NCBI RefSeq assembly: GCF_017406825.1
Contig: NZ_JAFQXT010000051.1
Span: 1-64,000, forward strand
Reading direction: 5' to 3'
From: Methanobrevibacter sp.
GTDB taxonomy: Archaea > Methanobacteriota > Methanobacteria > Methanobacteriales > Methanobacteriaceae
DNA: 64,000 nucleotides
The notes under the pieces are model-generated. The model was given only the letters and a program-made list of their open reading frames with translations, was not told the DNA's origin and did no database searches. This document shows positions 1 through 64,000 of this stretch, piece after piece. Every line of letters begins with the position of its first letter. Position 1 is the first letter of the stretch. The position numbers and the translations under genes are program-made.

Positions 1-1514
1 AATCCGGTATGCTGTCCTATTTTAGGGTTTTTACCACCAATTTTAATCATGTTTCCATAGACATGCAATTCACGAATCAGTGCGGTTGTATCAGTAATTT
101 CCTCTCGGAAATGATCTTTTGATGGCAGACGCAATCTTAAAAACCCGGCAATGCTTTCTTCATTAATATCTTCAATTGACAAGAAATGCTCTTGTCCATT
201 GCATGAGGAATAGTTTTCACTAAACAATTCAAAGTCATCCAAAGTATACTCTCTGGAGGTCTTCTTATGTCCTATTTCACGGCAGCGAATGCACTGACAG
301 TTTATATGCTCCTTTTCAAGATTATTATAAACGAGTTCTCCAAGATTAGATTTTTTAACTCCGGCTTCAATAAGCGTTGATGGGATATCCCTTTGAATTC
401 TCATTGTCCTTACCCATTTCGGAAGGATGGCCTTGACTTTAGTTATCAATTCAACGGCTTCGTCATCATTATATGGTTCATATCCGCCTTCTTTCCATAG
501 GTCATACAGTTCGCTTCCTTTCGTTACAAGGCAGGGATAGATTTTCAGCATGTCCGGCTTGAAATCGTCATCACTGAATAGCCGTTTGAACATTTTCAAA
601 TCCTGGCTTTGATTTGAAAACAAGCCCGGCATCATGTGCATGGCCACCTTGATGGCGGAGTCTCTTAAGAGCTGATTGGCTTCAACAACATCGGATAATG
701 TGTGTCCACGTTGAATTTTTTCATATAACTCGTCCGATAGGGTTTGAACACCAAGTTCAACTCGGGTAACTCCAAAATCAAGCATTCTATTGATGTGCTC
801 CTTTTTACAGTAGTCAGGACGGGTTTCAAAAGTCATTCCCACGCATCTCACTTTTGAACTTTCATTGACCCTCTGCACATCATCAATCAACACATAGCCG
901 TTTGGAGGATAGGTTTTCAAAATTCCTTTCTCAAAAGAACGTATCTCCTCATAATCAAGGTCATAATCATAGTTCGTTGGCTTGTTTTCCATAATCAAGC
1001 CAAAGTCACACATTGCCTTTAGGCATTGTGAAACAAACCATTCCTGATAGCACAAATCCCTTGAAGGGAAAGTCCCTCCCATTATTATGAGTTCAACCTT
1101 ATCGATGGGATGGCCAATCTTTTTAAGTTGTTTCAAGCGGTTGAAGCATTGGACATATGGATGATATTCATACATTCTGCCTCTAAGCGCAGCCGGTTCC
1201 TCACCGGTATAGCTTGGAGGAGCAATGTCGCTTTCGGGACAATAAAAACATCTTCCATGAGGACATTTGTGAGGATGGCACATTACGGCAACTATTGCAA
1301 CGCCGGACATTGTTCTTGTTGGTTTTTTCCTTAGGATTCCGGAAACGATTTCCTTTTCCTCAGGTTTTGCATATTCCAGAATGTCCGCATTGCTCATGAA
1401 CCTGGTTAACTTTAAATCGCGACATAACTGCCTTTTTTCGACTTCAAGTTCTTTTCGTGTTGTAATCTTACCATCGACAATATCATCGATTATTATCCGA
1501 CATGCATTTTCCAT
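1..1514 (-). CDS. elp3: Elp3-type tRNA uridine(34) acetyltransferase (radical SAM/GNAT), C-terminus cut by window edge
   Basis: Elp3 makes the carboxymethyl-type modification at the wobble uridine of tRNAs; archaea encode it as a single protein. I translated the minus strand from the ATG at 1514, which has a GGTGA ribosome binding site 8 bases upstream. The N-terminal third carries the Elp3 signature [15 protein letters not shown], which supplies the radical SAM cysteines, followed by the conserved [14 protein letters not shown] stretch. The visible C-terminal end, [11 protein letters not shown], is the start of the acetyl-CoA-binding loop of the GNAT domain. About 504 residues are visible, and only the last few dozen should lie beyond base 1. 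The frame is intact. Confidence 0.93.
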
Positions 1515-1622
1515 TTTATTTTCACCATATGATAATAGTTAATTTTATATACAGGATTTATTTATATATTTAATGAAATAAAATATAATTGTATATTATT
1601 AATATTAAGCAAAGGTGAAAAA

Positions 1623-1907
1623 ATGCAAATTAAAGAATTTATTGGATCTACCGTTTTAGATAAAAATGCAAATGTTGTTGGAAAAGTTGACAATGTGGAT
1701 TTTGACACCGCAACCGGTAAAATCGAAGCCGTTACTTTAACTTTACAAAAAAACATCTTCTCCAGAGATGAACTTGAAATCTCCTTTGAAGATATTGCAA
1801 CCATTGGTGCATATGTCATCTTAAACAAAGAAATCGAAAAAGAAGAAGAAGCTGAAGAAGCTGAAGCTGAAACTGTTGAAGTCGAAATAGAAGACGACAC
1901 TGAATAA
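1623..1907 (+). CDS. Small PRC-barrel domain protein
   Basis: A 94-residue protein. Residues 1-75 form a PRC-barrel: KEFIGSTVLDKNANVVGKV, then a second beta unit with the ARDELEISFEDI-type edge. The last 20 residues are almost entirely Glu/Asp/Ala, an acidic tail. PRC-barrels are small beta-barrels found in ribosome maturation factor RimM and photosynthetic reaction centre subunit H; stand-alone archaeal copies have no settled function. The start is firm: GGTG followed by five A residues and ATG. It is followed after 12 bases by a DUF2098 gene, probably co-transcribed. A paralogue lies at 20836-21066, next to pyrE. Confidence 0.8.
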   Translation: MQIKEFIGSTVLDKNANVVGKVDNVDFDTATGKIEAVTLTLQKNIFSRDELEISFEDIATIGAYVILNKEIEKEEEAEEAEAETVEVEIEDDTE

Positions 1908-1919
1908 ACAGGTATTAAA

Positions 1920-2222
1920 ATGGTTTTTGATGCAAGAGGATTGGAAATTACTCTTGATTCTCATGTCAGATATGTGGATACAGGAACAATGGGCAAAGTC
2001 CTTGACCTGAAGACACAGGACGGCATTGACTGGGTAAAAATTGATAAAACCGAATTATGGTATCGTTCTAATTTAGTCGAATTGCTCGATGAAAAGGACA
2101 TTAAAAAATCTTCATTCTATGATGAGGGAGATAATGAAATTGACGTTGAAGCAATGAAAGAAAAAGCAAAATCATTGGAAAACATGCAAATGGATTCCAG
2201 TGTTGCAGAAGGTGGAGGTTAA
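1920..2222 (+). CDS. DUF2098 family protein
   Basis: A 100-residue protein that I place in DUF2098, a small family seen mainly in methanogens. The N-terminal 55 residues (DARGLEITLDSHVRYVDTGT, then GKVLDLKTQDGIDWVKID) look like a compact beta-barrel with an SH3- or KOW-like character. The C-terminal 40 residues are charged and probably helical or disordered. It begins 12 bases after the PRC-barrel gene and ends convergent with the helicase gene. No catalytic residues are recognisable. Function unknown. Confidence 0.7.
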   Translation: MVFDARGLEITLDSHVRYVDTGTMGKVLDLKTQDGIDWVKIDKTELWYRSNLVELLDEKDIKKSSFYDEGDNEIDVEAMKEKAKSLENMQMDSSVAEGGG

Positions 2223-2232
2223 ATCCCACCTT

Positions 2233-4311
2233 TTAATTATTTGCAAATAATCTTATTTTCTCAGCTAATTTAGGTCCGATACCTTCTACTTTTTGCAACT
2301 CATTTTCTGAAACGCCACTCAAATCTGTTCCGAATATTCTGACCAGATTTCTTGCTCTTTTTCTACCGAGTCTTTTTACTCCAACGACTAACGGAATAAT
2401 GTCCTCTTTAACACCGTAGTATAATCTGGCGGATAAAATGTCAAAGTCTTTCAGGTTGGAATAGTTTCCCAGCACTTCTGAGGTGTCTTTTGCAAACTTG
2501 ACAAGACGGGATGCTTCATAAGCGGATCTTCTAGTTGAAGCGGAATAAACATTGTATCTGTTTTCGATTTCATACTCGTTTCTCTCATCAATCCATTCCA
2601 TCAATGATACGGCTGTGGCTTCAACGTTTCCGATATCAACTGCAAAGAGACCTACTTCGGACAGTTTTTCATGCACTGGGTCTTTTGATTTTCTTCCTTT
2701 GAAGGATATGAGAGGCACATCAGGAGTTTCACATAAAGCATATATGAATTCACTGGCGTTAATCTTATTGATGCCTGAGATGTATTCCTTAATTTTAACC
2801 GCTGTTTCAACAGAATAGTTTGATTTAGCTATTAGATAACCAAAATCAGTGGCTTTCAATCCTTCAGGGGTTGCCCTTATGATTCCGTTTTGAAGCAGAA
2901 ATTCCAATGCGATTTCAAGTTCGTATCTAATGCTATCGGCAGCAAACAATGCCATTGAAGGATTATTGCTCATCTGATAGCCGTATAATGTTTTTTCAAA
3001 AAAGTCAATCAGTTCATCCAGATTCCTTGAAAGTGATGAAGCTATTTGGGCAATAATCTGTTTATAAATCGCATCTTTGTTTTCAACGAGCTTTGAATTG
3101 GTTTTTTCAATTTCGCCTTCAACGTAGTATTCCTGCAGGTTTAGAGCCTCATCCATTGTTTTTGCTATTAGATAGGAATATCCGACATCATCATATTGTG
3201 GCCTTCCTGCTCGTCCGGACATCTGTTCATAATCAAAAACAGGTATCTGTTCGGGCCCCCTTGTTGTCCACCGGGTATGGTCTCTGATTGCAACGGTTTT
3301 GGAAGGTAAATTGACTCCATACATTAAACTCGGTGTTGCGGTAATCATTAAGATATTCCCGTTTCTGAATTCATCTTCAATGATTTCTTTCTGTTCATTG
3401 AAAAGACCGGCATGGTGAAAAGCGACACCGTGTTCGATGCTTTCGGCCAATTTAAGGCAGGTGCTTGTTGGAAGTGAACCTTTATTTTTTGGAACTTCAA
3501 GTATCCTATCGGCAACTTCTTTAAAGCGTTCCCTCTGTCTCAAATTAATTTTCTTGTCTATCTTTTTTGAAACGTAAGTTGCAAGGCTTTCTGTAAATCT
3601 TCTAGTGGACACGAAAGCCAATGCCTGCGATTTATCTTCAATTGACTTTTCCAATACTTTCACAATAACATCATTCTTGTTTTTGGTATTGAACATCTCC
3701 GCATCCAAAACTTCCTTATGCAGTGGGACCGGCCGGTAATCATGCTCTATGCAGGTTCCTTCAAGCCACCCCTCTATTTCTTCAATATTTTTCAAGGTAG
3801 CTGACAGCGCAATTATTCTCATTTTGGGATTTATGATTTTTGCCCTTGTTATTGCCGCTTCAAGAGTTGGTCCTCTTGTGAATTCCCCAATCATGTGGAA
3901 TTCGTCAATGATTAGGGTATCAACATCCCTTAGATTATTCCAGGAAAATCTTGTAAGCACGTCAAATGATTCGAAAACCATTACGGACAAATCGGAACTT
4001 GCAGGGTGTTTGCCAACGCGGATTCCATGTTCTTCAAATGCTTTGAATTCCTTAACCTTTTCGTTCTGTATCGAAAGAAGTGGTGCTGCATAAACTGCCT
4101 TGCCTCCGTCAAGTATTGTTTTTAAAGCTGGAAGGATTCCTAAAACGGTTTTTCCACTGGCTGTAGGAATGCAGATTATGTAATTTGATTTGTCTTCAAG
4201 GTATCCTGACTCGATAACAGCCTTTTGAGCAGGATTAAACTCTTTAATGTAAGGGTATGCACCATTGATTATTGTTTTGATATCGTCTCTTAGATTTTCC
4301 ATTTTAATCAT
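2233..4311 (-). CDS. Ski2-like superfamily 2 helicase (Hel308-related) with C-terminal helix-hairpin-helix
   Basis: An ATP-dependent superfamily 2 helicase of 692 residues. Visible motifs are Walker A PTASGKT (about 49-55), a DEFH box (136-139), motif III ALSAT (168-172) and motif VI QMSGRAGR. The C-terminal 50 residues form a helix-hairpin-helix (LGRKRARNLVRIFG, then VEGIGPKLAEKI), the usual DNA-binding end of Hel308-type enzymes. Such helicases act on stalled forks and branched DNA. The box reads DEFH instead of the DEIH/DEVH of classical Hel308, so it may be a second Ski2 subfamily specific to Methanobacteria. No ribosome binding site is evident; a TATA-like run about 25 bases upstream suggests a leaderless mRNA. 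Confidence 0.87.
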   Translation of the reverse strand: MIKMENLRDDIKTIINGAYPYIKEFNPAQKAVIESGYLEDKSNYIICIPTASGKTVLGILPALKTILDGGKAVYAAPLLSIQNEKVKEFKAFEEHGIRVGKHPASSDLSVMVFESFDVLTRFSWNNLRDVDTLIIDEFHMIGEFTRGPTLEAAITRAKIINPKMRIIALSATLKNIEEIEGWLEGTCIEHDYRPVPLHKEVLDAEMFNTKNKNDVIVKVLEKSIEDKSQALAFVSTRRFTESLATYVSKKIDKKINLRQRERFKEVADRILEVPKNKGSLPTSTCLKLAESIEHGVAFHHAGLFNEQKEIIEDEFRNGNILMITATPSLMYGVNLPSKTVAIRDHTRWTTRGPEQIPVFDYEQMSGRAGRPQYDDVGYSYLIAKTMDEALNLQEYYVEGEIEKTNSKLVENKDAIYKQIIAQIASSLSRNLDELIDFFEKTLYGYQMSNNPSMALFAADSIRYELEIALEFLLQNGIIRATPEGLKATDFGYLIAKSNYSVETAVKIKEYISGINKINASEFIYALCETPDVPLISFKGRKSKDPVHEKLSEVGLFAVDIGNVEATAVSLMEWIDERNEYEIENRYNVYSASTRRSAYEASRLVKFAKDTSEVLGNYSNLKDFDILSARLYYGVKEDIIPLVVGVKRLGRKRARNLVRIFGTDLSGVSENELQKVEGIGPKLAEKIRLFANN

Positions 4312-4454
4312 TAATTTTTATTTTTTTAATATATATTAAATATTTCCGGAGAGCATTTGATAAGTAATATCAGTTTTAAGATTTTTTTCAAATGCAAAAA
4401 ATTTATTACTAATAATACAATTATATTTTAATTGATTTAAATTGGAGTTATTTT

Positions 4455-5348
4455 ATGGCAGATAATTTTCGCGAGAAAAGTGGTAAAAAAGTGACTTTGG
4501 TTGCAGTTCTTGCGAATTGCTTTTTGACAGTTTTCAATATTGCAGTCGGTATGATTGCCGGAAGCAGTGCATTGGTTTCTGAAGGAGCACATACACTTTC
4601 AGACATCATAACGACAGTCATTGCATATATCGGATTTAAGTATAGTCAAAAACCGGCTGATGATGATCATCCTTTAGGTTATGCTCGTGCCGAAGCCATA
4701 AGCGGATTATTCATTGTTTTATTTTTGGTTGTCATTTCTTGGGAAATTATTGAAAAGGCTTCCAAACAGGTATTGTTCAATCAATTTTCAGCCCCTCATA
4801 TGAGCGTTGCGGCAATGGCGGTTGTAGGAATTTTCATCAATATAATTGTCAGCAGATATATGATAAAGGTTGGAAAGGAAATTAAAAGTCCTGCCATAAT
4901 CGCCGATGGTTATCATCAGAAATCAGATGTATTCACTTCAATCGCAATAGTGATAGGGGTATTCTTTTCCAATATCGGCCATCCTGTTTTTGATTCCATA
5001 ATTGCAATAGTCATCGGACTGCTTATCTTTAAAACAGCAGTCGAGATTTTCATATCAAATGTTAATTATATCATTGGAAAGCTGCCATCCAAGGAGTTAA
5101 TTGAAAACATAAGGAACATTGCAAATTCAGTGCCTAACGTTCAGGATACTAAGAATATCCTGGTTGACTATATGGGATATTCCACAATAATCATATTGGA
5201 AATAGAACTTGATGAGAGAATGATTCTCGAAGAATCTCATAAAGTATGCAGTGAGGTTCATGAAAGAATCATCAGGGAGATTCCCGAAGTCAAGCACGTA
5301 TCAGTTAAAGCAAGTCCTGTCAAAATCAGTGGTGCCGAAAACATCTAA
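4455..5348 (+). CDS. Cation diffusion facilitator family transporter
   Basis: A CDF (cation efflux) protein of 297 residues that would export divalent metals such as Zn, Mn or Fe across the cytoplasmic membrane in exchange for protons. The metal-site segments are visible: SEGAHTLSD in TM2, DDDHPLGYARAEAISG in the loop, and ADGYHQKSD in TM5. Hydrophobic segments account for about six membrane helices over residues 12-205. The C-terminal 90 residues form the cytoplasmic regulatory domain, with the usual ...VPNVQDTKNILVD... start. A close paralogue is at 51267-52172. The gene stands alone, with a short AT-rich leader. Confidence 0.93.
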   Translation: MADNFREKSGKKVTLVAVLANCFLTVFNIAVGMIAGSSALVSEGAHTLSDIITTVIAYIGFKYSQKPADDDHPLGYARAEAISGLFIVLFLVVISWEIIEKASKQVLFNQFSAPHMSVAAMAVVGIFINIIVSRYMIKVGKEIKSPAIIADGYHQKSDVFTSIAIVIGVFFSNIGHPVFDSIIAIVIGLLIFKTAVEIFISNVNYIIGKLPSKELIENIRNIANSVPNVQDTKNILVDYMGYSTIIILEIELDERMILEESHKVCSEVHERIIREIPEVKHVSVKASPVKISGAENI

Positions 5349-5432
5349 TCTGGATTAATTCTTTCAATGGGAACAGTTATATATTAATAACTTATAAAAT
5401 ATTTACAAATTAACTTAAAGGAGAGATAGAAT

Positions 5433-5702
5433 ATGGCAATAAAAGTAGAAGTATTTTCAACTAGTACCTGTCCACACTGTCCAGCGGCAATTGATGCTGC
5501 CCAAAAAGCAAAAGATAAATTAGGCGATGCAATTGATGTGGAATCAATTAAAATCGATGACCCAAGCAATCCAGAAAACAGACAAAGAGCAATGGATTAT
5601 CAAATCATGGCAGTTCCTACAGTAGTTATCGACGGGGAAGTAAGTTTTGTAGGCACTCCTTCTGAAGATGAATTAATTTCTGTACTTGAATCTAAATTAT
5701 AG
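5433..5702 (+). CDS. Thioredoxin/glutaredoxin-like small redox protein (CPHC)
   Basis: An 89-residue thioredoxin-fold protein with the active site TCPHC at residues 12-16 near the first strand and the cis-proline segment MAVPTVVIDGE at about 60-70. This is the compact archaeal thioredoxin/glutaredoxin type found in methanogens, expected to reduce protein disulfides in the cytoplasm. A strong GGAGAG ribosome binding site precedes the ATG, and a TATA-like element (TTATATATT) lies about 50 bases upstream. It is followed closely by cbiD, which may be read from the same transcript. Confidence 0.88.
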   Translation: MAIKVEVFSTSTCPHCPAAIDAAQKAKDKLGDAIDVESIKIDDPSNPENRQRAMDYQIMAVPTVVIDGEVSFVGTPSEDELISVLESKL

Positions 5703-5725
5703 ATTCTCTCTTTTTTTTATTTAAA

Positions 5726-6814
5726 ATGTCTATTGATGAATATACTGGCGTTACAACAGGCACTGTAGCAACAGCTTGTTCGCTTGCAGCATTGGAGGCG
5801 ATTCTGGAATCTTCCGACATTGCATGCGTCAATGTTGAAACTCCCAAAAAGACTTTGGATATCATTATTGACAGTTGCAGGAAAATATCTGATTTTAAAG
5901 CCTGTGCAGTAGCCCATAAGAATCCTTACAATGACCCTGATGTTACAGTCGATTTGGCAATAGTTTCCACTGTAGAATTATTGGATAAAACTGATGAGGA
6001 GAGTAATGTTATAATCACTGGGGGAAAGGGCGTTGGCAAAATCACAAAGCCAGGCCTTCAGGTTCCTGTTGGGGATTATGCAATAAATCCGGGTCCTCGT
6101 CGCATGATTGTTAAAAACTTAAAGGATAAGATACCTGAAGATAAAATTGCAAAAGTAACCATCTCCATTCCCGATGGAGAAATCATTGCCAAAAAAACAA
6201 TGAATCCCAAATTGGGCATCATCGGGGGAATATCGGTTTTAGGGACAACAGGTATTGCAAGGTCCATGTCCAGCGAGGCGTATAAGAATTCCATTGTCAC
6301 ACAATTGGATGTCGCTTTGGCTTCAAACATTGAGGATTTGATTTTTGTCCCGGGAAACATCGGCGAAAAGTTGGCTCTGAAAAACTTGAATGCGTCTAAA
6401 GAACAGATTATCCAAACAGGCAATTATGTTGGTTTCATGTTTGAAGAGGCTGAAAAAAGAGGAATTGTCAAATTCACTTTCTTCGGACACATCGGAAAAT
6501 TGATAAAGGTTGCCGGAGGAATCTTCAACACTAAATATGCCATTGCAGACGGCAGACGCGAGATAATGGTTGCACATGCAGCATTATGCGGCGCAAAACA
6601 AGAGGACCTTCAAAGATTATTCGATTCAAAAACAACTGATGACATGATGAACATATTGAACGAATTGGATATTTCAGTTGAGGTTTCAAATAGTATTGCC
6701 CATGCAATCCGCGAAAGGTGCAAGCAACGTTTTGATTTGGATTTAAATGTTATTCTAGTGGATATGGAAGGAAATTATCTAAACGACAATGCGGAAATTA
6801 TCTCTAAAAAATGA
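5726..6814 (+). CDS. cbiD: Cobalt-precorrin-5B (C1)-methyltransferase
   Basis: CbiD methylates C-1 of cobalt-precorrin-5B in the anaerobic cobalamin pathway, which methanogens need for the corrinoid of methyltransferase MtrA. The protein is 362 residues, normal for the family, and opens with the diagnostic YTGVTTGTVATACSLAAL. Family segments such as GGKGVGKITKPGLQVPVG, INPGPRRMI and GTTGIARSMSSEAY follow. There is no clear ribosome binding site: the ATG follows a T-rich stretch 23 bases after the redox gene. A second cobamide gene, cbiZ, is at 18195-19202. Confidence 0.95.
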   Translation: MSIDEYTGVTTGTVATACSLAALEAILESSDIACVNVETPKKTLDIIIDSCRKISDFKACAVAHKNPYNDPDVTVDLAIVSTVELLDKTDEESNVIITGGKGVGKITKPGLQVPVGDYAINPGPRRMIVKNLKDKIPEDKIAKVTISIPDGEIIAKKTMNPKLGIIGGISVLGTTGIARSMSSEAYKNSIVTQLDVALASNIEDLIFVPGNIGEKLALKNLNASKEQIIQTGNYVGFMFEEAEKRGIVKFTFFGHIGKLIKVAGGIFNTKYAIADGRREIMVAHAALCGAKQEDLQRLFDSKTTDDMMNILNELDISVEVSNSIAHAIRERCKQRFDLDLNVILVDMEGNYLNDNAEIISKK

Positions 6815-6824
6815 TTTTCCCATT

Positions 6825-7250
6825 TTAATCAATCAACTTATCTATTTTTTCAAAAAGTTCTCCATAGACTTTAAAAAGGTCATTGAGTTCATCATCATTT
6901 TTAGACATTAAAACCATCTTAAGTTGAGCATCGTCTTTAAAGATTTTCACCTGGTCGGATTCATAGTCGTTATCAGTAATCAATGATTTAATTTCATCAT
7001 AGGCATCTTCAGTTAAGTTATGCCTTCTGGTATGGTTCAATATGTCCATTGCGTGAATAACTCCATTATCTGGTCTGTCAATACATGAAGATAGTCTGAT
7101 TTTGGTAATCATATAATAAGGAGCTTCTATCTTGTCTCGACGAAGCACGATGGTAATTTTTGATATCACATGATCATCATTGCAATTTTCATTTAGGAAT
7201 CCGATCATTCGGAACTGTTTAAAATTTCCATTATTGTTCATGAAAGTCAT
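6825..7250 (-). CDS. Conserved archaeal hypothetical protein (possibly DUF2120)
   Basis: A 141-residue soluble protein convergent with cbiD. I do not recognise it with confidence; its size and pattern resemble DUF2120, a family restricted to methanogens. It is mixed alpha/beta with no signal peptide, no membrane segment, and two cysteines without a metal-site pattern. The C-terminal 35 residues (ELNDLFKVYGELFEKIDKLID) look helical. The start may be residue 1 or Met4. Function unknown. Confidence 0.6.
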   Translation of the reverse strand: MTFMNNNGNFKQFRMIGFLNENCNDDHVISKITIVLRRDKIEAPYYMITKIRLSSCIDRPDNGVIHAMDILNHTRRHNLTEDAYDEIKSLITDNDYESDQVKIFKDDAQLKMVLMSKNDDELNDLFKVYGELFEKIDKLID

Positions 7251-7469
7251 GGTAATATATTTTTTTTAGGAAATATTTAAGTTTGATGCAGTTTCAGATA
7301 TTAATATTCCGTTAGATGGACAATTAAGTTTTTTAGATTGAAAACTATGATTCCATTTCCTTTTTTTTTAAAACAAATCGCATCTTAAACATTAATTTTT
7401 CTTATATAATTAATTATTTAAACAATAATTTCATTATATTTATATAGTGAAGATTTGGAGTTTTAACTT

Positions 7470-8552
7470 ATGAAAATAGCTATGGTCGGTCAGTTCCCGC
7501 CTCATGTTGGGGGAGTGGGAGTTCATATACATACCTTATCAAAAAGATTAGTTGAAATGGGTCATGAGGTTTTTGTCATAACATATCCCCACAAGGAAAT
7601 TAAGGATATTGACGGAATTCATGTTATCCCAACAAAAGGTCTTAATCTTAAAGGAGTAAGGGGATTGATGTTTAAGAAAAATGCCAAAAAGGCATTGGAA
7701 AAGCTCATTGAAAAAGAAGGCATAGACATTATTCATGGCCATTACTTATTCCCCGCAGGGGCCGCGGCTGTTGAGGTTGGGAAAAAATACAATATTAAAA
7801 CTTATGTAACCGCACACGGTTCAGACATGTTTGAATTATATAAAAATCAGTCATTCATGCGTTCCTCAATTAAAACAGTATTGGAAGATGCTGATGTGGT
7901 CTGTGCAGTCAGCAATGCATTGAAACATGAAATCATTGCAACAGGAGTTGTTGGCATAGCCAATAAAACCAGAATTTCATGGAACTCCGTTGATGTAAAC
8001 AAATTTTCAAACCATCCTGATGTTTCATTCAGGGTGGAAAATAAAATTGGAAACAAACCAATCGTCCTTTTTGTTGGCAATCTAATTAAAAGGAAAAATG
8101 TTGATTCTCTTATTGAAGCCAAAAAAATCTCCAATTGCGATTATTGTTTAGTGATTGTTGGAGATGGGCCTTTATTTAAAGACCTGAAGAAAAAGGTAGA
8201 AGAAGAAAATATCCATGATGTGATCTTTACAGGATCAAGAAACGATGTTGAAAGAATAATTCCAAGCTGTGACGTTTTGGTCTTGCCGTCATTTTCAGAA
8301 AGTTTCGGTTTGGTGCTTATTGAAGCTTTGGCTTGCGGCAAACCCGTAATAGGAAGTGATGTTGGGGGAATTTCAGAGATAATCACTAAGGATGTGGGAC
8401 TATTGGTTGACCCGAATGATGTAGTTTCAATTGCCAAGGCCACTGATAGAATTCTCACTGACAATGATTTGAGATTAATCTTTTCGATGAATGCCAGAAA
8501 CAGGGCTTTGGATTTTGCAGTTGTTGACATTCCATATGACGAGGTTAGATAA
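7470..8552 (+). CDS. Glycosyltransferase family 4 (GT-B)
   Basis: A 360-residue GT-B fold glycosyltransferase. The N-terminal domain has the glycine-rich PPHVGGVGVHIHTLSKRL motif. The C-terminal domain has the GT4 donor-site pattern FSESFGLVLIEALACGKPVI, holding the E-x7-E pair, followed by GSDVGGISEI. Such enzymes transfer sugars from nucleotide donors for cell-envelope polymers or glycolipids; the acceptor cannot be read from sequence. A TATA-like TTATATTTATATAG lies about 25 bases before the likely transcript start, and GGAG precedes the ATG. The stop overlaps the next start (TAATG), so it is translationally coupled to shikimate kinase, though the pathways have no obvious link. Confidence 0.9.
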   Translation: MKIAMVGQFPPHVGGVGVHIHTLSKRLVEMGHEVFVITYPHKEIKDIDGIHVIPTKGLNLKGVRGLMFKKNAKKALEKLIEKEGIDIIHGHYLFPAGAAAVEVGKKYNIKTYVTAHGSDMFELYKNQSFMRSSIKTVLEDADVVCAVSNALKHEIIATGVVGIANKTRISWNSVDVNKFSNHPDVSFRVENKIGNKPIVLFVGNLIKRKNVDSLIEAKKISNCDYCLVIVGDGPLFKDLKKKVEEENIHDVIFTGSRNDVERIIPSCDVLVLPSFSESFGLVLIEALACGKPVIGSDVGGISEIITKDVGLLVDPNDVVSIAKATDRILTDNDLRLIFSMNARNRALDFAVVDIPYDEVR

Positions 8553-9418
8553 TGAGGAAAATTGTCAGGTCTCCCGGTTCTGCGACAATAATCAATGCAA
8601 TTGCAACTGGTTTCGGTTCAGCGTTCGGCATTGGTTTGGATATAAAATGTGAGGCTAAAACAATGCCTGATTCAATAAGATGTGTCAATGACGTTGGAGC
8701 CGACACTGACTTAATGGAATTATGTGTTCAGAAGGTTTTCAATCATTATGATATTGACAAAGAGGATTTTGGAATCAGCTTAAAGACCCAATCCAGTTTG
8801 CCGATGGCATCAGGACTTTCAAGCAGCAGCGCTTCTTCAAATGCTATTGTTAAAGTTACCTCAGAAATCATTAAAGAGGAATTTGATTTAAAGCCACTGT
8901 CCGATTTGGAGGTAATCAATATGGCAATCGACGCATCTCTTGATGCGGGAGTTACAATCACGGGTTCATTTGATGATGCAACGGCATCCTATTTTGGAGG
9001 AGTCGTCGTAACTGACAATAAAAATAGGGAGTTTATCATAAAAGAGAAAATGGATGATCATTCTATTTTGATTTACATGCCTGATTTCCACTCAAAATCA
9101 GGGGATTCAAATGTTGGGAGGATGAAAGTTCTAGCTCCATTGGTCGAAACGGCATTCGATTTCGCATGTAAAAAAGAGTACTTCAAGGCTTTAAATTTAA
9201 ATGGACTGATTTATTCTTCTGCATTGGGATTCAATACTTCAATTGCCATTGACGCTTTACAGGCTGGTGCTCTTGCAGCTGGCCTTTCAGGAACCGGCTC
9301 ATCCTTTGTGGCGATTGTTGATGTTGATTCAATTGATGATGTTCGCGAGTCATGGATGAAATATGAAGGCAGAGTCATCGAAACTGTGAGTGATAATGAC
9401 GGTTGCTGTTTGTTATAG
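8552..9418 (+). CDS. aroK: Shikimate kinase, archaeal GHMP type
   Basis: Archaea phosphorylate shikimate with a GHMP-superfamily kinase unrelated to bacterial AroK. The protein is 288 residues, typical for this family. It has the ATP-binding segment LPMASGLSSSSASSNAI at about 90-106, the N-terminal SPGSATIINAIATGFGSAFG, and the C-terminal AAGLSGTGSSFVAI motif. The next gene encodes chorismate mutase, which supports a role in aromatic amino acid synthesis. It starts one base into the stop codon of the glycosyltransferase gene. Confidence 0.93.
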   Translation: MRKIVRSPGSATIINAIATGFGSAFGIGLDIKCEAKTMPDSIRCVNDVGADTDLMELCVQKVFNHYDIDKEDFGISLKTQSSLPMASGLSSSSASSNAIVKVTSEIIKEEFDLKPLSDLEVINMAIDASLDAGVTITGSFDDATASYFGGVVVTDNKNREFIIKEKMDDHSILIYMPDFHSKSGDSNVGRMKVLAPLVETAFDFACKKEYFKALNLNGLIYSSALGFNTSIAIDALQAGALAAGLSGTGSSFVAIVDVDSIDDVRESWMKYEGRVIETVSDNDGCCLL

Positions 9419-9515
9419 GAAAAATTTGTCATTTTCTTTGCTATCTTAAAAATGAAACATATACTTTATATACTAGGATATTGATAAATTATATTATTAT
9501 CAATTTGGTGATTTT

Positions 9516-9845
9516 TTGAAAAGTAATGGCGAAAGTAAACATTTTGAAAATAATGAAGAAGCTGAAATACTTCTCAAGGAATCCAGAAAACGTATTGATG
9601 AAATTGATAATGCGTTATTTGATTTAATTTCTCAGAGAACTGCTCTTGCAAAAGATATTGTATTTTCTAAGGATTATCTGGGATTACCTATCTATGATAA
9701 GGATAGGGAAGAGGCAATTCATAAAAAAATTGAGAAATTATCCAAAGAGAATAATCTTGATAGTGAAATTATTGATCAAATATTTAGTATGCTGACTAAG
9801 TTAAGTAAAAACATGCAAAAACAAATTTTAAAGGAGGAATGTTAA
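9516..9845 (+). CDS. Chorismate mutase, AroQ type
   Basis: A 109-residue all-helical chorismate mutase that converts chorismate to prephenate for Phe and Tyr synthesis. The AroQ pattern is plain: [18 protein letters not shown], then [10 protein letters not shown], then [17 protein letters not shown]. The start is TTG at 9516, supported by GGTG 6 bases upstream and by the lack of an in-frame ATG in a better position. The stop overlaps the start of rps17e (TAATG), so the pair is translationally coupled. A TATA-like element (TTTATATA) lies at about 9470. Confidence 0.9.
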
Positions 9846-10042
9846 TGGGCAATATTAGAACTTCATTTGTTAAACGTTTAGCAAAAGAACTCATCGAAAC
9901 TCACAAAGGTGTTTTCACTACTGATTTTGAAGAAAATAAAAAATTAGTACAGGAATACTCAACCGTAAGTACTAAACATTTAAGAAACAAAATCGCAGGA
10001 TATGTAACAAGGCTTGTTAGGTTAGAACAAACCCAAAAATAA
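9845..10042 (+). CDS. rps17e: 30S ribosomal protein S17e
   Basis: The archaeal/eukaryotic ribosomal protein S17e, a 65-residue helix-turn-helix-like small-subunit protein. [18 protein letters not shown] is characteristic. I start it at the ATG at 9845 because AGGAGG at 9832-9837 sits at ideal distance; an in-frame ATG at 9839 overlaps that site. The start codon overlaps the chorismate mutase stop codon. A T-rich terminator region follows at 10043-10080. Confidence 0.95.
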
Positions 10043-10229
10043 GCTTTTTTTCATATTTTTCTACTCTTTTTTTATCAACTCTTTTTTCACATTTAACTTT
10101 TTAACTGGTTTTATACTCGTTTTAATTAAAGTTTATTAATATGGTTATATAAAAATAGATATGTATATTTTGTTTAATTGAATATTTAAGCAAAATAATA
10201 ATCAATATTTTAAGAAATAGGTGAACTTA

Positions 10230-11450
10230 ATGGATTTGATAGTATCGAAATTTGGAGGAACCTCGGTAGGGGATGGTTCCAGAATTAAAAAAGCGGCGCA
10301 ATCTGTCGTGAATGAGTATATGAAAGGTAGTCGGATAGTAGTTGTAGTTTCAGCTGTCAACAAGACCACCGATGACCTCATTGGATTGTCTGATGAGGCT
10401 ATTGGAACAAGCTTAACAGACAAGCAAAAGGCAGGAATTATGGCTATGGGTGAATTAACTAGTGCCAGATTATTTTCAGCAACTATTGAATCTTTAGGTG
10501 TAAAGTCAGAATTTATTGACCCTTATAATGATTTATGGCCAATAATGACTGATTCTAATTACTTAGAAGCAAAAATTGATTTTAATACAACCAAGAAAAA
10601 AACCGAAGGAATAATGCAACTCGTAAATCAAGGTATAATTCCGGTCATTTGTGGATTTTTAGGGCAAGGTCCGAATGGTGAAATCACAACACTCGGAAGA
10701 GGAGGCAGTGATGTAACCGCTTTCTTAATCGGCCATTGTCTTGATGCAAATGAGGTAATAATTGTTACTGATGTTGAGGGTGTCATGTCAACTGATCCTA
10801 ATAAAATTGAAGAAGCGCAATTGTTGGATGAAATATCAGTTGAGGAAATGAGGGATTTGGCAACTCATGGAGCGCAGGTTCTCCATCCTCATGCATTAAG
10901 ATACAAAGATCCATTAATAGCTGCAAAAATTATCAATTTTGCTCACGGGGATTTATCCTCAAAAGGTACACGCATTGTAGGTCCTTATGAAGGTGATATG
11001 ATGAAATGTGTAACTAAATACAAGAACCCTATTTCTCTTATAGCCATTGTCGGTGAAGCAATGGTTAAAACCACCGGTCTTATGGCCAACATAACTGGAA
11101 AACTCGCTGATTCAGATATAAATATTTTTGGAATCTCCGCTGGTCAGAACTCAATCACAGTATTTGTTGAAAAGAATGATTCCAATAAGGCCTATCATTT
11201 ATTGCATCAGGTTGTAGTGGAAACCGATGTCTTAAGTTCTCTATCCCTCGGAAGAGATACTGCAATGATTACATTTGTAAGTCCTGATATTATCGATACT
11301 CCTGGAATAATTTCAGAAATTACAGAACCGCTCAGAAAAAACGAAATCAATATTGTCGAAATTATTTCATCACAAACCGCAGTTGTACTGTTCGTCAACT
11401 GGGATGATGGTGATAAAGCACGTGAATTAATTAATGAGGTTTTAGAATGA
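10230..11450 (+). CDS. lysC: Aspartate kinase
   Basis: Aspartokinase catalyses the first step from aspartate to lysine, threonine and methionine. The kinase signature [15 protein letters not shown] is at the N-terminus and GRGGSDVTA in the middle. The C-terminal 140 residues hold two ACT regulatory domains ([16 protein letters not shown] and [15 protein letters not shown]), so feedback by lysine or threonine is likely. The start at 10230 follows GGTGAA; a GTG at 10221 lies inside that site. It is the first gene of lysC-dapA-dapB-asd and overlaps dapA by 4 bases. Confidence 0.95.
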
Positions 11451-12340
11451 ATTTTGAAGGAACATACGTTGCAATGGTAACTCCATTCACACAAGATAAA
11501 GAAATTGATGAAGAAGGATTCAGATCCAATATTAATTATTTAATTGAAAAAGGAGTAACAGGTTTAGTTGGTGCAGGAACCACAGGTGAATCAGCTACAG
11601 TTTCTCATGAAGAACATCAAAGGATAATTGATATTTTGGTTGATGAAGTGGACGGCAGAGTCGAGACTATTGCAGGTACTGGAAGTAACGCCACCTCAGA
11701 AGCTCTCTCACTGACTAAATATGCATATGATGCAGGGGCTGATGCAGCATTATTGATCACTCCGTATTACAACAAACCACAACAGCACGGTTTGATTGAC
11801 CACTATACCACTGTTGCCGAAACAGTCGACATTCCTCTAATATTGTATAATGTGCCTTCCCGTACAGGAATCAACATGGATGTCGAAACAATTGTCGAAC
11901 TGGCAAAAGTGGACGGCATCGATGCGGTTAAAGAGGCAAGCGGAAGTGTGGATAAAGTATCTGACATCTACAGGGCACTCACTCACGAAGGATTGGAGGA
12001 AGACTTCAACATTCTTTCAGGGGAAGATTCATTAACTTTACCTCTTATGGCCGTTGGGGCAACCGGAGTTATTTCAGCTTCCGCAAACATTGATGCGAGA
12101 AGAATGGTTCTAATGGTTGACAGCGTATTGAATGATGATTATACAAGAGCAATGGAACTTCACTATGAAATGGTTGAATTGATTAGGGCATTGTTCATTG
12201 AAAGCAACCCGGTACCTGTTAAAACTGCAATGGGTCTTATGGGATTGCCTTCAGGACCTTTAAGACAACCTTTAGTGCCTATGAGAGAAGATAACCTTGA
12301 AGTTCTTAAAAAAGCATTAAAAGATTCTGATTTAATTTAA
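11447..12340 (+). CDS. dapA: 4-hydroxy-tetrahydrodipicolinate synthase
   Basis: DapA condenses pyruvate with aspartate semialdehyde at the entry to the diaminopimelate/lysine branch. It is a 297-residue TIM barrel with the family motifs [22 protein letters not shown] (catalytic Tyr) and DAVKEASGS (Schiff-base Lys, near residue 160). ATGA overlap with lysC indicates coupled translation. The three neighbours lysC, dapB and asd supply or use its substrates. Confidence 0.96.
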
Positions 12341-12352
12341 GTTGGTAATAAT

Positions 12353-13174
12353 ATGATTAGGGTAGCAGTTACCGGAGCTGCAGGAAGAATGGGCTCCGGC
12401 ATTATTAGAAAAATCACAGAACAGGATGATATGGAAGTTGTTGCAGCTATTGAGATGCCGAATACTCCTCTTGCCGGTAGAGATGCAGGTCTTCAGGCAG
12501 GAACTGAAGAACTGGGCGTTGCGATTACCGGTTCTCAGGATTTGGAAGAGACATTAAAAGCTGCAAAACCTGATGTGCTTGTAGACTTCACAATCGCTCA
12601 TGCTGCAGTCGAAACAATTAGGATAGCAACTTCTTGTGGTGTTGGAATCGTTGTTGGAACCACAGGTTTCAGTGAAGAACAAATGGAATCCAATATTAAA
12701 AATGTTAAAGACAATAATGTTCCGGCAGTCATCTCTTCAAACATGGCTATCGGAGTAAATGTATTTTTCAATACCTTAAAGAAATTGGCTCCGTTATTGT
12801 ATGATTTTGATATTGAAATTATTGAGGCTCACCACAATCAGAAAAAGGACGCTCCGTCCGGAACAGCTATGACCGCATTTGAGGTAATAGCAAAAGAACT
12901 GGACCGTGACCCTGAAGAGGTAGGAGTTTATGGAAGACAGGGTTTAGTTGGAAAAAGAACTCCTGAAGAGATTGGTGTTCACGCAATCCGTGGTGGAGAT
13001 ATCGTAGGAGACCACACAGTAATGTTTGTTGGTGATGGTGAAAGGATAGAGCTCAAACATCAGGCACATACAAGAGAGGTATTTATTGCTGGTGTAATCA
13101 GAGCTATCAGATATATTCCAAATGCTGAAACTGGTGTTGTCAGCAGTATGAATGATGTTTTAGGATTAGAATAG
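12353..13174 (+). CDS. dapB: 4-hydroxy-tetrahydrodipicolinate reductase
   Basis: DapB reduces the DapA product with NAD(P)H. The 273-residue protein has the dinucleotide-binding VAVTGAAGRMGSGIIRKI at the N-terminus and the catalytic EAHHNQKKDAPSGTA segment. TREVFIAGVIRAI-type sequence follows near the C-terminus. It sits 12 bases behind dapA and 9 bases ahead of the asd start, inside the lysine operon. Confidence 0.96.
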   Translation: MIRVAVTGAAGRMGSGIIRKITEQDDMEVVAAIEMPNTPLAGRDAGLQAGTEELGVAITGSQDLEETLKAAKPDVLVDFTIAHAAVETIRIATSCGVGIVVGTTGFSEEQMESNIKNVKDNNVPAVISSNMAIGVNVFFNTLKKLAPLLYDFDIEIIEAHHNQKKDAPSGTAMTAFEVIAKELDRDPEEVGVYGRQGLVGKRTPEEIGVHAIRGGDIVGDHTVMFVGDGERIELKHQAHTREVFIAGVIRAIRYIPNAETGVVSSMNDVLGLE

Positions 13175-13183
13175 GTGTTAAAT

Positions 13184-14233
13184 ATGGTAAATGTAGGTGT
13201 TCTAGGCGCAACCGGAATGGTTGGTCAAAGATTTATTCAGTTGCTTGAAAATCACCCGGATTTTGAGGTTACAGCTTTAGCTGCTTCTTCCAGATCCGCC
13301 GGTAAAAGATATGAAGATGCTACAACCTGGTATATGAATAATGAAATGCCGGAGTCTGTAAAAGACATTGAAGTCATTGAAACTGATCCTAAGGCAATGG
13401 ATGATGATGTGGATATTGTATTTTCATCCCTTCCTGCCGATTTCGCACTCACTGTCGAAAAAGAGTTTGCAAAGGATTATGTTGTTGCAAGTAACGCCAG
13501 TGCACATAGGATGAAAAAAAATATACCCTTGGTAATCCCTGAAGTCAATCCTGAGTGTTTAGACATGATTGATGCTCAACAAAAGGAGAATAACTGGGAT
13601 GGATTCATTGTAACCAATCCAAACTGTTCAACAATCGCTTTGGCATTAACATTAAAACCTATTGTTGATAATTTTGATGTTAAATCAGTTAGAGTGTCAA
13701 CCATGCAAGCTGTATCCGGTGCAGGTTATAATGGGGTTCCATCAATGGCCATTATCGATAATCTTGTTCCTTACATTGGTGGGGAAGAGGAAAAAATGGA
13801 AAGCGAATCACTCTATCTGCTCGGTTCATTTGACGGTACTGATGTAGTCAATGCCGATTTCAAATTAAGTGCGTCATGTCACAGGGTACCTGTAATCGAT
13901 GGTCATACCGAAGCGGTGTTTATCGAGTTGGCTGATGACTTTGACATTGCTGATGTAAGTGACAAAATGTCAAACTTCAAAGGTTTGCCGCAAGAACTAA
14001 ATCTGTTCTCTGCTCCTGAAAATCCGGTCATTGTTAAAGAAGAATCCGACAGGCCACAGCCAAGAATGGACAGAAATGCAGGTAATGGTATGGCAGTAAC
14101 TGTTGGTAGACTCAGAAAAGATGCAGTATTTGACAATAGTTTTAAATATGTTTTAGTTGGCCACAACACTATTCGTGGTGCAGCAGGAGCATCTATTCTC
14201 AATGCTGAATTGATTAATGATAAAATACTCTAA
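13184..14233 (+). CDS. asd: Aspartate-semialdehyde dehydrogenase
   Basis: Asd reduces aspartyl phosphate to aspartate semialdehyde. With the chosen start the protein has 349 residues, opening with NVGVLGATGMVGQRFIQL for NADP binding. The catalytic cysteine is residue 148 in TNPNCSTIA, and the GNGMAVTVGRLR and GHNTIRGAAGASI segments are typical. I start at 13184 because GGTG just upstream is a ribosome binding site that an in-frame GTG at 13175 would overlap. It closes the operon; T-tracts at 14240-14280 probably terminate it. Confidence 0.95.
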   Translation: MVNVGVLGATGMVGQRFIQLLENHPDFEVTALAASSRSAGKRYEDATTWYMNNEMPESVKDIEVIETDPKAMDDDVDIVFSSLPADFALTVEKEFAKDYVVASNASAHRMKKNIPLVIPEVNPECLDMIDAQQKENNWDGFIVTNPNCSTIALALTLKPIVDNFDVKSVRVSTMQAVSGAGYNGVPSMAIIDNLVPYIGGEEEKMESESLYLLGSFDGTDVVNADFKLSASCHRVPVIDGHTEAVFIELADDFDIADVSDKMSNFKGLPQELNLFSAPENPVIVKEESDRPQPRMDRNAGNGMAVTVGRLRKDAVFDNSFKYVLVGHNTIRGAAGASILNAELINDKIL

Positions 14234-14463
14234 TTTTATCAATTTATTTTTTCTATTTTTTTTAAAATTTTTTATTTTTGACTTCTGTTTTCTATTTCTT
14301 TTTCATTTTATTTTTTAGTTACTATAAGGGTTTAATTTAAATAGTATGAAATTAATATTTTATATCAAGGAAATATATTGTTCAATATATCGGAGTTTCG
14401 GAAATTATTACAAATTAATAATTACTAACCGATATTAAGAAAAAATTTTAACTAAGGGATAGA

Positions 14464-15609
14464 ATGCAAATAGGAATTGATGCTGAAAAAGATACTCTGC
14501 AATCTTTAATTCGATCTTGCCTATTGGAACTTAATTCATTAAAACTGGAATTAACTAAGCTTGAAGTGGAACGAGCTAATGATAACACTCCGCAACGGCT
14601 TAAGGAGCTCGAACAAGACATTGTAGATAAGGAAAAAGAGGTTTCTGTAATCAAGTTTAAAGCTGAAGATGAAATCAATCTTTTGAAAAAACAAATGGAT
14701 GAGAAGGATATCCTTATTAAAAATCAGGAAGATAGGATCTATGAATTGGATTATGTCAACAATTCTCTTGATGAAATCAAGGAGTATTTCGCTGAACAAT
14801 TACGCGAATATAAGAAAAAAGAATTGTCCGATGTTAACGAAAGGTTAAATGAATCTTACAGAAGCATTGCAGAAAAAGACGCCCAAATTAATTCTCTTTC
14901 TAGAAATATCGATGAATATAAAATCAAAGTTCTCAAATTGGAAAACGATTTCGAATCACAAAGCCAAATACTGGAGCTTGAAAAGCAGATTGAGCTGAAA
15001 AATAATGAAATCCGCATTAAAGAAAGTCAAATTGATCAGGTTAACAATGAATTGGACATTCTCAAACAGCAAACTATTCCTAAAGAGGATTATATTTCCC
15101 TTCAGACTCAATTTGAATCCGAAATTAATGCGATGAATAATGAAATTTCCAACTTAAGACAAGAAACTATCCCTAAACAAGATTATAATGACTTGCAGTT
15201 AAAATTCAATTCCGAAATTAAGTCATTGGACACCCAACTTATTGAGTTGCAGGAAAATTCTGTTCCTAAACAGGATTATGACAATCTTCAAGCCAGATTC
15301 GACAACGAAATCGATGCAAGAAACAGTGAAATCCAATATTTAAAGGACAGATCAGTTTCTAAAGATGAGTATGTTCAATTGCAGAACGAGATTTCTGCCC
15401 GCGAAAATGAAATTCGTTATCTAAAAGAGCAATCTGTTTCACGTGAAGATTATTTAAGACTTCAAAATGAATTGCAAAGAAAAGAGGATAAGATTAAAAG
15501 GTTAGAGGAAATCAATGCTTTCTTCAATGAATTGCAGGAAGAACAGGAAGCATATGAAACCCAGGAAACTACTCCTCCTTTCAGATTAGAGAAAAAACAA
15601 GGTAGATAA
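14464..15609 (+). CDS. Repetitive coiled-coil protein of unknown function
   Basis: A 381-residue protein predicted to be almost entirely coiled coil (Glu/Lys/Leu/Gln-rich heptads) with no signal peptide or membrane segment. From about residue 200 the heptads are organised in five imperfect units of about 28-35 residues. Each unit is marked by a short break: TIPKEDYISLQ, TIPKQDYNDLQ, SVPKQDYDNLQ, SVSKDEYVQLQ and SVSREDYLRLQ. The break is a proline or serine before a K-x-(D/E)-Y anchor, so the rod may be jointed. SMC-like or filament-forming roles are possible but not supported by any domain. It is monocistronic, with about 230 bases of AT-rich leader. Confidence 0.75.
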   Translation: MQIGIDAEKDTLQSLIRSCLLELNSLKLELTKLEVERANDNTPQRLKELEQDIVDKEKEVSVIKFKAEDEINLLKKQMDEKDILIKNQEDRIYELDYVNNSLDEIKEYFAEQLREYKKKELSDVNERLNESYRSIAEKDAQINSLSRNIDEYKIKVLKLENDFESQSQILELEKQIELKNNEIRIKESQIDQVNNELDILKQQTIPKEDYISLQTQFESEINAMNNEISNLRQETIPKQDYNDLQLKFNSEIKSLDTQLIELQENSVPKQDYDNLQARFDNEIDARNSEIQYLKDRSVSKDEYVQLQNEISARENEIRYLKEQSVSREDYLRLQNELQRKEDKIKRLEEINAFFNELQEEQEAYETQETTPPFRLEKKQGR

Positions 15610-15733
15610 CTCTACCTATATTATCTTTTTTTAGTTGACGATGAATTAAAATCCAGTTTTATCCAGTATTCTATTTTTATTTGTCTAAAAATGATATTTG
15701 TTTATTTTTAATGCTTGTTTTCCTATTTTATAA

Positions 15734-15751
15734 TGTAAGTGTGCACTTACA
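15734..15751. promoter_or_regulatory. Inverted repeat, candidate operator
   Basis: TGTAAGTG-TG-CACTTACA: two perfect 8-base arms around a 2-base centre. It lies in the gap between the coiled-coil gene and the small secreted protein gene, about 150 bases before the latter. The sequence is GC-richer than its surroundings and has no T-run behind it, which argues for a protein-binding site rather than a terminator. Confidence 0.45.
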
Positions 15752-15897
15752 CGCGAAAAACATTAAATGTAACTTATTTTATATATTTGCTTATCTCTAA
15801 AATTTTCATTCAAGAATTGCAGATTAGATAAGAATCTCAGTGTTTTTCAGAGATAAATTGACGAAAATAAATTAATGTTATTTGAGAGGAGAGTATC

Positions 15898-16125
15898 ATG
15901 TTTAGTAAAAGAATCATAAGAGTATTAATTGTTGTTTCGATAATCGCTTTGACATGCAGTGTAATATATGCGGCCGAGTCTACAGAACCTGCTCATAACA
16001 GTTCTTCTGATGCAGACGGCAGTGTTCATCACAGTTCTGCCAGTGTCAATAATAAGATTGGTCCTGGAAGTTCTCTTGGTTTCCATCATGATTATGATTT
16101 TGGTCCATTTACAGTTACTATTTAA
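15898..16125 (+). CDS. Small exported protein of unknown function
   Basis: A 75-residue protein with a clear signal peptide: KRIIRVLIVVSIIALTCSV followed by a likely cleavage site after IYAAE or YAA. The mature part is about 50 residues, rich in Ser, Asn, His and Asp (HHSSASVNN, HHDYDFGPF). The histidines could bind metal, but no known motif is present. A strong GGAGAG ribosome binding site precedes the ATG. A TATA element is not certain. No relative is recognised. Confidence 0.65.
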   Translation: MFSKRIIRVLIVVSIIALTCSVIYAAESTEPAHNSSSDADGSVHHSSASVNNKIGPGSSLGFHHDYDFGPFTVTI

Positions 16126-16408
16126 TTTTAGAAGATTTTCTTCTATTTTCCCTTATTTTTTTCAGTTTAAGCTTTTAAATCGAATCTATTTTTTTAATTT
16201 TACAATAATAATTTAAAAATTTGGCGTGCATCTATATTTCCCAGGATATTTTTTCGTAATTTCACAGCCACATATATTTTAATTTATTTTTTGTATAATA
16301 ATTTTGTCAGCGATTGGGGTAACTCCTACAATTATCAATTGGTTTGTCAATAATTTTGCAGGTAATTTTTTTGCAGATTATCTCTCAAATCTTTTTCTTA
16401 CTTAAATT
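16126..16408. other. Intergenic stretch without a recognised gene
   Basis: The first part of a 424-base gap before the thermosome gene. It is T-rich after the small exported protein gene, consistent with termination. A 33-codon frame at 16304-16405 (TTG start) encodes a hydrophobic peptide, SAIGVTPTIINWFVNNF and onward, but has no ribosome binding site. I therefore do not call it a gene; it could be a decayed C-terminus. Confidence 0.4.
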
Positions 16409-16460
16409 TACTTTATACCGTAAAGTATTTATATAACCTTAAACTCATCTATTAAGTAGA
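16409..16460 (+). promoter_or_regulatory. Thermosome promoter with an inverted repeat at the BRE/TATA edge
   Basis: TACTTTA-TACCG-TAAAGTA (16409-16427) is a perfect 7-base-arm inverted repeat. Its right arm runs straight into the TATA box TATTTATATAACC (16426-16438). The expected transcript start is about 16457, giving a leader of about 90 bases that ends in the GGTGA ribosome binding site. A repressor bound at the repeat would block TBP/TFB, which fits heat-shock control of a chaperonin. The regulator itself is not in view. Confidence 0.55.
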
Positions 16461-16549
16461 AAGGTTTAGTCAACACTATAACTTATTTTCTCATGTTGAT
16501 AATTAAACTGATCTAATTATTTATAAAATTAAAAAAAAGGTGATTATTA

Positions 16550-18163
16550 ATGGCACAAGGACAACCAATTTTTATTTTACCAGAAGGTACTAACAGGTCT
16601 GTCGGCAGAGATGCACAAAGAAATAACATTTTAGCAGGTAAAGTACTTGCTGAAACTGTAAGAACAACATTAGGTCCTAAAGGAATGGACAAAATGTTAG
16701 TCGACGGACTCGGAGACATTGTAGTAACCAACGACGGAGTTACTATCTTAAAAGAAATGGATATTGAACACCCAGCAGCAAAAATGCTTGTGGAAGTGGC
16801 AAAAACCCAAGAAGACGAAGTTGGAGACGGAACCACAACCGCAGTTATCATTGCTGGAGAACTATTGAAAAAATCAGAAGGATTACTTGATTCAGACATT
16901 CACCCAACTATCATAGCAATGGGATACAGAAAAGCAGCTGAAAAAGCACAGGAAATCTTAGACGAAATCGCAATCGACGATGTGGACTCCGAAATCTTAC
17001 TCAAAGTTGCTATGACCGCTATGACTGGTAAAGGAACTGAAGCAGCACGTGAACCATTAGCAAAATTAATCGTAGATGCTGTGGAAGCTATTGCTGAAGA
17101 AGATGGCACAGTCGACACTGACAACATCAAAATCGAGAAAAAAGACGGTGCTGTTGTTGAAGAATCCAGCTTAGTTGAAGGTGTAATCATCGATAAAGAA
17201 AGAGTACATCCAGGCATGCCATCCGAAATCAAAGATGCAAAAATCGCATTAATCAACACTCCATTAGAAGTTAAAGAAACCGAAATGGACGCTGAAATTA
17301 CAATTACTGACCCTGCTCAAATGCAAGCTTTCATTGAACAAGAAGAAAAAATGGTCAAAGACATGGTCAACAAAATCGTTGATGCAGGTGCAAATGTATT
17401 ATTCGCACAAAAAGGTATTGATGACTTAGCACAACACTACCTATCCAAAGCTGGTGTTTTAGCAGTAAGAAGAGTCAAAAAATCCGATATCGAAAAATTA
17501 TCCAGAGCAACTGGCGCTAGCGTAATTACTAACTTAGATGACTTAACCGAAGAAGATTTAGGTATTGCAGGCACTGTTGAAGAAAGAAAAATCTCTGGAG
17601 AAGAAATGATCTTTGTAGAAGAATGCAGCGGAGCTAAATCCGTAACATTATTCGTAAGAGGAAGTACCAAACACATTGTAGATGAAATTGTAAGAGCAAT
17701 TGAAGATGCAATCGGTGTAGTTGCAGCTACTGTAGAAGACGACAAAGTTGTTGCTGGTGGAGGAGCTCCTGAAATCGCAATGGCTAAAAAACTCAAAGAC
17801 TACGCAGAATCAATTTCCGGTAGAGAACAATTAGCAGTAAACGCATTTGCAGAAGCTTTAGAAATAGTGCCAAAAACCTTAGCTGAAAACGCAGGTTTAG
17901 ACAGCATTGACTCTTTAGTAGACTTAAGAGCTGCACAAGAAGACTCATTCTACATGGGATTAGACGTATTCACTGGTGAAGTAGCAGATATGAAAGAAGC
18001 TGGCGTAATCGAACCTAAACGTGTTAAAAAACAAGCTATCCAATCTGCATCCGAAGCAGCTGAAATGATTTTAAGAATCGATGATGTAATCGCATCAACC
18101 AGAGGCCCAGAAGACATGGGTATGGACCCATCCATGGCTGGCGGAATGCCTCCAATGATGTAA
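16550..18163 (+). CDS. Thermosome subunit (group II chaperonin)
   Basis: A 537-residue subunit of the archaeal chaperonin, a double-ring ATP-driven protein-folding machine. Family motifs are [14 protein letters not shown] near residue 45, [24 protein letters not shown] (catalytic Asp in GDGTT), and [13 protein letters not shown]. The C-terminus ends in the usual Gly/Met tail, GGMPPMM. Leucine is mostly TTA and arginine AGA, the biased codon use expected of a highly expressed gene, unlike many neighbours. GGTGAT precedes the ATG. Confidence 0.97.
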
Positions 18164-18194
18164 ATTCTTTTACATCACTCTTTTTTCTTTTTTT

Positions 18195-19202
18195 ATGTAC
18201 TCAAACAGAGTTATTTTTAAGACATCCACTGATGATGAGATATTTTACCTAAAAGACACCATTTTAATTAATTTTGGAGTTCAGCGAAATGGAATGTCAA
18301 CCTCTGAGCTAAACTCCGGAACAAACGACATCTACAAGCATGCTTTCAACCAGCATTTATCACAGGAAAAAATAGATTATCTGGTAAATCATGATGTATG
18401 CGAGTATCTGATGAATGAATGCAAGTCATTAAATATTGATTCCAATTTTTCAACAGGACTGATAACGCTGGCTGAAATGAAAAATGTCAGCATTGTAACT
18501 AAGGAGTTCAAAAATCTTGAAGTCACTGCCATAACGACTGCAGGCGTTAGGACAAACGCATCCCGAGCAGGGGATGAGTCATCATACTGGCAGGAAAACG
18601 GGGAATTTCATTTCGGCACAATAAATATTATCCTATTGACAAATGTCTGTCTTGAAAAGTCCACTTTAACTGAGGCATTCATGACCATAACCGAAGCAAA
18701 AACAGTTGCTTTGAACAATTTGAGAATCCCATCACAGTACTCCAACGGATTTGCAACAGGAACCGGAACCGATGGGGTGGCGATTTTTTCCAATGCGGAT
18801 TCTAGTGATATTTTAACAAATGCGGGAAAACATTCCAAGCTTGGCGAATTGATTGCAAAAGCAGTTATCGAATCCGTAACCAGATCAATCGGAAAACAGG
18901 TTTGGATTACAAGCAAATCACAGTCAAATGCATTGGTCCGTCTGAATAGGTATTCTTTAGACATCAACGAATTCTATGATAATCTGAATCAGGATAAATT
19001 CGAATTCATAAAGCAGCTGCGCACTGATGCCAGAGACCAAAAGAATGTAGCAATAACAACCTCTGTTCTGAATTTGATAGATGAAGTTGAAGCTAACTTA
19101 ATAAAAAAAGAGGATGCCTATAGTTTGGCATTGGAAATAATAGAAAAATGTGATAGTTATCCGTTAAAGACCTTATTGGAATTCTGGATTAACTATTTTT
19201 AA
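18195..19202 (+). CDS. cbiZ: Adenosylcobinamide amidohydrolase
   Basis: CbiZ cleaves the nucleotide loop side of adenosylcobinamide to adenosylcobyric acid, so archaea can salvage externally supplied corrinoids. The 335-residue protein matches the archaeal family: GMSTSELNSGTNDIYKHAF near the N-terminus, TTAGVRTNASRAGDES, the GTINIILLTN segment, and FATGTGTDGVAIFSN and GKHSKLGELIAKAV. The N-terminus appears complete, although no ribosome binding site precedes the ATG, which lies in the T-rich tail of the thermosome gene 32 bases after its stop. Translation may depend on readthrough or a leaderless transcript. Confidence 0.88.
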   Translation: MYSNRVIFKTSTDDEIFYLKDTILINFGVQRNGMSTSELNSGTNDIYKHAFNQHLSQEKIDYLVNHDVCEYLMNECKSLNIDSNFSTGLITLAEMKNVSIVTKEFKNLEVTAITTAGVRTNASRAGDESSYWQENGEFHFGTINIILLTNVCLEKSTLTEAFMTITEAKTVALNNLRIPSQYSNGFATGTGTDGVAIFSNADSSDILTNAGKHSKLGELIAKAVIESVTRSIGKQVWITSKSQSNALVRLNRYSLDINEFYDNLNQDKFEFIKQLRTDARDQKNVAITTSVLNLIDEVEANLIKKEDAYSLALEIIEKCDSYPLKTLLEFWINYF

Positions 19203-19237
19203 TACTTCTGTGGTATTTATCTCTAATTCCAATATGC

Positions 19238-19456
19238 CTATTCGGGATTAAAATCAATGAGTTCGCCATTGTTCTCAACGATTTTAGCAATTGATTCTTC
19301 AGCGTCATTTAGCTTATCATTACAGATTTTAACCAAATCCATTGCCTTTTTGAATTCGTCAATTGCATCATCTAAAGGCACATCTCCATTTTCCAGTCTG
19401 TTAACGATTTCTTCTAGTTTTTCTATACTTTCTTCAAAACTTAAATTTTCCATCAT
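19238..19456 (-). CDS. xseB: Exodeoxyribonuclease VII small subunit
   Basis: XseB is the small helical subunit of exonuclease VII, which degrades single-stranded DNA from both ends. The 72-residue protein has the family signature LSFEESIEKLEEIVNRLENG followed by PLDDAIDEFKKAMDL. It overlaps the stop of xseA by 4 bases (ATGA), so both subunits are made from one message. Exonuclease VII is bacterial in origin; within archaea it is patchily distributed. Confidence 0.93.
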   Translation of the reverse strand: MMENLSFEESIEKLEEIVNRLENGDVPLDDAIDEFKKAMDLVKICNDKLNDAEESIAKIVENNGELIDFNPE

Positions 19457-20709
19457 ATCACCTTTGTATTTACAGTTCCGTCATCAAATTCAATGTCAAT
19501 TTCATCTCCAACTTCCACATCTTTCGCTGAGGATATAACTTTATCTCCGGATTTTGCCATAGCATAACCTCTTTTCAATGTTAAAAGCGGATTGAGGATT
19601 TCTAATTTGTTGAAATTTTTCATATATCTATCTTTTTTTGCTTTAATAATCTCTTCAGGTTTTTTCAAGACAATTGAGTTTTCTATCCTGAATAACTTAT
19701 TTCTATTTTGCGAAATAATGGTCTTGGATGAGTAGTCCAGTTTATTAATTAAGTTATCCAATTGCATTCCTTTTATCTCATAAATCGATTCGGGATTTTT
19801 CAAAACGTTTTTTTGAGATATATGGCTCAGTCTTGTCCTGTTTTCCACTATCTTATTTTCAATACTTTTGTTTATCCTGTTTGAAAGTTGACCGATGTTA
19901 TTTTTCACTTCCCGTATATTGGGAACCGCCAGCTCTGCAGCGGCCGTTGGAGTGGCAGCCCTCTTATCGGCTACAAGGTCAGCTATCGTAAAATCAATTT
20001 CATGGCCTACCGCACTTATGATGGGGATTTCACATGCATAAATTTCTCGTGCAACTATCTCCTCATTGAACGGCCATAAATCTTCAATGCTGCCTCCACC
20101 GCGTCCGACAATCAGTGTGTCGATGTCAAATTCCTGTGCATGCCTAATTTGTCTGACAATTTGAGGCGCGGCCTGGTTGCCCTGAACCAGTGTTGAAAAT
20201 ATTAATATTTCAGATATTGGATACCTTCGCTTTATTGTGGTTATGATGTCTCTTATGGCAGCTCCGGTTTTGGCGGTAACAACACCAATCCTTTTGGGAT
20301 ATTTGGGTATTTCTTTTTTATGAGTCTCTTCGAATAATCCCTCTTTATCAAGGTCTTTTTTCAATTGTTCAAATCGGGCAAATAAATCTCCAATTCCGTC
20401 CTTTTCAATCTTTGTTACATATAACTGGTATTTTCCGTCAGTTTCATAAACCTCAATTTTCCCCTTGACAATTACCTTCATGCCATTTTCAGGTTCAAAT
20501 TCAAGGAATCTCTGCTTATTGAATTTGAAAAATACTGCGGGAATCTGAGATTTTTCATCTTTTAAAGTAAAATAACTGTGCCCGCTGGGGTAATTTCTAT
20601 AATTGGAAATTTCACCTTTTATCCGAATATTTTTCAGATTCGGATCTCTTTTCAACATTTTGTTGATATGGGCATTAATCGCAGATACTGTGAATATCTC
20701 ATTTTCCAT
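19453..20709 (-). CDS. xseA: Exodeoxyribonuclease VII large subunit
   Basis: The catalytic large subunit, 418 residues. An N-terminal OB-fold (VSAINAHINKMLKRDP to VYETDGKYQLYV) binds single-stranded DNA. The nuclease domain carries GVVTAKTGAAIRDIITTI, the invariant GRGGGSIEDLWPFNEE and AVGHEIDFTIAD. The C-terminal part is a long helical region that binds XseB, ending in LKRGYAMAKSGDKVI. GGTGAA precedes the ATG. The pair probably arrived by ancient transfer from bacteria. Confidence 0.95.
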   Translation of the reverse strand: MENEIFTVSAINAHINKMLKRDPNLKNIRIKGEISNYRNYPSGHSYFTLKDEKSQIPAVFFKFNKQRFLEFEPENGMKVIVKGKIEVYETDGKYQLYVTKIEKDGIGDLFARFEQLKKDLDKEGLFEETHKKEIPKYPKRIGVVTAKTGAAIRDIITTIKRRYPISEILIFSTLVQGNQAAPQIVRQIRHAQEFDIDTLIVGRGGGSIEDLWPFNEEIVAREIYACEIPIISAVGHEIDFTIADLVADKRAATPTAAAELAVPNIREVKNNIGQLSNRINKSIENKIVENRTRLSHISQKNVLKNPESIYEIKGMQLDNLINKLDYSSKTIISQNRNKLFRIENSIVLKKPEEIIKAKKDRYMKNFNKLEILNPLLTLKRGYAMAKSGDKVISSAKDVEVGDEIDIEFDDGTVNTKVI

Positions 20710-20835
20710 AAATTCACCTTGAAATCAATATTGTTATTATATTGTTAGTATTTAATACAATTTTGCTTTTGGATATGATTTTTAGAAACAATTAATTAAT
20801 ATTAAGAACAATTTTATATTAAAAGGTGTTTTTTT

Positions 20836-21066
20836 ATGAGAATTAAAGATGAATTATTTGGAAAAGAGGTCCTTGATGCGGACGTTCAAATTGTTGGAAA
20901 GGTTTCCGATGTTGTTCTAGATAAGGACACATTTGAAATTACAGATTTAGTACTTAAAAAAACCGGAATATCCGAACAAATAAAATCCAGTGAGAATATG
21001 GTTCCAATGGAACTCGTGAAAGTCATTGGAGATAAAATCCTACTTAAAGGTGAAGATGATTTATAA
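20836..21066 (+). CDS. Small PRC-barrel domain protein
   Basis: A 76-residue PRC-barrel protein ([20 protein letters not shown], then [15 protein letters not shown], then [18 protein letters not shown]). It is a paralogue of the protein at 1623-1907 but without the acidic tail. Its stop overlaps the pyrE start (TAATG), so it is translationally coupled to pyrE. AAGGTG precedes the ATG. No functional residue can be named. Confidence 0.78.
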
Positions 21067-21593
21067 TGCCTTCAAAAGAATATCTTATTGAACTGCTGAA
21101 AGAAAATGAGGTTTTTCTTGAAGGGGATTTCACTTTATCCTCCGGAAAGAAAAGCAATTATTACATTAACATGAAAAAGGCCATTACCGAGCCTGAAATT
21201 CTCTCCACAATTTCAAAATTAATAACTGAAAGAATTGCTGGGGATAACATTGATAAAGTTGCAGGTCCAGCATTGGGAGCTGTTCCCATAGCCACTGCCG
21301 TTTCTTTAGAGTCAGGATTGCCATTATTAATGATTCGTAAAGAAAAAAAGGGTTACGGTACTTCAAAACTCATTGAAGGTGAATTGAACCGGGATGATAA
21401 TGTCATTGTTGTCGAAGACGTTTCAACTACAGGCGGTTCACTTCTAAAAGCAATTAAAGCTATTCAGGACAATGGCGGCAATGTCATCAGGGCTTTTGTT
21501 GTTGTCGACAGACAGGAAGGGGCTGTTGAAGAGTTTGAAAAAGAGGGCATCGCTCTTGAGCCTTTAATAAGTGTTAATGAATTTTTCGACTAA
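21066..21593 (+). CDS. pyrE: Orotate phosphoribosyltransferase
   Basis: PyrE joins orotate to PRPP to give OMP in pyrimidine synthesis. The 175-residue protein has the type I PRTase fold with the PRPP loop [19 protein letters not shown] near residues 115-133. [18 protein letters not shown] at the N-terminus and [15 protein letters not shown] in the flexible loop are also typical. The start codon lies in the stop of the PRC-barrel gene, and no independent ribosome binding site is near. Confidence 0.95.
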
Positions 21594-21625
21594 AAAAATA
21601 AAATTATGATGAAAAATTAATTTCA

Positions 21626-22132
21626 TCATTTTTTAACATGATGGACAAAATGAGGCAATTCATCAATGATTAAAGATAATGCTGTTTTAACAGCATTCGG
21701 AGAACCAGGCATTGAAAATATAATCGTTTTTTTATATATTCCCGCTGTTGCTCTTGAAAGAAGAGCGGCAGAGCCAATTTCTTCATAAGATTTCGCTCTG
21801 AAAAGTTCTCCAAATCCCTCAATTCTTTTTTCAAAAAGTGATTCAACTGTTTCGACAGTGATGTCACGGGTATCCAAACCTGTTCCACCATTTGTTAAGA
21901 TAACATCAATTTCTAGAGAAACCATATCTTCGATTGCATTGATCAAATCTGAAGGTTCATCCGGAATCAGAATTTTTGATTTCAGTGCATATCTGGCTTC
22001 AATCTCTTGAGCCATATATTTTCCGGACAAATCCAGTTTCTCTGATTTTCTACTGTCACTAAGTGTGATTATTCCACATGATATGTCGTTGGATGATTCT
22101 TTTTTATGCATTTCAGCAGTATCACTTTTCAT
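21626..22132 (-). CDS. moaB: Molybdopterin biosynthesis MoaB/MogA-type protein
   Basis: A 168-residue molybdopterin-binding protein that would adenylylate molybdopterin before metal insertion. Formylmethanofuran dehydrogenase needs the tungsto- or molybdopterin product. Motifs are ISCGIITLSDSRKSEKLDLSG at the N-terminus (broken here for length: LSDSR is the key part), LTNGGTGLDTRDITVE for the ligand loop, and FSMPGSPNAVKTAL. GGGAG precedes the ATG. It is the last gene of a run with three regulator genes upstream, spaced by 4 bases. Confidence 0.92.
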   Translation of the reverse strand: MKSDTAEMHKKESSNDISCGIITLSDSRKSEKLDLSGKYMAQEIEARYALKSKILIPDEPSDLINAIEDMVSLEIDVILTNGGTGLDTRDITVETVESLFEKRIEGFGELFRAKSYEEIGSAALLSRATAGIYKKTIIFSMPGSPNAVKTALSLIIDELPHFVHHVKK

Positions 22133-22136
22133 TGTT

Positions 22137-22451
22137 TTACTCCCTTTTATCCAATTCTTTTTTGATTAAATAGTATTCATCAAGATTCTTAATTAATTTC
22201 TCTGTAGGATGGAAGTAATAAGTTTTATTGAATTTGTTTCTTGTAATGAATTTATGTTCCTGCATTATGTTCGTATGATGAATAATTGTTTTATAGTTTA
22301 GTTCTAACATTTTTGATAACTGATTTGCGTTTGTTGGATTTTTTAATATTTCATCCAGAATTCTCACTGTTGTTTTTCCACCTTCGCGACTTATTAACAG
22401 ATCCACTAGTTCTTGATTTTTTAATGACCATATTACTAGATTTTCTTCCAT
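22137..22451 (-). CDS. Winged-helix transcriptional regulator (ArsR-like)
   Basis: A protein of about 104 residues that is a single winged helix: GGKTTVRILDEILKNPTNAN, QLSKMLELNYKTIIHHTNIM as the recognition helix, and TYYFHPTEKLI as the wing. I start it at the ATG at 22451 because GGAGG lies 5 bases upstream; an in-frame ATG at 22463 precedes that site. It overlaps the end of the preceding regulator by 16 bases. No ligand domain is present, so it may act with the two larger regulators or sense through oligomerisation. Confidence 0.75.
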   Translation of the reverse strand: MEENLVIWSLKNQELVDLLISREGGKTTVRILDEILKNPTNANQLSKMLELNYKTIIHHTNIMQEHKFITRNKFNKTYYFHPTEKLIKNLDEYYLIKKELDKRE

Positions 22452-23254
22452 AGTTTCCTCCATCGATAATGATTTATGAGAGTTCTAGCCCATTTAAGAG
22501 CATTTTCATCTTTAGCGATTAATATTTGGGAATCATCATAGTGCCCGTCATCAAAGAATAACGACAGGGACATGAACTCTTCAGAATAAGTTAAAAATAA
22601 CTTTAAATTATCATTTAAACAGTTCACAATAACCTTTTCATTATTCAATATTCTTTCATTAAATAATTCATGATTTTGCAGTGAGTTTAAAATTTCCCGA
22701 TTAATCACTAAGTCCAAACTCTCTAATTTATTCTTTTCTAATAAATCCATTAAATACTTAAAGTGGTTCTCGGAGTAAATCGGCAATATTATTTTCATGC
22801 GGGTTGCATTGGATATCAGTTGAAGGTATGCATTAAAGGCGTTTGATAGGTTGCTTGTGGTTGAGCTGACGCACTCTGCATCCTTCAGGAGATAGATGTT
22901 CTTCAGCAGGTCTTCGGGTATTGACGCTAAGTCATGATTGTTCCAAAAATCCTTGCTTTTGTTGACCGAATGCCAGTTTTCGATGAGTTTGATCATATTT
23001 GTTGTCAACAGATAGCCGTTGGATGTCAGTTCATATGATTTTTTAGCTTTTTTAACAAGATTTATTGTTTCAAGCTCTTTCAGTCCGTGCAATATTGTAG
23101 CGGACGGTTTTTTCAAGTCTTTCCTTAAATCATCAAGATTTTTCGGATTGTCATAAATGCATAAAAGTAATCTGGACCTCATTCCTGATGATAGGATATA
23201 TTTTATGCCGCTGAATTCGTCTGTCAGTTCCTTTTTTGTTTCGATATTGGTCAT
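22436..23254 (-). CDS. Winged-helix regulator with FilR1/DUF1724-type C-terminal domain
   Basis: A 272-residue regulator. Residues 15-90 form a winged helix (SGMRSRLLLCIYDNPKNLDD, KKPSATILHGLKELETINLV). Residues 100-270 match the layout of the FilR1 (DUF1724) domain of methanogen regulators, including the KDAECVSSTTSNLSNAF and LFFDDGHYDDSQILI segments and the terminal W-A-R-x-L-I-N-H-Y-R-W. Its ATG overlaps the stop of the paralogue upstream (ATGA). Related FilR proteins respond to acyl-homoserine-lactone-type signals in Methanothrix, but no ligand is known here. Confidence 0.8.
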   Translation of the reverse strand: MTNIETKKELTDEFSGIKYILSSGMRSRLLLCIYDNPKNLDDLRKDLKKPSATILHGLKELETINLVKKAKKSYELTSNGYLLTTNMIKLIENWHSVNKSKDFWNNHDLASIPEDLLKNIYLLKDAECVSSTTSNLSNAFNAYLQLISNATRMKIILPIYSENHFKYLMDLLEKNKLESLDLVINREILNSLQNHELFNERILNNEKVIVNCLNDNLKLFLTYSEEFMSLSLFFDDGHYDDSQILIAKDENALKWARTLINHYRWRKLWKKI

Positions 23255-24042
23255 TGTGTCACCTGCTTTTTGATGTGTTCAAATAATTCTCTTGCCCATA
23301 GATTTGATTTCTGATTGTCTGAAATCAGAATTCTGTTCTGGTCAAAGCTGCCGTCATTTTTAAACAGGCCTAAGCTGATGTTGTTGTTGCAGATTGTCAG
23401 ATACAGGTTCAAATCATCTTTAAAGTTGTAGACATTCAGCTGATTATTCTTTTTGGCCGCAAGCCTTGTTTTCCTGTCGATTCTGTTAATCAATTCTTTG
23501 AAAATGCTTTGAGGAATTATTAGCTCAACTTCCCCATGGTCATTCAAAACGTTTTCAATCAATTTCGGATATTCCGGATGAAGATAGGGAAAGATTGCCT
23601 TAACATTTCCGGATTCCATCAGCTGCTTTTTTATGATATTGTGGGTTTTGAAAATGTCAGTCGGTGTTGTTTCAATTATATGTGAGTCTTTCAGATAGGA
23701 AATGTTCTTCACAGAATCTATGCTGAGCTGATTTATGTCATGCTTTCCCCAGAATGCGTCAAAGTCATTTATCAAATCAACGCTCTGCTTGAATTCCATC
23801 AGAGAGTTGAAATACACTTCAGTCATGGGATTGACATGATACTTCTTGTTTGATTTTGTAATGTAGTTCCTTTTCTCTAATTTCCCGATGTTGCTTGAAA
23901 CTGAGCTGTAAGTTATATTGGTCTTTTTAACGATTTCTCTGATGTTATGGGGCTGCTTATTCAGTTCGCTTAAAATTTTCAATCGAATTTCGGACTTTGC
24001 AAGGAATTTAATGTCATTTTCAATGTTCTGGTTATTATCCAT
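23251..24042 (-). CDS. Winged-helix regulator with FilR1/DUF1724-type C-terminal domain
   Basis: A paralogue of the next gene. The N-terminal winged helix is KSEIRLKILSELNKQPHNIR with ITYSSVSSNIGKLEKRNYI. The C-terminal domain runs from about residue 90 and ends with GLFKNDGSFDQNRILISD and LWARELFEHI, parallel to its neighbour. Three in-frame ATGs compete (24057, 24048, 24042). I prefer 24042, because GGAGG falls between the first and second and is 8 bases before the third. It is the first gene of a four-gene run ending in moaB, and the region upstream carries phased 11-base repeats. Confidence 0.8.
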   Translation of the reverse strand: MDNNQNIENDIKFLAKSEIRLKILSELNKQPHNIREIVKKTNITYSSVSSNIGKLEKRNYITKSNKKYHVNPMTEVYFNSLMEFKQSVDLINDFDAFWGKHDINQLSIDSVKNISYLKDSHIIETTPTDIFKTHNIIKKQLMESGNVKAIFPYLHPEYPKLIENVLNDHGEVELIIPQSIFKELINRIDRKTRLAAKKNNQLNVYNFKDDLNLYLTICNNNISLGLFKNDGSFDQNRILISDNQKSNLWARELFEHIKKQVTQ

Positions 24043-24138
24043 ATTCATATCCTCCATGTATCATCATTGAAATTTTACTAAAATTTCGATGTATCTTCAT
24101 GTATTTTTAGTTTAAGCTTTTAAATTTAAATAATTTTT

Positions 24139-24237
24139 TCAAAAGGTCTCATAAATCTCTCAAAAATCAATTATAAAGGTATTACAAGCTTTTCATATAA
24201 CTCTCATATAACTCTCATAAAGGTCTCACAAATGCAT
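24139..24237. repeat. Phased 11-bp direct repeats between the regulator operon and nob1
   Basis: Four abutting 11-mers occupy 24194-24237: CATATAACTCT, CATATAACTCT, CATAAAGGTCT and CACAAATGCAT. A second group at 24139-24160 has TCAAAAGGTCT and CATAAATCTCT. One helical turn per unit puts every copy on the same face of the DNA, which suits cooperative binding of a small winged-helix regulator. The region is the divergent promoter of nob1 (start 24289) and the regulator genes (start 24042). Confidence 0.7.
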
Positions 24238-24288
24238 TGAAAACGGGCGAACTAAGATTTATTAATTTGTAACTTTAAATATAGTAAT

Positions 24289-24792
24289 ATGGAAATTTGT
24301 TATGTGCTGGATGCATCAGCGTTCATTAATGGATTTAAACTGATTTCAAATAATAACTTCACCATTCCCGAAATCACTGCCGAAATCAAGGATTTTGAAT
24401 CTAGACTGGTCCTTGACATGGCGATTGACGAGGGCAAGATAATTATTCAGGATGTCGAAACGGAATACATTGGCGAAGTTGAAAAAGTCATATCCGAATC
24501 GGGTGACGTTTTGAGATTGTCCGGCGCCGACAAGAAGCTGATAGCTCTGGCATTAATGTTGTCTGACAAGGGGAAAAACGTTAAGGTTATCAGTGATGAC
24601 TATACAATTCAGAATTCCTTAAAAATCATGGAAATTCCATATTCCAGCATAATAACCGAGGGCATTAAAGGCGTTTATAACTGGAAAAAGGTATGTGAAG
24701 GCTGTAAAAAGGAATATGGTGATGATTATCCTTTTGATGACTGCGAGATATGTGGATCTCGAATATTTAAAAAACGTATTAAGGTGGATTAG
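24289..24792 (+). CDS. nob1: Endoribonuclease Nob1 (PIN domain and zinc ribbon)
   Basis: NOB1 cleaves the 3' end of pre-16S/18S rRNA in ribosome maturation. The 167-residue protein has a PIN domain with acidic residues in YVLDASAFINGF (Asp8) and in the VISDDYTIQNSL segment. A C-terminal zinc ribbon has CEGCKKEYGDDYPFDDCEICG, with four cysteines in two C-x2-C pairs. No ribosome binding site is seen; a TATA-like TTTATTAAT about 30 bases upstream suggests a leaderless message. Confidence 0.92.
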   Translation: MEICYVLDASAFINGFKLISNNNFTIPEITAEIKDFESRLVLDMAIDEGKIIIQDVETEYIGEVEKVISESGDVLRLSGADKKLIALALMLSDKGKNVKVISDDYTIQNSLKIMEIPYSSIITEGIKGVYNWKKVCEGCKKEYGDDYPFDDCEICGSRIFKKRIKVD

Positions 24793-25908
24793 ATGAAAAT
24801 CGGAATAGTTGTCCATGGCCCGAATATCATTGATTCAGGTTATGCTTTGAAATTAATAGATTTGCTTAAGGACTATGGGGATATTAAGGCAAGGCTTGGA
24901 GGGACTATGGGAAGAACTGCAGTAATCGATGCAAGTTTGGAAGATGTCATAGACATTTCACGCAAATTGGTTCCAAGCGATTCTTTAAAGATATTTCATG
25001 ATGATGATGTGGATGCGATATTCCTGCTTAATTATGGAAAATCCGATGTCACAGGCCAGGTTTTCGGATACAAGGTTTACACCCATTATGCCGATAAAAT
25101 TGCAGATAATGACATTCCGGTGATTCAAATAGAACGCCCGGGAGAATCTGACGGCAGCATAATCCCATGGAATAATGATCTGGAGATTGTTAGGGAGCTG
25201 TCATTTAAGTTGGGTTTGGATATTGTAAAGCCTGAAGAGGTCTATGAAAGACACATTAAGCAGGACAATGCCGCTTTAAATCAAAGAATAGTCCATGGGG
25301 TAAGCCCAGGTGAAAATATCATGGTCAACAGTGTTGTCATAGGAAAGACCAGCTCCGATAAATTGACACTGATTGCAAGGGATAATCATATTGTCAATAT
25401 CATCGGAGGCGAACTGAAGGGCCATGGCCTTGAGAAATTAGGGGAAGTCGACCTTGACAGTGCAATCATAAAAACCGGCCTTTTAAGGAATGCCAAAGTC
25501 ACTCCAAGGGTTATTTCAACAGATAAATCAGAAAATTTTAAGGTAACATTCCTTGATCATGCGGGGGAGGATGTTTATCGATTTAGGGACTCGAATCTTG
25601 TCATAACTGTCGGGGACGACACGACATTGATATCTTCCGATATTCTTTACAGATTCGATATACCTGTAATTGGAATAACTGATGGAGATTTGGACAAGGT
25701 TGTGGAGGATGGATTCAAGGTTAAGAATTCCATCATCTTTGAGGTTGAAAGCGGTTTTGATGACATCTGCGGTCAAAATATTAAAAGGGAAATCTTCAGG
25801 GACAAAGAGGATTCATATGATTTTGCAAACATCGATGAAGTTAAAGTCAAGATTGAAGAAATAATAAAAAATATTAACTGCAAATATAAAATTAATTATA
25901 TTAATTAA
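24793..25908 (+). CDS. DUF2117 family protein
   Basis: A 371-residue protein matching DUF2117, found in methanogens. The N-terminus KIGIVVHGPNIIDSGYALKL and the GGTMGRTAVIDASLEDVI segment are the most conserved parts. The middle has two acidic DDD-rich turns, and the C-terminus holds VDGFKVKNSIIFEVESG-like and CGQNIKREIF stretches. There are no cysteine clusters or membrane helices. GGTGG precedes the ATG, abutting nob1, and mmp2 follows 15 bases later, so it is probably co-transcribed with a rRNA nuclease and a methanogenesis marker. Function unknown. Confidence 0.75.
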   Translation: MKIGIVVHGPNIIDSGYALKLIDLLKDYGDIKARLGGTMGRTAVIDASLEDVIDISRKLVPSDSLKIFHDDDVDAIFLLNYGKSDVTGQVFGYKVYTHYADKIADNDIPVIQIERPGESDGSIIPWNNDLEIVRELSFKLGLDIVKPEEVYERHIKQDNAALNQRIVHGVSPGENIMVNSVVIGKTSSDKLTLIARDNHIVNIIGGELKGHGLEKLGEVDLDSAIIKTGLLRNAKVTPRVISTDKSENFKVTFLDHAGEDVYRFRDSNLVITVGDDTTLISSDILYRFDIPVIGITDGDLDKVVEDGFKVKNSIIFEVESGFDDICGQNIKREIFRDKEDSYDFANIDEVKVKIEEIIKNINCKYKINYIN

Positions 25909-25923
25909 ACTGGAAGTGTAAAA

Positions 25924-26913
25924 TTGGATTTTAAAAATCTTGTTAAGGAAATTCAAGAATTTAAGGGAGTGTCACGTAAAAGCTCAATCGATAATGTAAT
26001 ATCTCTTCTAAAGGAATCATATAATGTTTCAGGAGATGTTGTAATAGACATAGGCGATGATGCTTCAGCCATTGACATTGGAAATAATCAGGTCATACTG
26101 CTTGCTGCCGACGGAATATGGGGGGACATCATGAATGTAAACCCCTATTGGGCAGGATATTGCTCAGTACTTGTCAATGTAAATGACATTGCTGCAATGG
26201 GAGGAAAACCATTGGCAATGGTCAATATAATGTCAATAAGCAATGATGACATTTACGAGGATTTATTGAATGGAATCAAGGACGGATGTTTGAAATTCAA
26301 TGTCCCCATGGTGGGAGGACACCTTCACCCCGACGGCGAAGTCGACTCATTGGGCGTAGCCATTGTAGGAATAGCTCAAAAAGATAAGATGATCACCAGT
26401 TTCGGGGCGGAAGTTGGAGACAGGGTTATTGTCGCAATAGACCTTGACGGCAAGCCCCATGAAATGTTTAGCTTAAACTGGGACACCACTTATGACAAAG
26501 ATGCAAAGCTGGTTCAGGACCAGATTACTGCAGTCCAATACTTGGCGGAACATGATTATATAAAATCAGGAAAAGACATTTCAAATCCGGGAATATTGGG
26601 AACTCTTGAAATGCTTCTCGAGACTTCCGGAAAAGGAGCTATTGTCAATCTGGAGGATATTCCAAGAAATGAAAGAATTGAATGGGTAGACTGGCTCAGA
26701 TCGTATCCAGGTTCAGGTTTTGTTTTTACAGCAAGCGAGGAAAAATGCGATTTTATCAAGGAATATCTGGCAAAATACTCTATTGAAGCAAATGTCGTCG
26801 GTGAAGTAACTGACTCTAATTCACTTTATTTAAACTATAAAGACGAGCAGATGGAAGTTTTTAATCAGGAAAAGAATCCTGTTTTTATTTCAGATCGTGT
26901 TTTGAGGAAATAG
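25924..26913 (+). CDS. Methanogenesis marker protein 2 (AIR synthase-like)
   Basis: A 329-residue protein of the PurM/selenophosphate-synthetase fold and the family known as methanogenesis marker 2, confined to organisms with methyl-coenzyme M reductase. Seen here are [45 protein letters not shown] and [15 protein letters not shown], which form the ATP-binding site. The start is TTG at 25924. Marker 2 is thought to act in MCR maturation or activation; this rests on co-occurrence and on reported association with the activation complex. It follows DUF2117. Confidence 0.88.
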
Positions 26914-27036
26914 GGACTGTTCTCGATTGAATTTTGATTTCATTTGAAGGATGTCCATATATAATTTAATTGGGAATAATATCTTGAATCGGAATTTTTC
27001 ACATCTATGAAATTTTCATTGGAGAAATTATTCTTA

Positions 27037-27840
27037 TTACTTTTTCTTTTTATTCATTTTTTGGGCTTGTTTATAGAATAGGTAGACAATTATCATTGAT
27101 ATGCCGTATGTGATTATTTTATCAAGTATTGTTTTTGCATTGATAATGCTATTTGTTGGGTAAAATATTGTTTTCCCAATAGTTAGGAATATAAGTAGAG
27201 CATATAACGCTATTGTTATTGCTAGGAAATATAAACATCCTTTTTTAGTTCTAATTTCAAACGGAGCAATCCTGTTTATAACATGAGGTAGGACCAGTAT
27301 GGCTTGGAAAATCAATGTTATAATCAGAACAATATTCTGATTGATATCTGAATTTAAAATGAAACTAAATCCAAAAATACCTGCTATTAAGCTAATTATC
27401 GGATAAATTGGAGGATAACCTAAGAGAATTTCATTATTAACAATACAACTTGAATCATTAAATGGTTTTCTTCCAAATATCAAACTAATGATCGGTATAA
27501 TGAAAAATACTGAGCATTGCAAACTTTTTGAGAAAAATCCCATAAAATAAGAACAACCTAAAATCAGGTATAGTAATGCAGGCAACCATACAGAAAAAAG
27601 TAAAGTTTGATACTGATAAGTTGAAAACATATGGACTTCAGATAGTACCTCATAATGTTGTTCAATTGGTTCTTTAAAAATAAATGGAAATGTAAGGCTA
27701 TAAGCCATAACATAAAACAAAGACAATATTAAAAAACAAAAAATATCATGAGTAATCAAATAATCATTAATTTCACTGATTGTTGGAACTAATAATATGC
27801 ATTGAATAACAATTAATACTTGTATACCATATCTATCCAA
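27037..27840 (-). CDS. Polytopic membrane protein of unknown function
   Basis: A protein of about 267 residues made of seven or eight hydrophobic segments (for example YGIQVLIVIQCILLVPTI, FLILSLFYVMAYSLTFPFIF, VFFIIPIISLIFG), so it lies in the cytoplasmic membrane. A cluster of four lysines ends it (KMNKKKK). I use the TTG at 27840 because AGGGG stands 7 bases upstream; the frame is open to 27888. It overlaps or abuts the frameshifted gene upstream, with which it probably forms a unit. I do not recognise a family. Confidence 0.6.
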   Translation of the reverse strand: MDRYGIQVLIVIQCILLVPTISEINDYLITHDIFCFLILSLFYVMAYSLTFPFIFKEPIEQHYEVLSEVHMFSTYQYQTLLFSVWLPALLYLILGCSYFMGFFSKSLQCSVFFIIPIISLIFGRKPFNDSSCIVNNEILLGYPPIYPIISLIAGIFGFSFILNSDINQNIVLIITLIFQAILVLPHVINRIAPFEIRTKKGCLYFLAITIALYALLIFLTIGKTIFYPTNSIINAKTILDKIITYGISMIIVYLFYKQAQKMNKKKK

Positions 27841-27865
27841 TTTAATTCCCCTTTCATAAAATTTT

Positions 27866-28884
27866 TCATAAATATAATCCTTGAACAAAACTGTAAGCAG
27901 TACTACCTAAAGCTTCTTTATCCCCGACAGCATACTTATTTAATTCATAACCAATCACTATTAAACTAATTCCAATCAAAAAAGGGATTAGAATAGGTGT
28001 TGATATCGTACCAACAATTAAAAGAGGTATTGAATACTCTAAAAGAATTGCTGCACTGGATAATGATAAACTTGCGGTCACTTCAGCTAAAATTTTTTTA
28101 TCTTTTTCACTGAGTATAAAACTATAATTGGAACTTATATTTCCTTTGTATCTAAGTTGTTCGGTTATTGAACCCACCATTACCTCCACGAACAGGAATG
28201 GGCAGGTCGTATTGCCTGCTTGTGATATTGCTCCCTTGTATGTAAAATTATCATAATTGATTAAATCATATATTAATCCTGAATTTATATTGTATAACCA
28301 ACTGCAATTTTCATTATCTTCTAATTGTATTGTTAGAGTTTCATTATCAGTTGTTATTGTGTAGTTTCTACCATTTAATATTTCTGTAAAAATTGTATTT
28401 AATGAGGAATTGCTTTTTCTACCGGTTAATTCTAAGGATTTTGATTCTATTTCTCCTAACAATAATGATGATATTGCTTTGCATATGTAGGCATCATTGG
28501 TTTGGTGCCGTTGAATTCTAATCCTAAGATCGGATTTGTTGTATGTATGTATGCATTGTAATTAAAATCAATTCCACTCAAAACAACTGCACACCCGTTG
28601 CGGGAATTATCATAAAAATAAAAAGTAAAATTGGTATCATTCCCATATACTTTATCAAGATTGCCACAAATAATAGAGGAATAATTGTTTGATAAAAGCA
28701 TATTGTCTTCAGATTCTTCTTGTATAACTTGTGATGTACTCAGTTCTTTCTCACTGAGGGTTAGGTTTTCACAGGTATCACTAATTTCCAAACAAGTAGT
28801 ATCATTCGTGTTTTCCGCTGAAACATGGGATATACTAATGCAGAAAAATAATACAATTATAATTAAACAAAATTTTGATTTCAT
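27866..28884 (-). pseudogene. Frameshifted gene for a secreted or membrane-anchored protein
   Basis: Two overlapping frames form one protein. The first (28884 down to 28456) begins with a signal peptide, KFCLIIIVLFFCISISHVSA, followed by Asn/Ser/Glu-rich sequence. It reads EFNGTKP and then runs into a short non-homologous tail and stop. The second frame, entered at about 28499-28504, continues as NDAYICKAISSLLLGEIES. One missing base restores a protein of about 340 residues. The second half ends in hydrophobic helices (YSIPLLIVGTISTPILIPFL). Either a real mutation or a base-calling error explains it. No family is recognised. Confidence 0.65.
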
Positions 28885-28932
28885 AACAATTAAAACTCTT
28901 TTACTATACGCTCTTTGATTAGATTATTTAAA

Positions 28933-29679
28933 CTATGGATTGCACCGCTTGCAGGGCACGTATCCCTGATTTATCGCATCATCCCTATTTGAAAAGAAAA
29001 CCTTATTTCCTTCAGACATGTCGCTGACGCTTGGACATGATGCCACATGGAACTTGCCGCTGTTCGCATTTCCGACATAGTTTGCTGAATCTGATGAGCT
29101 TGTGGATTGGGAACTTGTTGGTGTTTTGGCGGTTGATGATGAGCTGTGATAATGGGATACTGGAGTATTGTCATTTGCCCAGTCAAAAGGATAGAATTCG
29201 CTTGGAGGCATATACATTATCTCAGCAAGGCCTTCCTTTAAAAGCATTTCGTTGACATTTCTGCCGTTGACGATAAGAACGCCCAGGGTTCTGCCGTACT
29301 TGTCTGAATGTTTTCGGTCATCAATGTCTATGCCCACTTTTTTATTTAAACACAGCTTCTGAACGAAATTTTTGGAAACAATATATCCTTCAACTCCTCT
29401 TTCGGGAGTGTTTACTCCCACCAAACGTATCTTGTCACCATTATCCAGGTAAACGGTATCTCCGTCAACCACCTGAACACAAATGCCGCTTTCTTCCACA
29501 TGACAGTCAGTTCTGTTGTATTTGCTCAATATGTCTGATGCGGACAGGTCATAGTATTTTGAACTTGGTATATTGTGTGAAAAGCCGGTACCTGTGTATG
29601 CGCTTGCTATTGAGAGGGCTCCTACAGCAATAATTAAAATGATCAGTAGGAAAATGATATGCTTTTTTGATAGTTCCAT
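28933..29679 (-). CDS. Exported staphylococcal-type nuclease with C-terminal cysteine module
   Basis: A 248-residue thermonuclease (SNase) family protein. Residues 7-30 form a signal anchor (IIFLLIILIIAVGALSIASA). Residues 65-160 are the nuclease: DGDTVYLDNGDKIRLVGVN with the catalytic Arg, then TPERG, and KYGRTLGVLIVNGRNVNEML. A Ser/Thr-rich linker follows, then a 50-residue tail with ASCPSV and VPCKRCNP, resembling the zinc-binding end of Ada-type proteins seen in some secreted nucleases. I start at the ATG at 29679, 8 bases from GGAG; a GTG at 29688 overlaps that site. It would cut extracellular nucleic acid. Confidence 0.85.
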   Translation of the reverse strand: MELSKKHIIFLLIILIIAVGALSIASAYTGTGFSHNIPSSKYYDLSASDILSKYNRTDCHVEESGICVQVVDGDTVYLDNGDKIRLVGVNTPERGVEGYIVSKNFVQKLCLNKKVGIDIDDRKHSDKYGRTLGVLIVNGRNVNEMLLKEGLAEIMYMPPSEFYPFDWANDNTPVSHYHSSSSTAKTPTSSQSTSSSDSANYVGNANSGKFHVASCPSVSDMSEGNKVFFSNRDDAINQGYVPCKRCNP

Positions 29680-29803
29680 AGTTTTCACTCCACATTATAT
29701 TGTTATAATTTTGTGTTAATATAATTTTCTAAATCAAATAAATAATTATTTTATAGTATGACATCAAATATATATAATATTAAAAATTCTTATTGGAGAT
29801 TGT

Positions 29804-31345
29804 ATGTTAATTAAAATTAATGGAGAAGAGGTAGATGTGGCAGATGCTTCAACAATCCAGGATGTGATTGGTGAAACTAACGCCCCTTATACTCCAGGAA
29901 GTATTATTTGCTTAATAAAAGGTAAAAAAGAATTGGAAAAGAACATTAGCAAGTATAAAATTAAAACAAACAAGGGTTCAATAATTATTCAATTAGACGA
30001 GTCCGATGAGGCAAGGCCTCTAGTAGACGTGTGGAAAAATCAGTATGAGGATTTTGTTGATTTGGATGTCAGATGGTCGACTTCAACAGAGGTTGCCGTG
30101 GGTCCTATTGTAACTGATTTGGAACCTACTTCCGATGAATTTAAATATTTTGAAGGAGATGTTGTTTTAAGTTTATCTAGTTTTAGTAATGAGTCTACTC
30201 ATTTAATAATGCTTAAAGAGAATACTACGAATATCTATAGTGTGCCTCCATTCAATAAAGGTATTTTCGCCCGAATTATCGGGGGTAAGAAAACATTGGA
30301 TAATTTGACAGATGATGATAAGATTACAGGCATAGAGCCTATCATCGAAAGAAGCACATCAACCGACATCGTTTCCGTTTCAGATTTAAGCACTGTTTTA
30401 GAAGAGGGAAATGAACTGTACACTTATATCTCTTTTGATATCGATGAGGATTCCCCAACATGTGTAGAGCATTTATTTTCAATTATCAAAGACGGTAGAA
30501 TTAAAGTCTCATATGACAGCGAATCATTCATTGGTTTTTATGACCTTGCAGGCATCGATAAACCTAAAGAGAACACCACTCAAAGAACCCGTGGAACAAT
30601 CACGGTTAGGAATACTGGTGTAGGTGTGGGAAAGGTATACATTTATCGTGAAAACAGGGTTTTAACTCCAAATCACACAACTGTCGGCAAGATCGTAAAC
30701 GGTATGGAAATCATTGATGTTGCAAAGGAAAATGAATTCATCACCGTTAAGGCAGAACAGCAAAGGTTGATGTTGTTGAATAAAACACAAAAAGAGGCCA
30801 CTGAATTGTTATCACAGGCCGGTGTTGAACACATGATAGACGGATTGGTTGATGATGATGCGATTATCGTCGAGCAAACCCCGTTGCATACAATTGATAT
30901 TCAAAAAGAAGGCCAGGTAATTACAAAAGCAATCAAAAAAGAGGATTTATGCACAATCAAATTTGTGGATAACGCTCCAAGATCAGTAAGATACTTTAAA
31001 TATATTTCTGGGCTTTTGGAAAATCCAATAGGAAAAATCAAAGTTCACTTTGCAGTGCCGGGAATGCACATTGTTATCTTCGAGGGAGATAAGAAAATTG
31101 CCAAAGGTTTGATACCTGAAAACACCCCGGTTGAAAAAGTTATAAGAGGTCAAATTGGAATAACAAACATGGCTTCAAAGAGTGCAGGTCTAATCGGCAT
31201 CAGGTTTGAGGATAATTATGATTTCGGTCCGACTGCAGAAAGCTTTGATGCTACAAATATAATTGGAGACATTACATCTGATTATGATCATCTAGAAGAA
31301 TTAAAAGAGGGAGTTGAAGTTTATGTCACAGAATCTGACCATTAG
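29804..31345 (+). CDS. mmp3: Methanogenesis marker protein 3
   Basis: A 513-residue protein of the UPF0288/methanogenesis marker 3 family, unique to methanogens and related MCR-bearing archaea. The N-terminus looks like a ubiquitin-type beta-grasp (MLIKINGEEVDVADAST), and the middle includes a cyclophilin-like barrel (RGTITVRNTGVGVGKVYIY). It is reported as part of the ATP-dependent complex that reductively activates methyl-coenzyme M reductase. GGAG precedes the ATG, and a TATA-like AATATATATAAT lies about 30 bases upstream. It leads the cluster mmp3-mmp6-mmp5-mmp15-mmp17. Confidence 0.9.
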   Translation: MLIKINGEEVDVADASTIQDVIGETNAPYTPGSIICLIKGKKELEKNISKYKIKTNKGSIIIQLDESDEARPLVDVWKNQYEDFVDLDVRWSTSTEVAVGPIVTDLEPTSDEFKYFEGDVVLSLSSFSNESTHLIMLKENTTNIYSVPPFNKGIFARIIGGKKTLDNLTDDDKITGIEPIIERSTSTDIVSVSDLSTVLEEGNELYTYISFDIDEDSPTCVEHLFSIIKDGRIKVSYDSESFIGFYDLAGIDKPKENTTQRTRGTITVRNTGVGVGKVYIYRENRVLTPNHTTVGKIVNGMEIIDVAKENEFITVKAEQQRLMLLNKTQKEATELLSQAGVEHMIDGLVDDDAIIVEQTPLHTIDIQKEGQVITKAIKKEDLCTIKFVDNAPRSVRYFKYISGLLENPIGKIKVHFAVPGMHIVIFEGDKKIAKGLIPENTPVEKVIRGQIGITNMASKSAGLIGIRFEDNYDFGPTAESFDATNIIGDITSDYDHLEELKEGVEVYVTESDH

Positions 31346-31793
31346 TCCCGAATTGGGTACAGAAGATTGGGATCCGGATGTAATTACTCGTATGATTTTT
31401 ATCGGACCGGGAGCTCATGTAAGCGAACAGGAAATCGTAACCGCATTCCACATGCTTGATTTGCCGTTAACAATCAAAAATACATGTTACGGGTCCATGA
31501 TTAGTGGAAAAAGTGAAGATGTCTATAAAGCGATAGAGGAAATCAGAAAACTCGACCCGAACCACATTTTCACAAAGGAAAGAGGATTCGCTCCAGGTGA
31601 TCCTAGACGTTGCAGGGGCCATAGGTTTGGTCCTAGGGAAGGTTTCCATCAGATGGAAAAAGAGTACAGAATACTTGGTTTTGTCGCTAATGCGCTGGAA
31701 GAGCGTAAAGACGTGGAAATTGAAGAGAAAAAACCGGTTGACGTTGATGAATTTAAAAAAATCATGAATGAATGTTTAGATAAGAAAGAATAG
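31323..31793 (+). CDS. mmp6: Methanogenesis marker protein 6
   Basis: A 156-residue protein of the methanogenesis marker 6 family. Conserved stretches are RMIFIGPGAHVSEQEIV, KNTCYGSMISGKSEDVY and FAPGDPRRCRGHRFGPREGF. The start at 31323 is favoured by GAGGGA upstream; a TTG at 31314 is also in frame. It overlaps mmp3 by 23 bases, so translation is coupled. The role is tied to MCR activation by gene context and by membership in the marker set. Confidence 0.88.
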   Translation: MSQNLTISPELGTEDWDPDVITRMIFIGPGAHVSEQEIVTAFHMLDLPLTIKNTCYGSMISGKSEDVYKAIEEIRKLDPNHIFTKERGFAPGDPRRCRGHRFGPREGFHQMEKEYRILGFVANALEERKDVEIEEKKPVDVDEFKKIMNECLDKKE

Positions 31794-31802
31794 GTGAAAA
31801 AC

Positions 31803-32261
31803 ATGGTGAAAATAGCTGTTTATCCTCCAAACTCATTAATCTTAGCAGATTTAATTGAAAGAAAAGGTCATACTCCTTTAGTTTTACAAAAACAAATTAG
31901 GCAAAAAATCAAAGACCCGGAGATTGATTCTCCGCCGATGAACATTACGGAAGACGACCCAATCAAAGGTCTAAAATATGCGGCAATCGAAGTTCCTTCC
32001 GGTGTTCGGGGCAGAATGGCAATTATAGGGCCACTTATAGATGAAGCGGAAGCCGCAATTGTCGTTGACAATGCGCCATACGGTTTTGGTTGCATAGGTT
32101 GTGCTAGAACTAATGAGCTGTCAATATTCTTACTTAGAAACAAGGACATTCCTGTTTTGGAACTGACTTATCCTACAAATCAGGACGAAACCTATTTCAT
32201 GGTAAATAGCGTCAATGACTTTATAGACTCACTTGAAGAAACTGATAAGGGGGAAGAATAA
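31803..32261 (+). CDS. mmp5: Methanogenesis marker protein 5
   Basis: A 152-residue protein of the marker 5 family. The N-terminus [20 protein letters not shown] and the segment [18 protein letters not shown], with a C-x2-C pair, are characteristic. GGTGAA just upstream fixes the ATG at 31803; a GTG at 31794 lies inside that site. It falls between mmp6 and mmp15 in the same operon. The two cysteines may help bind an iron-sulfur cluster or participate in redox chemistry, but this is inferred. Confidence 0.88.
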
Positions 32262-32262
32262 T

Positions 32263-33504
32263 ATGGTTAAAATTGCATTAGTTTCATGCGGAACAGAATA
32301 CAGTGGAATTCAAAAAGAGATTGAAAAGGCGGCAAACAAGTTTGGTGCCGAAATTGTTCTTCCTGAAATTGATTTGGATTACATTGATGAATCTTATGAA
32401 AAATTCGGATTTTCAGCACAGAGTTCAAGTTTAAAACTCATGATTGCAAGGGCAATGGCCATTGTTGAAGGAAGATCCAGACCTGATGCGGTGTTTATCG
32501 CAACCTGTTTCAGATGTGCTGAAGCAGCATTGGTTAGAAATGAGGTAAGAAGATTTATTCAAAATAACACACGCATTCCAGTAGTTACATATTCATTTAC
32601 TGAAAGAACCAAAGCGGATGAATTATTCATTCGTATGGAAGCGTTAGCCACTACTGTAACTCGCAGAAGCATTCTCGCTCGTGAAAAACAGGAAGGCCTT
32701 ACTCTTGGTCTTGACTCAGGTTCAACCACTACAAAAGCGGTTCTTATGGAAAACAACCAGGTCATTGGTACCGGTTGGACTGCAACTAAAGATATTATTG
32801 AATCAGCAAAAACCGCAGCGGCAGAAGCTTTTGAGGGAACCGGTTATAATTGGGATGATGTTGACGGAATTGGAACTACAGGTTACGGCAGATTTACAAT
32901 GGGTCAGGAATTCGGAGCGGAGCTTATCCAGGAGGAGTTGTCTGTTAATGCAAAAGGCGCCGTATATCTTGCGGACTGCCAAAAAGGTGAGGCAACCGTA
33001 TTGGATATAGGTGGTATGGACAACAAGGTAATTACTGTAAACAACGGTATTCCGGATAACTTTACTATGGGAGGTATCTGTGCCGGTGCGTCCGGAAGAT
33101 TCCTTGATATGACTTCCCGTAGGCTGGACGTCGACATTACCGAACTTGGTCCGTTGGCCGTTCAGGGTGACTGGAGAAAAGCAATGCTCAACTCTTACTG
33201 TATAGTATTCGGTATTCAGGACCTTGTTACCACACTTGCTGCCGGAGGTTCAAAGGCTGATGTTGCAGCGGCGGCATGTCACTCCGTATCAGAGCAAGTT
33301 TATGAACAGCAGCTTCAGGAAATTGATATCCGTGAACCGTTAATCCAAGTGGGTGGAACAAGTTTGATTTCAGGTCTTGTTGAAGCGGTAAGCGAAACTT
33401 TAGGTGGAATTGAAGTCATTGTTCCGGAATATTCCCAGCATATCGGTGCTGTAGGAGCAGCTCTTTTGGTATCCGGAATGGGACACAGGCATGACGATAA
33501 ATAG
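32263..33504 (+). CDS. mmp15: Methanogenesis marker protein 15 (BadF/BcrA-type ATPase)
   Basis: A 413-residue member of the ASKHA ATPase family that includes activators of 2-hydroxyacyl-CoA dehydratases. The phosphate loop [17 protein letters not shown] is near residue 150, [11 protein letters not shown] near 205 and [15 protein letters not shown] near 245. [17 protein letters not shown] supplies a bridging-cluster cysteine. The N-terminal 140 residues are specific to marker 15. ATP-gated electron injection is the known function of such activators, which fits reduction of the nickel in F430. GGGGAAG precedes the ATG at 32263. Confidence 0.9.
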
Positions 33505-33523
33505 TTTTTAAAGGGTTGGTTAT

Positions 33524-34084
33524 ATGTTAGTTGAATGCTATGATGAGAGAGGAGCGGAAGTTTATGAAATCATCATAAAACAAATCTTTCAGGATTTGGT
33601 TTTAGGAGCTTCTGTGGATGATTTGAAAGCCTATGTTAATCCTGATGATCCTGTTTTTGTCTTGGCCATTAAAATGAGAAAGACTTCAAACGTCATTAAA
33701 TTTGAGGATGTAGCGAATTTAACTTATGATAAGGCTGGTGATGTTACAACAATATTGATCGATAATGAGAATTACCTTCCGAATATTTTGAAAATCCTAT
33801 GGATGCAGTTTTCAAGGGATGAGATTTATCAGCCAAACAGGTATCAGCTTGAAATCAAGGGTGACCACACTAAACTGGAATCTGTCGTTGTGGATGATCC
33901 TCATTCTAATTTGCAAAGGCGTATTTATGATGCAATCTTCAGGATTTTGCCTGAAGGGTTTAAAAACATTAAGGATTTGTCCACCAAAGACATCATAACT
34001 GTTGTGGCTACTGATGAGTTAATTAAGGACGAATGGATTGAAAAGGCTCATGAATTTATAGATGAATTGAACAGGGGCATGTAG
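33524..34084 (+). CDS. mmp17: Methanogenesis marker protein 17
   Basis: A 186-residue protein of the methanogenesis marker 17 family (DERGAEVYEIIIKQIFQDLV, then NRYQLEIKGDHTKLE). It has no cysteine cluster or membrane segment. Marker 17 was found in purified MCR activation fractions together with marker 3 and the A2 ATPase component. It ends the marker run; a fresh promoter (TTTATATATT at about 34088) starts the next gene, nifB. Confidence 0.85.
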   Translation: MLVECYDERGAEVYEIIIKQIFQDLVLGASVDDLKAYVNPDDPVFVLAIKMRKTSNVIKFEDVANLTYDKAGDVTTILIDNENYLPNILKILWMQFSRDEIYQPNRYQLEIKGDHTKLESVVVDDPHSNLQRRIYDAIFRILPEGFKNIKDLSTKDIITVVATDELIKDEWIEKAHEFIDELNRGM

Positions 34085-34150
34085 AAAGATTTATATATTT
34101 GTTCGTATCAATACAAATTAACAGGAGTTATATTTGAGGAGATTGGTATT

Positions 34151-35017
34151 ATGAATGAACACAACGGTTCAAGATTCGCACATATAACAAAAGCACATCC
34201 ATGCTTTAATGAAAAAATGCATGATAAAGTCGGAAGAGCACATGTGCCGGTTGCACCTAAATGCAATATCTTTTGCAACTTCTGTACAAGAGATATTAAT
34301 AATGAAGAGGACAGACCGGGTGTTGCAGGCTGCATTATGAAACCTGACGATGCAATTGCTCATGTCAATGATGTAACTGCAGAAGGACCTATTTCTGTTG
34401 TCGGTGTAGCGGGGCCTGGAGATTCACTTGCAAATGAGGAGACATTCGAATTCTTTGAAAAATTGGCTGCTGAACAGCCTGACTTAATTAAATGCATGAG
34501 TACAAACGGACTTTTACTTCCAAAATATGCAGACAGATTGGCTGAACTAGGAGTAAACTCCGTTACAGTAACAATCAATGCAATCGATCCGGATATTGCG
34601 GTTGATATCTATTCTTTCATCAAATATGAGGGTAAGATATATAAAGGTTATGAGGCTGTTGAAATTCTAATCAAAAACCAGCTGGACGGTGTTGAAAAAG
34701 CTGCGGCCAATGGTCTGGTGGTTAAGGTCAATTCAGTATTGATTCCTGGATTGAATGATGAACACATCGTTGAAATAGCCAAAGAGGTTAAAAAGCGAGG
34801 CGCAGCATTAATGAACGTATTGCCTTTGATACCTTTGGCCAAAATGAAACATTACTCTCGTCCCGACTGTTCTATGATGGAAAGCGTCAGAGAACAAGTT
34901 GAAGAGATTATACCAGTATTCAGGGCATGTACCCAATGCAGGGCTGACGCTTACGGAATACCGGGTAAGAAAAGCGAAGACCATCATTTAGGAATGACTC
35001 CACAAAGTCATTACTAA
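34151..35017 (+). CDS. nifB: NifB-type radical SAM protein (FeS-carbide cluster synthase)
   Basis: A 288-residue radical SAM protein with the NifB pattern. HPCFNEKMHDKVGRAHVPVA leads into CNIFCNFCTRD, the SAM cluster, and CTQCRADAYGIPG stands near the C-terminus. The NafY-like domain of bacterial NifB is absent, as is usual in methanogens. NifB fuses two Fe4S4 units into the 8Fe-9S-C L-cluster. Nitrogenase genes are not in the window, and the MCR activation complex has been reported to carry L-cluster-like cofactors, so a role in MCR activation is likely. GAGGAGA precedes the ATG, and a TATA box sits about 60 bases upstream. Confidence 0.88.
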   Translation: MNEHNGSRFAHITKAHPCFNEKMHDKVGRAHVPVAPKCNIFCNFCTRDINNEEDRPGVAGCIMKPDDAIAHVNDVTAEGPISVVGVAGPGDSLANEETFEFFEKLAAEQPDLIKCMSTNGLLLPKYADRLAELGVNSVTVTINAIDPDIAVDIYSFIKYEGKIYKGYEAVEILIKNQLDGVEKAAANGLVVKVNSVLIPGLNDEHIVEIAKEVKKRGAALMNVLPLIPLAKMKHYSRPDCSMMESVREQVEEIIPVFRACTQCRADAYGIPGKKSEDHHLGMTPQSHY

Positions 35018-35101
35018 ATCTTTTTTTTTAAATGCAAACCTATAAATTAACTGTTGTAAAGATATTATTGTATATCAAATTAATGTAATAGGTTAGATAA
35101 T

Positions 35102-36022
35102 ATGGTAGAAACTTATGTTTTTGGACATAAAAGTCCGGATAGTGATACAATAACATCAAGTATTGTAATGGCTAATTTAGAAAACGAGTTGGGCAATGCT
35201 GATGCGAAGGCGTACAGATTAGGAAATGTTAATAAGGAAACAGAATTTATCTTGAATTATCTGAATTTGGAAGCACCTGAACTTTTGGAAAGTATTGAAG
35301 ACGGTGCTAATGTAATATTGGTTGACCATAACTCTCCAGCGGAATCCGTTGACAATCTTGAAAATGCCAATATATTAAAAGTTGTTGACCATCATAAATT
35401 GGCATTGGAGACTTCCTATCCTTTATTTTTAAGGTTTGAACCGGTAGGATGCACTGAAACTATATTATGTAAACTATATGAGGAAAACAATGTTGAAATC
35501 ACAAAAGAAATCGCAACATTAATGCTGTCTGCAATCATTTCAGACACTTTACTTTTAAAATCCCCAACCACAACCGAAGATGATAAGTTAGCGGTTGAAA
35601 AACTTGCTGAAATCGCTGAACTCGATGCTGAGGAATATGGTTTGGAAATGCTTAAGGCAGGTACTGATTTGAGCAGTTTCACTATTGACGAGATTTTATC
35701 TTTAGATGCAAAGCAAATCGATTTTAAGGATGTCAAATCAATTGTAAACCAGGTCAACACTGCAGATATCAGTGATGTGATGGCAATGAAAGATGATTTG
35801 GAAGAGGGTATGAATAAAATAATCGAAAAGGAAAATCTTGACCTGTTCATGCTTTTAATCACAGATATTGTAAACAGCAATTCCCAGGTCATCGCATTAG
35901 GAAAAGATGCAGATTTGGTTGAAAAGGCATACGGAGTAATACTGGAAAACAACACCGTATTACTGGAAGGCGTTGTTTCACGTAAAAAACAGGTTGTTCC
36001 TATTATGACTGAAAATGCCTAA
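35102..36022 (+). CDS. ppaC: Manganese-dependent inorganic pyrophosphatase
   Basis: A 306-residue family II pyrophosphatase of the DHH superfamily that hydrolyses the pyrophosphate released by biosynthesis. Metal-site residues are visible in GHKSPDSDTITSS, LVDHNSPAES and VVDHHKL. The C-terminal DHHA2 domain has the substrate-binding VSRKKQVVP at the end. The gene is monocistronic, with a TATA-like TTGTATATC about 30 bases before the likely transcript start. A 20-base palindrome lies immediately after the stop codon. Confidence 0.95.
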   Translation: MVETYVFGHKSPDSDTITSSIVMANLENELGNADAKAYRLGNVNKETEFILNYLNLEAPELLESIEDGANVILVDHNSPAESVDNLENANILKVVDHHKLALETSYPLFLRFEPVGCTETILCKLYEENNVEITKEIATLMLSAIISDTLLLKSPTTTEDDKLAVEKLAEIAELDAEEYGLEMLKAGTDLSSFTIDEILSLDAKQIDFKDVKSIVNQVNTADISDVMAMKDDLEEGMNKIIEKENLDLFMLLITDIVNSNSQVIALGKDADLVEKAYGVILENNTVLLEGVVSRKKQVVPIMTENA

Positions 36023-36025
36023 TTG

Positions 36026-36230
36026 TATTTAGGATATCCTAAATAGATGTTGATTTTAAGTTTTAACATAAATATTTATAAATGATAATTGAAAAAAATA
36101 TTAATTAGATGTATTTTTAATACATCTCTAATCAATCCATTTTGGATATTAAATTAGACGGGAAGCATAATTATAAATACTCTATGCATTTTTGCATAAC
36201 AAAAATTAGGAACTAACATTAATTATGCTT
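36026..36230. repeat. Cluster of inverted repeats between ppaC and mtnA
   Basis: Three structures occupy the gap. A perfect 20-base palindrome is centred at 36035 (TATTTAGGATATCCTAAATA). A hairpin lies at 36107-36127 (AGATGTATT-TTT-AATACATCT). A nested structure spans 36163-36230, where AAGCATAATTA pairs with TAATTATGCTT around an inner ATGCA-TTTT-TGCAT hairpin, followed by TCAATTTTTT. The TATA-like TTATAAATA for mtnA (36171-36179) lies in the left arm. The first may terminate ppaC; the last could control mtnA. Confidence 0.6.
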
Positions 36231-36271
36231 TCAATTTTTTAAACTTATTTTTTTAGATATTGGGTGTTAAT

Positions 36272-37201
36272 ATGAAAACACTTGAATGGGAAGATAATAA
36301 ATTAAAACTCATTGATCAAAGAAAGCTTCCTGATGAATTGACCTACGTGTACTGTGAAAATTATCAGGACGTTATTGTTGCAATAAAAAACATGACCGTG
36401 CGTGGCGCACCGGCTATTGGAGTATCGGCAGCTTTTGGAATGGCACTGGCAGACATTGAGGGTGTTGATTTAACTAAAGCCGCAGAAGAGATAAAGGCTG
36501 CAAGGCCAACTGCTGTTAATCTGTTCTGGGCTGTTGACAGAGTGCTTGAAAGTGAAGACGCACTTGCGGAAGCGCTTAAAATGTATGATGAGGACATGGC
36601 TACAAACAGGGCTATCGGAAAATTCGGCGCTGAAATAATAGATGATGGCGATACAGTTCTAACCCACTGTAATGCAGGAGCTCTTGCATGTGTCGATTAT
36701 GGGACTGCTCTTGGAGTATTCAGGGCCGCGCGAGATGCGGGAAAAAACATCAACGTAATCTGCGATGAGACCCGTCCGAGAGGTCAGGGAGCAAGCTTAA
36801 GTGTTTGGGAAATGCAGCAGGAAAACATTCCGGTGAAATTAATCCCTGATGTGGCTTCTGGATATTTGATGTCTCAAGGAAAAATCGATAAGGTGGTCAT
36901 CGGCGCTGACAGAATCGCCAAAGGCGGCGTAGTCAATAAGGTAGGCTCATTTATGGTGGCGCTTGCAGCAAAATACCATGACATACCATTTTATGTGGCG
37001 GCACCCTACTCTACATTTGACAACGAGATTTCCATTTTTGACACAGTTATTGAAGAGAGGGACGGGGATGAAGTGAGATATTATGGCGGTGCAAGAATCT
37101 GTCCTGAAGGAACTGATGTCATCAATCCGGCTTTCGACATAACACCGAAGGAATTGATCACAGGAATCATTACCGAAAAGGGAATTATTGATCCGATTTA
37201 A
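36272..37201 (+). CDS. mtnA: S-methyl-5-thioribose-1-phosphate isomerase (MtnA family)
   Basis: A 309-residue protein of the MtnA/eIF2B-related aldose-ketose isomerase family. Family motifs are MTVRGAPAIGVSAAFGMAL, THCNAGALACVDYGTALG (catalytic Cys), DETRPRGQGA and VIGADRIAKGGVVNKVGS (catalytic Asp). It isomerises methylthioribose-1-phosphate in methionine salvage; in methanogens the same fold may act on 5-deoxyribose phosphates. GGGTG precedes the ATG at 36272, so I reject the in-frame TTG at 36260. Confidence 0.92.
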   Translation: MKTLEWEDNKLKLIDQRKLPDELTYVYCENYQDVIVAIKNMTVRGAPAIGVSAAFGMALADIEGVDLTKAAEEIKAARPTAVNLFWAVDRVLESEDALAEALKMYDEDMATNRAIGKFGAEIIDDGDTVLTHCNAGALACVDYGTALGVFRAARDAGKNINVICDETRPRGQGASLSVWEMQQENIPVKLIPDVASGYLMSQGKIDKVVIGADRIAKGGVVNKVGSFMVALAAKYHDIPFYVAAPYSTFDNEISIFDTVIEERDGDEVRYYGGARICPEGTDVINPAFDITPKELITGIITEKGIIDPI

Positions 37202-37319
37202 TCAATAATTCTTTCTTTAATTCTTAAATGTTCTTATAATTCTTATTTTTTGATATTACTAATGTCAGTAAGTACTTGCATGCAAAAACCTTTATATGGG
37301 CGATATTTGATATAATTAA

Positions 37320-37604
37320 TTGTACTTATATCGAGTACAAAAAATAACTATTCCCCCCCAGTAAAGTAAGGTAGGATTAACCTATGGAACTTTACTTTTT
37401 TTACAGCTAAAAAACGGAGTTTTAAAACTCAAATTGACAGGCTAGGAATAAGGGTGTGTTCTTAGTCTTGAAAATAGTTAACTCCTCAATTCATGGAGGT
37501 TGAGGATTCTTGCTTCATGGACTGTATGCCCTAATGGGCATGGGATTGCCGTGCTATCTCCTCAGTCCCTGAAGTTCAACTATCCATTTTCTAATCATTT
37601 TTTC
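37320..37604 (+). ncRNA. Candidate structured non-coding RNA, class unknown
   Basis: No reading frame fits, but a strong promoter (AACCTTTATATGGG, TATA at 37292-37298) and dense pairing are present. Stems include TTGTACT/AGTACAA (37320-37340), AGTAAAGT/ACTTTACT (37360-37396, then seven T) and CTAGGAA/TTCTTAG (37442-37465, one G-U). A three-way junction is closed by ATAGTT/AACTAT (37474-37583); its branches are TCCTCAA/TTGAGGA (37483-37506) and CTTCATGGACTG/CAGTCCCTGAAG (37513-37574), the latter enclosing ATGCCC/GGGCAT. A T-run at 37599 ends it. It lacks the RNase P and SRP RNA signatures. Confidence 0.65.
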
Positions 37605-37771
37605 ATTATAAAACTATTTAAAGAATGAAATTTAAAGTATTAAATAACATTTTTATGAATTTCTACATATTTCAATCAAAATAAGGTTATTTGAGTTTCA
37701 TTTTTGATTATGATTTACAATATTTTGTAAAACTAGAGATTTAAAATTGTTAATAATCAATGAGGGATTTT

Positions 37772-38098
37772 ATGGAAATTAAAAGTGGAAAAAGTAAAAA
37801 ATATCCTCCTTTAATCAAGGATTTGGTCACTGAACTATTAAAAGATGACTTTGTACATTTCAAAATATTATGTGCAAATGAGGTTCATCATTTCAACAAA
37901 GATGAGGATACAATCATCGAGTTTGAAGAAACCTATGTAAAAGAAACCAGAGATAACGGGGACATGCTTTATATTGCTTATCCGGATATTTTCAGAGTTA
38001 AATTATATAGGGATATGGATCAATATATCGAAGACGAAAAGAAATTTAATGCATTCAATGATGACGACTTATGGACTGGCAACAGAATCCAGTTCTAA
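37772..38098 (+). CDS. Small conserved hypothetical protein
   Basis: A 108-residue soluble protein, rich in Asp, Glu and Lys (EIKSGKSKKYPPLIKDLVTE at the start, DNGDMLYIAYPDIFRVKLY in the middle). No domain is recognised. I place the start at the second ATG (37772), since GAGGGA lies just before it and overlaps the first ATG at 37760. An inverted repeat (TTTACAA-TATT-TTGTAAA, 37714-37731) stands about 40 bases upstream. It follows the candidate ncRNA and is convergent with trm5. Confidence 0.6.
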   Translation: MEIKSGKSKKYPPLIKDLVTELLKDDFVHFKILCANEVHHFNKDEDTIIEFEETYVKETRDNGDMLYIAYPDIFRVKLYRDMDQYIEDEKKFNAFNDDDLWTGNRIQF

Positions 38099-38129
38099 AC
38101 AATTATTAATCTGACAGATTAATAATTTC

Positions 38130-39131
38130 TTATTTTTTTATCCTTGCGTCAATGGCTACATGCCATTCGCCGGGAGATGTTGATTTTACCTTGCGTGTGT
38201 TGATTATTTCAACTTCCTTTCCGACTTTTCCGCATGCAACTTCCAGGCGTTTTATTCCCTGTTCATATGAATCAGAAAACTCATAATAATTAATTATGCC
38301 GCCATCTTCAATCAAATCAACTGCAACATCCAGGAAAGTGTAGGCAAGCCCAGGAAGGTTCATGATAATCCTGTCAAATTTTGTTTTAAATGATTTGCTG
38401 ACTTTGCCGATATCTCCACAGCATGTTTGGATATTGCCTTTCAATTTGTTTAGCCGGATGTTTTCATTCAGATAGTAAATTGCGGATTCATTTATATCTA
38501 CAGCAGTGATGTCGACATTCCTGTTTTTTGCAATGACAATGGGAAAAGGCCCGATTCCGCAGAACATGTCAAGAATCTTTTCACCATCTTTTACACTTTC
38601 CATAACGCGTTTTCGCTCGGTTGCAAGTCTCGGTGAAAAGTATACTTCACGAATGTCTAATTTCAAACGTGCACCATGTTCTTTATGGATGGTAACAGAG
38701 TCGTCTATGCCTGATAAAAATTCCAAATCACGCACGCGTGTTGTTCCTTTGATGGCGCTTTTTTTCATATAGATTGCTTTTCTTTTTGTGAATTTAAGGG
38801 CGGCATCTCCGATAATCTGTTTTTTGTCCTGCAAATCCTCCGGAATTTCCAGTATAACCACGTCTCCGATGGTGTCAAAGGAGGTTCTGAGATTTTCAAT
38901 TTCATCAGGGGTCAGCTCATCCTTAAGTATTTCAGAAAAATTATGCGGGACTTTTTTCATGGGTTCCAAGTCAATATCCACAATCTCGTAGTCATCAATG
39001 TCATCATCAACGGGAATATATCCGTAATCTTTGTCGGCTTTAATCTTATATTCCATATTCATTAAGCCATTTTCCATTAATTTAATACGAGTATCATTTA
39101 ATTGTTTTAATGGAACTTTTACACATTTCAT
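38130..39131 (-). CDS. trm5b: tRNA (guanine(37)-N1)-methyltransferase, Trm5 family
   Basis: Trm5 methylates N1 of G37 next to the anticodon, preventing frameshifts. The 333-residue protein has the N-terminal D1 region (CVKVPLKQLNDTRIKLMENG), a middle domain with FTKRKAIYMKKSAIKGTTRV, and a Rossmann core with ILDMFCGIGPFPIVIAKN for SAM. The catalytic segment reads IIMNLPGLAYTFLDVAVDL. The length fits the archaeal Trm5b type. It is divergent from dphB with only 36 bases between starts. Confidence 0.93.
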   Translation of the reverse strand: MKCVKVPLKQLNDTRIKLMENGLMNMEYKIKADKDYGYIPVDDDIDDYEIVDIDLEPMKKVPHNFSEILKDELTPDEIENLRTSFDTIGDVVILEIPEDLQDKKQIIGDAALKFTKRKAIYMKKSAIKGTTRVRDLEFLSGIDDSVTIHKEHGARLKLDIREVYFSPRLATERKRVMESVKDGEKILDMFCGIGPFPIVIAKNRNVDITAVDINESAIYYLNENIRLNKLKGNIQTCCGDIGKVSKSFKTKFDRIIMNLPGLAYTFLDVAVDLIEDGGIINYYEFSDSYEQGIKRLEVACGKVGKEVEIINTRKVKSTSPGEWHVAIDARIKK

Positions 39132-39167
39132 AAAGTTATTTATGCTTAAATTATTATAAATAGTATT

Positions 39168-39959
39168 ATGTTTTATTTAGTTGGTTTAGGATTATTTGAT
39201 GAAAAGGATATTTCTCTTAAAGGATTGGAATGTTTAAGAAATGTAGATAAAATCTATGCTGAATTTTTCACATCAAGATTATTCGGATCAAGCTTTGAAG
39301 CTATTGAAGAGCTGATTGGTCAAAAGATAGAAGTTCTTGTCAGGGGGGAAGTTGAGGAGGAACACAAATTCATCGAGGAGGCTAGAACAAGTGATGTTGC
39401 CTTAATAACGGGAGGAGACCCTCTGATTGCAACCACTCACAGCGATTTTCTGGTTCAATGCCGCAAAAAGGAAATAGACTTCGAAGTGATTCACGGCTCA
39501 TCAATCCTATCTTCAGCACCGGCTATTTCAGGACTTCAGGGATACAAGTTCGGCAAGGTGACCACAATACCGTTTCCGGATTATAATTTTTATCCGAAAT
39601 CCCCTTATGAGGTTATTGAAGAGAATCTTAAGATGGATTTGCACACTCTTGTCTTATTGGATATTCAGGCTCATAAAGACCGTTACATGACTGTTAATGA
39701 AGGTTTGGAGTATCTGATGAGTATTTATAATGATTTGGACAGAGAAGGTCTGATTACTGATGACACTCTTGCCATGGGCATTGCCCGTGTTGGTTCAAGG
39801 GATGTGGCAGTCAAGGCGGGAAAAATCAGTGAACTAATAGATTTTGATTTCGGAGGACCGCTTCATTGCATAATCATTCCGTCCAAGCTTCACATTGTTG
39901 AAGCGGAATATCTGGTGGAAATTGCAGGAGCAGATCCTAAAATACTTGATGATGTTTAG
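39168..39959 (+). CDS. dphB: Diphthine synthase
   Basis: DphB (Dph5) trimethylates the modified histidine of elongation factor 2 on the way to diphthamide. The 263-residue protein has the tetrapyrrole-methylase fold: FYLVGLGLFDEKDISLKGLE at the start, LITGGDPLIATTHSDF and VIHGSSILSSAPAISGLQG for SAM. Its ATG has no ribosome binding site and lies about 28 bases from a TATA-like TTATTTATGC, so the message is probably leaderless. Promoters of this gene and trm5 share the 36-base gap. Confidence 0.95.
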   Translation: MFYLVGLGLFDEKDISLKGLECLRNVDKIYAEFFTSRLFGSSFEAIEELIGQKIEVLVRGEVEEEHKFIEEARTSDVALITGGDPLIATTHSDFLVQCRKKEIDFEVIHGSSILSSAPAISGLQGYKFGKVTTIPFPDYNFYPKSPYEVIEENLKMDLHTLVLLDIQAHKDRYMTVNEGLEYLMSIYNDLDREGLITDDTLAMGIARVGSRDVAVKAGKISELIDFDFGGPLHCIIIPSKLHIVEAEYLVEIAGADPKILDDV

Positions 39960-40337
39960 TTTAAAAAAAGGGGGAGTTAGGAAGTAGTTGTGGTATTTTT
40001 CTACTTCCGATTGAACATACTAATCATTTTGGAGATTATAAAATGTTGACTGATGTTCATCATGATATGAAGTTTGCTTCATGTCGTATATAATTATGTT
40101 TTAATATTATTTAAATCTTTTTATTTTTCTTCGCAAAAAAATCTTTTTTTTTATTTAAAATAATGAATTTTAAAATATTAAAATAACACTTCACTTAATT
40201 CATTAATGAAATTGATTTTAATCAAATTATCAGGAAAGTTGAAAAAGTTTTTAAGGATATGAATAGTATTTCATATGAATGATTTTCCTGAAATCAAAAA
40301 AAAATAGAATGAAAGGTAAAGAAATCCTTTCATGATA
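39960..40337. other. Intergenic stretch with hairpins, no confident gene
   Basis: A 378-base gap between convergent genes. It has a clean hairpin, GGAAGTAG (39980-39987) with CTACTTCC (40001-40008), and a smaller one, ATGAAG-TTTG-CTTCAT (40067-40082). A 16-codon frame at 40043-40093 has GGAGAT at good distance but no supporting homology. The rest is plain AT-rich sequence with T-runs that probably terminate dphB. Confidence 0.4.
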
Positions 40338-41273
40338 TTAATATTCGTAAAATCCTTTACCTGCATTAATACCGGTTTCACCAGCATCGATTTTTTCTTT
40401 AAGCATCTTAGCTATTTTGCCTGCAGTTGTATTAGGATCTTCTGATTCTGGATTCATAACAACAATATTGTAAGCGGTGGTTAAACCTACAATATCTAAG
40501 ATATGGAATGGTCCGGCAGGAGCTCCAGTAGCCAGAATCCAGGTCTTGTCAATTGTTTCATGGTCTGCAACATCATTGGCAAGCAGGGCTTGTGCAGAGT
40601 TTAAGAATGGAACCAGTAATGAGTTTAAGATATATCCAGGTTGTTCCTTTTTAAGTTTTAAAGGAATCATATTTATATCTTCAGCGAATTGCACTACCTC
40701 ATCGTAGTATTTTTGATTGGTTCCGGGATGGCCCATCACTTCAGCAGTGTTGTTTGCCCAGATGGTGTTTGCAAAGTGCAATGACAGGTATTTTTCAGGC
40801 CTTCCGGTATATTCGGCAAACATGGACGGAAGCAATGTTGATGAGTTTGTCACTAAAATTGTTTTTTCTTCCATGTATTTTGCAAGTTCTGTGTAAAATG
40901 CAATTTTCTGTTCCGGATTTTCAGCAATGGCTTCGATAATCAAATCGGCATCTGCAGCAGCTTCTTCATAACTTGTTGTCAATGTCAAGTTATCATATGC
41001 TGCTTGCGCTTGCTCTTTTAGTGCGTCAAGTTCATCGTTGCTCAAGTCTGTCTTTTTAGATAATCCTCTGCAATATGCAGCAGGATCGGTTTTCATTTGT
41101 TCTAGTGTATCTATGTAGATGTTTTTGAATCTTTCAAGCTTTGGTTTTGCTCTTTCAATGGAGCCTTCACTTCTAAGCCAGATTGTCACATCAAATCCAC
41201 AGTAGGATGATTGAAGAGCAATTTGACTTCCAAGCACGCCTCCGCCTGCAACAACAACTTTTTTTATACTCAT
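40338..41273 (-). CDS. 3-hydroxyacyl-CoA dehydrogenase family protein
   Basis: A 311-residue NAD-dependent dehydrogenase. The N-terminal Rossmann fold has KKVVVAGGGVLGSQIALQSS, the middle DLIIEAIAENPEQKIAFY and the catalytic segment LHFANTIWANNTAEVMGHPG. The C-terminal helical domain has LLVPFLNSAQALLANDVADH and ends in GINAGKGFYEY. It resembles 3-hydroxybutyryl-CoA dehydrogenases, though the substrate in a methanogen is not clear. GAGGTGA precedes the ATG. No partner beta-oxidation genes are nearby. The family is common in bacteria and may have been acquired. Confidence 0.9.
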   Translation of the reverse strand: MSIKKVVVAGGGVLGSQIALQSSYCGFDVTIWLRSEGSIERAKPKLERFKNIYIDTLEQMKTDPAAYCRGLSKKTDLSNDELDALKEQAQAAYDNLTLTTSYEEAAADADLIIEAIAENPEQKIAFYTELAKYMEEKTILVTNSSTLLPSMFAEYTGRPEKYLSLHFANTIWANNTAEVMGHPGTNQKYYDEVVQFAEDINMIPLKLKKEQPGYILNSLLVPFLNSAQALLANDVADHETIDKTWILATGAPAGPFHILDIVGLTTAYNIVVMNPESEDPNTTAGKIAKMLKEKIDAGETGINAGKGFYEY

Positions 41274-41355
41274 TTTATCACCTCTTGAATTGGTTAATAA
41301 TAGTTTTATTTTCGATTATTTAAACTTATATGCTTTGAAGTTCAAAATAATAGTG

Positions 41356-41838
41356 ATGGAGATTGATTTTGTATTGAATAGTTTACAAAAAAGAAATGAT
41401 TCTTTAAGGTCACAACTAATTCATGAACAGTTGAAACATGGGGCATATAATTTCTCTTATTTCAGGAAGTTCCTGATTGTAATAAACGAATATAAAAAGC
41501 TTCGTTCTTTTTTTAAAGTTGCTTTCGTTGTTGATATAACTCAGCATGAGCTCATTCAGTGGTATGTCCGGGGCCAAACGGGTAATCCGAAATTCAGAGG
41601 CTTTTACCTGGCAATCAATGCAATAAATAATCAGAATGATGTCAGGCAAGACGTGATTGTTGATGAGGAAATTCCCCAGGACGAGTTTTCAGGTGAGGAT
41701 GGGGAATTTATAATTTCCCAATACGGGGATGGCTGGAGTTATAAGACATTCATCGATGGCGAAAAAATATTCATCATCTCCAATGAGCTAAAAACCCTTA
41801 AAGAGAAAGTTAAAGCCAAACGCCTTCCTTTAAATTAA
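41356..41838 (+). CDS. Hypothetical protein
   Basis: A protein of about 160 residues that I do not recognise. It starts with a helical, basic region (EIDFVLNSLQKRNDSLRSQL), followed by FSYFRKFLIVINEYKKLRSF and a C-terminal half with GEDGEFIISQYGDGWSYKTF. I start at the ATG at 41356, because a TATA-like TTATATG at about 41330 puts the transcript start within a few bases of it. The frame is open from 41290. The ElaA-like gene follows after 13 bases. Confidence 0.55.
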   Translation: MEIDFVLNSLQKRNDSLRSQLIHEQLKHGAYNFSYFRKFLIVINEYKKLRSFFKVAFVVDITQHELIQWYVRGQTGNPKFRGFYLAINAINNQNDVRQDVIVDEEIPQDEFSGEDGEFIISQYGDGWSYKTFIDGEKIFIISNELKTLKEKVKAKRLPLN

Positions 41839-41851
41839 CGGAGGAATATTT

Positions 41852-42295
41852 TTGAAATGGGAATTAAAAAGGTTCGGTGAACTGACAACAGTGGAACTGT
41901 ATGAAATATTGAAATTGAGAGCGGAAGTTTTCGTCGTTGAACAGAATTGCGCTTATCAGGATTTGGATGATAAGGATCAATGCGCATATCATCTGTTCTT
42001 AAGGGATGATGATGAAATTGCAGCAGTCTTGAGAATTCTGCCGGAACATGTTTCATATGAGGAAATGGCAATCGGAAGAGTGATTGTTAAAAAGGCATAT
42101 AGGGGCAGGGGCATCTCAAGGGAAATGATGAAAAAGGCAATGGACTTCATCATCATGGATTTGGGAAAAAATAAGATTCGAATGTCAGGCCAGGCCTATC
42201 TGACTGATTTTTACCAGAGTCTGGGCTTTAAAAAGGTTTCAGAGGAATATCTCGAAGACGGGATTGAACACTTCGAATTCCTCTTTGAATGTTAA
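41852..42295 (+). CDS. ElaA-like GNAT N-acetyltransferase
   Basis: A 147-residue acetyltransferase of the ElaA type. The family opening KWELKRFGELTTVELYEIL and LRAEVFVVEQNCAYQDLDD are present, and the acetyl-CoA loop is IGRVIVKKAYRGRGISREMM. The start is TTG at 41852, 6 bases from GGAGG, which fits the family N-terminus exactly. The substrate is not known. Its stop codon overlaps the last codons of the dipeptidase pseudogene on the other strand. Confidence 0.9.
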   Translation: MKWELKRFGELTTVELYEILKLRAEVFVVEQNCAYQDLDDKDQCAYHLFLRDDDEIAAVLRILPEHVSYEEMAIGRVIVKKAYRGRGISREMMKKAMDFIIMDLGKNKIRMSGQAYLTDFYQSLGFKKVSEEYLEDGIEHFEFLFEC

Positions 42296-43035
42296 TTGAC
42301 AAGAGAATCCTCATTCACAGGGAAAGTGAAATAGGTGTCCTGATAAGTCTTGTCTTTTAAGGTAAAATGCCGCCATTTCAGGTAATGGGTCAAACCCATG
42401 ATTAGTCATTGCCTGGCGAAGTATCATACGATTATTGAACTGTTCAGAGGTAATGTTTTTGTAGTCTGGGTGGATTCTTTCACCAAAGTAATCGAATGTT
42501 CCGCCCATATCTACATCTTTTCCGGTTTTGGCATCGACTATTGTCGGTCGACTGCACTGCCTCTGCTATGTCCGGAATGATTGCTGATGTGGCCCTGTTC
42601 AAACAGCACGGATTTGTCGATTTCGGGATAGAATGCATCTTTAATGCGTGTGTCGCCAACATCTTCAACCCACTTTTTGAAATTTTCAACCGCTTTTTGA
42701 GGACGGTATGCATCATATATCTTTAGCCGATACCCTTTTTTTTACAAACTCGTCATTTGCCTCTTTAAGAGCATTCGCCGCTTCCTTGGTCAGTAGAGCA
42801 GTGGGCTGCTCGTATCCGTCAATGCAATCTCCCACAAAATTATATGTGGAATAGTATCTGGTTTCTAAAATTACATCCTGCCAACATCAGATGTCAATAC
42901 GAAATCAGATGAATCGTTTGGGAGATCCATTTCATCATCACTATTCGCGTCAGCGGGGGTTTTGCTGAAATCGGCTCCCATTAGACATAGGGGGGTCATG
43001 AATATTAATGGAATAATTAAGTATTTGGCGTTCAT
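42292..43035 (-). pseudogene. Remnant of a VanX-type D-alanyl-D-alanine dipeptidase (M15D)
   Basis: Read in several frames the strand spells a secreted VanX-like dipeptidase. A signal peptide (NAKYLIIPLIFMTPLCLMGA) starts at 43035. Then follow YNFVGDCIDGYEQPTALLT, GYRLKIYDAYRPQKAVENF, the metal-site part HISNHSGHSRGSAVD, and GGTFDYFGERIHPDY. Frame breaks are near 42882, 42733 (a run of eight T), 42547 and 42376. Past the last break the frame gives WRHFTLKDKTYQDTYF, standing for the WWHF end. Pseudomurein has no D-Ala, so the enzyme may have acted on bacterial wall peptides. Confidence 0.8.
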
Positions 43036-43191
43036 ATTACCATCTCTAAGAAATATTGTTCGCCACTTCATATATTCTTTTTCAGTTCCTGATTCAAATC
43101 ATTATTAACGGAACAATGTTAATGTTTTCATGTCAATATGACTTTAAAATAAACTAAAACCTTTATTAAGTATTCTAAACAATCTATTCAT

Positions 43192-43347
43192 ATGGCTCGA
43201 AACAGACGCGTTACAATCAGCATCAATAATGACATTGACTTGAATTTTCGCAAAATAGCTTCCAGTAAGATGTTATTTAAAACTGGATGGTATTCCAAAG
43301 CTATAGAAGAAGCGATGTTATTATGGATTGAAAAAGAAGATAAATAA
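43192..43347 (+). CDS. Small ribbon-helix-helix-like protein
   Basis: A 51-residue frame: MARNRRVTISINNDIDLNFR leads, and the middle and end are KIASSKMLFKTGWYSKAIEE and AMLLWIEKEDK. A beta strand (RRVTISIN) followed by two helices is the layout of ribbon-helix-helix DNA-binding proteins. There is a TATA-like CCTTTATTAAG about 30 bases upstream and no ribosome binding site, so it may be leaderless. It lies beside the dipeptidase pseudogene; a toxin partner is not visible. Confidence 0.6.
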   Translation: MARNRRVTISINNDIDLNFRKIASSKMLFKTGWYSKAIEEAMLLWIEKEDK

Positions 43348-43432
43348 ATTTTTTTCCTCTTTTTTTTCTTTTTTTAACATTAACTATTTAAATTAAACAA
43401 ATCAAACTTATTATTATAGAGTGGTGTCAATA

Positions 43433-44350
43433 ATGGAAAGTGATGATTTTAGAACTGTGAGAGTGTATACAAAAAAGTATACCAGTAAAGACAAGGACGG
43501 CAACACTGTCGAAAAAGAATCACAACAAAAGCAGGTCAGTCTCAAAAAAGAGGATCCTTTTGAAGATGATGATTTAGTAAAAGTGTTGTCCCAAAGCGAT
43601 TATGAAAAATTAATTGATAATCAATTCTCTGATGAAAAACTTGATGAATTTTATCATACCATTGAAGGAAAAGACGCTGAGATTGAAGAGCTCAAAGGCC
43701 AAATCCAAACTCTTAAGGGTTCATTCTTCGACGATGTGGATTCACTTAAGGAACAGCTGTCCGATAAGGAGGAACTTTTAAAGGCCAAAGATGAAATTCA
43801 TGAGTTAAACAAAAAGATTACCAAAATCGACGATGAAAGAGTAGCTATTTTTAAGGAACTCGATTATAAGAATAAGATGATTCTTGCCTATAATGTCGAA
43901 TTGAACAAGTCAATTCTAAATGCAATCAATGTGGTGATTGATGAGGCAAGGGACAACATCAACAGAAGAAATGCCATTCTCGTTAAAGATTTGGAAAAAT
44001 CCATTGAAAAATCAAAGCAGGAAGTAAATGAGAAGAATAAGGCTATAGCATATGATATAAAAAGCACTGTTGAAGACATGAATGAGCAGATAAGAAACAC
44101 AAGCACTCTGAAAATGATACTCAACAAGAAAAAGATTAATTTAAGAGTGCCTACAGACGATTTACTCAAGCCATTCGACTTCGGATTTGACGTGGAACAG
44201 TTGCTTTCAGGCCAGGCTTTGGAACTTGATGCAGCCGAAATCCTAAAGGAAGTCATGCCAAAACTTCCAGAACCATTCTCCAAATATATTGACACTATCG
44301 ATGAGGAAACTCCCGAAACCATAGATGTTTCGCCAAAAGATGAGGAATGA
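43433..44350 (+). CDS. Coiled-coil protein of unknown function
   Basis: A 305-residue soluble protein. Residues 1-40 are basic and polar (RTVRVYTKKYTSKDKDGNT). Residues 75-220 are predicted coiled coil (GKDAEIEELKGQIQTLKG, LSDKEELLKAKDEIHELNKK). The end is acidic. The start at 43433 is favoured over the GTG at 43421, as GGTG precedes it. It is followed at once by a PsbP-like gene (3 bases apart), likely one operon. No known family. Confidence 0.65.
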   Translation: MESDDFRTVRVYTKKYTSKDKDGNTVEKESQQKQVSLKKEDPFEDDDLVKVLSQSDYEKLIDNQFSDEKLDEFYHTIEGKDAEIEELKGQIQTLKGSFFDDVDSLKEQLSDKEELLKAKDEIHELNKKITKIDDERVAIFKELDYKNKMILAYNVELNKSILNAINVVIDEARDNINRRNAILVKDLEKSIEKSKQEVNEKNKAIAYDIKSTVEDMNEQIRNTSTLKMILNKKKINLRVPTDDLLKPFDFGFDVEQLLSGQALELDAAEILKEVMPKLPEPFSKYIDTIDEETPETIDVSPKDEE

Positions 44351-44353
44351 TTC

Positions 44354-44776
44354 ATGAAGACATTCAATACAGGAAAAATCACTTTTCAATATCCTGCCAA
44401 ATGGGAAGTCGAAAAAGCCGATATACTTTCCAATCCTGATTGCATAGCCACTCTATCAAAAGGACAGGATAACCTAATCAATGCAGTCATGTTTCCCACC
44501 GCCACAAATCTTGACGATTATAAGATATTCATGGAAAATGCAATTTCGGATGATGGAGGTGTGATTCTGGCATCCGATTTCACTCAGATTGCAGGCAAGG
44601 ACGCCATTAAACTCCATGCAAACATCGATACTCCGGAAATCAACTTTGATATTCACACTTATGTGTTCATTGAAGAAAAGAATATTTATATTTTTGAATT
44701 GCGTACTTTAGATATATCCGGTGAATCTGAAGGTGAATTCAAAGATATTGTGGATTCATTTAAGATTTTAAACTAA
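44354..44776 (+). CDS. PsbP-like small protein
   Basis: A 140-residue protein with the alpha/beta layout of PsbP-related proteins: YPAKWEVEKADILSN near the start (residues 13-27), IAGKDAIKLHANIDT in the centre and EGEFKDIVDSFKIL at the end. Such proteins are common in Methanobrevibacter but their function is not known. It lacks a signal peptide, unlike many relatives. GAGGAA precedes the ATG. Its 3' end overlaps by 9 bases the end of the TGT-like gene on the opposite strand. Confidence 0.65.
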   Translation: MKTFNTGKITFQYPAKWEVEKADILSNPDCIATLSKGQDNLINAVMFPTATNLDDYKIFMENAISDDGGVILASDFTQIAGKDAIKLHANIDTPEINFDIHTYVFIEEKNIYIFELRTLDISGESEGEFKDIVDSFKILN

Positions 44777-45511
44777 TTGTGTGTATTCAAGCAGATAATC
44801 CATATGGTTTCTGTCAAGTATTTTTAAGGTTGAGATGTTTTGGGGAGTTGTTCCGGACCTTTCTTCCACCAGATTTCTCAATGATCTGTTTTTCATATGG
44901 GCATGGATTTCTTTTATAACAAATTCCATGTTCCTGATGTTTTCACTTTCAAGATCTTTTTGTGAAATGTCATCATAAAGCGGATAGGTATTCAAATCAT
45001 ATGCTTTAGTAGGGGTCTGCAAAACATTCAGATGACTGTAATAATTTGCAGAATCGGTTAAAAAGCCGTCAATTCCCATGTATACCAATATCGGCATGAA
45101 GGAAACTTCTGTAAATGAAAAAATAAAATAACTATTCTTTTTAGCTTCTTTTTTTAATGTGACAATAAGTTCCACCAAATCTCTTGAGTTGGTAAGTAAT
45201 GCATCTCCATTGGCAATTATAAATCCGTTATATCCGATTTCTTCAAGTTCCTTAAGACATTTAACTCTTAAATCAATGTATTTTGAACCTTGAATCACTG
45301 CCACATCACATTCAGCTGCATTTTTTCTGGCTAGTCTTAATGTTTCTCTAACGTTAAATTCGGCAATTTCCCGGTCAACGTTATATGCGGATCCTTCGCT
45401 GGGAGCAATTTTCAAGTCATCTTTTGAGAATAATCTCGGACTCAATTCATCATCAATTTTACCGATTCTTCCTGGTCCGTCATGTGATTTTATTTCAAAT
45501 TTCTTTATCAT
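44768..45511 (-). CDS. tRNA-guanine transglycosylase-like protein (ArcS-related)
   Basis: A 247-residue protein resembling the barrel of archaeal TGT/ArcS proteins, which modify G15 of tRNA to archaeosine. It opens with FEIKSHDGPGRIGKI. AECDVAVIQGSKYIDLRVK and NGFIIANGDALLTNSRDL match the substrate-loop region, and LVYMGIDGFLTDSANYY the following strand. It ends LRNLVEERSGTTPQN, then HMDYLLEYTQL. It is about half the length of full ArcS and has no PUA domain, so it may be a subunit or a diverged paralogue. Confidence 0.6.
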   Translation of the reverse strand: MIKKFEIKSHDGPGRIGKIDDELSPRLFSKDDLKIAPSEGSAYNVDREIAEFNVRETLRLARKNAAECDVAVIQGSKYIDLRVKCLKELEEIGYNGFIIANGDALLTNSRDLVELIVTLKKEAKKNSYFIFSFTEVSFMPILVYMGIDGFLTDSANYYSHLNVLQTPTKAYDLNTYPLYDDISQKDLESENIRNMEFVIKEIHAHMKNRSLRNLVEERSGTTPQNISTLKILDRNHMDYLLEYTQLV

Positions 45512-45577
45512 TTTTTCTTCCTTTTTTGTTCTTATGTAAATATATAATTATTTAGGCATATAAAAATTTTTCATTTA

Positions 45578-45695
45578 GTGTAATCATTTGGATTACACAA
45601 GCTAAAATTTTAGTAACCTTTATATATGTTCTTAAAAAGAATATTAGTATGGATTTGAGGAGATTATCCGATGATTGTCCCGAGGTGTGTTTTCA
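45578..45695 (+). promoter_or_regulatory. hdrCB promoter with upstream inverted repeat
   Basis: GTGTAATC-ATTTG-GATTACAC (45578-45598) is a perfect inverted repeat with 8-base arms. It lies about 20 bases upstream of the TATA box CCTTTATATATG (45618-45629). The expected transcript start is about 45650, leaving a leader of about 45 bases that ends in GAGGTG before the ATG at 45696. The placement fits an activator or a repressor contacting the TFB side of the promoter. Confidence 0.55.
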
Positions 45696-46658
45696 ATGTC
45701 TATAATAAATCGTCTAAAATCCTTATTTAAAGGAGATAATGAAGAAATTGACATCAATGCTGATGTTTCAAACACATCTGATGATGTCCAAGTTACATCT
45801 TCAAAAACTGAAACTGAAACTGTCGTTACTGAAGCAGAACCAGTTGTAGAAGCTGAGGAAGCAACTGTGGAAGAATCAGCAGACAGTGTTGAAGATTTAG
45901 CTTCCGATGACATCGATCCTGTAGTGGAAAAAGTTGAAGCTATCGAGGAAGAAATCCACGAGAAAGTTGAAGCTAAAAAAGAAGAAATTCATGAAAAAGT
46001 GGAAGCTATCGAGGAAGAAATCCATGAGAAAGTTGAAGCTAAAAAAGATGCCATAGAAGCTAAAAAAGATTCAAATAATAATGATAAAGAGAGAGATAAA
46101 ATGACTTTATTGACTGATAAAGAATTATTAACTGATGCAAATCGTGATCCAGATTTCACTGCTGAATTCATTGATTCTGGAATCGAAACTGTAAAACACT
46201 GTTTCCAATGCGGTACCTGTAGTGGAAGTTGCCCATCTGGAAGAAGAACTCCTTACAAAGTAAGACAAATCGTCAGAAAATGTTTACTTGGATTAAAAGA
46301 AGAAGTAATCACTGATGATGCTTTATGGATGTGTACCACTTGTTACACTTGCCAAGAAAGATGTCTTAGAAGTGTTAAAATTGTGGAAATTATCAAAAAA
46401 GCACGTAACATTGCTGCTCACGCAGGTTACATGGCAAAACCTCACAAAATGACTGGAGTTTTCGTAATCAACACTGGTCACGCAGTACCTATTAACGATG
46501 CTGCTAAAGCTTTAAGAGTTAAAATTGGCCTTCCAGAATTACCACCAACAACTCACAGTTATCCTGAAGCATTAGAAGAAGTTCAAAAATTATGTAAAAT
46601 TACCGCATTTGATGAATTAATCGGTTACGATGAAGCAACCGGCGGATTAAAAGAATAA
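45696..46658 (+). CDS. hdrC: CoB-CoM heterodisulfide reductase subunit C with long N-terminal extension
   Basis: HdrC carries two 4Fe-4S clusters that pass electrons from HdrA to HdrB, where CoM-S-S-CoB is reduced. The C-terminal 185 residues are a normal HdrC with CFQCGTCSGSCPSGRR and CTTCYTCQERCLR. In front is an unusual extension of about 135 residues. It begins with an amphipathic helix (SIINRLKSLFKG), continues as an acidic linker, and has four 11-residue repeats such as KVEAIEEEIHE (45930-46061). An internal ATG at 46101 could start a normal-length HdrC. GAGGTG supports the long start. Confidence 0.92.
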   Translation: MSIINRLKSLFKGDNEEIDINADVSNTSDDVQVTSSKTETETVVTEAEPVVEAEEATVEESADSVEDLASDDIDPVVEKVEAIEEEIHEKVEAKKEEIHEKVEAIEEEIHEKVEAKKDAIEAKKDSNNNDKERDKMTLLTDKELLTDANRDPDFTAEFIDSGIETVKHCFQCGTCSGSCPSGRRTPYKVRQIVRKCLLGLKEEVITDDALWMCTTCYTCQERCLRSVKIVEIIKKARNIAAHAGYMAKPHKMTGVFVINTGHAVPINDAAKALRVKIGLPELPPTTHSYPEALEEVQKLCKITAFDELIGYDEATGGLKE

Positions 46659-46680
46659 ATGAATTGAGGAGAGTTATAAT

Positions 46681-47568
46681 ATGGAAATCGCATACTTCTT
46701 AGGTTGTATCATGAACAACCGTTATCCTGGTGTTGAAAAAGCTACCAGAAAATTATTCGAAGCATTAGATATTAAATTAACTGATATGGAAGGAGCATCA
46801 TGTTGTCCTGCTCCTGGTGTATTCGGTTCTTTCGATGAAGAAACCTGGGCTACAATCGCAGCTCGTAACTTAACTATTGCTGAAGACATGGGTGCTGACA
46901 TCATGACCGAATGTAATGGATGTTTCGGTTCATTATTTGAATGTAACCATATCTTACAAGAAGATGAAGAAAAAAGAGCTAAAGTTAACGCTAACTTAGC
47001 TGAAATCGGCAGAGAATACAAAGGTACTGTTAATGTTAAACACTTCGCTCAAATTTTAAGAGACGATGTCGGATTTGAAAAATTAGCTTCATTAATTGAA
47101 AAACCTTTAGACTTAAATGTTGCTGTACACTACGGCTGCCACTTCTTAAAACCTACCAAAACTATTGGTATTGAAGACAACGCAGAAAACCCATCTATTT
47201 TAGATGACCTTGTAGAAATCACTGGTGCTAAATCAGTAGACTACAAAGACAAAATGATGTGCTGCGGTGCAGGTGGAGGTTTAAGAGCAAGAGATTTAGA
47301 TGTTACTACCAGTTTCACTAAAGAAAAACTTGACCACATGACCGAAGCAGGCGTAGACGCAATCGTTAACGTATGTCCTTTCTGTCACATGCAATTTGAC
47401 CAAGGTCAAGTTGAAGTAAACGAAAGATACGGAACTGACTTCGCATTACCAGTATTCCACTTAGCTCAATTATACGGATTAGCTATGGGATTATCTGCTG
47501 AAGAGTTAACTTTCGATGCTCAAAAAATTGACGCAACTCCAGCTATTAAAAAAGCATTAGGAGAATAG
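46681..47568 (+). CDS. hdrB: CoB-CoM heterodisulfide reductase subunit B
   Basis: HdrB holds the active-site non-cubane 4Fe-4S clusters that reduce the CoM-CoB heterodisulfide, in a complex with HdrA, HdrC and the MvhADG hydrogenase. The 295-residue protein has two CCG domains: LGCIMNNRYPG with GASCCPAPGVFG and TECNGCFGSL, then YGCHFLKPTK with MMCCGAGGGLRA and NVCPFCHMQF. Codon use is strongly biased (TTA, AGA), as expected for an abundant enzyme. GAGGAGAG precedes the ATG, 22 bases after hdrC. Confidence 0.97.
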   Translation: MEIAYFLGCIMNNRYPGVEKATRKLFEALDIKLTDMEGASCCPAPGVFGSFDEETWATIAARNLTIAEDMGADIMTECNGCFGSLFECNHILQEDEEKRAKVNANLAEIGREYKGTVNVKHFAQILRDDVGFEKLASLIEKPLDLNVAVHYGCHFLKPTKTIGIEDNAENPSILDDLVEITGAKSVDYKDKMMCCGAGGGLRARDLDVTTSFTKEKLDHMTEAGVDAIVNVCPFCHMQFDQGQVEVNERYGTDFALPVFHLAQLYGLAMGLSAEELTFDAQKIDATPAIKKALGE

Positions 47569-47570
47569 TT

Positions 47571-47656
47571 AAGGATTATTAATCCTTATCTTTTATTTTT
47601 TTTAGGTATTGAAAACACAATTCGGGTTTAGTTATCCTCGTGATAACTATTTTTTT
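47571..47656 (+). terminator. Two tandem hairpin/T-run terminators after hdrB
   Basis: First hairpin: AAGGATTA-T-TAATCCTT (47571-47587), followed by CTTTTATTTTTTTT. Second: TAGTTATC-CTCGT-GATAACTA (47629-47649), followed by seven T. Both resemble intrinsic terminators. Archaeal termination needs only the T-run, so the hairpins may also protect the 3' end of the hdrCB message. Confidence 0.6.
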
Positions 47657-47758
47657 TACAAAGAATTTTTTTGTTTGATTAAATACGAATAATTCGTAAT
47701 CATGTTTATATATTAAGTGGTTAAATATATTAATGTAACAATAATTAGAGGTGTAATT

Positions 47759-48025
47759 ATGTTTGTAGCAACATTAGATGGAATATTCAAATATTCTGAC
47801 CTTCCAGAAGAATATGAACCTTACGTTCAATTCAAAGCAACTATTGATAAAAGAGAACTCAAATCTGATGATGAAATAGCAATTCTAAACATTGCAGGAA
47901 CTTCCACTCATCATGTTTTATTTTTAGATTCATATAGTAGTACTAGCGAAATTGAAAGAGAACTTAAAGACGCAGATGCTAAAATCAATCACACTACTCT
48001 AAAAATAATAGGTGGACATTTATGA
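47759..48025 (+). CDS. Small conserved hypothetical protein
   Basis: An 88-residue protein (FVATLDGIFKYSDLPEEYEP, ending INHTTLKIIGGHL). AGAGGTG fixes the ATG at 47759, so the longer frame from 47717 is rejected. It overlaps the DUF2096 gene by 4 bases, forming a pair. A TATA-like TTTATATATT lies about 50 bases upstream, and a 15-base inverted repeat (TACGAAT-A-ATTCGTA, 47684-47698) stands just before it. No family name can be given with confidence. Confidence 0.65.
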   Translation: MFVATLDGIFKYSDLPEEYEPYVQFKATIDKRELKSDDEIAILNIAGTSTHHVLFLDSYSSTSEIERELKDADAKINHTTLKIIGGHL

Positions 48026-48549
48026 GTTTGCCATCAGAACAAAACTGGTTAATTCTAAATCATCTTTTAAAAGATTTGACAAAAAAAGGATATAAAATCC
48101 CAAGTGGAATTAACCCTGAGATGGGAATAATCAGATCAACAATCAGTTCATATAAAAGAGATCCTTCCCATCCTGATTTGATTAACGGTTTGGCAAAAGC
48201 AGAAATGTCATTAAACAATATTCAAGGAACTCTCTTGGCTATAGCTGAAGAAGAAGGCGAAGAATATGCTGATGAATGGCTTGACTTATTGAAACAGGCC
48301 ATGCAAGGAAAAGAAGTATTTGAATTTGCAGATTCAAGGTCAAAATTCTTGGTTAACAGCCCTCCGGGTTTAACAACCGGTAGAATTAACTTAAGGGTGC
48401 CTTTGGCTGAAGAAAGAGTTCAGGAAATTGCAGAATGGAATGGACTTATCATCGAGTATGACGATGATGTGACTATTCAACTGCATGGAGATAAGGAAGA
48501 CCTTAAATTCGGCTTAAAAGAAATGGGTTCTTTCTTTTTAGAAGATTAA
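48022..48549 (+). CDS. DUF2096 family protein
   Basis: A 175-residue protein of DUF2096, found in methanogens. It is mainly helical in the first 115 residues (WLILNHLLKDLTKKGYKIPS; LINGLAKAEMSLNNIQGTLL). The C-terminus is an alpha/beta unit with SPPGLTTGRINLRVPLAEER and DDDVTIQLHGDKEDLKFGL. It is coupled to the small gene upstream (ATGA overlap) and followed after 10 bases by a phosphoesterase gene. Function unknown. Confidence 0.72.
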   Translation: MSLPSEQNWLILNHLLKDLTKKGYKIPSGINPEMGIIRSTISSYKRDPSHPDLINGLAKAEMSLNNIQGTLLAIAEEEGEEYADEWLDLLKQAMQGKEVFEFADSRSKFLVNSPPGLTTGRINLRVPLAEERVQEIAEWNGLIIEYDDDVTIQLHGDKEDLKFGLKEMGSFFLED

Positions 48550-48559
48550 TGGTGATTAT

Positions 48560-49249
48560 ATGGTTAAAATATTAGCTATTAGTGATATTCACGGCGAAGA
48601 AAATGAAAACTTATATGCTTATTTGAACAATAATGATATAGATTTGGTTTTAATCTTAGGGGATATTACCGATTTCGGACCTCTGGACTTTGTAGAGACA
48701 TTCATCAATAAGGTAGCCGATTGTGGAGTGGACGTAATAGCAATTCCGGGCAATTGCGACCCTAACGGAATTTGTAATGCTATTAATGACGTATCATTTT
48801 GCCTTCACAACAATATAATTGCATATGGAGATGCAATATTATTCGGTTTTGGAGGGTCTAATCCAACTCCATTTGACACACCGGGTGAAATGGATGATGA
48901 CAAAATCTACAGACAGGTATATGATTTGTTAGCTAACTATGATTATGTTTACAATACTGATGTTCCTAAGGTGAAAATTTTAGTCACTCATGCACCTCCT
49001 TTCAACACAGAAGCTGATAGGGTTGAAAACGGTGAGCATGTCGGAAGTCCGGGTATTTTAAAATCAATACACGAGTTTGAACCTCAAATAAACTTATGCG
49101 GACATATTCATGAAGCCAAATCCCTAAGTAAAATTGGAAAAACTACTGATGTAGCAAATCCAGGAATGCTTAGAGACAACGGAGCTGTCTTAATCGATGT
49201 AATTGACGGCTCTAATTATGAAATAAGCATTATTTCATTAGAAGAATGA
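48560..49249 (+). CDS. Metallophosphoesterase
   Basis: A 229-residue calcineurin-like phosphoesterase. The metal ligands stand in ISDIHGEENEN (D-x-H), LILGDITDFGP (GD), AIPGNCDPNG (GNCD), VTHAPPFNTE (H) and CGHIHEAKSL (GHxH). The substrate may be a phosphodiester or nucleotide; the sequence does not decide. It follows DUF2096 by 10 bases with GGTGAT ahead of the ATG. Confidence 0.92.
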   Translation: MVKILAISDIHGEENENLYAYLNNNDIDLVLILGDITDFGPLDFVETFINKVADCGVDVIAIPGNCDPNGICNAINDVSFCLHNNIIAYGDAILFGFGGSNPTPFDTPGEMDDDKIYRQVYDLLANYDYVYNTDVPKVKILVTHAPPFNTEADRVENGEHVGSPGILKSIHEFEPQINLCGHIHEAKSLSKIGKTTDVANPGMLRDNGAVLIDVIDGSNYEISIISLEE

Positions 49250-49361
49250 ATCATTCTTCTCTATTTTTTCTATTTTTTTTAGTAAATATCCAAATTCAAA
49301 TAAAAAATTATATTTACGATTACATTAAGATATTAATTTAGATATTTTAGGAGAGATTATC

Positions 49362-50273
49362 ATGATATGGGTTACTGGAGATGTTGAGGGCAAAAAGTAT
49401 AAAGAGCCATTTTCCAAAGGAATCATGTCCAGGTCCCTGAATGTTGCGGATATCGGTATTGAAAGGGCCCATGAAATCGCCAGTGATATTGAAGCGGATT
49501 TAATTAAAAATAATATCACTGAAATTTCCAGTCAGAATTTGGCTGATGTTGTATTGAATCATCTTGAATCCGTTGATTCAAAAATCGCTGTCAAATACAA
49601 AAATTTGAGGGCTTTAAGAACTTCCAAAAAGCCATTGATTATTTTAATCGGTGGAGCGTCAGGAGTGGGCACATCTTCAATGGCATTCGAACTTGCTAAT
49701 AGATTAAGATTAAAAAACCTTATAAGCACTGATATGATTCGCGAAGTAATGCGTAAGATCGTCTCCAAAGAACTGAGTCCTGTGATTCATAAATCAAGTT
49801 TCGATGCATATGAAAGCATAAGAATACCGGCTATCCGAGTGGATTCCGTTATTGAAGGATTTATCAGTCATGTGGATGTTGTTAATGTGGGAATTGAAGC
49901 AATCATTGAAAGATCTGTAAAAGAGGGAATCAGCACAATCATCGAAGGGGTTCATGTGGTTCCAGGATTCATAAGAAAAGACTTGATTGAAGATAATAAT
50001 ATCATTATTTTCACATTGACTGTTGATGATGAGGAAGCTCATAAACAAAGATTTTATTCAAGATGCAGACAGCCATGGGTTAAAAGGTCTCTTGAAAGAT
50101 ATATGGATAATTTTGATACAATCAGAAAAACTCAGAATTTTTTAGTCGAACAGGCTAAAATTCATCATACTCGTGTAATTAACAATAGGGATATTAACGA
50201 AACCATTGATTTGATGGTTGAGGATATTCTTGATAAATTTGTGGGTGCGGAAAATGTTGAACAAGAAAGTTAA
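49362..50273 (+). CDS. 2-phosphoglycerate kinase
   Basis: The enzyme makes 2,3-diphosphoglycerate from 2-phosphoglycerate, the precursor of cyclic 2,3-diphosphoglycerate used as a compatible solute or phosphate store by Methanobacteriales. The 303-residue protein has an N-terminal ATP-cone-like domain (residues 10-85) and then a P-loop kinase: IILIGGASGVGTSSMAFELA, LISTDMIREVMRKIVS and IIEGVHVVPGFIRKDL. GGAGAG precedes the ATG, and its end overlaps the CBS gene by 20 bases. Confidence 0.9.
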   Translation: MIWVTGDVEGKKYKEPFSKGIMSRSLNVADIGIERAHEIASDIEADLIKNNITEISSQNLADVVLNHLESVDSKIAVKYKNLRALRTSKKPLIILIGGASGVGTSSMAFELANRLRLKNLISTDMIREVMRKIVSKELSPVIHKSSFDAYESIRIPAIRVDSVIEGFISHVDVVNVGIEAIIERSVKEGISTIIEGVHVVPGFIRKDLIEDNNIIIFTLTVDDEEAHKQRFYSRCRQPWVKRSLERYMDNFDTIRKTQNFLVEQAKIHHTRVINNRDINETIDLMVEDILDKFVGAENVEQES

Positions 50274-50640
50274 AGATATAATGACATGTGATGTAATTAC
50301 AACTACCTCCGATGTCGATGTTGTAAATGCGTTTGAAAAGTTAATGGAACATAAAATCAGTTCTCTTCCGGTTTTGGAAGATGATAAGTTAATTGGTATT
50401 ATAACTGCAACTGATGTAGGGCACAACCTAATTTTGGATAAATATGAATTGGGAACCAGTGTCAAGGAAATAATGATTGAGTCTGTGGTTACAGTTTCCC
50501 CTGAAGACACTATTGAAACCGCCATTAAAGTAATGAAGGAAAGTGCTTCATCAGGTATTTTAAATCAGCTTCCTGTCGTTGATGGGGATAAATTAGTTGG
50601 AATTATTTCTGATGGAGATATTATTCAAGAGATATTCTAA
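50254..50640 (+). CDS. CBS-domain protein
   Basis: A 128-residue protein made of two CBS domains (KVKDIMTCDVITTTSDVDVV; VKEIMIESVVTVSPEDTIET), which usually bind adenine nucleotides such as AMP, ATP or SAM. It starts inside the 2-phosphoglycerate kinase gene at the ATG at 50254; the frame is open further upstream to 50218 but the CBS fold begins here. The overlap suggests it could report cell energy state to that pathway, though this is only inference. Confidence 0.85.
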   Translation: MLNKKVKDIMTCDVITTTSDVDVVNAFEKLMEHKISSLPVLEDDKLIGIITATDVGHNLILDKYELGTSVKEIMIESVVTVSPEDTIETAIKVMKESASSGILNQLPVVDGDKLVGIISDGDIIQEIF

Positions 50641-50774
50641 TATTTCCTTTATTTTTTTATTATTTTTTAAATTTAACTGTTTTCAGCTTGTTACTGGAAA
50701 TGACTTTTTTTCCAGTATTGTTTTTTTAATTTATTTTTTTGTTATTTTTCAGCCTATTTCCATATTTTTCACTA

Positions 50775-50804
50775 ACATTTATATAAGATTAAAATCAAAT
50801 ATAA
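50775..50804 (+). promoter_or_regulatory. Promoter of the SRP RNA gene
   Basis: ACATTTATATAAG at 50776-50788 is a clear archaeal TATA box, about 27 bases before the first base of helix 1 of the SRP RNA. Confidence 0.6.
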
Positions 50805-51066
50805 AGTTGGCTAGACTGGAGGGTTAGGGGTCCTCTGTAAGCACACACCCCCTTTGGTGCAGTCGAAGTTCAAAAGGCGGCTTTTTAAGAGAGTATAAGC
50901 CTAGAAAAACAACATAGAAACCTCGTCCTACAGGATTGGTGGTGGTGAGATTTTTACTGGAGGGTAAAAATTAGTCATCTCTGATACAGGAACGGGTCAG
51001 GCCCGGAAGGGAGCAGCTCTACTGTTAACATGCAATGCTTGTAGAATCCCGGGGTGGAGTTGGCTT
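50805..51066 (+). ncRNA. ffs: Signal recognition particle 7S RNA
   Basis: The archaeal SRP RNA scaffolds SRP19 and SRP54 to target membrane proteins. The universal helix 8 sequence GGTCAGGCCCGGAAGGGAGC is at 50995-51014. The 5' domain, GGAGGGTTAGGGGTCCTCTG near 50817, has the helix 2-3-4 pattern. The ends pair as helix 1: AGTTGGCT at 50805 pairs with AGTTGGCT at 51058 through G-C, A-U and G-U pairs. A T-run at 51065-51070 ends the gene. tRNA-Ser follows about 110 bases on. Confidence 0.95.
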
Positions 51067-51178
51067 TTTTAGATCACTTATATTTTTGAGATTAGTCCAC
51101 TTTTGAACACGCCATTAAAAAAATAATTAACTTTATTAACATGTTTAAACATATTATTTAGTATACTGTTTTTTACTA

Positions 51179-51262
51179 GTCGGGATGGCCCAGCCTGGTA
51201 CGGCGTCGGACTGCTAATCCGATGGTCTTATGACCTCCGGGGTTCAAATCCCCGTCCCGGCG
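51179..51262 (+). tRNA. tRNA-Ser (GCU anticodon)
   Basis: A class II tRNA of 84 bases. The acceptor stem is GTCGGGA with TCCCGGC (one U-G pair), and the D arm contains TGGCCCAGCCTGGTA. The anticodon stem-loop is TCGGA-CTGCTAA-TCCGA with anticodon GCT at 51213-51215, and the variable arm is long (TGGTCTTATGACC). The T arm is CGGGGTTCAAATCCCCG. CCA is not encoded. Linkage to the 7S RNA gene is known in Methanobacteriales. Confidence 0.97.
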
Positions 51263-51266
51263 CTTT

Positions 51267-52172
51267 TTAATTATCTATTTCTTGATCATGATTATATTTT
51301 AATCCAATAGGGCACACATGCACCATAACTGATTTTATTTCAGGAATGGCTTTAAGGATATTGTTTTCCACGTCATGTGCAATTTGATGGGATTCAGTTA
51401 ATGGCATATTTCCATCAACTTCAACATGCAGGTATGCGGTGGCATATGAGCCTAAATAATCGACTTTAATGTTATGTGCATTCTGAGCATTCGGAGTTAA
51501 ATTGGCAACGGTTTGTATTTTGCTTATCAGTTCCTGTGATGGCACTTTCCCCATTATATTGTCAATATTTTCTTTAGCGATTTCATAAGCTGTTTTAATG
51601 ATTAATAAACCTATCAATAATCCAACAAGGGGATCTAAAATAGGATAACCAATGTTTGATATAACTACACTGATTAAAATGGCAACAGAAGTAAATATGT
51701 CTGTTCTTTGATGTTTTCCATCTGCAACTATAGCGGGACTTCTGATATCCTTACCGATTCTGATAATGTATTCGCTTATGAAATAGTTTACAAATATTCC
51801 TATGACGGCCATTATTGCCGCATATATGTCCGGAACGGTAATTAAAGAAGGATGCATTATTTTATCAACAGCACCGGTGATAATTTCATAGGCAACAATT
51901 GCCAGAAATATCACTATTAATAATCCGCTTATGGCTTCTGCACGTCCATGACCTATGGGATGTTCCTTATCTGCGGGTTTTTGACCTATCTTAAACCCTA
52001 TATAAGCTATTACTGAAGTTATCACGTCTGAAAAGGTATGGGCTCCTTCAGATACCAATGCGTAACTTCCGGACAGTAATCCTATAATGATGTTGAAAAC
52101 CGTTAAAAAGCAATTAGCCGTTATCGCTACAAATGAAGCTTTTGTTCCGGTTTTAGTTCTATTTTCATCCAT
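51267..52172 (-). CDS. Cation diffusion facilitator family transporter
   Basis: A 301-residue paralogue of the CDF exporter at 4455-5348, with the same metal-site segments: SEGAHTFSDVITSVIAYIG, KEHPIGHGRAEAISG and VADGKHQRTDIFTS. The N-terminus (TKASFVAITANCFLTVFNI) closely parallels the other copy. The first bases overlap the end of the aminotransferase gene upstream, so it is co-transcribed with it. Which metal is handled cannot be told. Confidence 0.93.
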   Translation of the reverse strand: MDENRTKTGTKASFVAITANCFLTVFNIIIGLLSGSYALVSEGAHTFSDVITSVIAYIGFKIGQKPADKEHPIGHGRAEAISGLLIVIFLAIVAYEIITGAVDKIMHPSLITVPDIYAAIMAVIGIFVNYFISEYIIRIGKDIRSPAIVADGKHQRTDIFTSVAILISVVISNIGYPILDPLVGLLIGLLIIKTAYEIAKENIDNIMGKVPSQELISKIQTVANLTPNAQNAHNIKVDYLGSYATAYLHVEVDGNMPLTESHQIAHDVENNILKAIPEIKSVMVHVCPIGLKYNHDQEIDN

Positions 52173-53283
52173 TAACTACACTCTCTTCAAGTATATCCAT
52201 TGCCTTTTCGATATTTTCATAAGAATTGGCATAAGACATTCTGATATGTCCTTTTCCATTGGATCCGAATGCAAATCCCGGAACTGTGATTACGCCTGCT
52301 TCTGCAGCTTTCTTGACGAAATCTTCATCTTCGATTTTTGGAAATACATAAAATGCCCCTTCGGCATTGACTGTTTCATAGCCCATTCCATTCAAACGAC
52401 TCACAATCAGATCTCTTCTTCTTTGGAATTCATTAACCATTTTTGTTACGTCATCCTGCGGACCGGTCAATGCTTCATAGGCTCCTTTTTGCGCTGTAGA
52501 ATTGCTGCATGCTATGCTGTTTTGATGTATTTTAAATAATTCTTCACAGTGTTCGTCGTTTGCAGTCAAATAACCGATTCTTAATCCTGTCATTGCGTAG
52601 GTTTTTGAAAATCCGTTTATGGTTATCACGTTGTCGCTGTATTTTGCAGGGGAGTAATGTTTTTTGTCATATATTATCTTTTCATAGATTTCATCTGAAA
52701 TAATTAAAAAATCATGATCCATGGATAAATCGGCAATCGCCTTAATGTCTTCTTTTTCCATTACCGCACCTGTTGGGTTTGATGGGGAATTTAAGAATAT
52801 TGCTTTTGTTTTATCAGTAATCTTTTCCTGAACGTCATCTGATTTTAGCTTAAACTCATTTTCCATTTTACAGTCAACAGGCACGATTGTACCACCAGCA
52901 AGGTTGATGACGGATTCATATAATAGGAAACTTGGATTTGGTAAAAGTATCTCATCCCCTTGTTCCATGAATGCCTGTGCACTGATGTATAATCCTTCAC
53001 TGGCTCCAACCGTTACGATGACATTTTCAGGGTTGGTATTGATGCCGTTGTCTTTTTTGAATTTCTTAACAATTTCTTCTCTCAATTCAATATATCCCTT
53101 ATTCGGAGTATAATGAGTGTCATTTTCATCAATTGATTTTTTCATTGCATCCTTAATGTTTTGCGGCACATCGAAATCCGGTTCGCCAATACCCAAGTTG
53201 ATGGCATCGGGATTTGTAGCTTCAAACATTTTTCTGATTAATGATAATTCTATTAATTTTGTTCTGCTTGCCGGTTTTATCAT
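52165..53283 (-). CDS. Pyridoxal-phosphate aminotransferase, class I
   Basis: A 372-residue aspartate-aminotransferase-fold enzyme. NLGIGEPDFDVPQNIKDAM is at the start and NSPSNPTGAVMEKEDI in the middle. The PLP lysine is in INGFSKTYAMTGLRIGYL, and GFAFGSNGKGHIRMSYAN near the end holds the substrate-carboxylate arginine. Aspartate or another 2-oxo acid is the likely partner. GAGGC precedes the ATG. The gene runs into the CDF gene. Confidence 0.92.
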   Translation of the reverse strand: MIKPASRTKLIELSLIRKMFEATNPDAINLGIGEPDFDVPQNIKDAMKKSIDENDTHYTPNKGYIELREEIVKKFKKDNGINTNPENVIVTVGASEGLYISAQAFMEQGDEILLPNPSFLLYESVINLAGGTIVPVDCKMENEFKLKSDDVQEKITDKTKAIFLNSPSNPTGAVMEKEDIKAIADLSMDHDFLIISDEIYEKIIYDKKHYSPAKYSDNVITINGFSKTYAMTGLRIGYLTANDEHCEELFKIHQNSIACSNSTAQKGAYEALTGPQDDVTKMVNEFQRRRDLIVSRLNGMGYETVNAEGAFYVFPKIEDEDFVKKAAEAGVITVPGFAFGSNGKGHIRMSYANSYENIEKAMDILEESVVNG

Positions 53284-53325
53284 AAATTTTGCCTCACTTA
53301 TATTATAGTATATTATTATAGTAAA

Positions 53326-54897
53326 TTAATTTTTTTCTAGTAATACTTTTTCACATGCCCCGCAATTATAGCATGGTGATGTTTCACACCAGGGGGTTTG
53401 CTTTAGATTTTTTAATCTTCTGTGCTCGATTTTCAGAAATCTTTCATTTACGCCAACGTCAATATTGCTCCAAGGTAATTTTTCATCAAGATCATATTTT
53501 GGAGTAATCTCTCTCCATTCCTTGAGTGTCGGTTGTTTTTCTAGAGATTTTTCAATAATCGTAGAAATGCCCCTATCTCCACAAGACAGTATATATTGAA
53601 TTAGTCCTTTTTTAGGACTTTCGCATTTTATGTTATAATTTTTCATTTCCTTTTGAATATATCTTGTTTTCCTTTTTATATCTTTAAAATCATAACATTC
53701 CCATTGAAGTGGAGTATGGGGTTTTGGAATTACAGGATTTATGCTGAATTTTACCCTTTTAGGATTCTTATGCATATGGGCTATTTTTTTCATGTATTCG
53801 CAAAGCTCATGAATATCCTCATCACTTTCACCGGGGATTCCTATTAGAAAATATAGTTTAATATTGAAATCCAATTCAACTGCATTTTTTATTACTGTAA
53901 AAATTTGTTTTTCTAGTATCTCTTTATTCACTACTTTTCTAAGTCGGGCAATCGATTCAGGTGCAAGTGTAATGGTTTTCAATCCGCTTTTTTTCAGTGT
54001 GGTCAATGTTTCCATGGTAATCGATTCGATTCTCAGTGAAGGTGTTGAAATTTGAAAACCCTCTTTTTCAAGTCCATCAATCAATTTATCCAAATCACTA
54101 TAATCAGAAACTGCCGCGCCGATGAGCGTAACCTTATTCAATCCTGAATTTTTCCTGTTTTCAATTGCAATGTCGATTAAATTTTTCCAGTCGGTCTCTC
54201 TTGCAGGTCTGTAAAGATAACCTGCCATGCAAAATCTGCATCCCCGTGTACATCCTCTTGAAACGTTCAGCATGATTGTGTTATTGAAGACACTTTGATA
54301 GTCCTCGTCATCACTTTTACTCAAAACCGGCTGTGTTATATGGTAGGTTTCATTCATGTTGTCTACAAGAGTGATTTTTGTTTCATTGTCAAATTCCGGA
54401 ATGTAGATCCCGTCAATGTCCAGATATCTTTCCAGGTTCCTATCGGGAGAGTCCTTATAGACGTTTAAAAATTCATTGATCGAATTTTCACCTTCTCCAA
54501 TAATGAATATGTCAATAAAATCAGACATGGGGAGAGGATTTGCGGTTGCGCAAGGCCCTCCTGCGATAATCAAAGGATATTCATCTCCGCGGTCTTTTCT
54601 TCTCAGTGGAATTTCGGCTTCTTTAAGCATTTCCAAAACATTAAAATAGTCTTCCTCAAACTGAAGAGAAAAGCTTATTATGTCAAAATACTTTCCAGGA
54701 GTATTGGATTCGAGTGATTTAATGCTTGGATAGATTATCCTTTCACACCAGGTATCCTCACGTTCATTAATCAGATTATATAATAGGTTATAACCTAATG
54801 AAGACATTGCTGTTCTATAAATATTCGGATAAGCCAATGCGAATCGCATATCTACTTTCTTGTAGTCCTTTTGAAAAATGTTTTTTTCATACAGCAT
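53326..54897 (-). CDS. Radical SAM protein (TIGR03960-like, with C-terminal cysteine motif)
   Basis: A 523-residue protein. The first 180 residues resemble a B12-binding-type Rossmann domain (FALAYPNIYRTAMSSLGYNL; IIAGGPCATANPLPMSDF; IFIIGEGENSINEF). The radical SAM core has NVSRGCTRGCRFCMAGYLYR with the C-x3-C-x2-C cluster. The last 30 residues hold CETSPCYNCGACEKV, probably for a second FeS site. The reaction is unknown; relatives are annotated only as radical SAM proteins. It is monocistronic. Confidence 0.87.
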   Translation of the reverse strand: MLYEKNIFQKDYKKVDMRFALAYPNIYRTAMSSLGYNLLYNLINEREDTWCERIIYPSIKSLESNTPGKYFDIISFSLQFEEDYFNVLEMLKEAEIPLRRKDRGDEYPLIIAGGPCATANPLPMSDFIDIFIIGEGENSINEFLNVYKDSPDRNLERYLDIDGIYIPEFDNETKITLVDNMNETYHITQPVLSKSDDEDYQSVFNNTIMLNVSRGCTRGCRFCMAGYLYRPARETDWKNLIDIAIENRKNSGLNKVTLIGAAVSDYSDLDKLIDGLEKEGFQISTPSLRIESITMETLTTLKKSGLKTITLAPESIARLRKVVNKEILEKQIFTVIKNAVELDFNIKLYFLIGIPGESDEDIHELCEYMKKIAHMHKNPKRVKFSINPVIPKPHTPLQWECYDFKDIKRKTRYIQKEMKNYNIKCESPKKGLIQYILSCGDRGISTIIEKSLEKQPTLKEWREITPKYDLDEKLPWSNIDVGVNERFLKIEHRRLKNLKQTPWCETSPCYNCGACEKVLLEKN

Positions 54898-55338
54898 TGA
54901 ATCAACTTTTTGTGAATTTTTTAATTTTAATATTTTGGAGTTATTTTTCCAAATACTTTTACTATTTCAATTATTTTTTATCAAATCAGACAATTTTTCA
55001 TTGAATTTAGGTTTAATTACTGAATATAAACTAATTTTTTCTATAAAATATTGTCAATTTTAAATTTCATTTTTTATGGATTTGTTAAAATTTTATTGCA
55101 AATTTAAGTATTTTGATTTTTTCATAGATAATTTTAATATATTTTTTTCTTAATTTTGCTATTCTACTAGTTTTTAATCTTTTCTGATTAATTTGAGTAT
55201 TTTTAAGCCGTTTTTCATATATTGGAGTTTTAAAAACATTTATATAATATAAAATAAATAATCTTTATCCACTCATTATGAAATACTATATTTTAGTATA
55301 ATCATATTTTACTATAAAATTTTCGTAATGAGAACCAA
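54898..55338. other. AT-rich divergent intergenic region
   Basis: The gap between the radical SAM gene and the surface protein gene holds no supported gene. It is extremely AT-rich with long T-runs. A TATA-like AACATTTATATAATATAAAA is at about 55238-55257, which gives the surface protein message a leader of about 70-80 bases. No inverted repeat stands out. Confidence 0.5.
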
Positions 55339-55373
55339 GAGGTGGAAAAATTTCGATAAAAAATAAGGCATTA

Positions 55374-58331
55374 GTGTTATCTGTCGTGTTCATATTTTTC
55401 CTTATCATAGGATCAGTTAGCGCAGCAGATTCATTAAATGCTGTAAATAAAGAAGATTCAAATTTAATAGGAGATAATGACTATTCATTATCTGCAGAAG
55501 ATAAATTAGAAATTTCTAGCGAGTATTCTATCTCAGAAACTAATATAGTTAATTCTCATGATGATAATTTGGGAAATTGTCCAGATGATGAGGTTCTAAA
55601 TATTAGTGCCGACTCATCTGAGGATAATAACGGACAAATCGCTTCCAATGTTGGCGAAGTAGCCGATGACATTATCAGTTCATCCATTTCAAGTAGTGAT
55701 AGAGTTGCCACTGATATTTCAAGTAGCAATGTAGTCGGTACTGAAGGTGCAACTGTATTGAGTGCCAAATCTGCTACCTTAGTTTCTACAAAATTAAGTA
55801 TTTCCAATGCTCACTATGGAAAATCAGCCACTACCTTCAAAGTAGCTTTAAAAGATAAAAATGATAACCCCTTATCAAATCAGAAAGTTTCTTTAAAAGT
55901 GAACAAGAAAACTTACTCAGCATTCACCGATGCCAAAGGAATTGCATTAATCAAAACAGCTAGTTTAAAAGTTGGAACATATGCAATTGCATTAACTTAT
56001 GGAGGAAATTCAAATTATTCTTCATCATCACTTTCTAAGAAAGTTAAGGTGTTATCCTCAGTTACTGGAAGTGATTTAACTAAATATTGCGGATATACAA
56101 CAAAATATGTTGTAAAATTCTGGAAAGATAATTCAGCATTAGCAAAAACCAAAATTGCTTTCAAATTCAATGGTAAAACTTATACCAGAACCACCAATGA
56201 TAATGGTGAAGCAGGTATTCACATTAATTTGGCTGCAGGCAAGTATGTAATCACCACCACAAACCCTTATACCAATGAAAAGGTTTCATATAACATTGTG
56301 GTTAAGAAAGACAGTACTAATTTGAACTCAAATAGTAAAACTTACATTCATGCCAATAAAAAAGGTTCATTCAGTGTTGTTTTGAAAACAGCACATAATA
56401 CGTTACTTAAAAACAAGAAAATCTCTTTTACTTACAATAATAAAACAGTAACCTCAAAGACTGATGCGAATGGGAAAGCCACTGTAACTATTCCTGTTCT
56501 TGCTAAAGGTACTTATAAAATTAGTTTCAAGTATTCAGGAGATAATAATTTTGGAGGCAGTTCCGGTCAGGCATCTATTATTGTCGCCAGCCCTACTACA
56601 AAATTATCTTCTTCAGTTGTAGTAATGTATTACAATGATGGATCAAAACTTCATGTCAAATTAACTGATAGCAATGACAATGTTTTAGCGGATAAAAATG
56701 TCAAAATCGTGCTTAATGGAAAAACTTCAATTTGCAAAACTAACAGTAAAGGTACCGCAACCCTTAACCTGAAGAATATTAAACCAGGTAACTATCTTGC
56801 AAAATATTATTACTCTAATGCGGGATTAAAGGATTATAGTTATGGTTCAAAGAGAGTTATAGTCTTGTATAAAGTCGCTAAAATCAGTGCAAAAGATTTA
56901 ACAATGAAGGCAAATGAGGATTCTTATTACAGAGCAGTTGTTAAAGATGAATCAGGCAATCTTCTTAAAGGAGTGTTTGTTAAATCCACCATTAACGGTA
57001 AATCTCATATTTATCAGACTGATTCCAACGGTGTTGTAAAATTGAAAATCACATTGGGCGCAGGTCATTATACAATTAAAACTTTACTTGCAGATCCTAT
57101 CTATAAATCTGCTCCGGTATCCACTAAGGTTACAGTTAAAGGAGCCAAATTCATTCCTGTAAGCAATTATCTCCCTGTCAGTGACCAAGCCACATTTTCA
57201 GTTAAAGTCGTCAATGAAAATAATAATGCTTATAAGAATAAGAATGTTGTTTTCACTTTCAAGGGTAAAACTTTAACCGCTAAGACAAACGATAACGGCA
57301 TAGCTAAAGTTAATTTAGGTACATTATCTAAAGGAAGTTATAGCATAAGCTTCAATTGCGGAGCATATCACGGTTCCTCCAAAGTTTATGTTTTGAACAA
57401 GGTAGCTATTAGTGACATTATAAAGGCTTCAAAAAGTGTCAGAAGCTATATTTCCAATAATCATAAGTTACCTTCCACAGTCAAAATAGGGGATGCTACA
57501 TTTAAAACCGCTGACTATTTATATCTGGCTTCCAAAGCTATTGTAAATCTGAAAGCAGGCAATAAAAAAGATATCTCCCTTAAGATTTTAGATAACCCTA
57601 CAAAACCTCTAGGAGCATATAACCTAGGTTATCTAAGAAATTATCTTAGTGTGGCTAAAAAGGTTGTAAATACTGCGGAATCCAAAGGAGTTATTCCTAA
57701 TTCCGTAAGTTCACAGGTTGGAACCATCGGTTATCAGGGTCTGGTCAGCACATTTTCAAATGTTCTCACTTACTATGGTAACCACAATAAAATGCCAACT
57801 TACACTAATGTTAAATCTTTCGGAGGTTACTCTTCCGCCATAACTGGAGTATTAAACTTTAAGAATAAGATTAGTAATCTTGCACCGTACTTGGCAGCTG
57901 TTAAAAACTGTGAAATTAACGATGCTCAAATTAAACAGTTAGTCTCTAAGTTAACAAAGGATTGTAAGAGTGACAAGGAAAAAGCAACTGTGATTTATAA
58001 TTATGTAAGGGATAAAATCTCCTATACTTTCTATTATAACACCAGATATGGGGCAGCAGGCACATTAAAAGCAAAACACGGTAATTGTGTTGACCAGGCT
58101 CATTTGGTCGTTGCAATGTTTAGATGTGCGGGATTACCTACCATGTATGTCCATGGTACTTGCCATTTCTCAAGCGGTAATACTTACGGTCACGTATGGG
58201 GAATGGTATTGATAGGTGATACTTGGACTGTTGCAGACCCTGTAAGTTCTAGGAACTCGTTAGGTAAAGTAGTAAACTGGAATACAAACTCATATAAGCT
58301 TAAGGGATATTATACATCCATTTCATTCTAG
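55374..58331 (+). CDS. Large surface adhesin-like protein with Ig-like repeats, pseudomurein-binding repeats and C71-type endoisopeptidase domain
   Basis: An exported protein of about 985 residues. The signal sequence is LSVVFIFFLIIGSVSAAD. After an acidic Ser-rich segment come about six Ig-like beta repeats from about residue 140 to 670 (KVALKDKNDNPLSNQKVSL and relatives). Residues 680-830 hold pseudomurein-binding repeats (ASKSVRSYISNNHKLPSTVK). The C-terminal domain has a C-H-D triad in HGNCVDQAHL (Cys905), YGHVWGM (His940) and VADPVSSRN (Asp955), as in PeiP/PeiW enzymes that cut pseudomurein peptides. The start is uncertain: GAGGTGG at 55339 points to an ATT at 55350, giving an N-terminus of SIKNKALVLSVV. 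Confidence 0.88.
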   Translation: MLSVVFIFFLIIGSVSAADSLNAVNKEDSNLIGDNDYSLSAEDKLEISSEYSISETNIVNSHDDNLGNCPDDEVLNISADSSEDNNGQIASNVGEVADDIISSSISSSDRVATDISSSNVVGTEGATVLSAKSATLVSTKLSISNAHYGKSATTFKVALKDKNDNPLSNQKVSLKVNKKTYSAFTDAKGIALIKTASLKVGTYAIALTYGGNSNYSSSSLSKKVKVLSSVTGSDLTKYCGYTTKYVVKFWKDNSALAKTKIAFKFNGKTYTRTTNDNGEAGIHINLAAGKYVITTTNPYTNEKVSYNIVVKKDSTNLNSNSKTYIHANKKGSFSVVLKTAHNTLLKNKKISFTYNNKTVTSKTDANGKATVTIPVLAKGTYKISFKYSGDNNFGGSSGQASIIVASPTTKLSSSVVVMYYNDGSKLHVKLTDSNDNVLADKNVKIVLNGKTSICKTNSKGTATLNLKNIKPGNYLAKYYYSNAGLKDYSYGSKRVIVLYKVAKISAKDLTMKANEDSYYRAVVKDESGNLLKGVFVKSTINGKSHIYQTDSNGVVKLKITLGAGHYTIKTLLADPIYKSAPVSTKVTVKGAKFIPVSNYLPVSDQATFSVKVVNENNNAYKNKNVVFTFKGKTLTAKTNDNGIAKVNLGTLSKGSYSISFNCGAYHGSSKVYVLNKVAISDIIKASKSVRSYISNNHKLPSTVKIGDATFKTADYLYLASKAIVNLKAGNKKDISLKILDNPTKPLGAYNLGYLRNYLSVAKKVVNTAESKGVIPNSVSSQVGTIGYQGLVSTFSNVLTYYGNHNKMPTYTNVKSFGGYSSAITGVLNFKNKISNLAPYLAAVKNCEINDAQIKQLVSKLTKDCKSDKEKATVIYNYVRDKISYTFYYNTRYGAAGTLKAKHGNCVDQAHLVVAMFRCAGLPTMYVHGTCHFSSGNTYGHVWGMVLIGDTWTVADPVSSRNSLGKVVNWNTNSYKLKGYYTSISF

Positions 58332-58443
58332 TTTATCTACTTTTAATTTTTTTTTTAATTTTTTTATTCTCTCTTTTTTTATAGCTATTAATTTATATTA
58401 GTAATAATAAACAATTAACCAACAAGCTAATTGGAACAGTATT

Positions 58444-58911
58444 ATGACTTCTAAAAAATATAAAAAGGTGGCTGTTGGCGGAACTTTTGATAAATTTCAT
58501 GATGGGCATAGAAAATTGCTGTCCACTGCTTTTGAAATTGGGGATAAAGTTGAAATTGGCGTCACTTCTGATGCTTTTGGAGGACTGAAAGGAGATATTG
58601 ATTCTTGTAAAATAAGAATGAGCAATCTTAAGTCTTTTTTTCCTGATGAATCTAATTTTGTTGTGGTTCCATTAGAAGATCCATATGGTACTACTATTTA
58701 TGATGAGGATTTTGATGCAATTGTTGTCAGTGAAGAGACTGAACCGACTGCCATTAAAATAAATGAGATTAGAAGTTCTAAGGGCATGAACCCTCTGGAT
58801 ATTGTTGTAGTTAGTTTTGTGTTGGCTTATGATGGAAATCCCATTTCTTCTACAAGGATTAGAAGGGGAGAGATTAATCGAAGTGGGATTTTTATCAGTT
58901 CGGAAAAATAA
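58444..58911 (+). CDS. coaD: Phosphopantetheine adenylyltransferase, archaeal type
   Basis: The enzyme makes dephospho-CoA from 4'-phosphopantetheine and ATP. The 155-residue protein has the nucleotidyltransferase motif AVGGTFDKFHDGHRKLL (HxGH = HDGH) at residues 10-26 and the C-terminal SSTRIRRGEI segment. The spacing and the VSEETEPTAIKINEIR motif mark the archaeal/eukaryotic branch. It is monocistronic, with a TATA-like AATTTATATTAG about 40 bases upstream. Confidence 0.93.
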   Translation: MTSKKYKKVAVGGTFDKFHDGHRKLLSTAFEIGDKVEIGVTSDAFGGLKGDIDSCKIRMSNLKSFFPDESNFVVVPLEDPYGTTIYDEDFDAIVVSEETEPTAIKINEIRSSKGMNPLDIVVVSFVLAYDGNPISSTRIRRGEINRSGIFISSEK

Positions 58912-58987
58912 TCGATATGTTTATATGTGCATTTCGATAAATATATGATTGGCATGAAAAATTTTTTCATGTAAACGAGGTGGTTAT

Positions 58988-59179
58988 ATGGCAGTAAAAA
59001 TTGATCCTGATGCTTGCGGACATATCCAAGATTGTCCTGTTCAAGGGTTATGCATTAAACTTTGTGAGCAAGGAGCCATCATAGAAGAAGACGGGGATGT
59101 AAAAATAGTTCCTGAAAACTGTGATGATTGCGACCTTTGTATACAAAATTGTCCAAATCAAGCCATATCTAAAGCATGA
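58988..59179 (+). CDS. Two-cluster ferredoxin
   Basis: A 63-residue ferredoxin with eight cysteines in two groups: CGHIQDCPVQGLCIKLC (unusual wide spacing) and CDDCDLCIQNCPNQAI (standard). The two sites most likely hold 4Fe-4S clusters. It overlaps the polyferredoxin gene that follows. GAGGTGG precedes the ATG. The upstream leader has a perfect hairpin (CATGAAAAA-T-TTTTTCATG, 58953-58971). Confidence 0.9.
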   Translation: MAVKIDPDACGHIQDCPVQGLCIKLCEQGAIIEEDGDVKIVPENCDDCDLCIQNCPNQAISKA

Positions 59180-59187
59180 GGGATAGT

Positions 59188-60198
59188 ATGTTTAATATTG
59201 AGAGAGAAGGTGAAGAACACCGTTTTTTATCATACAAGGATGAAAATTGTGTGGGCTGTGGAATATGTGTCAATGTTTGTCCAACAGATTCTTTAAGATT
59301 AGGACCTATTGTGCCAATTGCACGCGGATTAATAGAAATGGATTTCATTTCATGCAATTCTGATTCTTGCGTACTTTGTGGTTTATGTTCAACAGCTTGT
59401 CCATTTGATTCATTATCATTAAATATTGATGGTGTATCAATTAAAGATTTAGCAACATATCCTACTTGGGATGTCAAATCAGAAGTTGATGATGAAGAGT
59501 GCATGTACTGCGGCAGATGTTATTCAGTATGTCCAAGGGATTCAATTATCTTTGAAAGATTCCTCCCTAATCCTGTAGACCTGGTTAGAGGGGAAATTGA
59601 AATAAATACTGATGATTGCATATACTGTTCTTTCTGTGCAGATATGTGTCCTGCCGGAGCTATAACAGTTAAGAATATCCCAAAATCAACCAGTGATTTG
59701 GTAAATAATTCCATAGAAGTGGACTTGTCTAAATGTATTTTCTGCGGAATATGTAAAAGAGTATGTCCTGAAGATGCAATCAAACAAGTTTGTTCAACTT
59801 GCATGTGGGCAGATGAGATTCCTGTTCCTGAGATTACTGGGAATACATTCATTTCCGAAGAATCCTGTGTTAACTGTTCATGGTGTTCAGAAATATGTCC
59901 AGTTGATGCGATTACAATTACCAAACCATTTGAAGGTACATTGGAATTGGTTGAAACTGACGAAAAAGTTTGTAAAGGCGATTCATGTCACGCATGTCTA
60001 GATATATGTCCATGTAATGCTGTTGAAATTATTGATGGCAAATCCGTTACTAATTTGGACTTCTGTAACCTGTGCGGAGCCTGTGTAACTGCATGTCCAC
60101 AGGATATCAGAGTTGTATCTAGAACAGCAATGAACTTAAACAATATCAATTCCGAATCTTGGAATGAAATTTTAAATTCTTTATTAGTTGGAAAATAG
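59188..60198 (+). CDS. Polyferredoxin, FwdF-like (eight 4Fe-4S motifs)
   Basis: A 336-residue polyferredoxin. Eight cysteine motifs are visible, starting CVGCGICVNVCP, CVLCGLCSTACP, CMYCGRCYSVCP and CIYCSFCADMCP. They continue CIFCGICKRVCP, CVNCSWCSEICP, CKGDSCHACLDICP (irregular) and CNLCGACVTACP. The N-terminus and motif order resemble FwdF, the electron carrier of formylmethanofuran dehydrogenase, yet no fwd catalytic genes are near. It probably passes electrons between hydrogenase and reductase complexes. GAGGGA fixes the ATG at 59188; an in-frame ATG at 59176 overlaps it. Confidence 0.87.
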   Translation: MFNIEREGEEHRFLSYKDENCVGCGICVNVCPTDSLRLGPIVPIARGLIEMDFISCNSDSCVLCGLCSTACPFDSLSLNIDGVSIKDLATYPTWDVKSEVDDEECMYCGRCYSVCPRDSIIFERFLPNPVDLVRGEIEINTDDCIYCSFCADMCPAGAITVKNIPKSTSDLVNNSIEVDLSKCIFCGICKRVCPEDAIKQVCSTCMWADEIPVPEITGNTFISEESCVNCSWCSEICPVDAITITKPFEGTLELVETDEKVCKGDSCHACLDICPCNAVEIIDGKSVTNLDFCNLCGACVTACPQDIRVVSRTAMNLNNINSESWNEILNSLLVGK

Positions 60199-60216
60199 AG
60201 AGATTCACTCTCTATT

Positions 60217-60399
60217 TCATATTTTATTTATCAAATAATTTCGTTCTGTTTTTAATAAATTGTGAATATTTGTTTGTGTCTTTTGAGTTATATTTGACAT
60301 ATAGCTTCCTATCAGAAGTACGACAACGATTAATCCGCCAATTATTAAGATTAATTCCGCACTTCCCTGTCCTTTATTATCAAGTTTTTTTCTAGACAT
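60217..60399 (-). CDS. Small class III signal peptide protein (type IV pilin-like)
   Basis: A 60-residue protein beginning [20 protein letters not shown]: a basic stretch, the Q-x-S-x-E motif of archaeal class III signal peptides, then a hydrophobic helix. EppA-type prepilin peptidase would cut before the Gln. The rest is polar and would be the short pilin head. I start it at 60399, as the longer frame to 60432 overlaps the paralogue. It follows the paralogue at 60392 with 8 bases overlap. Confidence 0.8.
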
Positions 60400-60598
60400 G
60401 GGTCCTATTGTCCAGTATGGTGTTTCTAACATCCATGATATCGTCTTTTGCTTTTAAGCTGACATCACTTGTGTTCATATATGATCTGTATATTGTTAAT
60501 GCAAGCAATGCAATAACAATAACTCCTCCAAACAGAAGAATATATTCTGCGGCTCCTTGACCTGAATTTTCATTGATAAATTTTTTCATTTTTTTCAT
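60392..60598 (-). CDS. Small class III signal peptide protein (type IV pilin-like)
   Basis: A 68-residue pilin-like protein: [20 protein letters not shown] is a basic region, a QGAAEY motif and a hydrophobic helix. The mature part is about 50 residues ([20 protein letters not shown]). GGTGAT at about 60601-60606 supports the ATG at 60598. The two genes share an operon, and heteropolymers are possible. No pilus assembly ATPase or peptidase gene is nearby. Confidence 0.8.
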
Positions 60599-60782
60599 CT
60601 TTATCACCATATAAATCTTAGATTTTTTAATATATTAATATTACTAATATATAAAAAAGGTATTACTTTTGCTCTTTTTTCCTTAAATTTTCGTGTTTTT
60701 TTCCAATAACTTTATAAATGGTTTCGAATAAATAAATTAATAGTTAAATAATAGAGTGATAATATTTGATAAGGGTGAAATC

Positions 60783-61958
60783 GTGGGAAATACAATAAAA
60801 TTAGTTTCAGGTTTTATTTTATTTGTAATTGGTGTTCTCCTTGCATACGAAACAATTGTCTATAATCTAATAGACCTTTTGTTAATAGTTGGTTTACTCA
60901 TTTCAATCGTAGGAATTATAATGATGGTCAGCTATTTTGTTGATTTGAATGCAGATAGAACTACTAATATGATTAAAGAATTTATAGAGTCAAAAGAATC
61001 AAATTCTTCTTCTTTTAGAGGATTAGAAAGAAAATCAAAAGAAAAAAATGCTCGTCCATTAAAAGTTCGCAAGGAATTTAATGATTACGAGGACGATGTC
61101 GAATTTGATGAGATTATTGTTGATGATTATCCGGACACTTCAACTTCCAGATTTTTCGGATCTTCATTCGAGGATAATCCAAAAGCTGTTTTAAATGTCG
61201 TTCCTCATGAGGAACAGGAAGTTAGTTTCGACAATGAACTTACATTTACTCCGTATTACGGCAAACCGGTAAAGGTTACCAGGGCTCCTAGGAGGCGTGA
61301 TGACGAATATTATGTTGATGAGGTTCCTGAATTCATCGTTGAACCAACTCATAACTCCAATGAGATTCAAAATGCTTTAGCAGAAGATTCACCACTTCCT
61401 GAACCAGTTTTACATACTCCAACTAAAATTGAGCCAGAAGTGCCTGCTAGAGATATTAAAATTGACATCAACGATCCTGAGAGTTTGCCGGTTCCTAAAT
61501 CACTCAACAGTTACGTGATTTCCGATTCTGGTGTATTAACTTCCAAAGAAGCTTTCGATGATTTGGCCGTTAATGTTCATAAAGAAATAATGCTCGAAAT
61601 TCCATCATTAAATGATTTGTCTGATAGAGTCTTGTCTCATGTTCCAACAATCTATTCCAGAGTCATCATTAATGAATTCGATGTTTCAGATGTATCCTAC
61701 ATGTTTTTAATATCTTCTTTATTGAAACAGGGAGTACATATTAAAACAGTTCCTAGAGTTCATGCTATAAACTTGATTACTGATGATTCACATGCAATGA
61801 TTATATCTGAAGGCAAAAATGACATGGAATATGGTGCCATCTATGACGACAGGTCATCAATTTCAACTATCAGGGCTGATTTCGAGAAAACTTGGGATAT
61901 AGCTTCAAGTTTAGATGAGAATATTCTGGTTGCCAATGCATCTGGCGGTGTTGCATAA
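60783..61958 (+). CDS. Membrane-anchored hypothetical protein
   Basis: A protein of about 391 residues. It has two N-terminal membrane helices (LVSGFILFVIGVLLAYETIV; LLLIVGLLISIVGIIMMVSY). A long acidic, Pro-rich linker (residues 90-270) leads to a C-terminal alpha/beta domain (DRVLSHVPTIYSRVIINEFD; KTWDIASSLDENILVANAS). I start at GTG 60783, since GGGTGA precedes it. Its last base overlaps the start of the UPF0173 gene. No family is recognised; the cytosolic C-terminal part could be a phospholipase-D- or signal-receiver-like domain, but this is a guess. Confidence 0.6.
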   Translation: MGNTIKLVSGFILFVIGVLLAYETIVYNLIDLLLIVGLLISIVGIIMMVSYFVDLNADRTTNMIKEFIESKESNSSSFRGLERKSKEKNARPLKVRKEFNDYEDDVEFDEIIVDDYPDTSTSRFFGSSFEDNPKAVLNVVPHEEQEVSFDNELTFTPYYGKPVKVTRAPRRRDDEYYVDEVPEFIVEPTHNSNEIQNALAEDSPLPEPVLHTPTKIEPEVPARDIKIDINDPESLPVPKSLNSYVISDSGVLTSKEAFDDLAVNVHKEIMLEIPSLNDLSDRVLSHVPTIYSRVIINEFDVSDVSYMFLISSLLKQGVHIKTVPRVHAINLITDDSHAMIISEGKNDMEYGAIYDDRSSISTIRADFEKTWDIASSLDENILVANASGGVA

Positions 61959-62677
61959 TGGAAATCAGGTGGTTAGGTCACTCTGCATTTGAAATAATCA
62001 GTGATGATGGGGTAAAGATTTTAATTGATCCATTTATTAGCAATAATCCTGCCTGTGAAGTGCCTGTAGAAGAACTTAATCCGGACATTATTTTGCTGAC
62101 TCATGGACATTCAGACCATTTTGGCGATGCATTGGAGATTTCCAATAGTACTAATGCACCTATTGCCTGTGTTCATGAAATTTCACTCTTTTTAGCAAAA
62201 CAAGGGATAAGAAACATCAGTGTCAATATCGGAGGTTCTTTTATTTACAGAAATATTAAATTTACCATGCTTGATGCCAAACACTCCTCAGACATTGACA
62301 TTGTTGAGGAAACCGTTCCGGGAGGTACGGCTGCAAGCTTTTTAATAACATTTGAAGATGGAACTAAGATATTCCATGCAGGAGATACAGGTTTATTCGG
62401 TGATATGAAGGATATTATTGGTGCAATATATAAACCAGATGTTGTTTTAGTGCCTATTGGTGATAAATTCACTATGGGTCCTTTTGAAGCGGCTTTAGCT
62501 ACAATGTGGATGAATCCAAAAGTGGTTATTCCGATGCATTACAATACATTTCCGCCAATAGAACAAGACCCTGCAATCTTTGCTAATTTTGTAAGTCAGT
62601 TCAACCCGAATATTGATGTTGTGGTAATGAATCCTGACGAATATTTTGAATTTAATCCTGAAAACTATCAGGATTAA
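61958..62677 (+). CDS. UPF0173 metal-dependent hydrolase (metallo-beta-lactamase fold)
   Basis: A 239-residue protein. The metal ligands are in LLTHGHSDHFGDALEI (HxHxDH), DAKHSSDIDI, FHAGDTGLFGDM (Asp) and PMHYNTFPPI (His). UPF0173 proteins are found in both bacteria and archaea without a defined substrate. It overlaps the upstream gene by one base (TAATG), so translation is coupled. Confidence 0.92.
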   Translation: MEIRWLGHSAFEIISDDGVKILIDPFISNNPACEVPVEELNPDIILLTHGHSDHFGDALEISNSTNAPIACVHEISLFLAKQGIRNISVNIGGSFIYRNIKFTMLDAKHSSDIDIVEETVPGGTAASFLITFEDGTKIFHAGDTGLFGDMKDIIGAIYKPDVVLVPIGDKFTMGPFEAALATMWMNPKVVIPMHYNTFPPIEQDPAIFANFVSQFNPNIDVVVMNPDEYFEFNPENYQD

Positions 62678-64000
62678 TTTTTTTCATATTTTTTTCTTTG
62701 ATGATACTCTTCATCTATGTCGCATTTTCCAGATGGCAGCACCCTTATAATGTCATCCAATGTTAATAGGTCATCTTCGTTTATTCTATTTATGATTTTT
62801 TTAGCGATTGCTTCCTTTTTGGTATAACCCGGTTTGATTACAACATAGTTTTCACAATGGGCTTCTAAAGCTTCGATAGGACCGGCCATTATTCTTTTTC
62901 CTTCGTAGTCAACTATTCCTATAGCTATTTTTACCCTTGCGCCTCGGATATAGTTTCTATGGCCTCTGATGACAAATGACCCTTTTGCTAAAAATTCCCC
63001 TGATTCTGGTGTTTTGGTGACTTGCTCTGGGTGGACCCAAAAGACGTCCTGGGATGTGAAACCAAGAGACCAAGCAGATGAAAATGAAGCTGCGAACTCC
63101 CCGGATTCTTTAAGGAGATTGTCATTTAATTCGCCGCCATTCAGTTTGATGGCAGTTGATGATGCACCATGTATGTCAGCATGCAGATAAATGTCATTCG
63201 GTTCCAGATATTTCTTTACAACGTTCTCATTACTGTTGGCGTCACGCCCTCCGATTACTAGAGTTCCATCGGAACTTACAAACCATCTTAGTTTCTCATA
63301 CCATTTAAGGTCTTTTTTCACTCTCTTTCTAGGGACTGCAACGCGTTCCATTGCAACGTCTTTTTTGGCTTTGATATCTTCAAGTTGCTTTTTGGTATTT
63401 TCTATAGCAATTAATGCTCCTTTTGTTTTTCTTTTTGCTTTTTTAGCTTTTTCGTAGTAATTTTCAGCATTTTCAGGTATGGTGATCTTGGGATCAATAA
63501 TAAAAGAAGTATCATCTATGTTCAAAGTCAGGACGCCTAATTTATCTATTGACTCATATATTTGGGCTTCACTCATCCCGTCCTCTTTGGCTTTTTTCAG
63601 GATTTTTCCAATTTCCTTAAAAGAGTAGTCCTTGCTTCTAGCCTGATTCACAACAGTTATGATGTTTTCAATTGAAGGGTAATTAGAATAAATAATCTCC
63701 CCTTTATGTTGGCTATCTTCAATTGTCCTGTTAAAATTATCAAGTGTTTCTTCTTGTAAACGTAACCGTTTTTCAAACTTGTTTACTTTCTTATTCCAGG
63801 CGGACTCCTGAACATTTTTTATATCTGTATTGACTTTTTTGGAGTAAAACTCATCACAGGCCTCATTGAATGATTCGAAATATGTTTTTTCATAATCTTC
63901 ATATTTTACCAAATCCAATGCAACAACATCCTCTTTGCCGTCACTTTTCACTATTTGGGGTTTTATTTCCCCATCTTTCAGGCTGTCGAACAAATCTTTA
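62674..64000 (-). CDS. NFACT family protein (Rqc2/FbpA homologue), N-terminus beyond window
   Basis: The visible 440 residues cover a coiled-coil domain (KRLRLQEETLDNFNRTIEDS) and a long helix-rich segment. They also cover the NFACT-R (DUF814) domain with WFVSSDGTLVIGGRDANSNE and NDIYLHADIHGASSTAIKL. The N-terminal NFACT-N domain lies past base 64000. Eukaryotic and bacterial relatives bind the 60S/50S subunit with stalled peptidyl-tRNA and add tail residues in ribosome quality control; the archaeal protein probably acts likewise. Its end overlaps the UPF0173 stop by 4 bases on the opposite strand. Confidence 0.92.
   Translation of the reverse strand, partial: KDLFDSLKDGEIKPQIVKSDGKEDVVALDLVKYEDYEKTYFESFNEACDEFYSKKVNTDIKNVQESAWNKKVNKFEKRLRLQEETLDNFNRTIEDSQHKGEIIYSNYPSIENIITVVNQARSKDYSFKEIGKILKKAKEDGMSEAQIYESIDKLGVLTLNIDDTSFIIDPKITIPENAENYYEKAKKAKRKTKGALIAIENTKKQLEDIKAKKDVAMERVAVPRKRVKKDLKWYEKLRWFVSSDGTLVIGGRDANSNENVVKKYLEPNDIYLHADIHGASSTAIKLNGGELNDNLLKESGEFAASFSSAWSLGFTSQDVFWVHPEQVTKTPESGEFLAKGSFVIRGHRNYIRGARVKIAIGIVDYEGKRIMAGPIEALEAHCENYVVIKPGYTKKEAIAKKIINRINEDDLLTLDDIIRVLPSGKCDIDEEYHQRKKYEKN

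What the first reader, a model, noticed from the sequence alone, without database searches (positions are those of the whole stretch)
37320..37604. Highly structured intergenic RNA candidate of unknown class
A 560-base gap contains a promoter typical of stable RNA genes, then at least six perfect or near-perfect stems, including a three-way junction closed by ATAGTT/AACTAT with a 12-base branch (CTTCATGGACTG/CAGTCCCTGAAG, one mismatch). The stretch is richer in G and C than its flanks, which is a known sign of structured RNA in AT-rich genomes. The first hairpin plus seven T looks like a terminator, so the 5' part could also be an attenuator. I find neither the RNase P helix P4 core, nor SRP helix 8, nor C/D-box sequences.
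Basis: partly seen in the sequence, partly recalled or inferred. Interest (0 to 1): 0.75.

Follow-up and report, generated by a model that had tools for sequence, protein, structure and literature searches.

The report
Transposon guide-RNA relic beside small RNA
The folded stretch is two unrelated things side by side: the worn-out end of a jumping gene that once made the guide RNA of a TnpB DNA-cutting enzyme (read from the opposite strand), and a separate short RNA-like unit that occurs three times in this methanogen's genome and whose job is unknown.

Summary
The stems are real (37320-37610 z = -4.7), but this is not one RNA. The block 37215-37606 is an insertion: most sister genomes have a short, AT-rich mtnA-g112 gap instead. 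It has two parts.

It is a truncated, tnpB-less relic of an IS200/IS605-type (TnpB) element: the right end plus the omega-RNA scaffold. Copies occur in sister genomes (E to 1.6e-29). The same sequence overlaps or follows intact tnpB genes. The window still encodes 32 codons of the TnpB tail. The minus-strand structure covaries (14 of 28 pairs with two-sided changes, 0/500 shuffles). The window copy is eroded (4 of 28 pairs broken), so it is probably inert.

(A) 37255-37479, plus strand, is a promoter of a genus-wide type (palindromic box + TATA, mostly before secreted-protein genes) followed by a 5' hairpin and AACTATTCCCCCCC. Its 5' part recurs only twice more, in tandem elsewhere in the same genome. 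Rfam has no match. It is a candidate small RNA of unknown function.

The parts
37215..37606 (.). Insertion block relative to sister genomes, between the mtnA-like gene (36260-37201) and the 112-aa gene (37760-38098). Left edge approximate (37215-37255); right edge at 37606/37607.
   Evidence: of the syntenic gaps recovered, most are 64-326 bp and AT-rich and contain only the promoter of the 112-aa gene, homologous to window 37607-37770; none contains this block.
37266..37297 (+). Promoter: inverted-repeat box (AGTAAGTACTTGCA, 37267-37280; genus form TGYAAGTRAGCACTTRCA, left arm degenerate here) plus BRE/TATA AAAAACCTTTATAT (37284-37297)
   Evidence: same box-TATA arrangement in many sister genomes, mostly before small secreted-protein genes; four copies in the window's own genome.
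37312..37407 (+). RNA A, core: inferred transcription start about 37312-37318; hairpin TTGTACTTatatcGAGTACAA (37320-37340); AACTATTCCCCCCC (37346-37359); hairpin 37360-37396 followed by T7 (possible terminator, about 37403)
   Evidence: promoter plus first ~50 nt recur twice in tandem on contig C17 of the same genome; AACTATTCCCCCC exact in all three and in no other of 67 genus genomes after such a promoter.
37408..37479 (+). Possible extension of RNA A: hairpins 37415-37430 and 37436-37467; AATAGTT (37475-37481) can pair with AACTATT (37346-37352)
   Evidence: thermodynamic folding only; no homologue found (query 52-164 matches nothing).
37474..37606 (-). Truncated tnpB-less IS200/IS605-type relic (PATE-like): omega-RNA scaffold and right end; element right terminus about 37478-37480; left part deleted at 37606
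   Evidence: multicopy repeat in sister genomes, homologous to the right end of tnpB genes; R1 match 37474-37593 (-) 104 bits (the window copy was in the training set).
37484..37505 (-). Right-end terminal hairpin (minus strand CCTCAACCTCC..ATTGAGG), helix 4 of the omega-RNA
37525..37541 (-). Omega-RNA helix 3 (ATGCCC/GGGCAT; ATACTC/GAGTAT in relatives: two compensatory changes)
37560..37574 (-). Omega-RNA helix 1 hairpin (CTTCA GGGAC TGAGG), compensatory changes among relatives
37484..37579 (-). Remnant of the last 32 codons of TnpB
   Evidence: tblastn of L046 TnpB residues 389-420 against L001 1770-1675, 53% identity, E = 4.9e-4
37607..37771 (+). Ancestral host intergenic sequence (promoter of the 112-aa gene); not part of the inserted block

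Best explanation
The interval is a composite insertion between two host genes. The 3' half (37474-37606) is a truncated, tnpB-less remnant of an IS200/IS605-superfamily (TnpB/IS1341-type) element lying on the minus strand. It keeps the right end and the omega-RNA scaffold, whose 5' part also encoded the TnpB C-terminus. In an intact element this RNA binds TnpB, and the host sequence just past the right end serves as the guide, so TnpB cuts the empty donor site and helps retain the element (shown or proposed for ISDra2, PMC8612924). The 5' half (37255-37479) is a separate plus-strand unit: a box+TATA promoter shared by a genus-wide set of secreted-protein genes drives a short RNA with a 5' hairpin, an unpaired C-rich stretch and a probable U-tract terminator near 37403. 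My best guess for its action, inferred only, is base-pairing of the C-run with G-rich ribosome-binding regions of mRNAs made under the same box.
For: Relic: blastn of 37310-37610 matches 15 of 61 genomes, in up to nine copies, almost only over 37475-37607. The repeat's right end is homologous to sequence overlapping or just after tnpB stop codons (about 74-84% identity to L046, L048, L035). Repeat loci keep only the last ~30 codons of TnpB, while L010 keeps the full gene; the window keeps 32 codons. A 16-sequence alignment has 14 of 28 pairs with compensatory change, covariation 0.371 vs 0.157 +/- 0.014, 0/500 shuffles; pairing is 94% on the minus strand and 86% on the plus. Model R1 finds the RNA in 53 of 67 genus genomes, often abutting TnpB zinc-ribbon hits, including both strong TnpB genes of the window's genome, C29 and C47. 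Insertion block. RNA A: two tandem paralogues, strong folds (z -5.9, -2.9 and -3.0), box promoter genus-wide.
Against: No transcript data exist for either part. The window omega copy keeps 24 of 28 pairs with two-sided changes, so recent function cannot be excluded. RNA A's sequence is not conserved outside this genome, its window copy scores only 28.5 bits with R3 while chance matches elsewhere reach 35, and the antisense mechanism is untested.
Confidence: 0.87

Rival explanations
1. One structured plus-strand RNA of about 280 nt (riboswitch, attenuator or stable ncRNA) running from the promoter through the three-way junction.
For: Promoter on the plus strand; whole segment folds well (z -4.66); the 3' half alone folds slightly better on the plus strand (-40.8 vs -38.6 kcal/mol).
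Against: Homologues of the 3' half occur without the 5' half in many genomes, and the tnpB genes that carry it read in the opposite direction; G-U pairs across the family show the minus strand is the RNA (94% vs 86% paired); T7 tract at 37396-37402 likely ends transcription early; no Rfam match.
Confidence: 0.06
2. The omega-RNA copy is still functional: transcribed from the minus strand and used in trans by a TnpB (or a domesticated TnpB-like protein) with the flanking sequence of RNA A as guide.
For: 24 of 28 pairs kept, with compensatory changes relative to relatives; tnpB-less omega copies are common in the genus (roughly 525 RNA matches vs 247 TnpB matches, summed by hand).
Against: Left end lost, right terminus altered (AGTTAAC vs AGTTCAA), four pairs broken; no TnpB in this genome carries a matching right end: its TnpB-linked omega copies score 48-52 bits vs 104.
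Confidence: 0.08
3. RNA A is only an orphaned 5' leader (untranslated region) of a lost secreted-protein gene of the box regulon, without function of its own. (This concerns part A only and is compatible with the relic reading of part B.)
For: The same promoter normally precedes secreted-protein genes with hairpin-bearing leaders, one with a TTTCCCCCC run (L060); no secreted-protein reading frame follows at the window locus, the next gene being the conserved 112-aa host gene.
Against: Three copies in one genome, two in tandem with about 55 nearly identical nucleotides around the C-run hairpin, suggest that something in the RNA is kept.
Confidence: 0.3

Closest known systems
Omega-RNA / right-end RNA (reRNA) of TnpB, IS200/IS605 superfamily (ISDra2 type, PMC8612924)
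   Same: Position at and over the 3' end of tnpB, right-end hairpin at the terminus, structured scaffold of about 120 nt, host DNA beyond the end in the place of the guide.
   Different: Here the tnpB gene and left end are missing, and the copy is eroded.
PATEs, palindrome-associated transposable elements derived from IS605-type transposons (Haloquadratum, PMC3119063; Halanaerobium, PMC7290912)
   Same: Transposase-free, multicopy, IS605-type palindromic ends; some PATEs derive from IS605-type transposons by core deletion.
   Different: The elements here keep the full omega-RNA scaffold and TnpB tail codons; the window copy is further truncated at one end.
C-rich-loop bacterial sRNAs (RsaE-type UCCCC motif; from my own knowledge, not tested)
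   Same: Short RNA with hairpins and an unpaired C-run before a terminator-like hairpin (RNA A).
   Different: Archaeal, species-restricted, no target or transcript shown; a resemblance only.

Membership tests
TnpB omega-RNA / IS200-IS605 right end | Homologous to sequence at the 3' end of tnpB genes | tested here: met
TnpB omega-RNA / IS200-IS605 right end | Conserved RNA secondary structure with covariation on the tnpB strand | tested here: met
TnpB omega-RNA / IS200-IS605 right end | Cognate tnpB in cis | tested here: not met
   only a 32-codon remnant at the window; hence filed as a relic, not an active element
TnpB omega-RNA / IS200-IS605 right end | RNA is transcribed and bound by TnpB | not testable with these tools
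   Needs RNA-seq or RNP pull-down
PATE (IS605-derived transposase-free element) | Multicopy, transposase-free, IS605-type subterminal palindromes | tested here: met
   (for the family in sister genomes)
PATE (IS605-derived transposase-free element) | Both ends present (window copy) | tested here: not met
   homology stops at 37606, where host sequence starts; so it is a truncated fragment of one
Rfam families (RNase P, SRP, riboswitches, archaeal sRNAs) | Score above the gathering cut-off | tested here: not met
Box-promoter ncRNA family of sister species (model R2) | Covariance-model match of RNA A | tested here: not met
   no match at the RNA A locus or in L022; only the promoter architecture is shared

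The most novel reading that the evidence does not exclude
RNA A and its two tandem paralogues belong to an undescribed, fast-evolving set of small RNAs in this methanogen genus. They are made from the same palindromic-box promoter as the secreted/surface protein genes and use C-rich (or, in sister species, GGUGGUGAG-loop) elements to control translation of that regulon.
Probability: 0.25. Interest if true: 0.55.

Novelty: new member of a known kind. Interest (0 to 1): 0.3.

Why it matters
It removes a false lead (a 280-nt RNA of unknown class) by showing that its most structured half is a TnpB omega-RNA relic on the other strand. It also shows that omega-RNA-bearing, often tnpB-less elements are common in this methanogen genus (53 of 67 genomes have matches), and points to an untested promoter box that joins secreted-protein genes and small noncoding units. 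If the latter are regulatory RNAs, they would be a handle on gene regulation in these methanogens.

Tried and rejected
Rfam at gathering and at permissive thresholds: nothing. An exact-pattern scan of 84,980 species for promoter plus AACTATTCCCCC gave 16 scattered bacterial and archaeal matches, judged chance. The left end of the element was first placed near 37700; rejected after synteny showed that 37607-37770 is host sequence. A pseudoknot between the helix-1 loop GGAC and GTCC was drawn but competes with helix 2 and was not counted (one search failed on it). The CM for the box ncRNA family (R2) does not hit RNA A. CM R3 from the two C17 paralogues: matches outside the genome at 34-35 bits lie in unrelated sequence without the box or C-run and were judged chance. 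GGGGGA, the complement of the C-run, is not enriched in the window (10 found, 15.4 expected). The three literature searches on this genus turned up no paper that appeared to describe either part, judged from titles and abstract openings.

Full report
Observation. G+C is 0.31 in 37312-37479 and 0.43 in 37480-37605, against 0.24 and 0.17 in the flanks. No Rfam family matches; the SRP RNA lies elsewhere in the window (50804-51118).

The segment is composite. A blastn search of 61 genomes with 37310-37610 gave two unrelated sets of matches: the 3' part (query from about 171, i.e. from 37480) in 14 sister genomes, in up to nine copies per genome, and the first ~50 bases in two places on contig C17 of the window's own genome. 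Comparison of the mtnA - 112-aa-gene neighbourhood in 30 loci shows that where both genes are seen the gap is usually 64-326 bp and AT-rich, holding only the promoter of the 112-aa gene, which corresponds to window 37607-37770. The block from about 37215 to 37606 is therefore inserted DNA, present at this place only in the window's genome among those compared.

Part B, 37474-37606, minus strand. Aligned copies share a sharp end (...GTTGAGGTAGTTCAA) after a terminal hairpin. The same sequence lies at and just past the 3' end of tnpB genes: in L046 and L048 the tnpB stop codon is inside it, and blastn of the repeat gives about 74-84% identity to L046, L048 and L035. Searched with TnpB proteins, most repeat loci keep only the last ~30 codons, L010 keeps the whole gene, and the window keeps 32 codons at 53% identity (E = 4.9e-4). 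The RNA structure read on the minus strand is well supported in 16 sequences: 28 pairs, 94% of cells paired, 14 pairs with two-sided changes, covariation score 0.371 against 0.157 +/- 0.014 in shuffles, and much lower for slid partners. The family's G-U pairs put the RNA on the minus strand (94% paired, against 86% if the plus strand were the RNA). A covariance model (R1) finds the RNA in 53 of 67 genus genomes and, in the window's genome, next to both strong TnpB genes (C29, C47), which is what an omega-RNA / right-end RNA predicts (TnpB-bound right-end RNA: PMC8612924). Summing the tables by hand I get about 525 RNA matches against about 247 TnpB zinc-ribbon matches in the same genomes, so many copies lack the gene; G026, 93% complete, has 12 copies and no TnpB match. 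Such transposase-free IS605-type elements are known as PATEs (PMC3119063, PMC7290912). The window copy has lost its left part (homology ends where host DNA begins, 37606/37607), has an altered terminus, and has 4 of 28 pairs broken, while its two-sided changes suggest that its lineage was under structural constraint. I call it an inert relic; use in trans is not excluded.

The plus-strand 'three-way junction' and '12-base branch' are the antisense image of this RNA: the stems remain complementary on either strand, and the single window copy folds about equally on both (-38.6 and -40.8 kcal/mol).

Part A, 37255-37479, plus strand. The promoter consists of a palindromic box (genus form TGYAAGTRAGCACTTRCA), BRE/TATA and a start region ATATAATTAATTG. 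In sister genomes this promoter mostly precedes genes for small secreted proteins; in four genomes it also precedes noncoding units, often in tandem, with a GGTGGTGAG loop and a TCTCCCTTTTT end. In the window's genome I find four such promoters: the window, two in tandem on C17, and one before a secreted-protein gene. The three noncoding ones share the 5' hairpin and AACTATTCCCCCC; the pattern is found in no other of 67 genus genomes. The C17 pair are nearly identical over about 55 nt around a C-run hairpin and fold well (z -5.9 and -2.9). The window copy diverges after the C-run and has its own hairpin followed by T7 (37360-37402), a plausible terminator. Folding of 37312-37485 gives z = -3.0. 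What this RNA does is not shown; pairing of the C-run with G-rich translation-initiation regions is a guess, and the single enrichment test in the window was negative. An orphaned leader without function is a serious rival.

Verdict. The finding's most striking half is an ordinary transposon relic of a known kind on the opposite strand; the other half is a small, species-restricted RNA candidate worth an RNA-seq look.

Noticed in passing
L110 (G077:C35), L111 (G084:C54), L061/L159 (G023:C115), L157 (G005:C166): Noncoding units, often in tandem, behind the box promoter, about 140 nt, with hairpin GAGTTT..AACTC, GATTAACCT, GTGGTGGTGAGAAAACACC, a terminal hairpin and TCTCCCTTTTT; no Rfam match for those scanned.
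   Followed up: partly
Sister genomes, e.g. L059, L064, L066, L070, L073, L103: A genus-wide palindromic promoter box (TGYAAGTRAGCACTTRCA, then CGAAAAnCTTTATATA) stands before many small secreted-protein genes; the regulator is unknown.
   Followed up: partly
G026, G083, G006, G028: Omega-RNA-bearing elements greatly outnumber TnpB genes (12 vs 0, 11 vs 0, 21 vs 2, 16 vs 2), raising the question whether tnpB-less copies use a TnpB in trans.
   Followed up: partly
L064 (G007), minus strand 958-1018, 1863-1937, 2525-2616: Terminal hairpin AAAAGCATG..CATGCTTTT plus C-run/U-run, found by the ncRNA model R2 around box-driven secreted-protein genes, so that end element appears to be shared with mRNAs.
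   Followed up: no
L106 (G014), L107 (G076): A tRNA pair is preceded by a TATA region and 5' hairpin similar to the start of RNA A.
   Followed up: no
L022 613-1197 and 1735-2079 (G000:C17): The two RNA A paralogues lie between a TetR-family regulator gene (Pfam PF00440) and a gene for a small secreted protein without Pfam match.
   Followed up: no
window 50804-51118 and 51179-51262: Archaeal SRP RNA followed by tRNA-Ser(GCT); ordinary.
   Followed up: no
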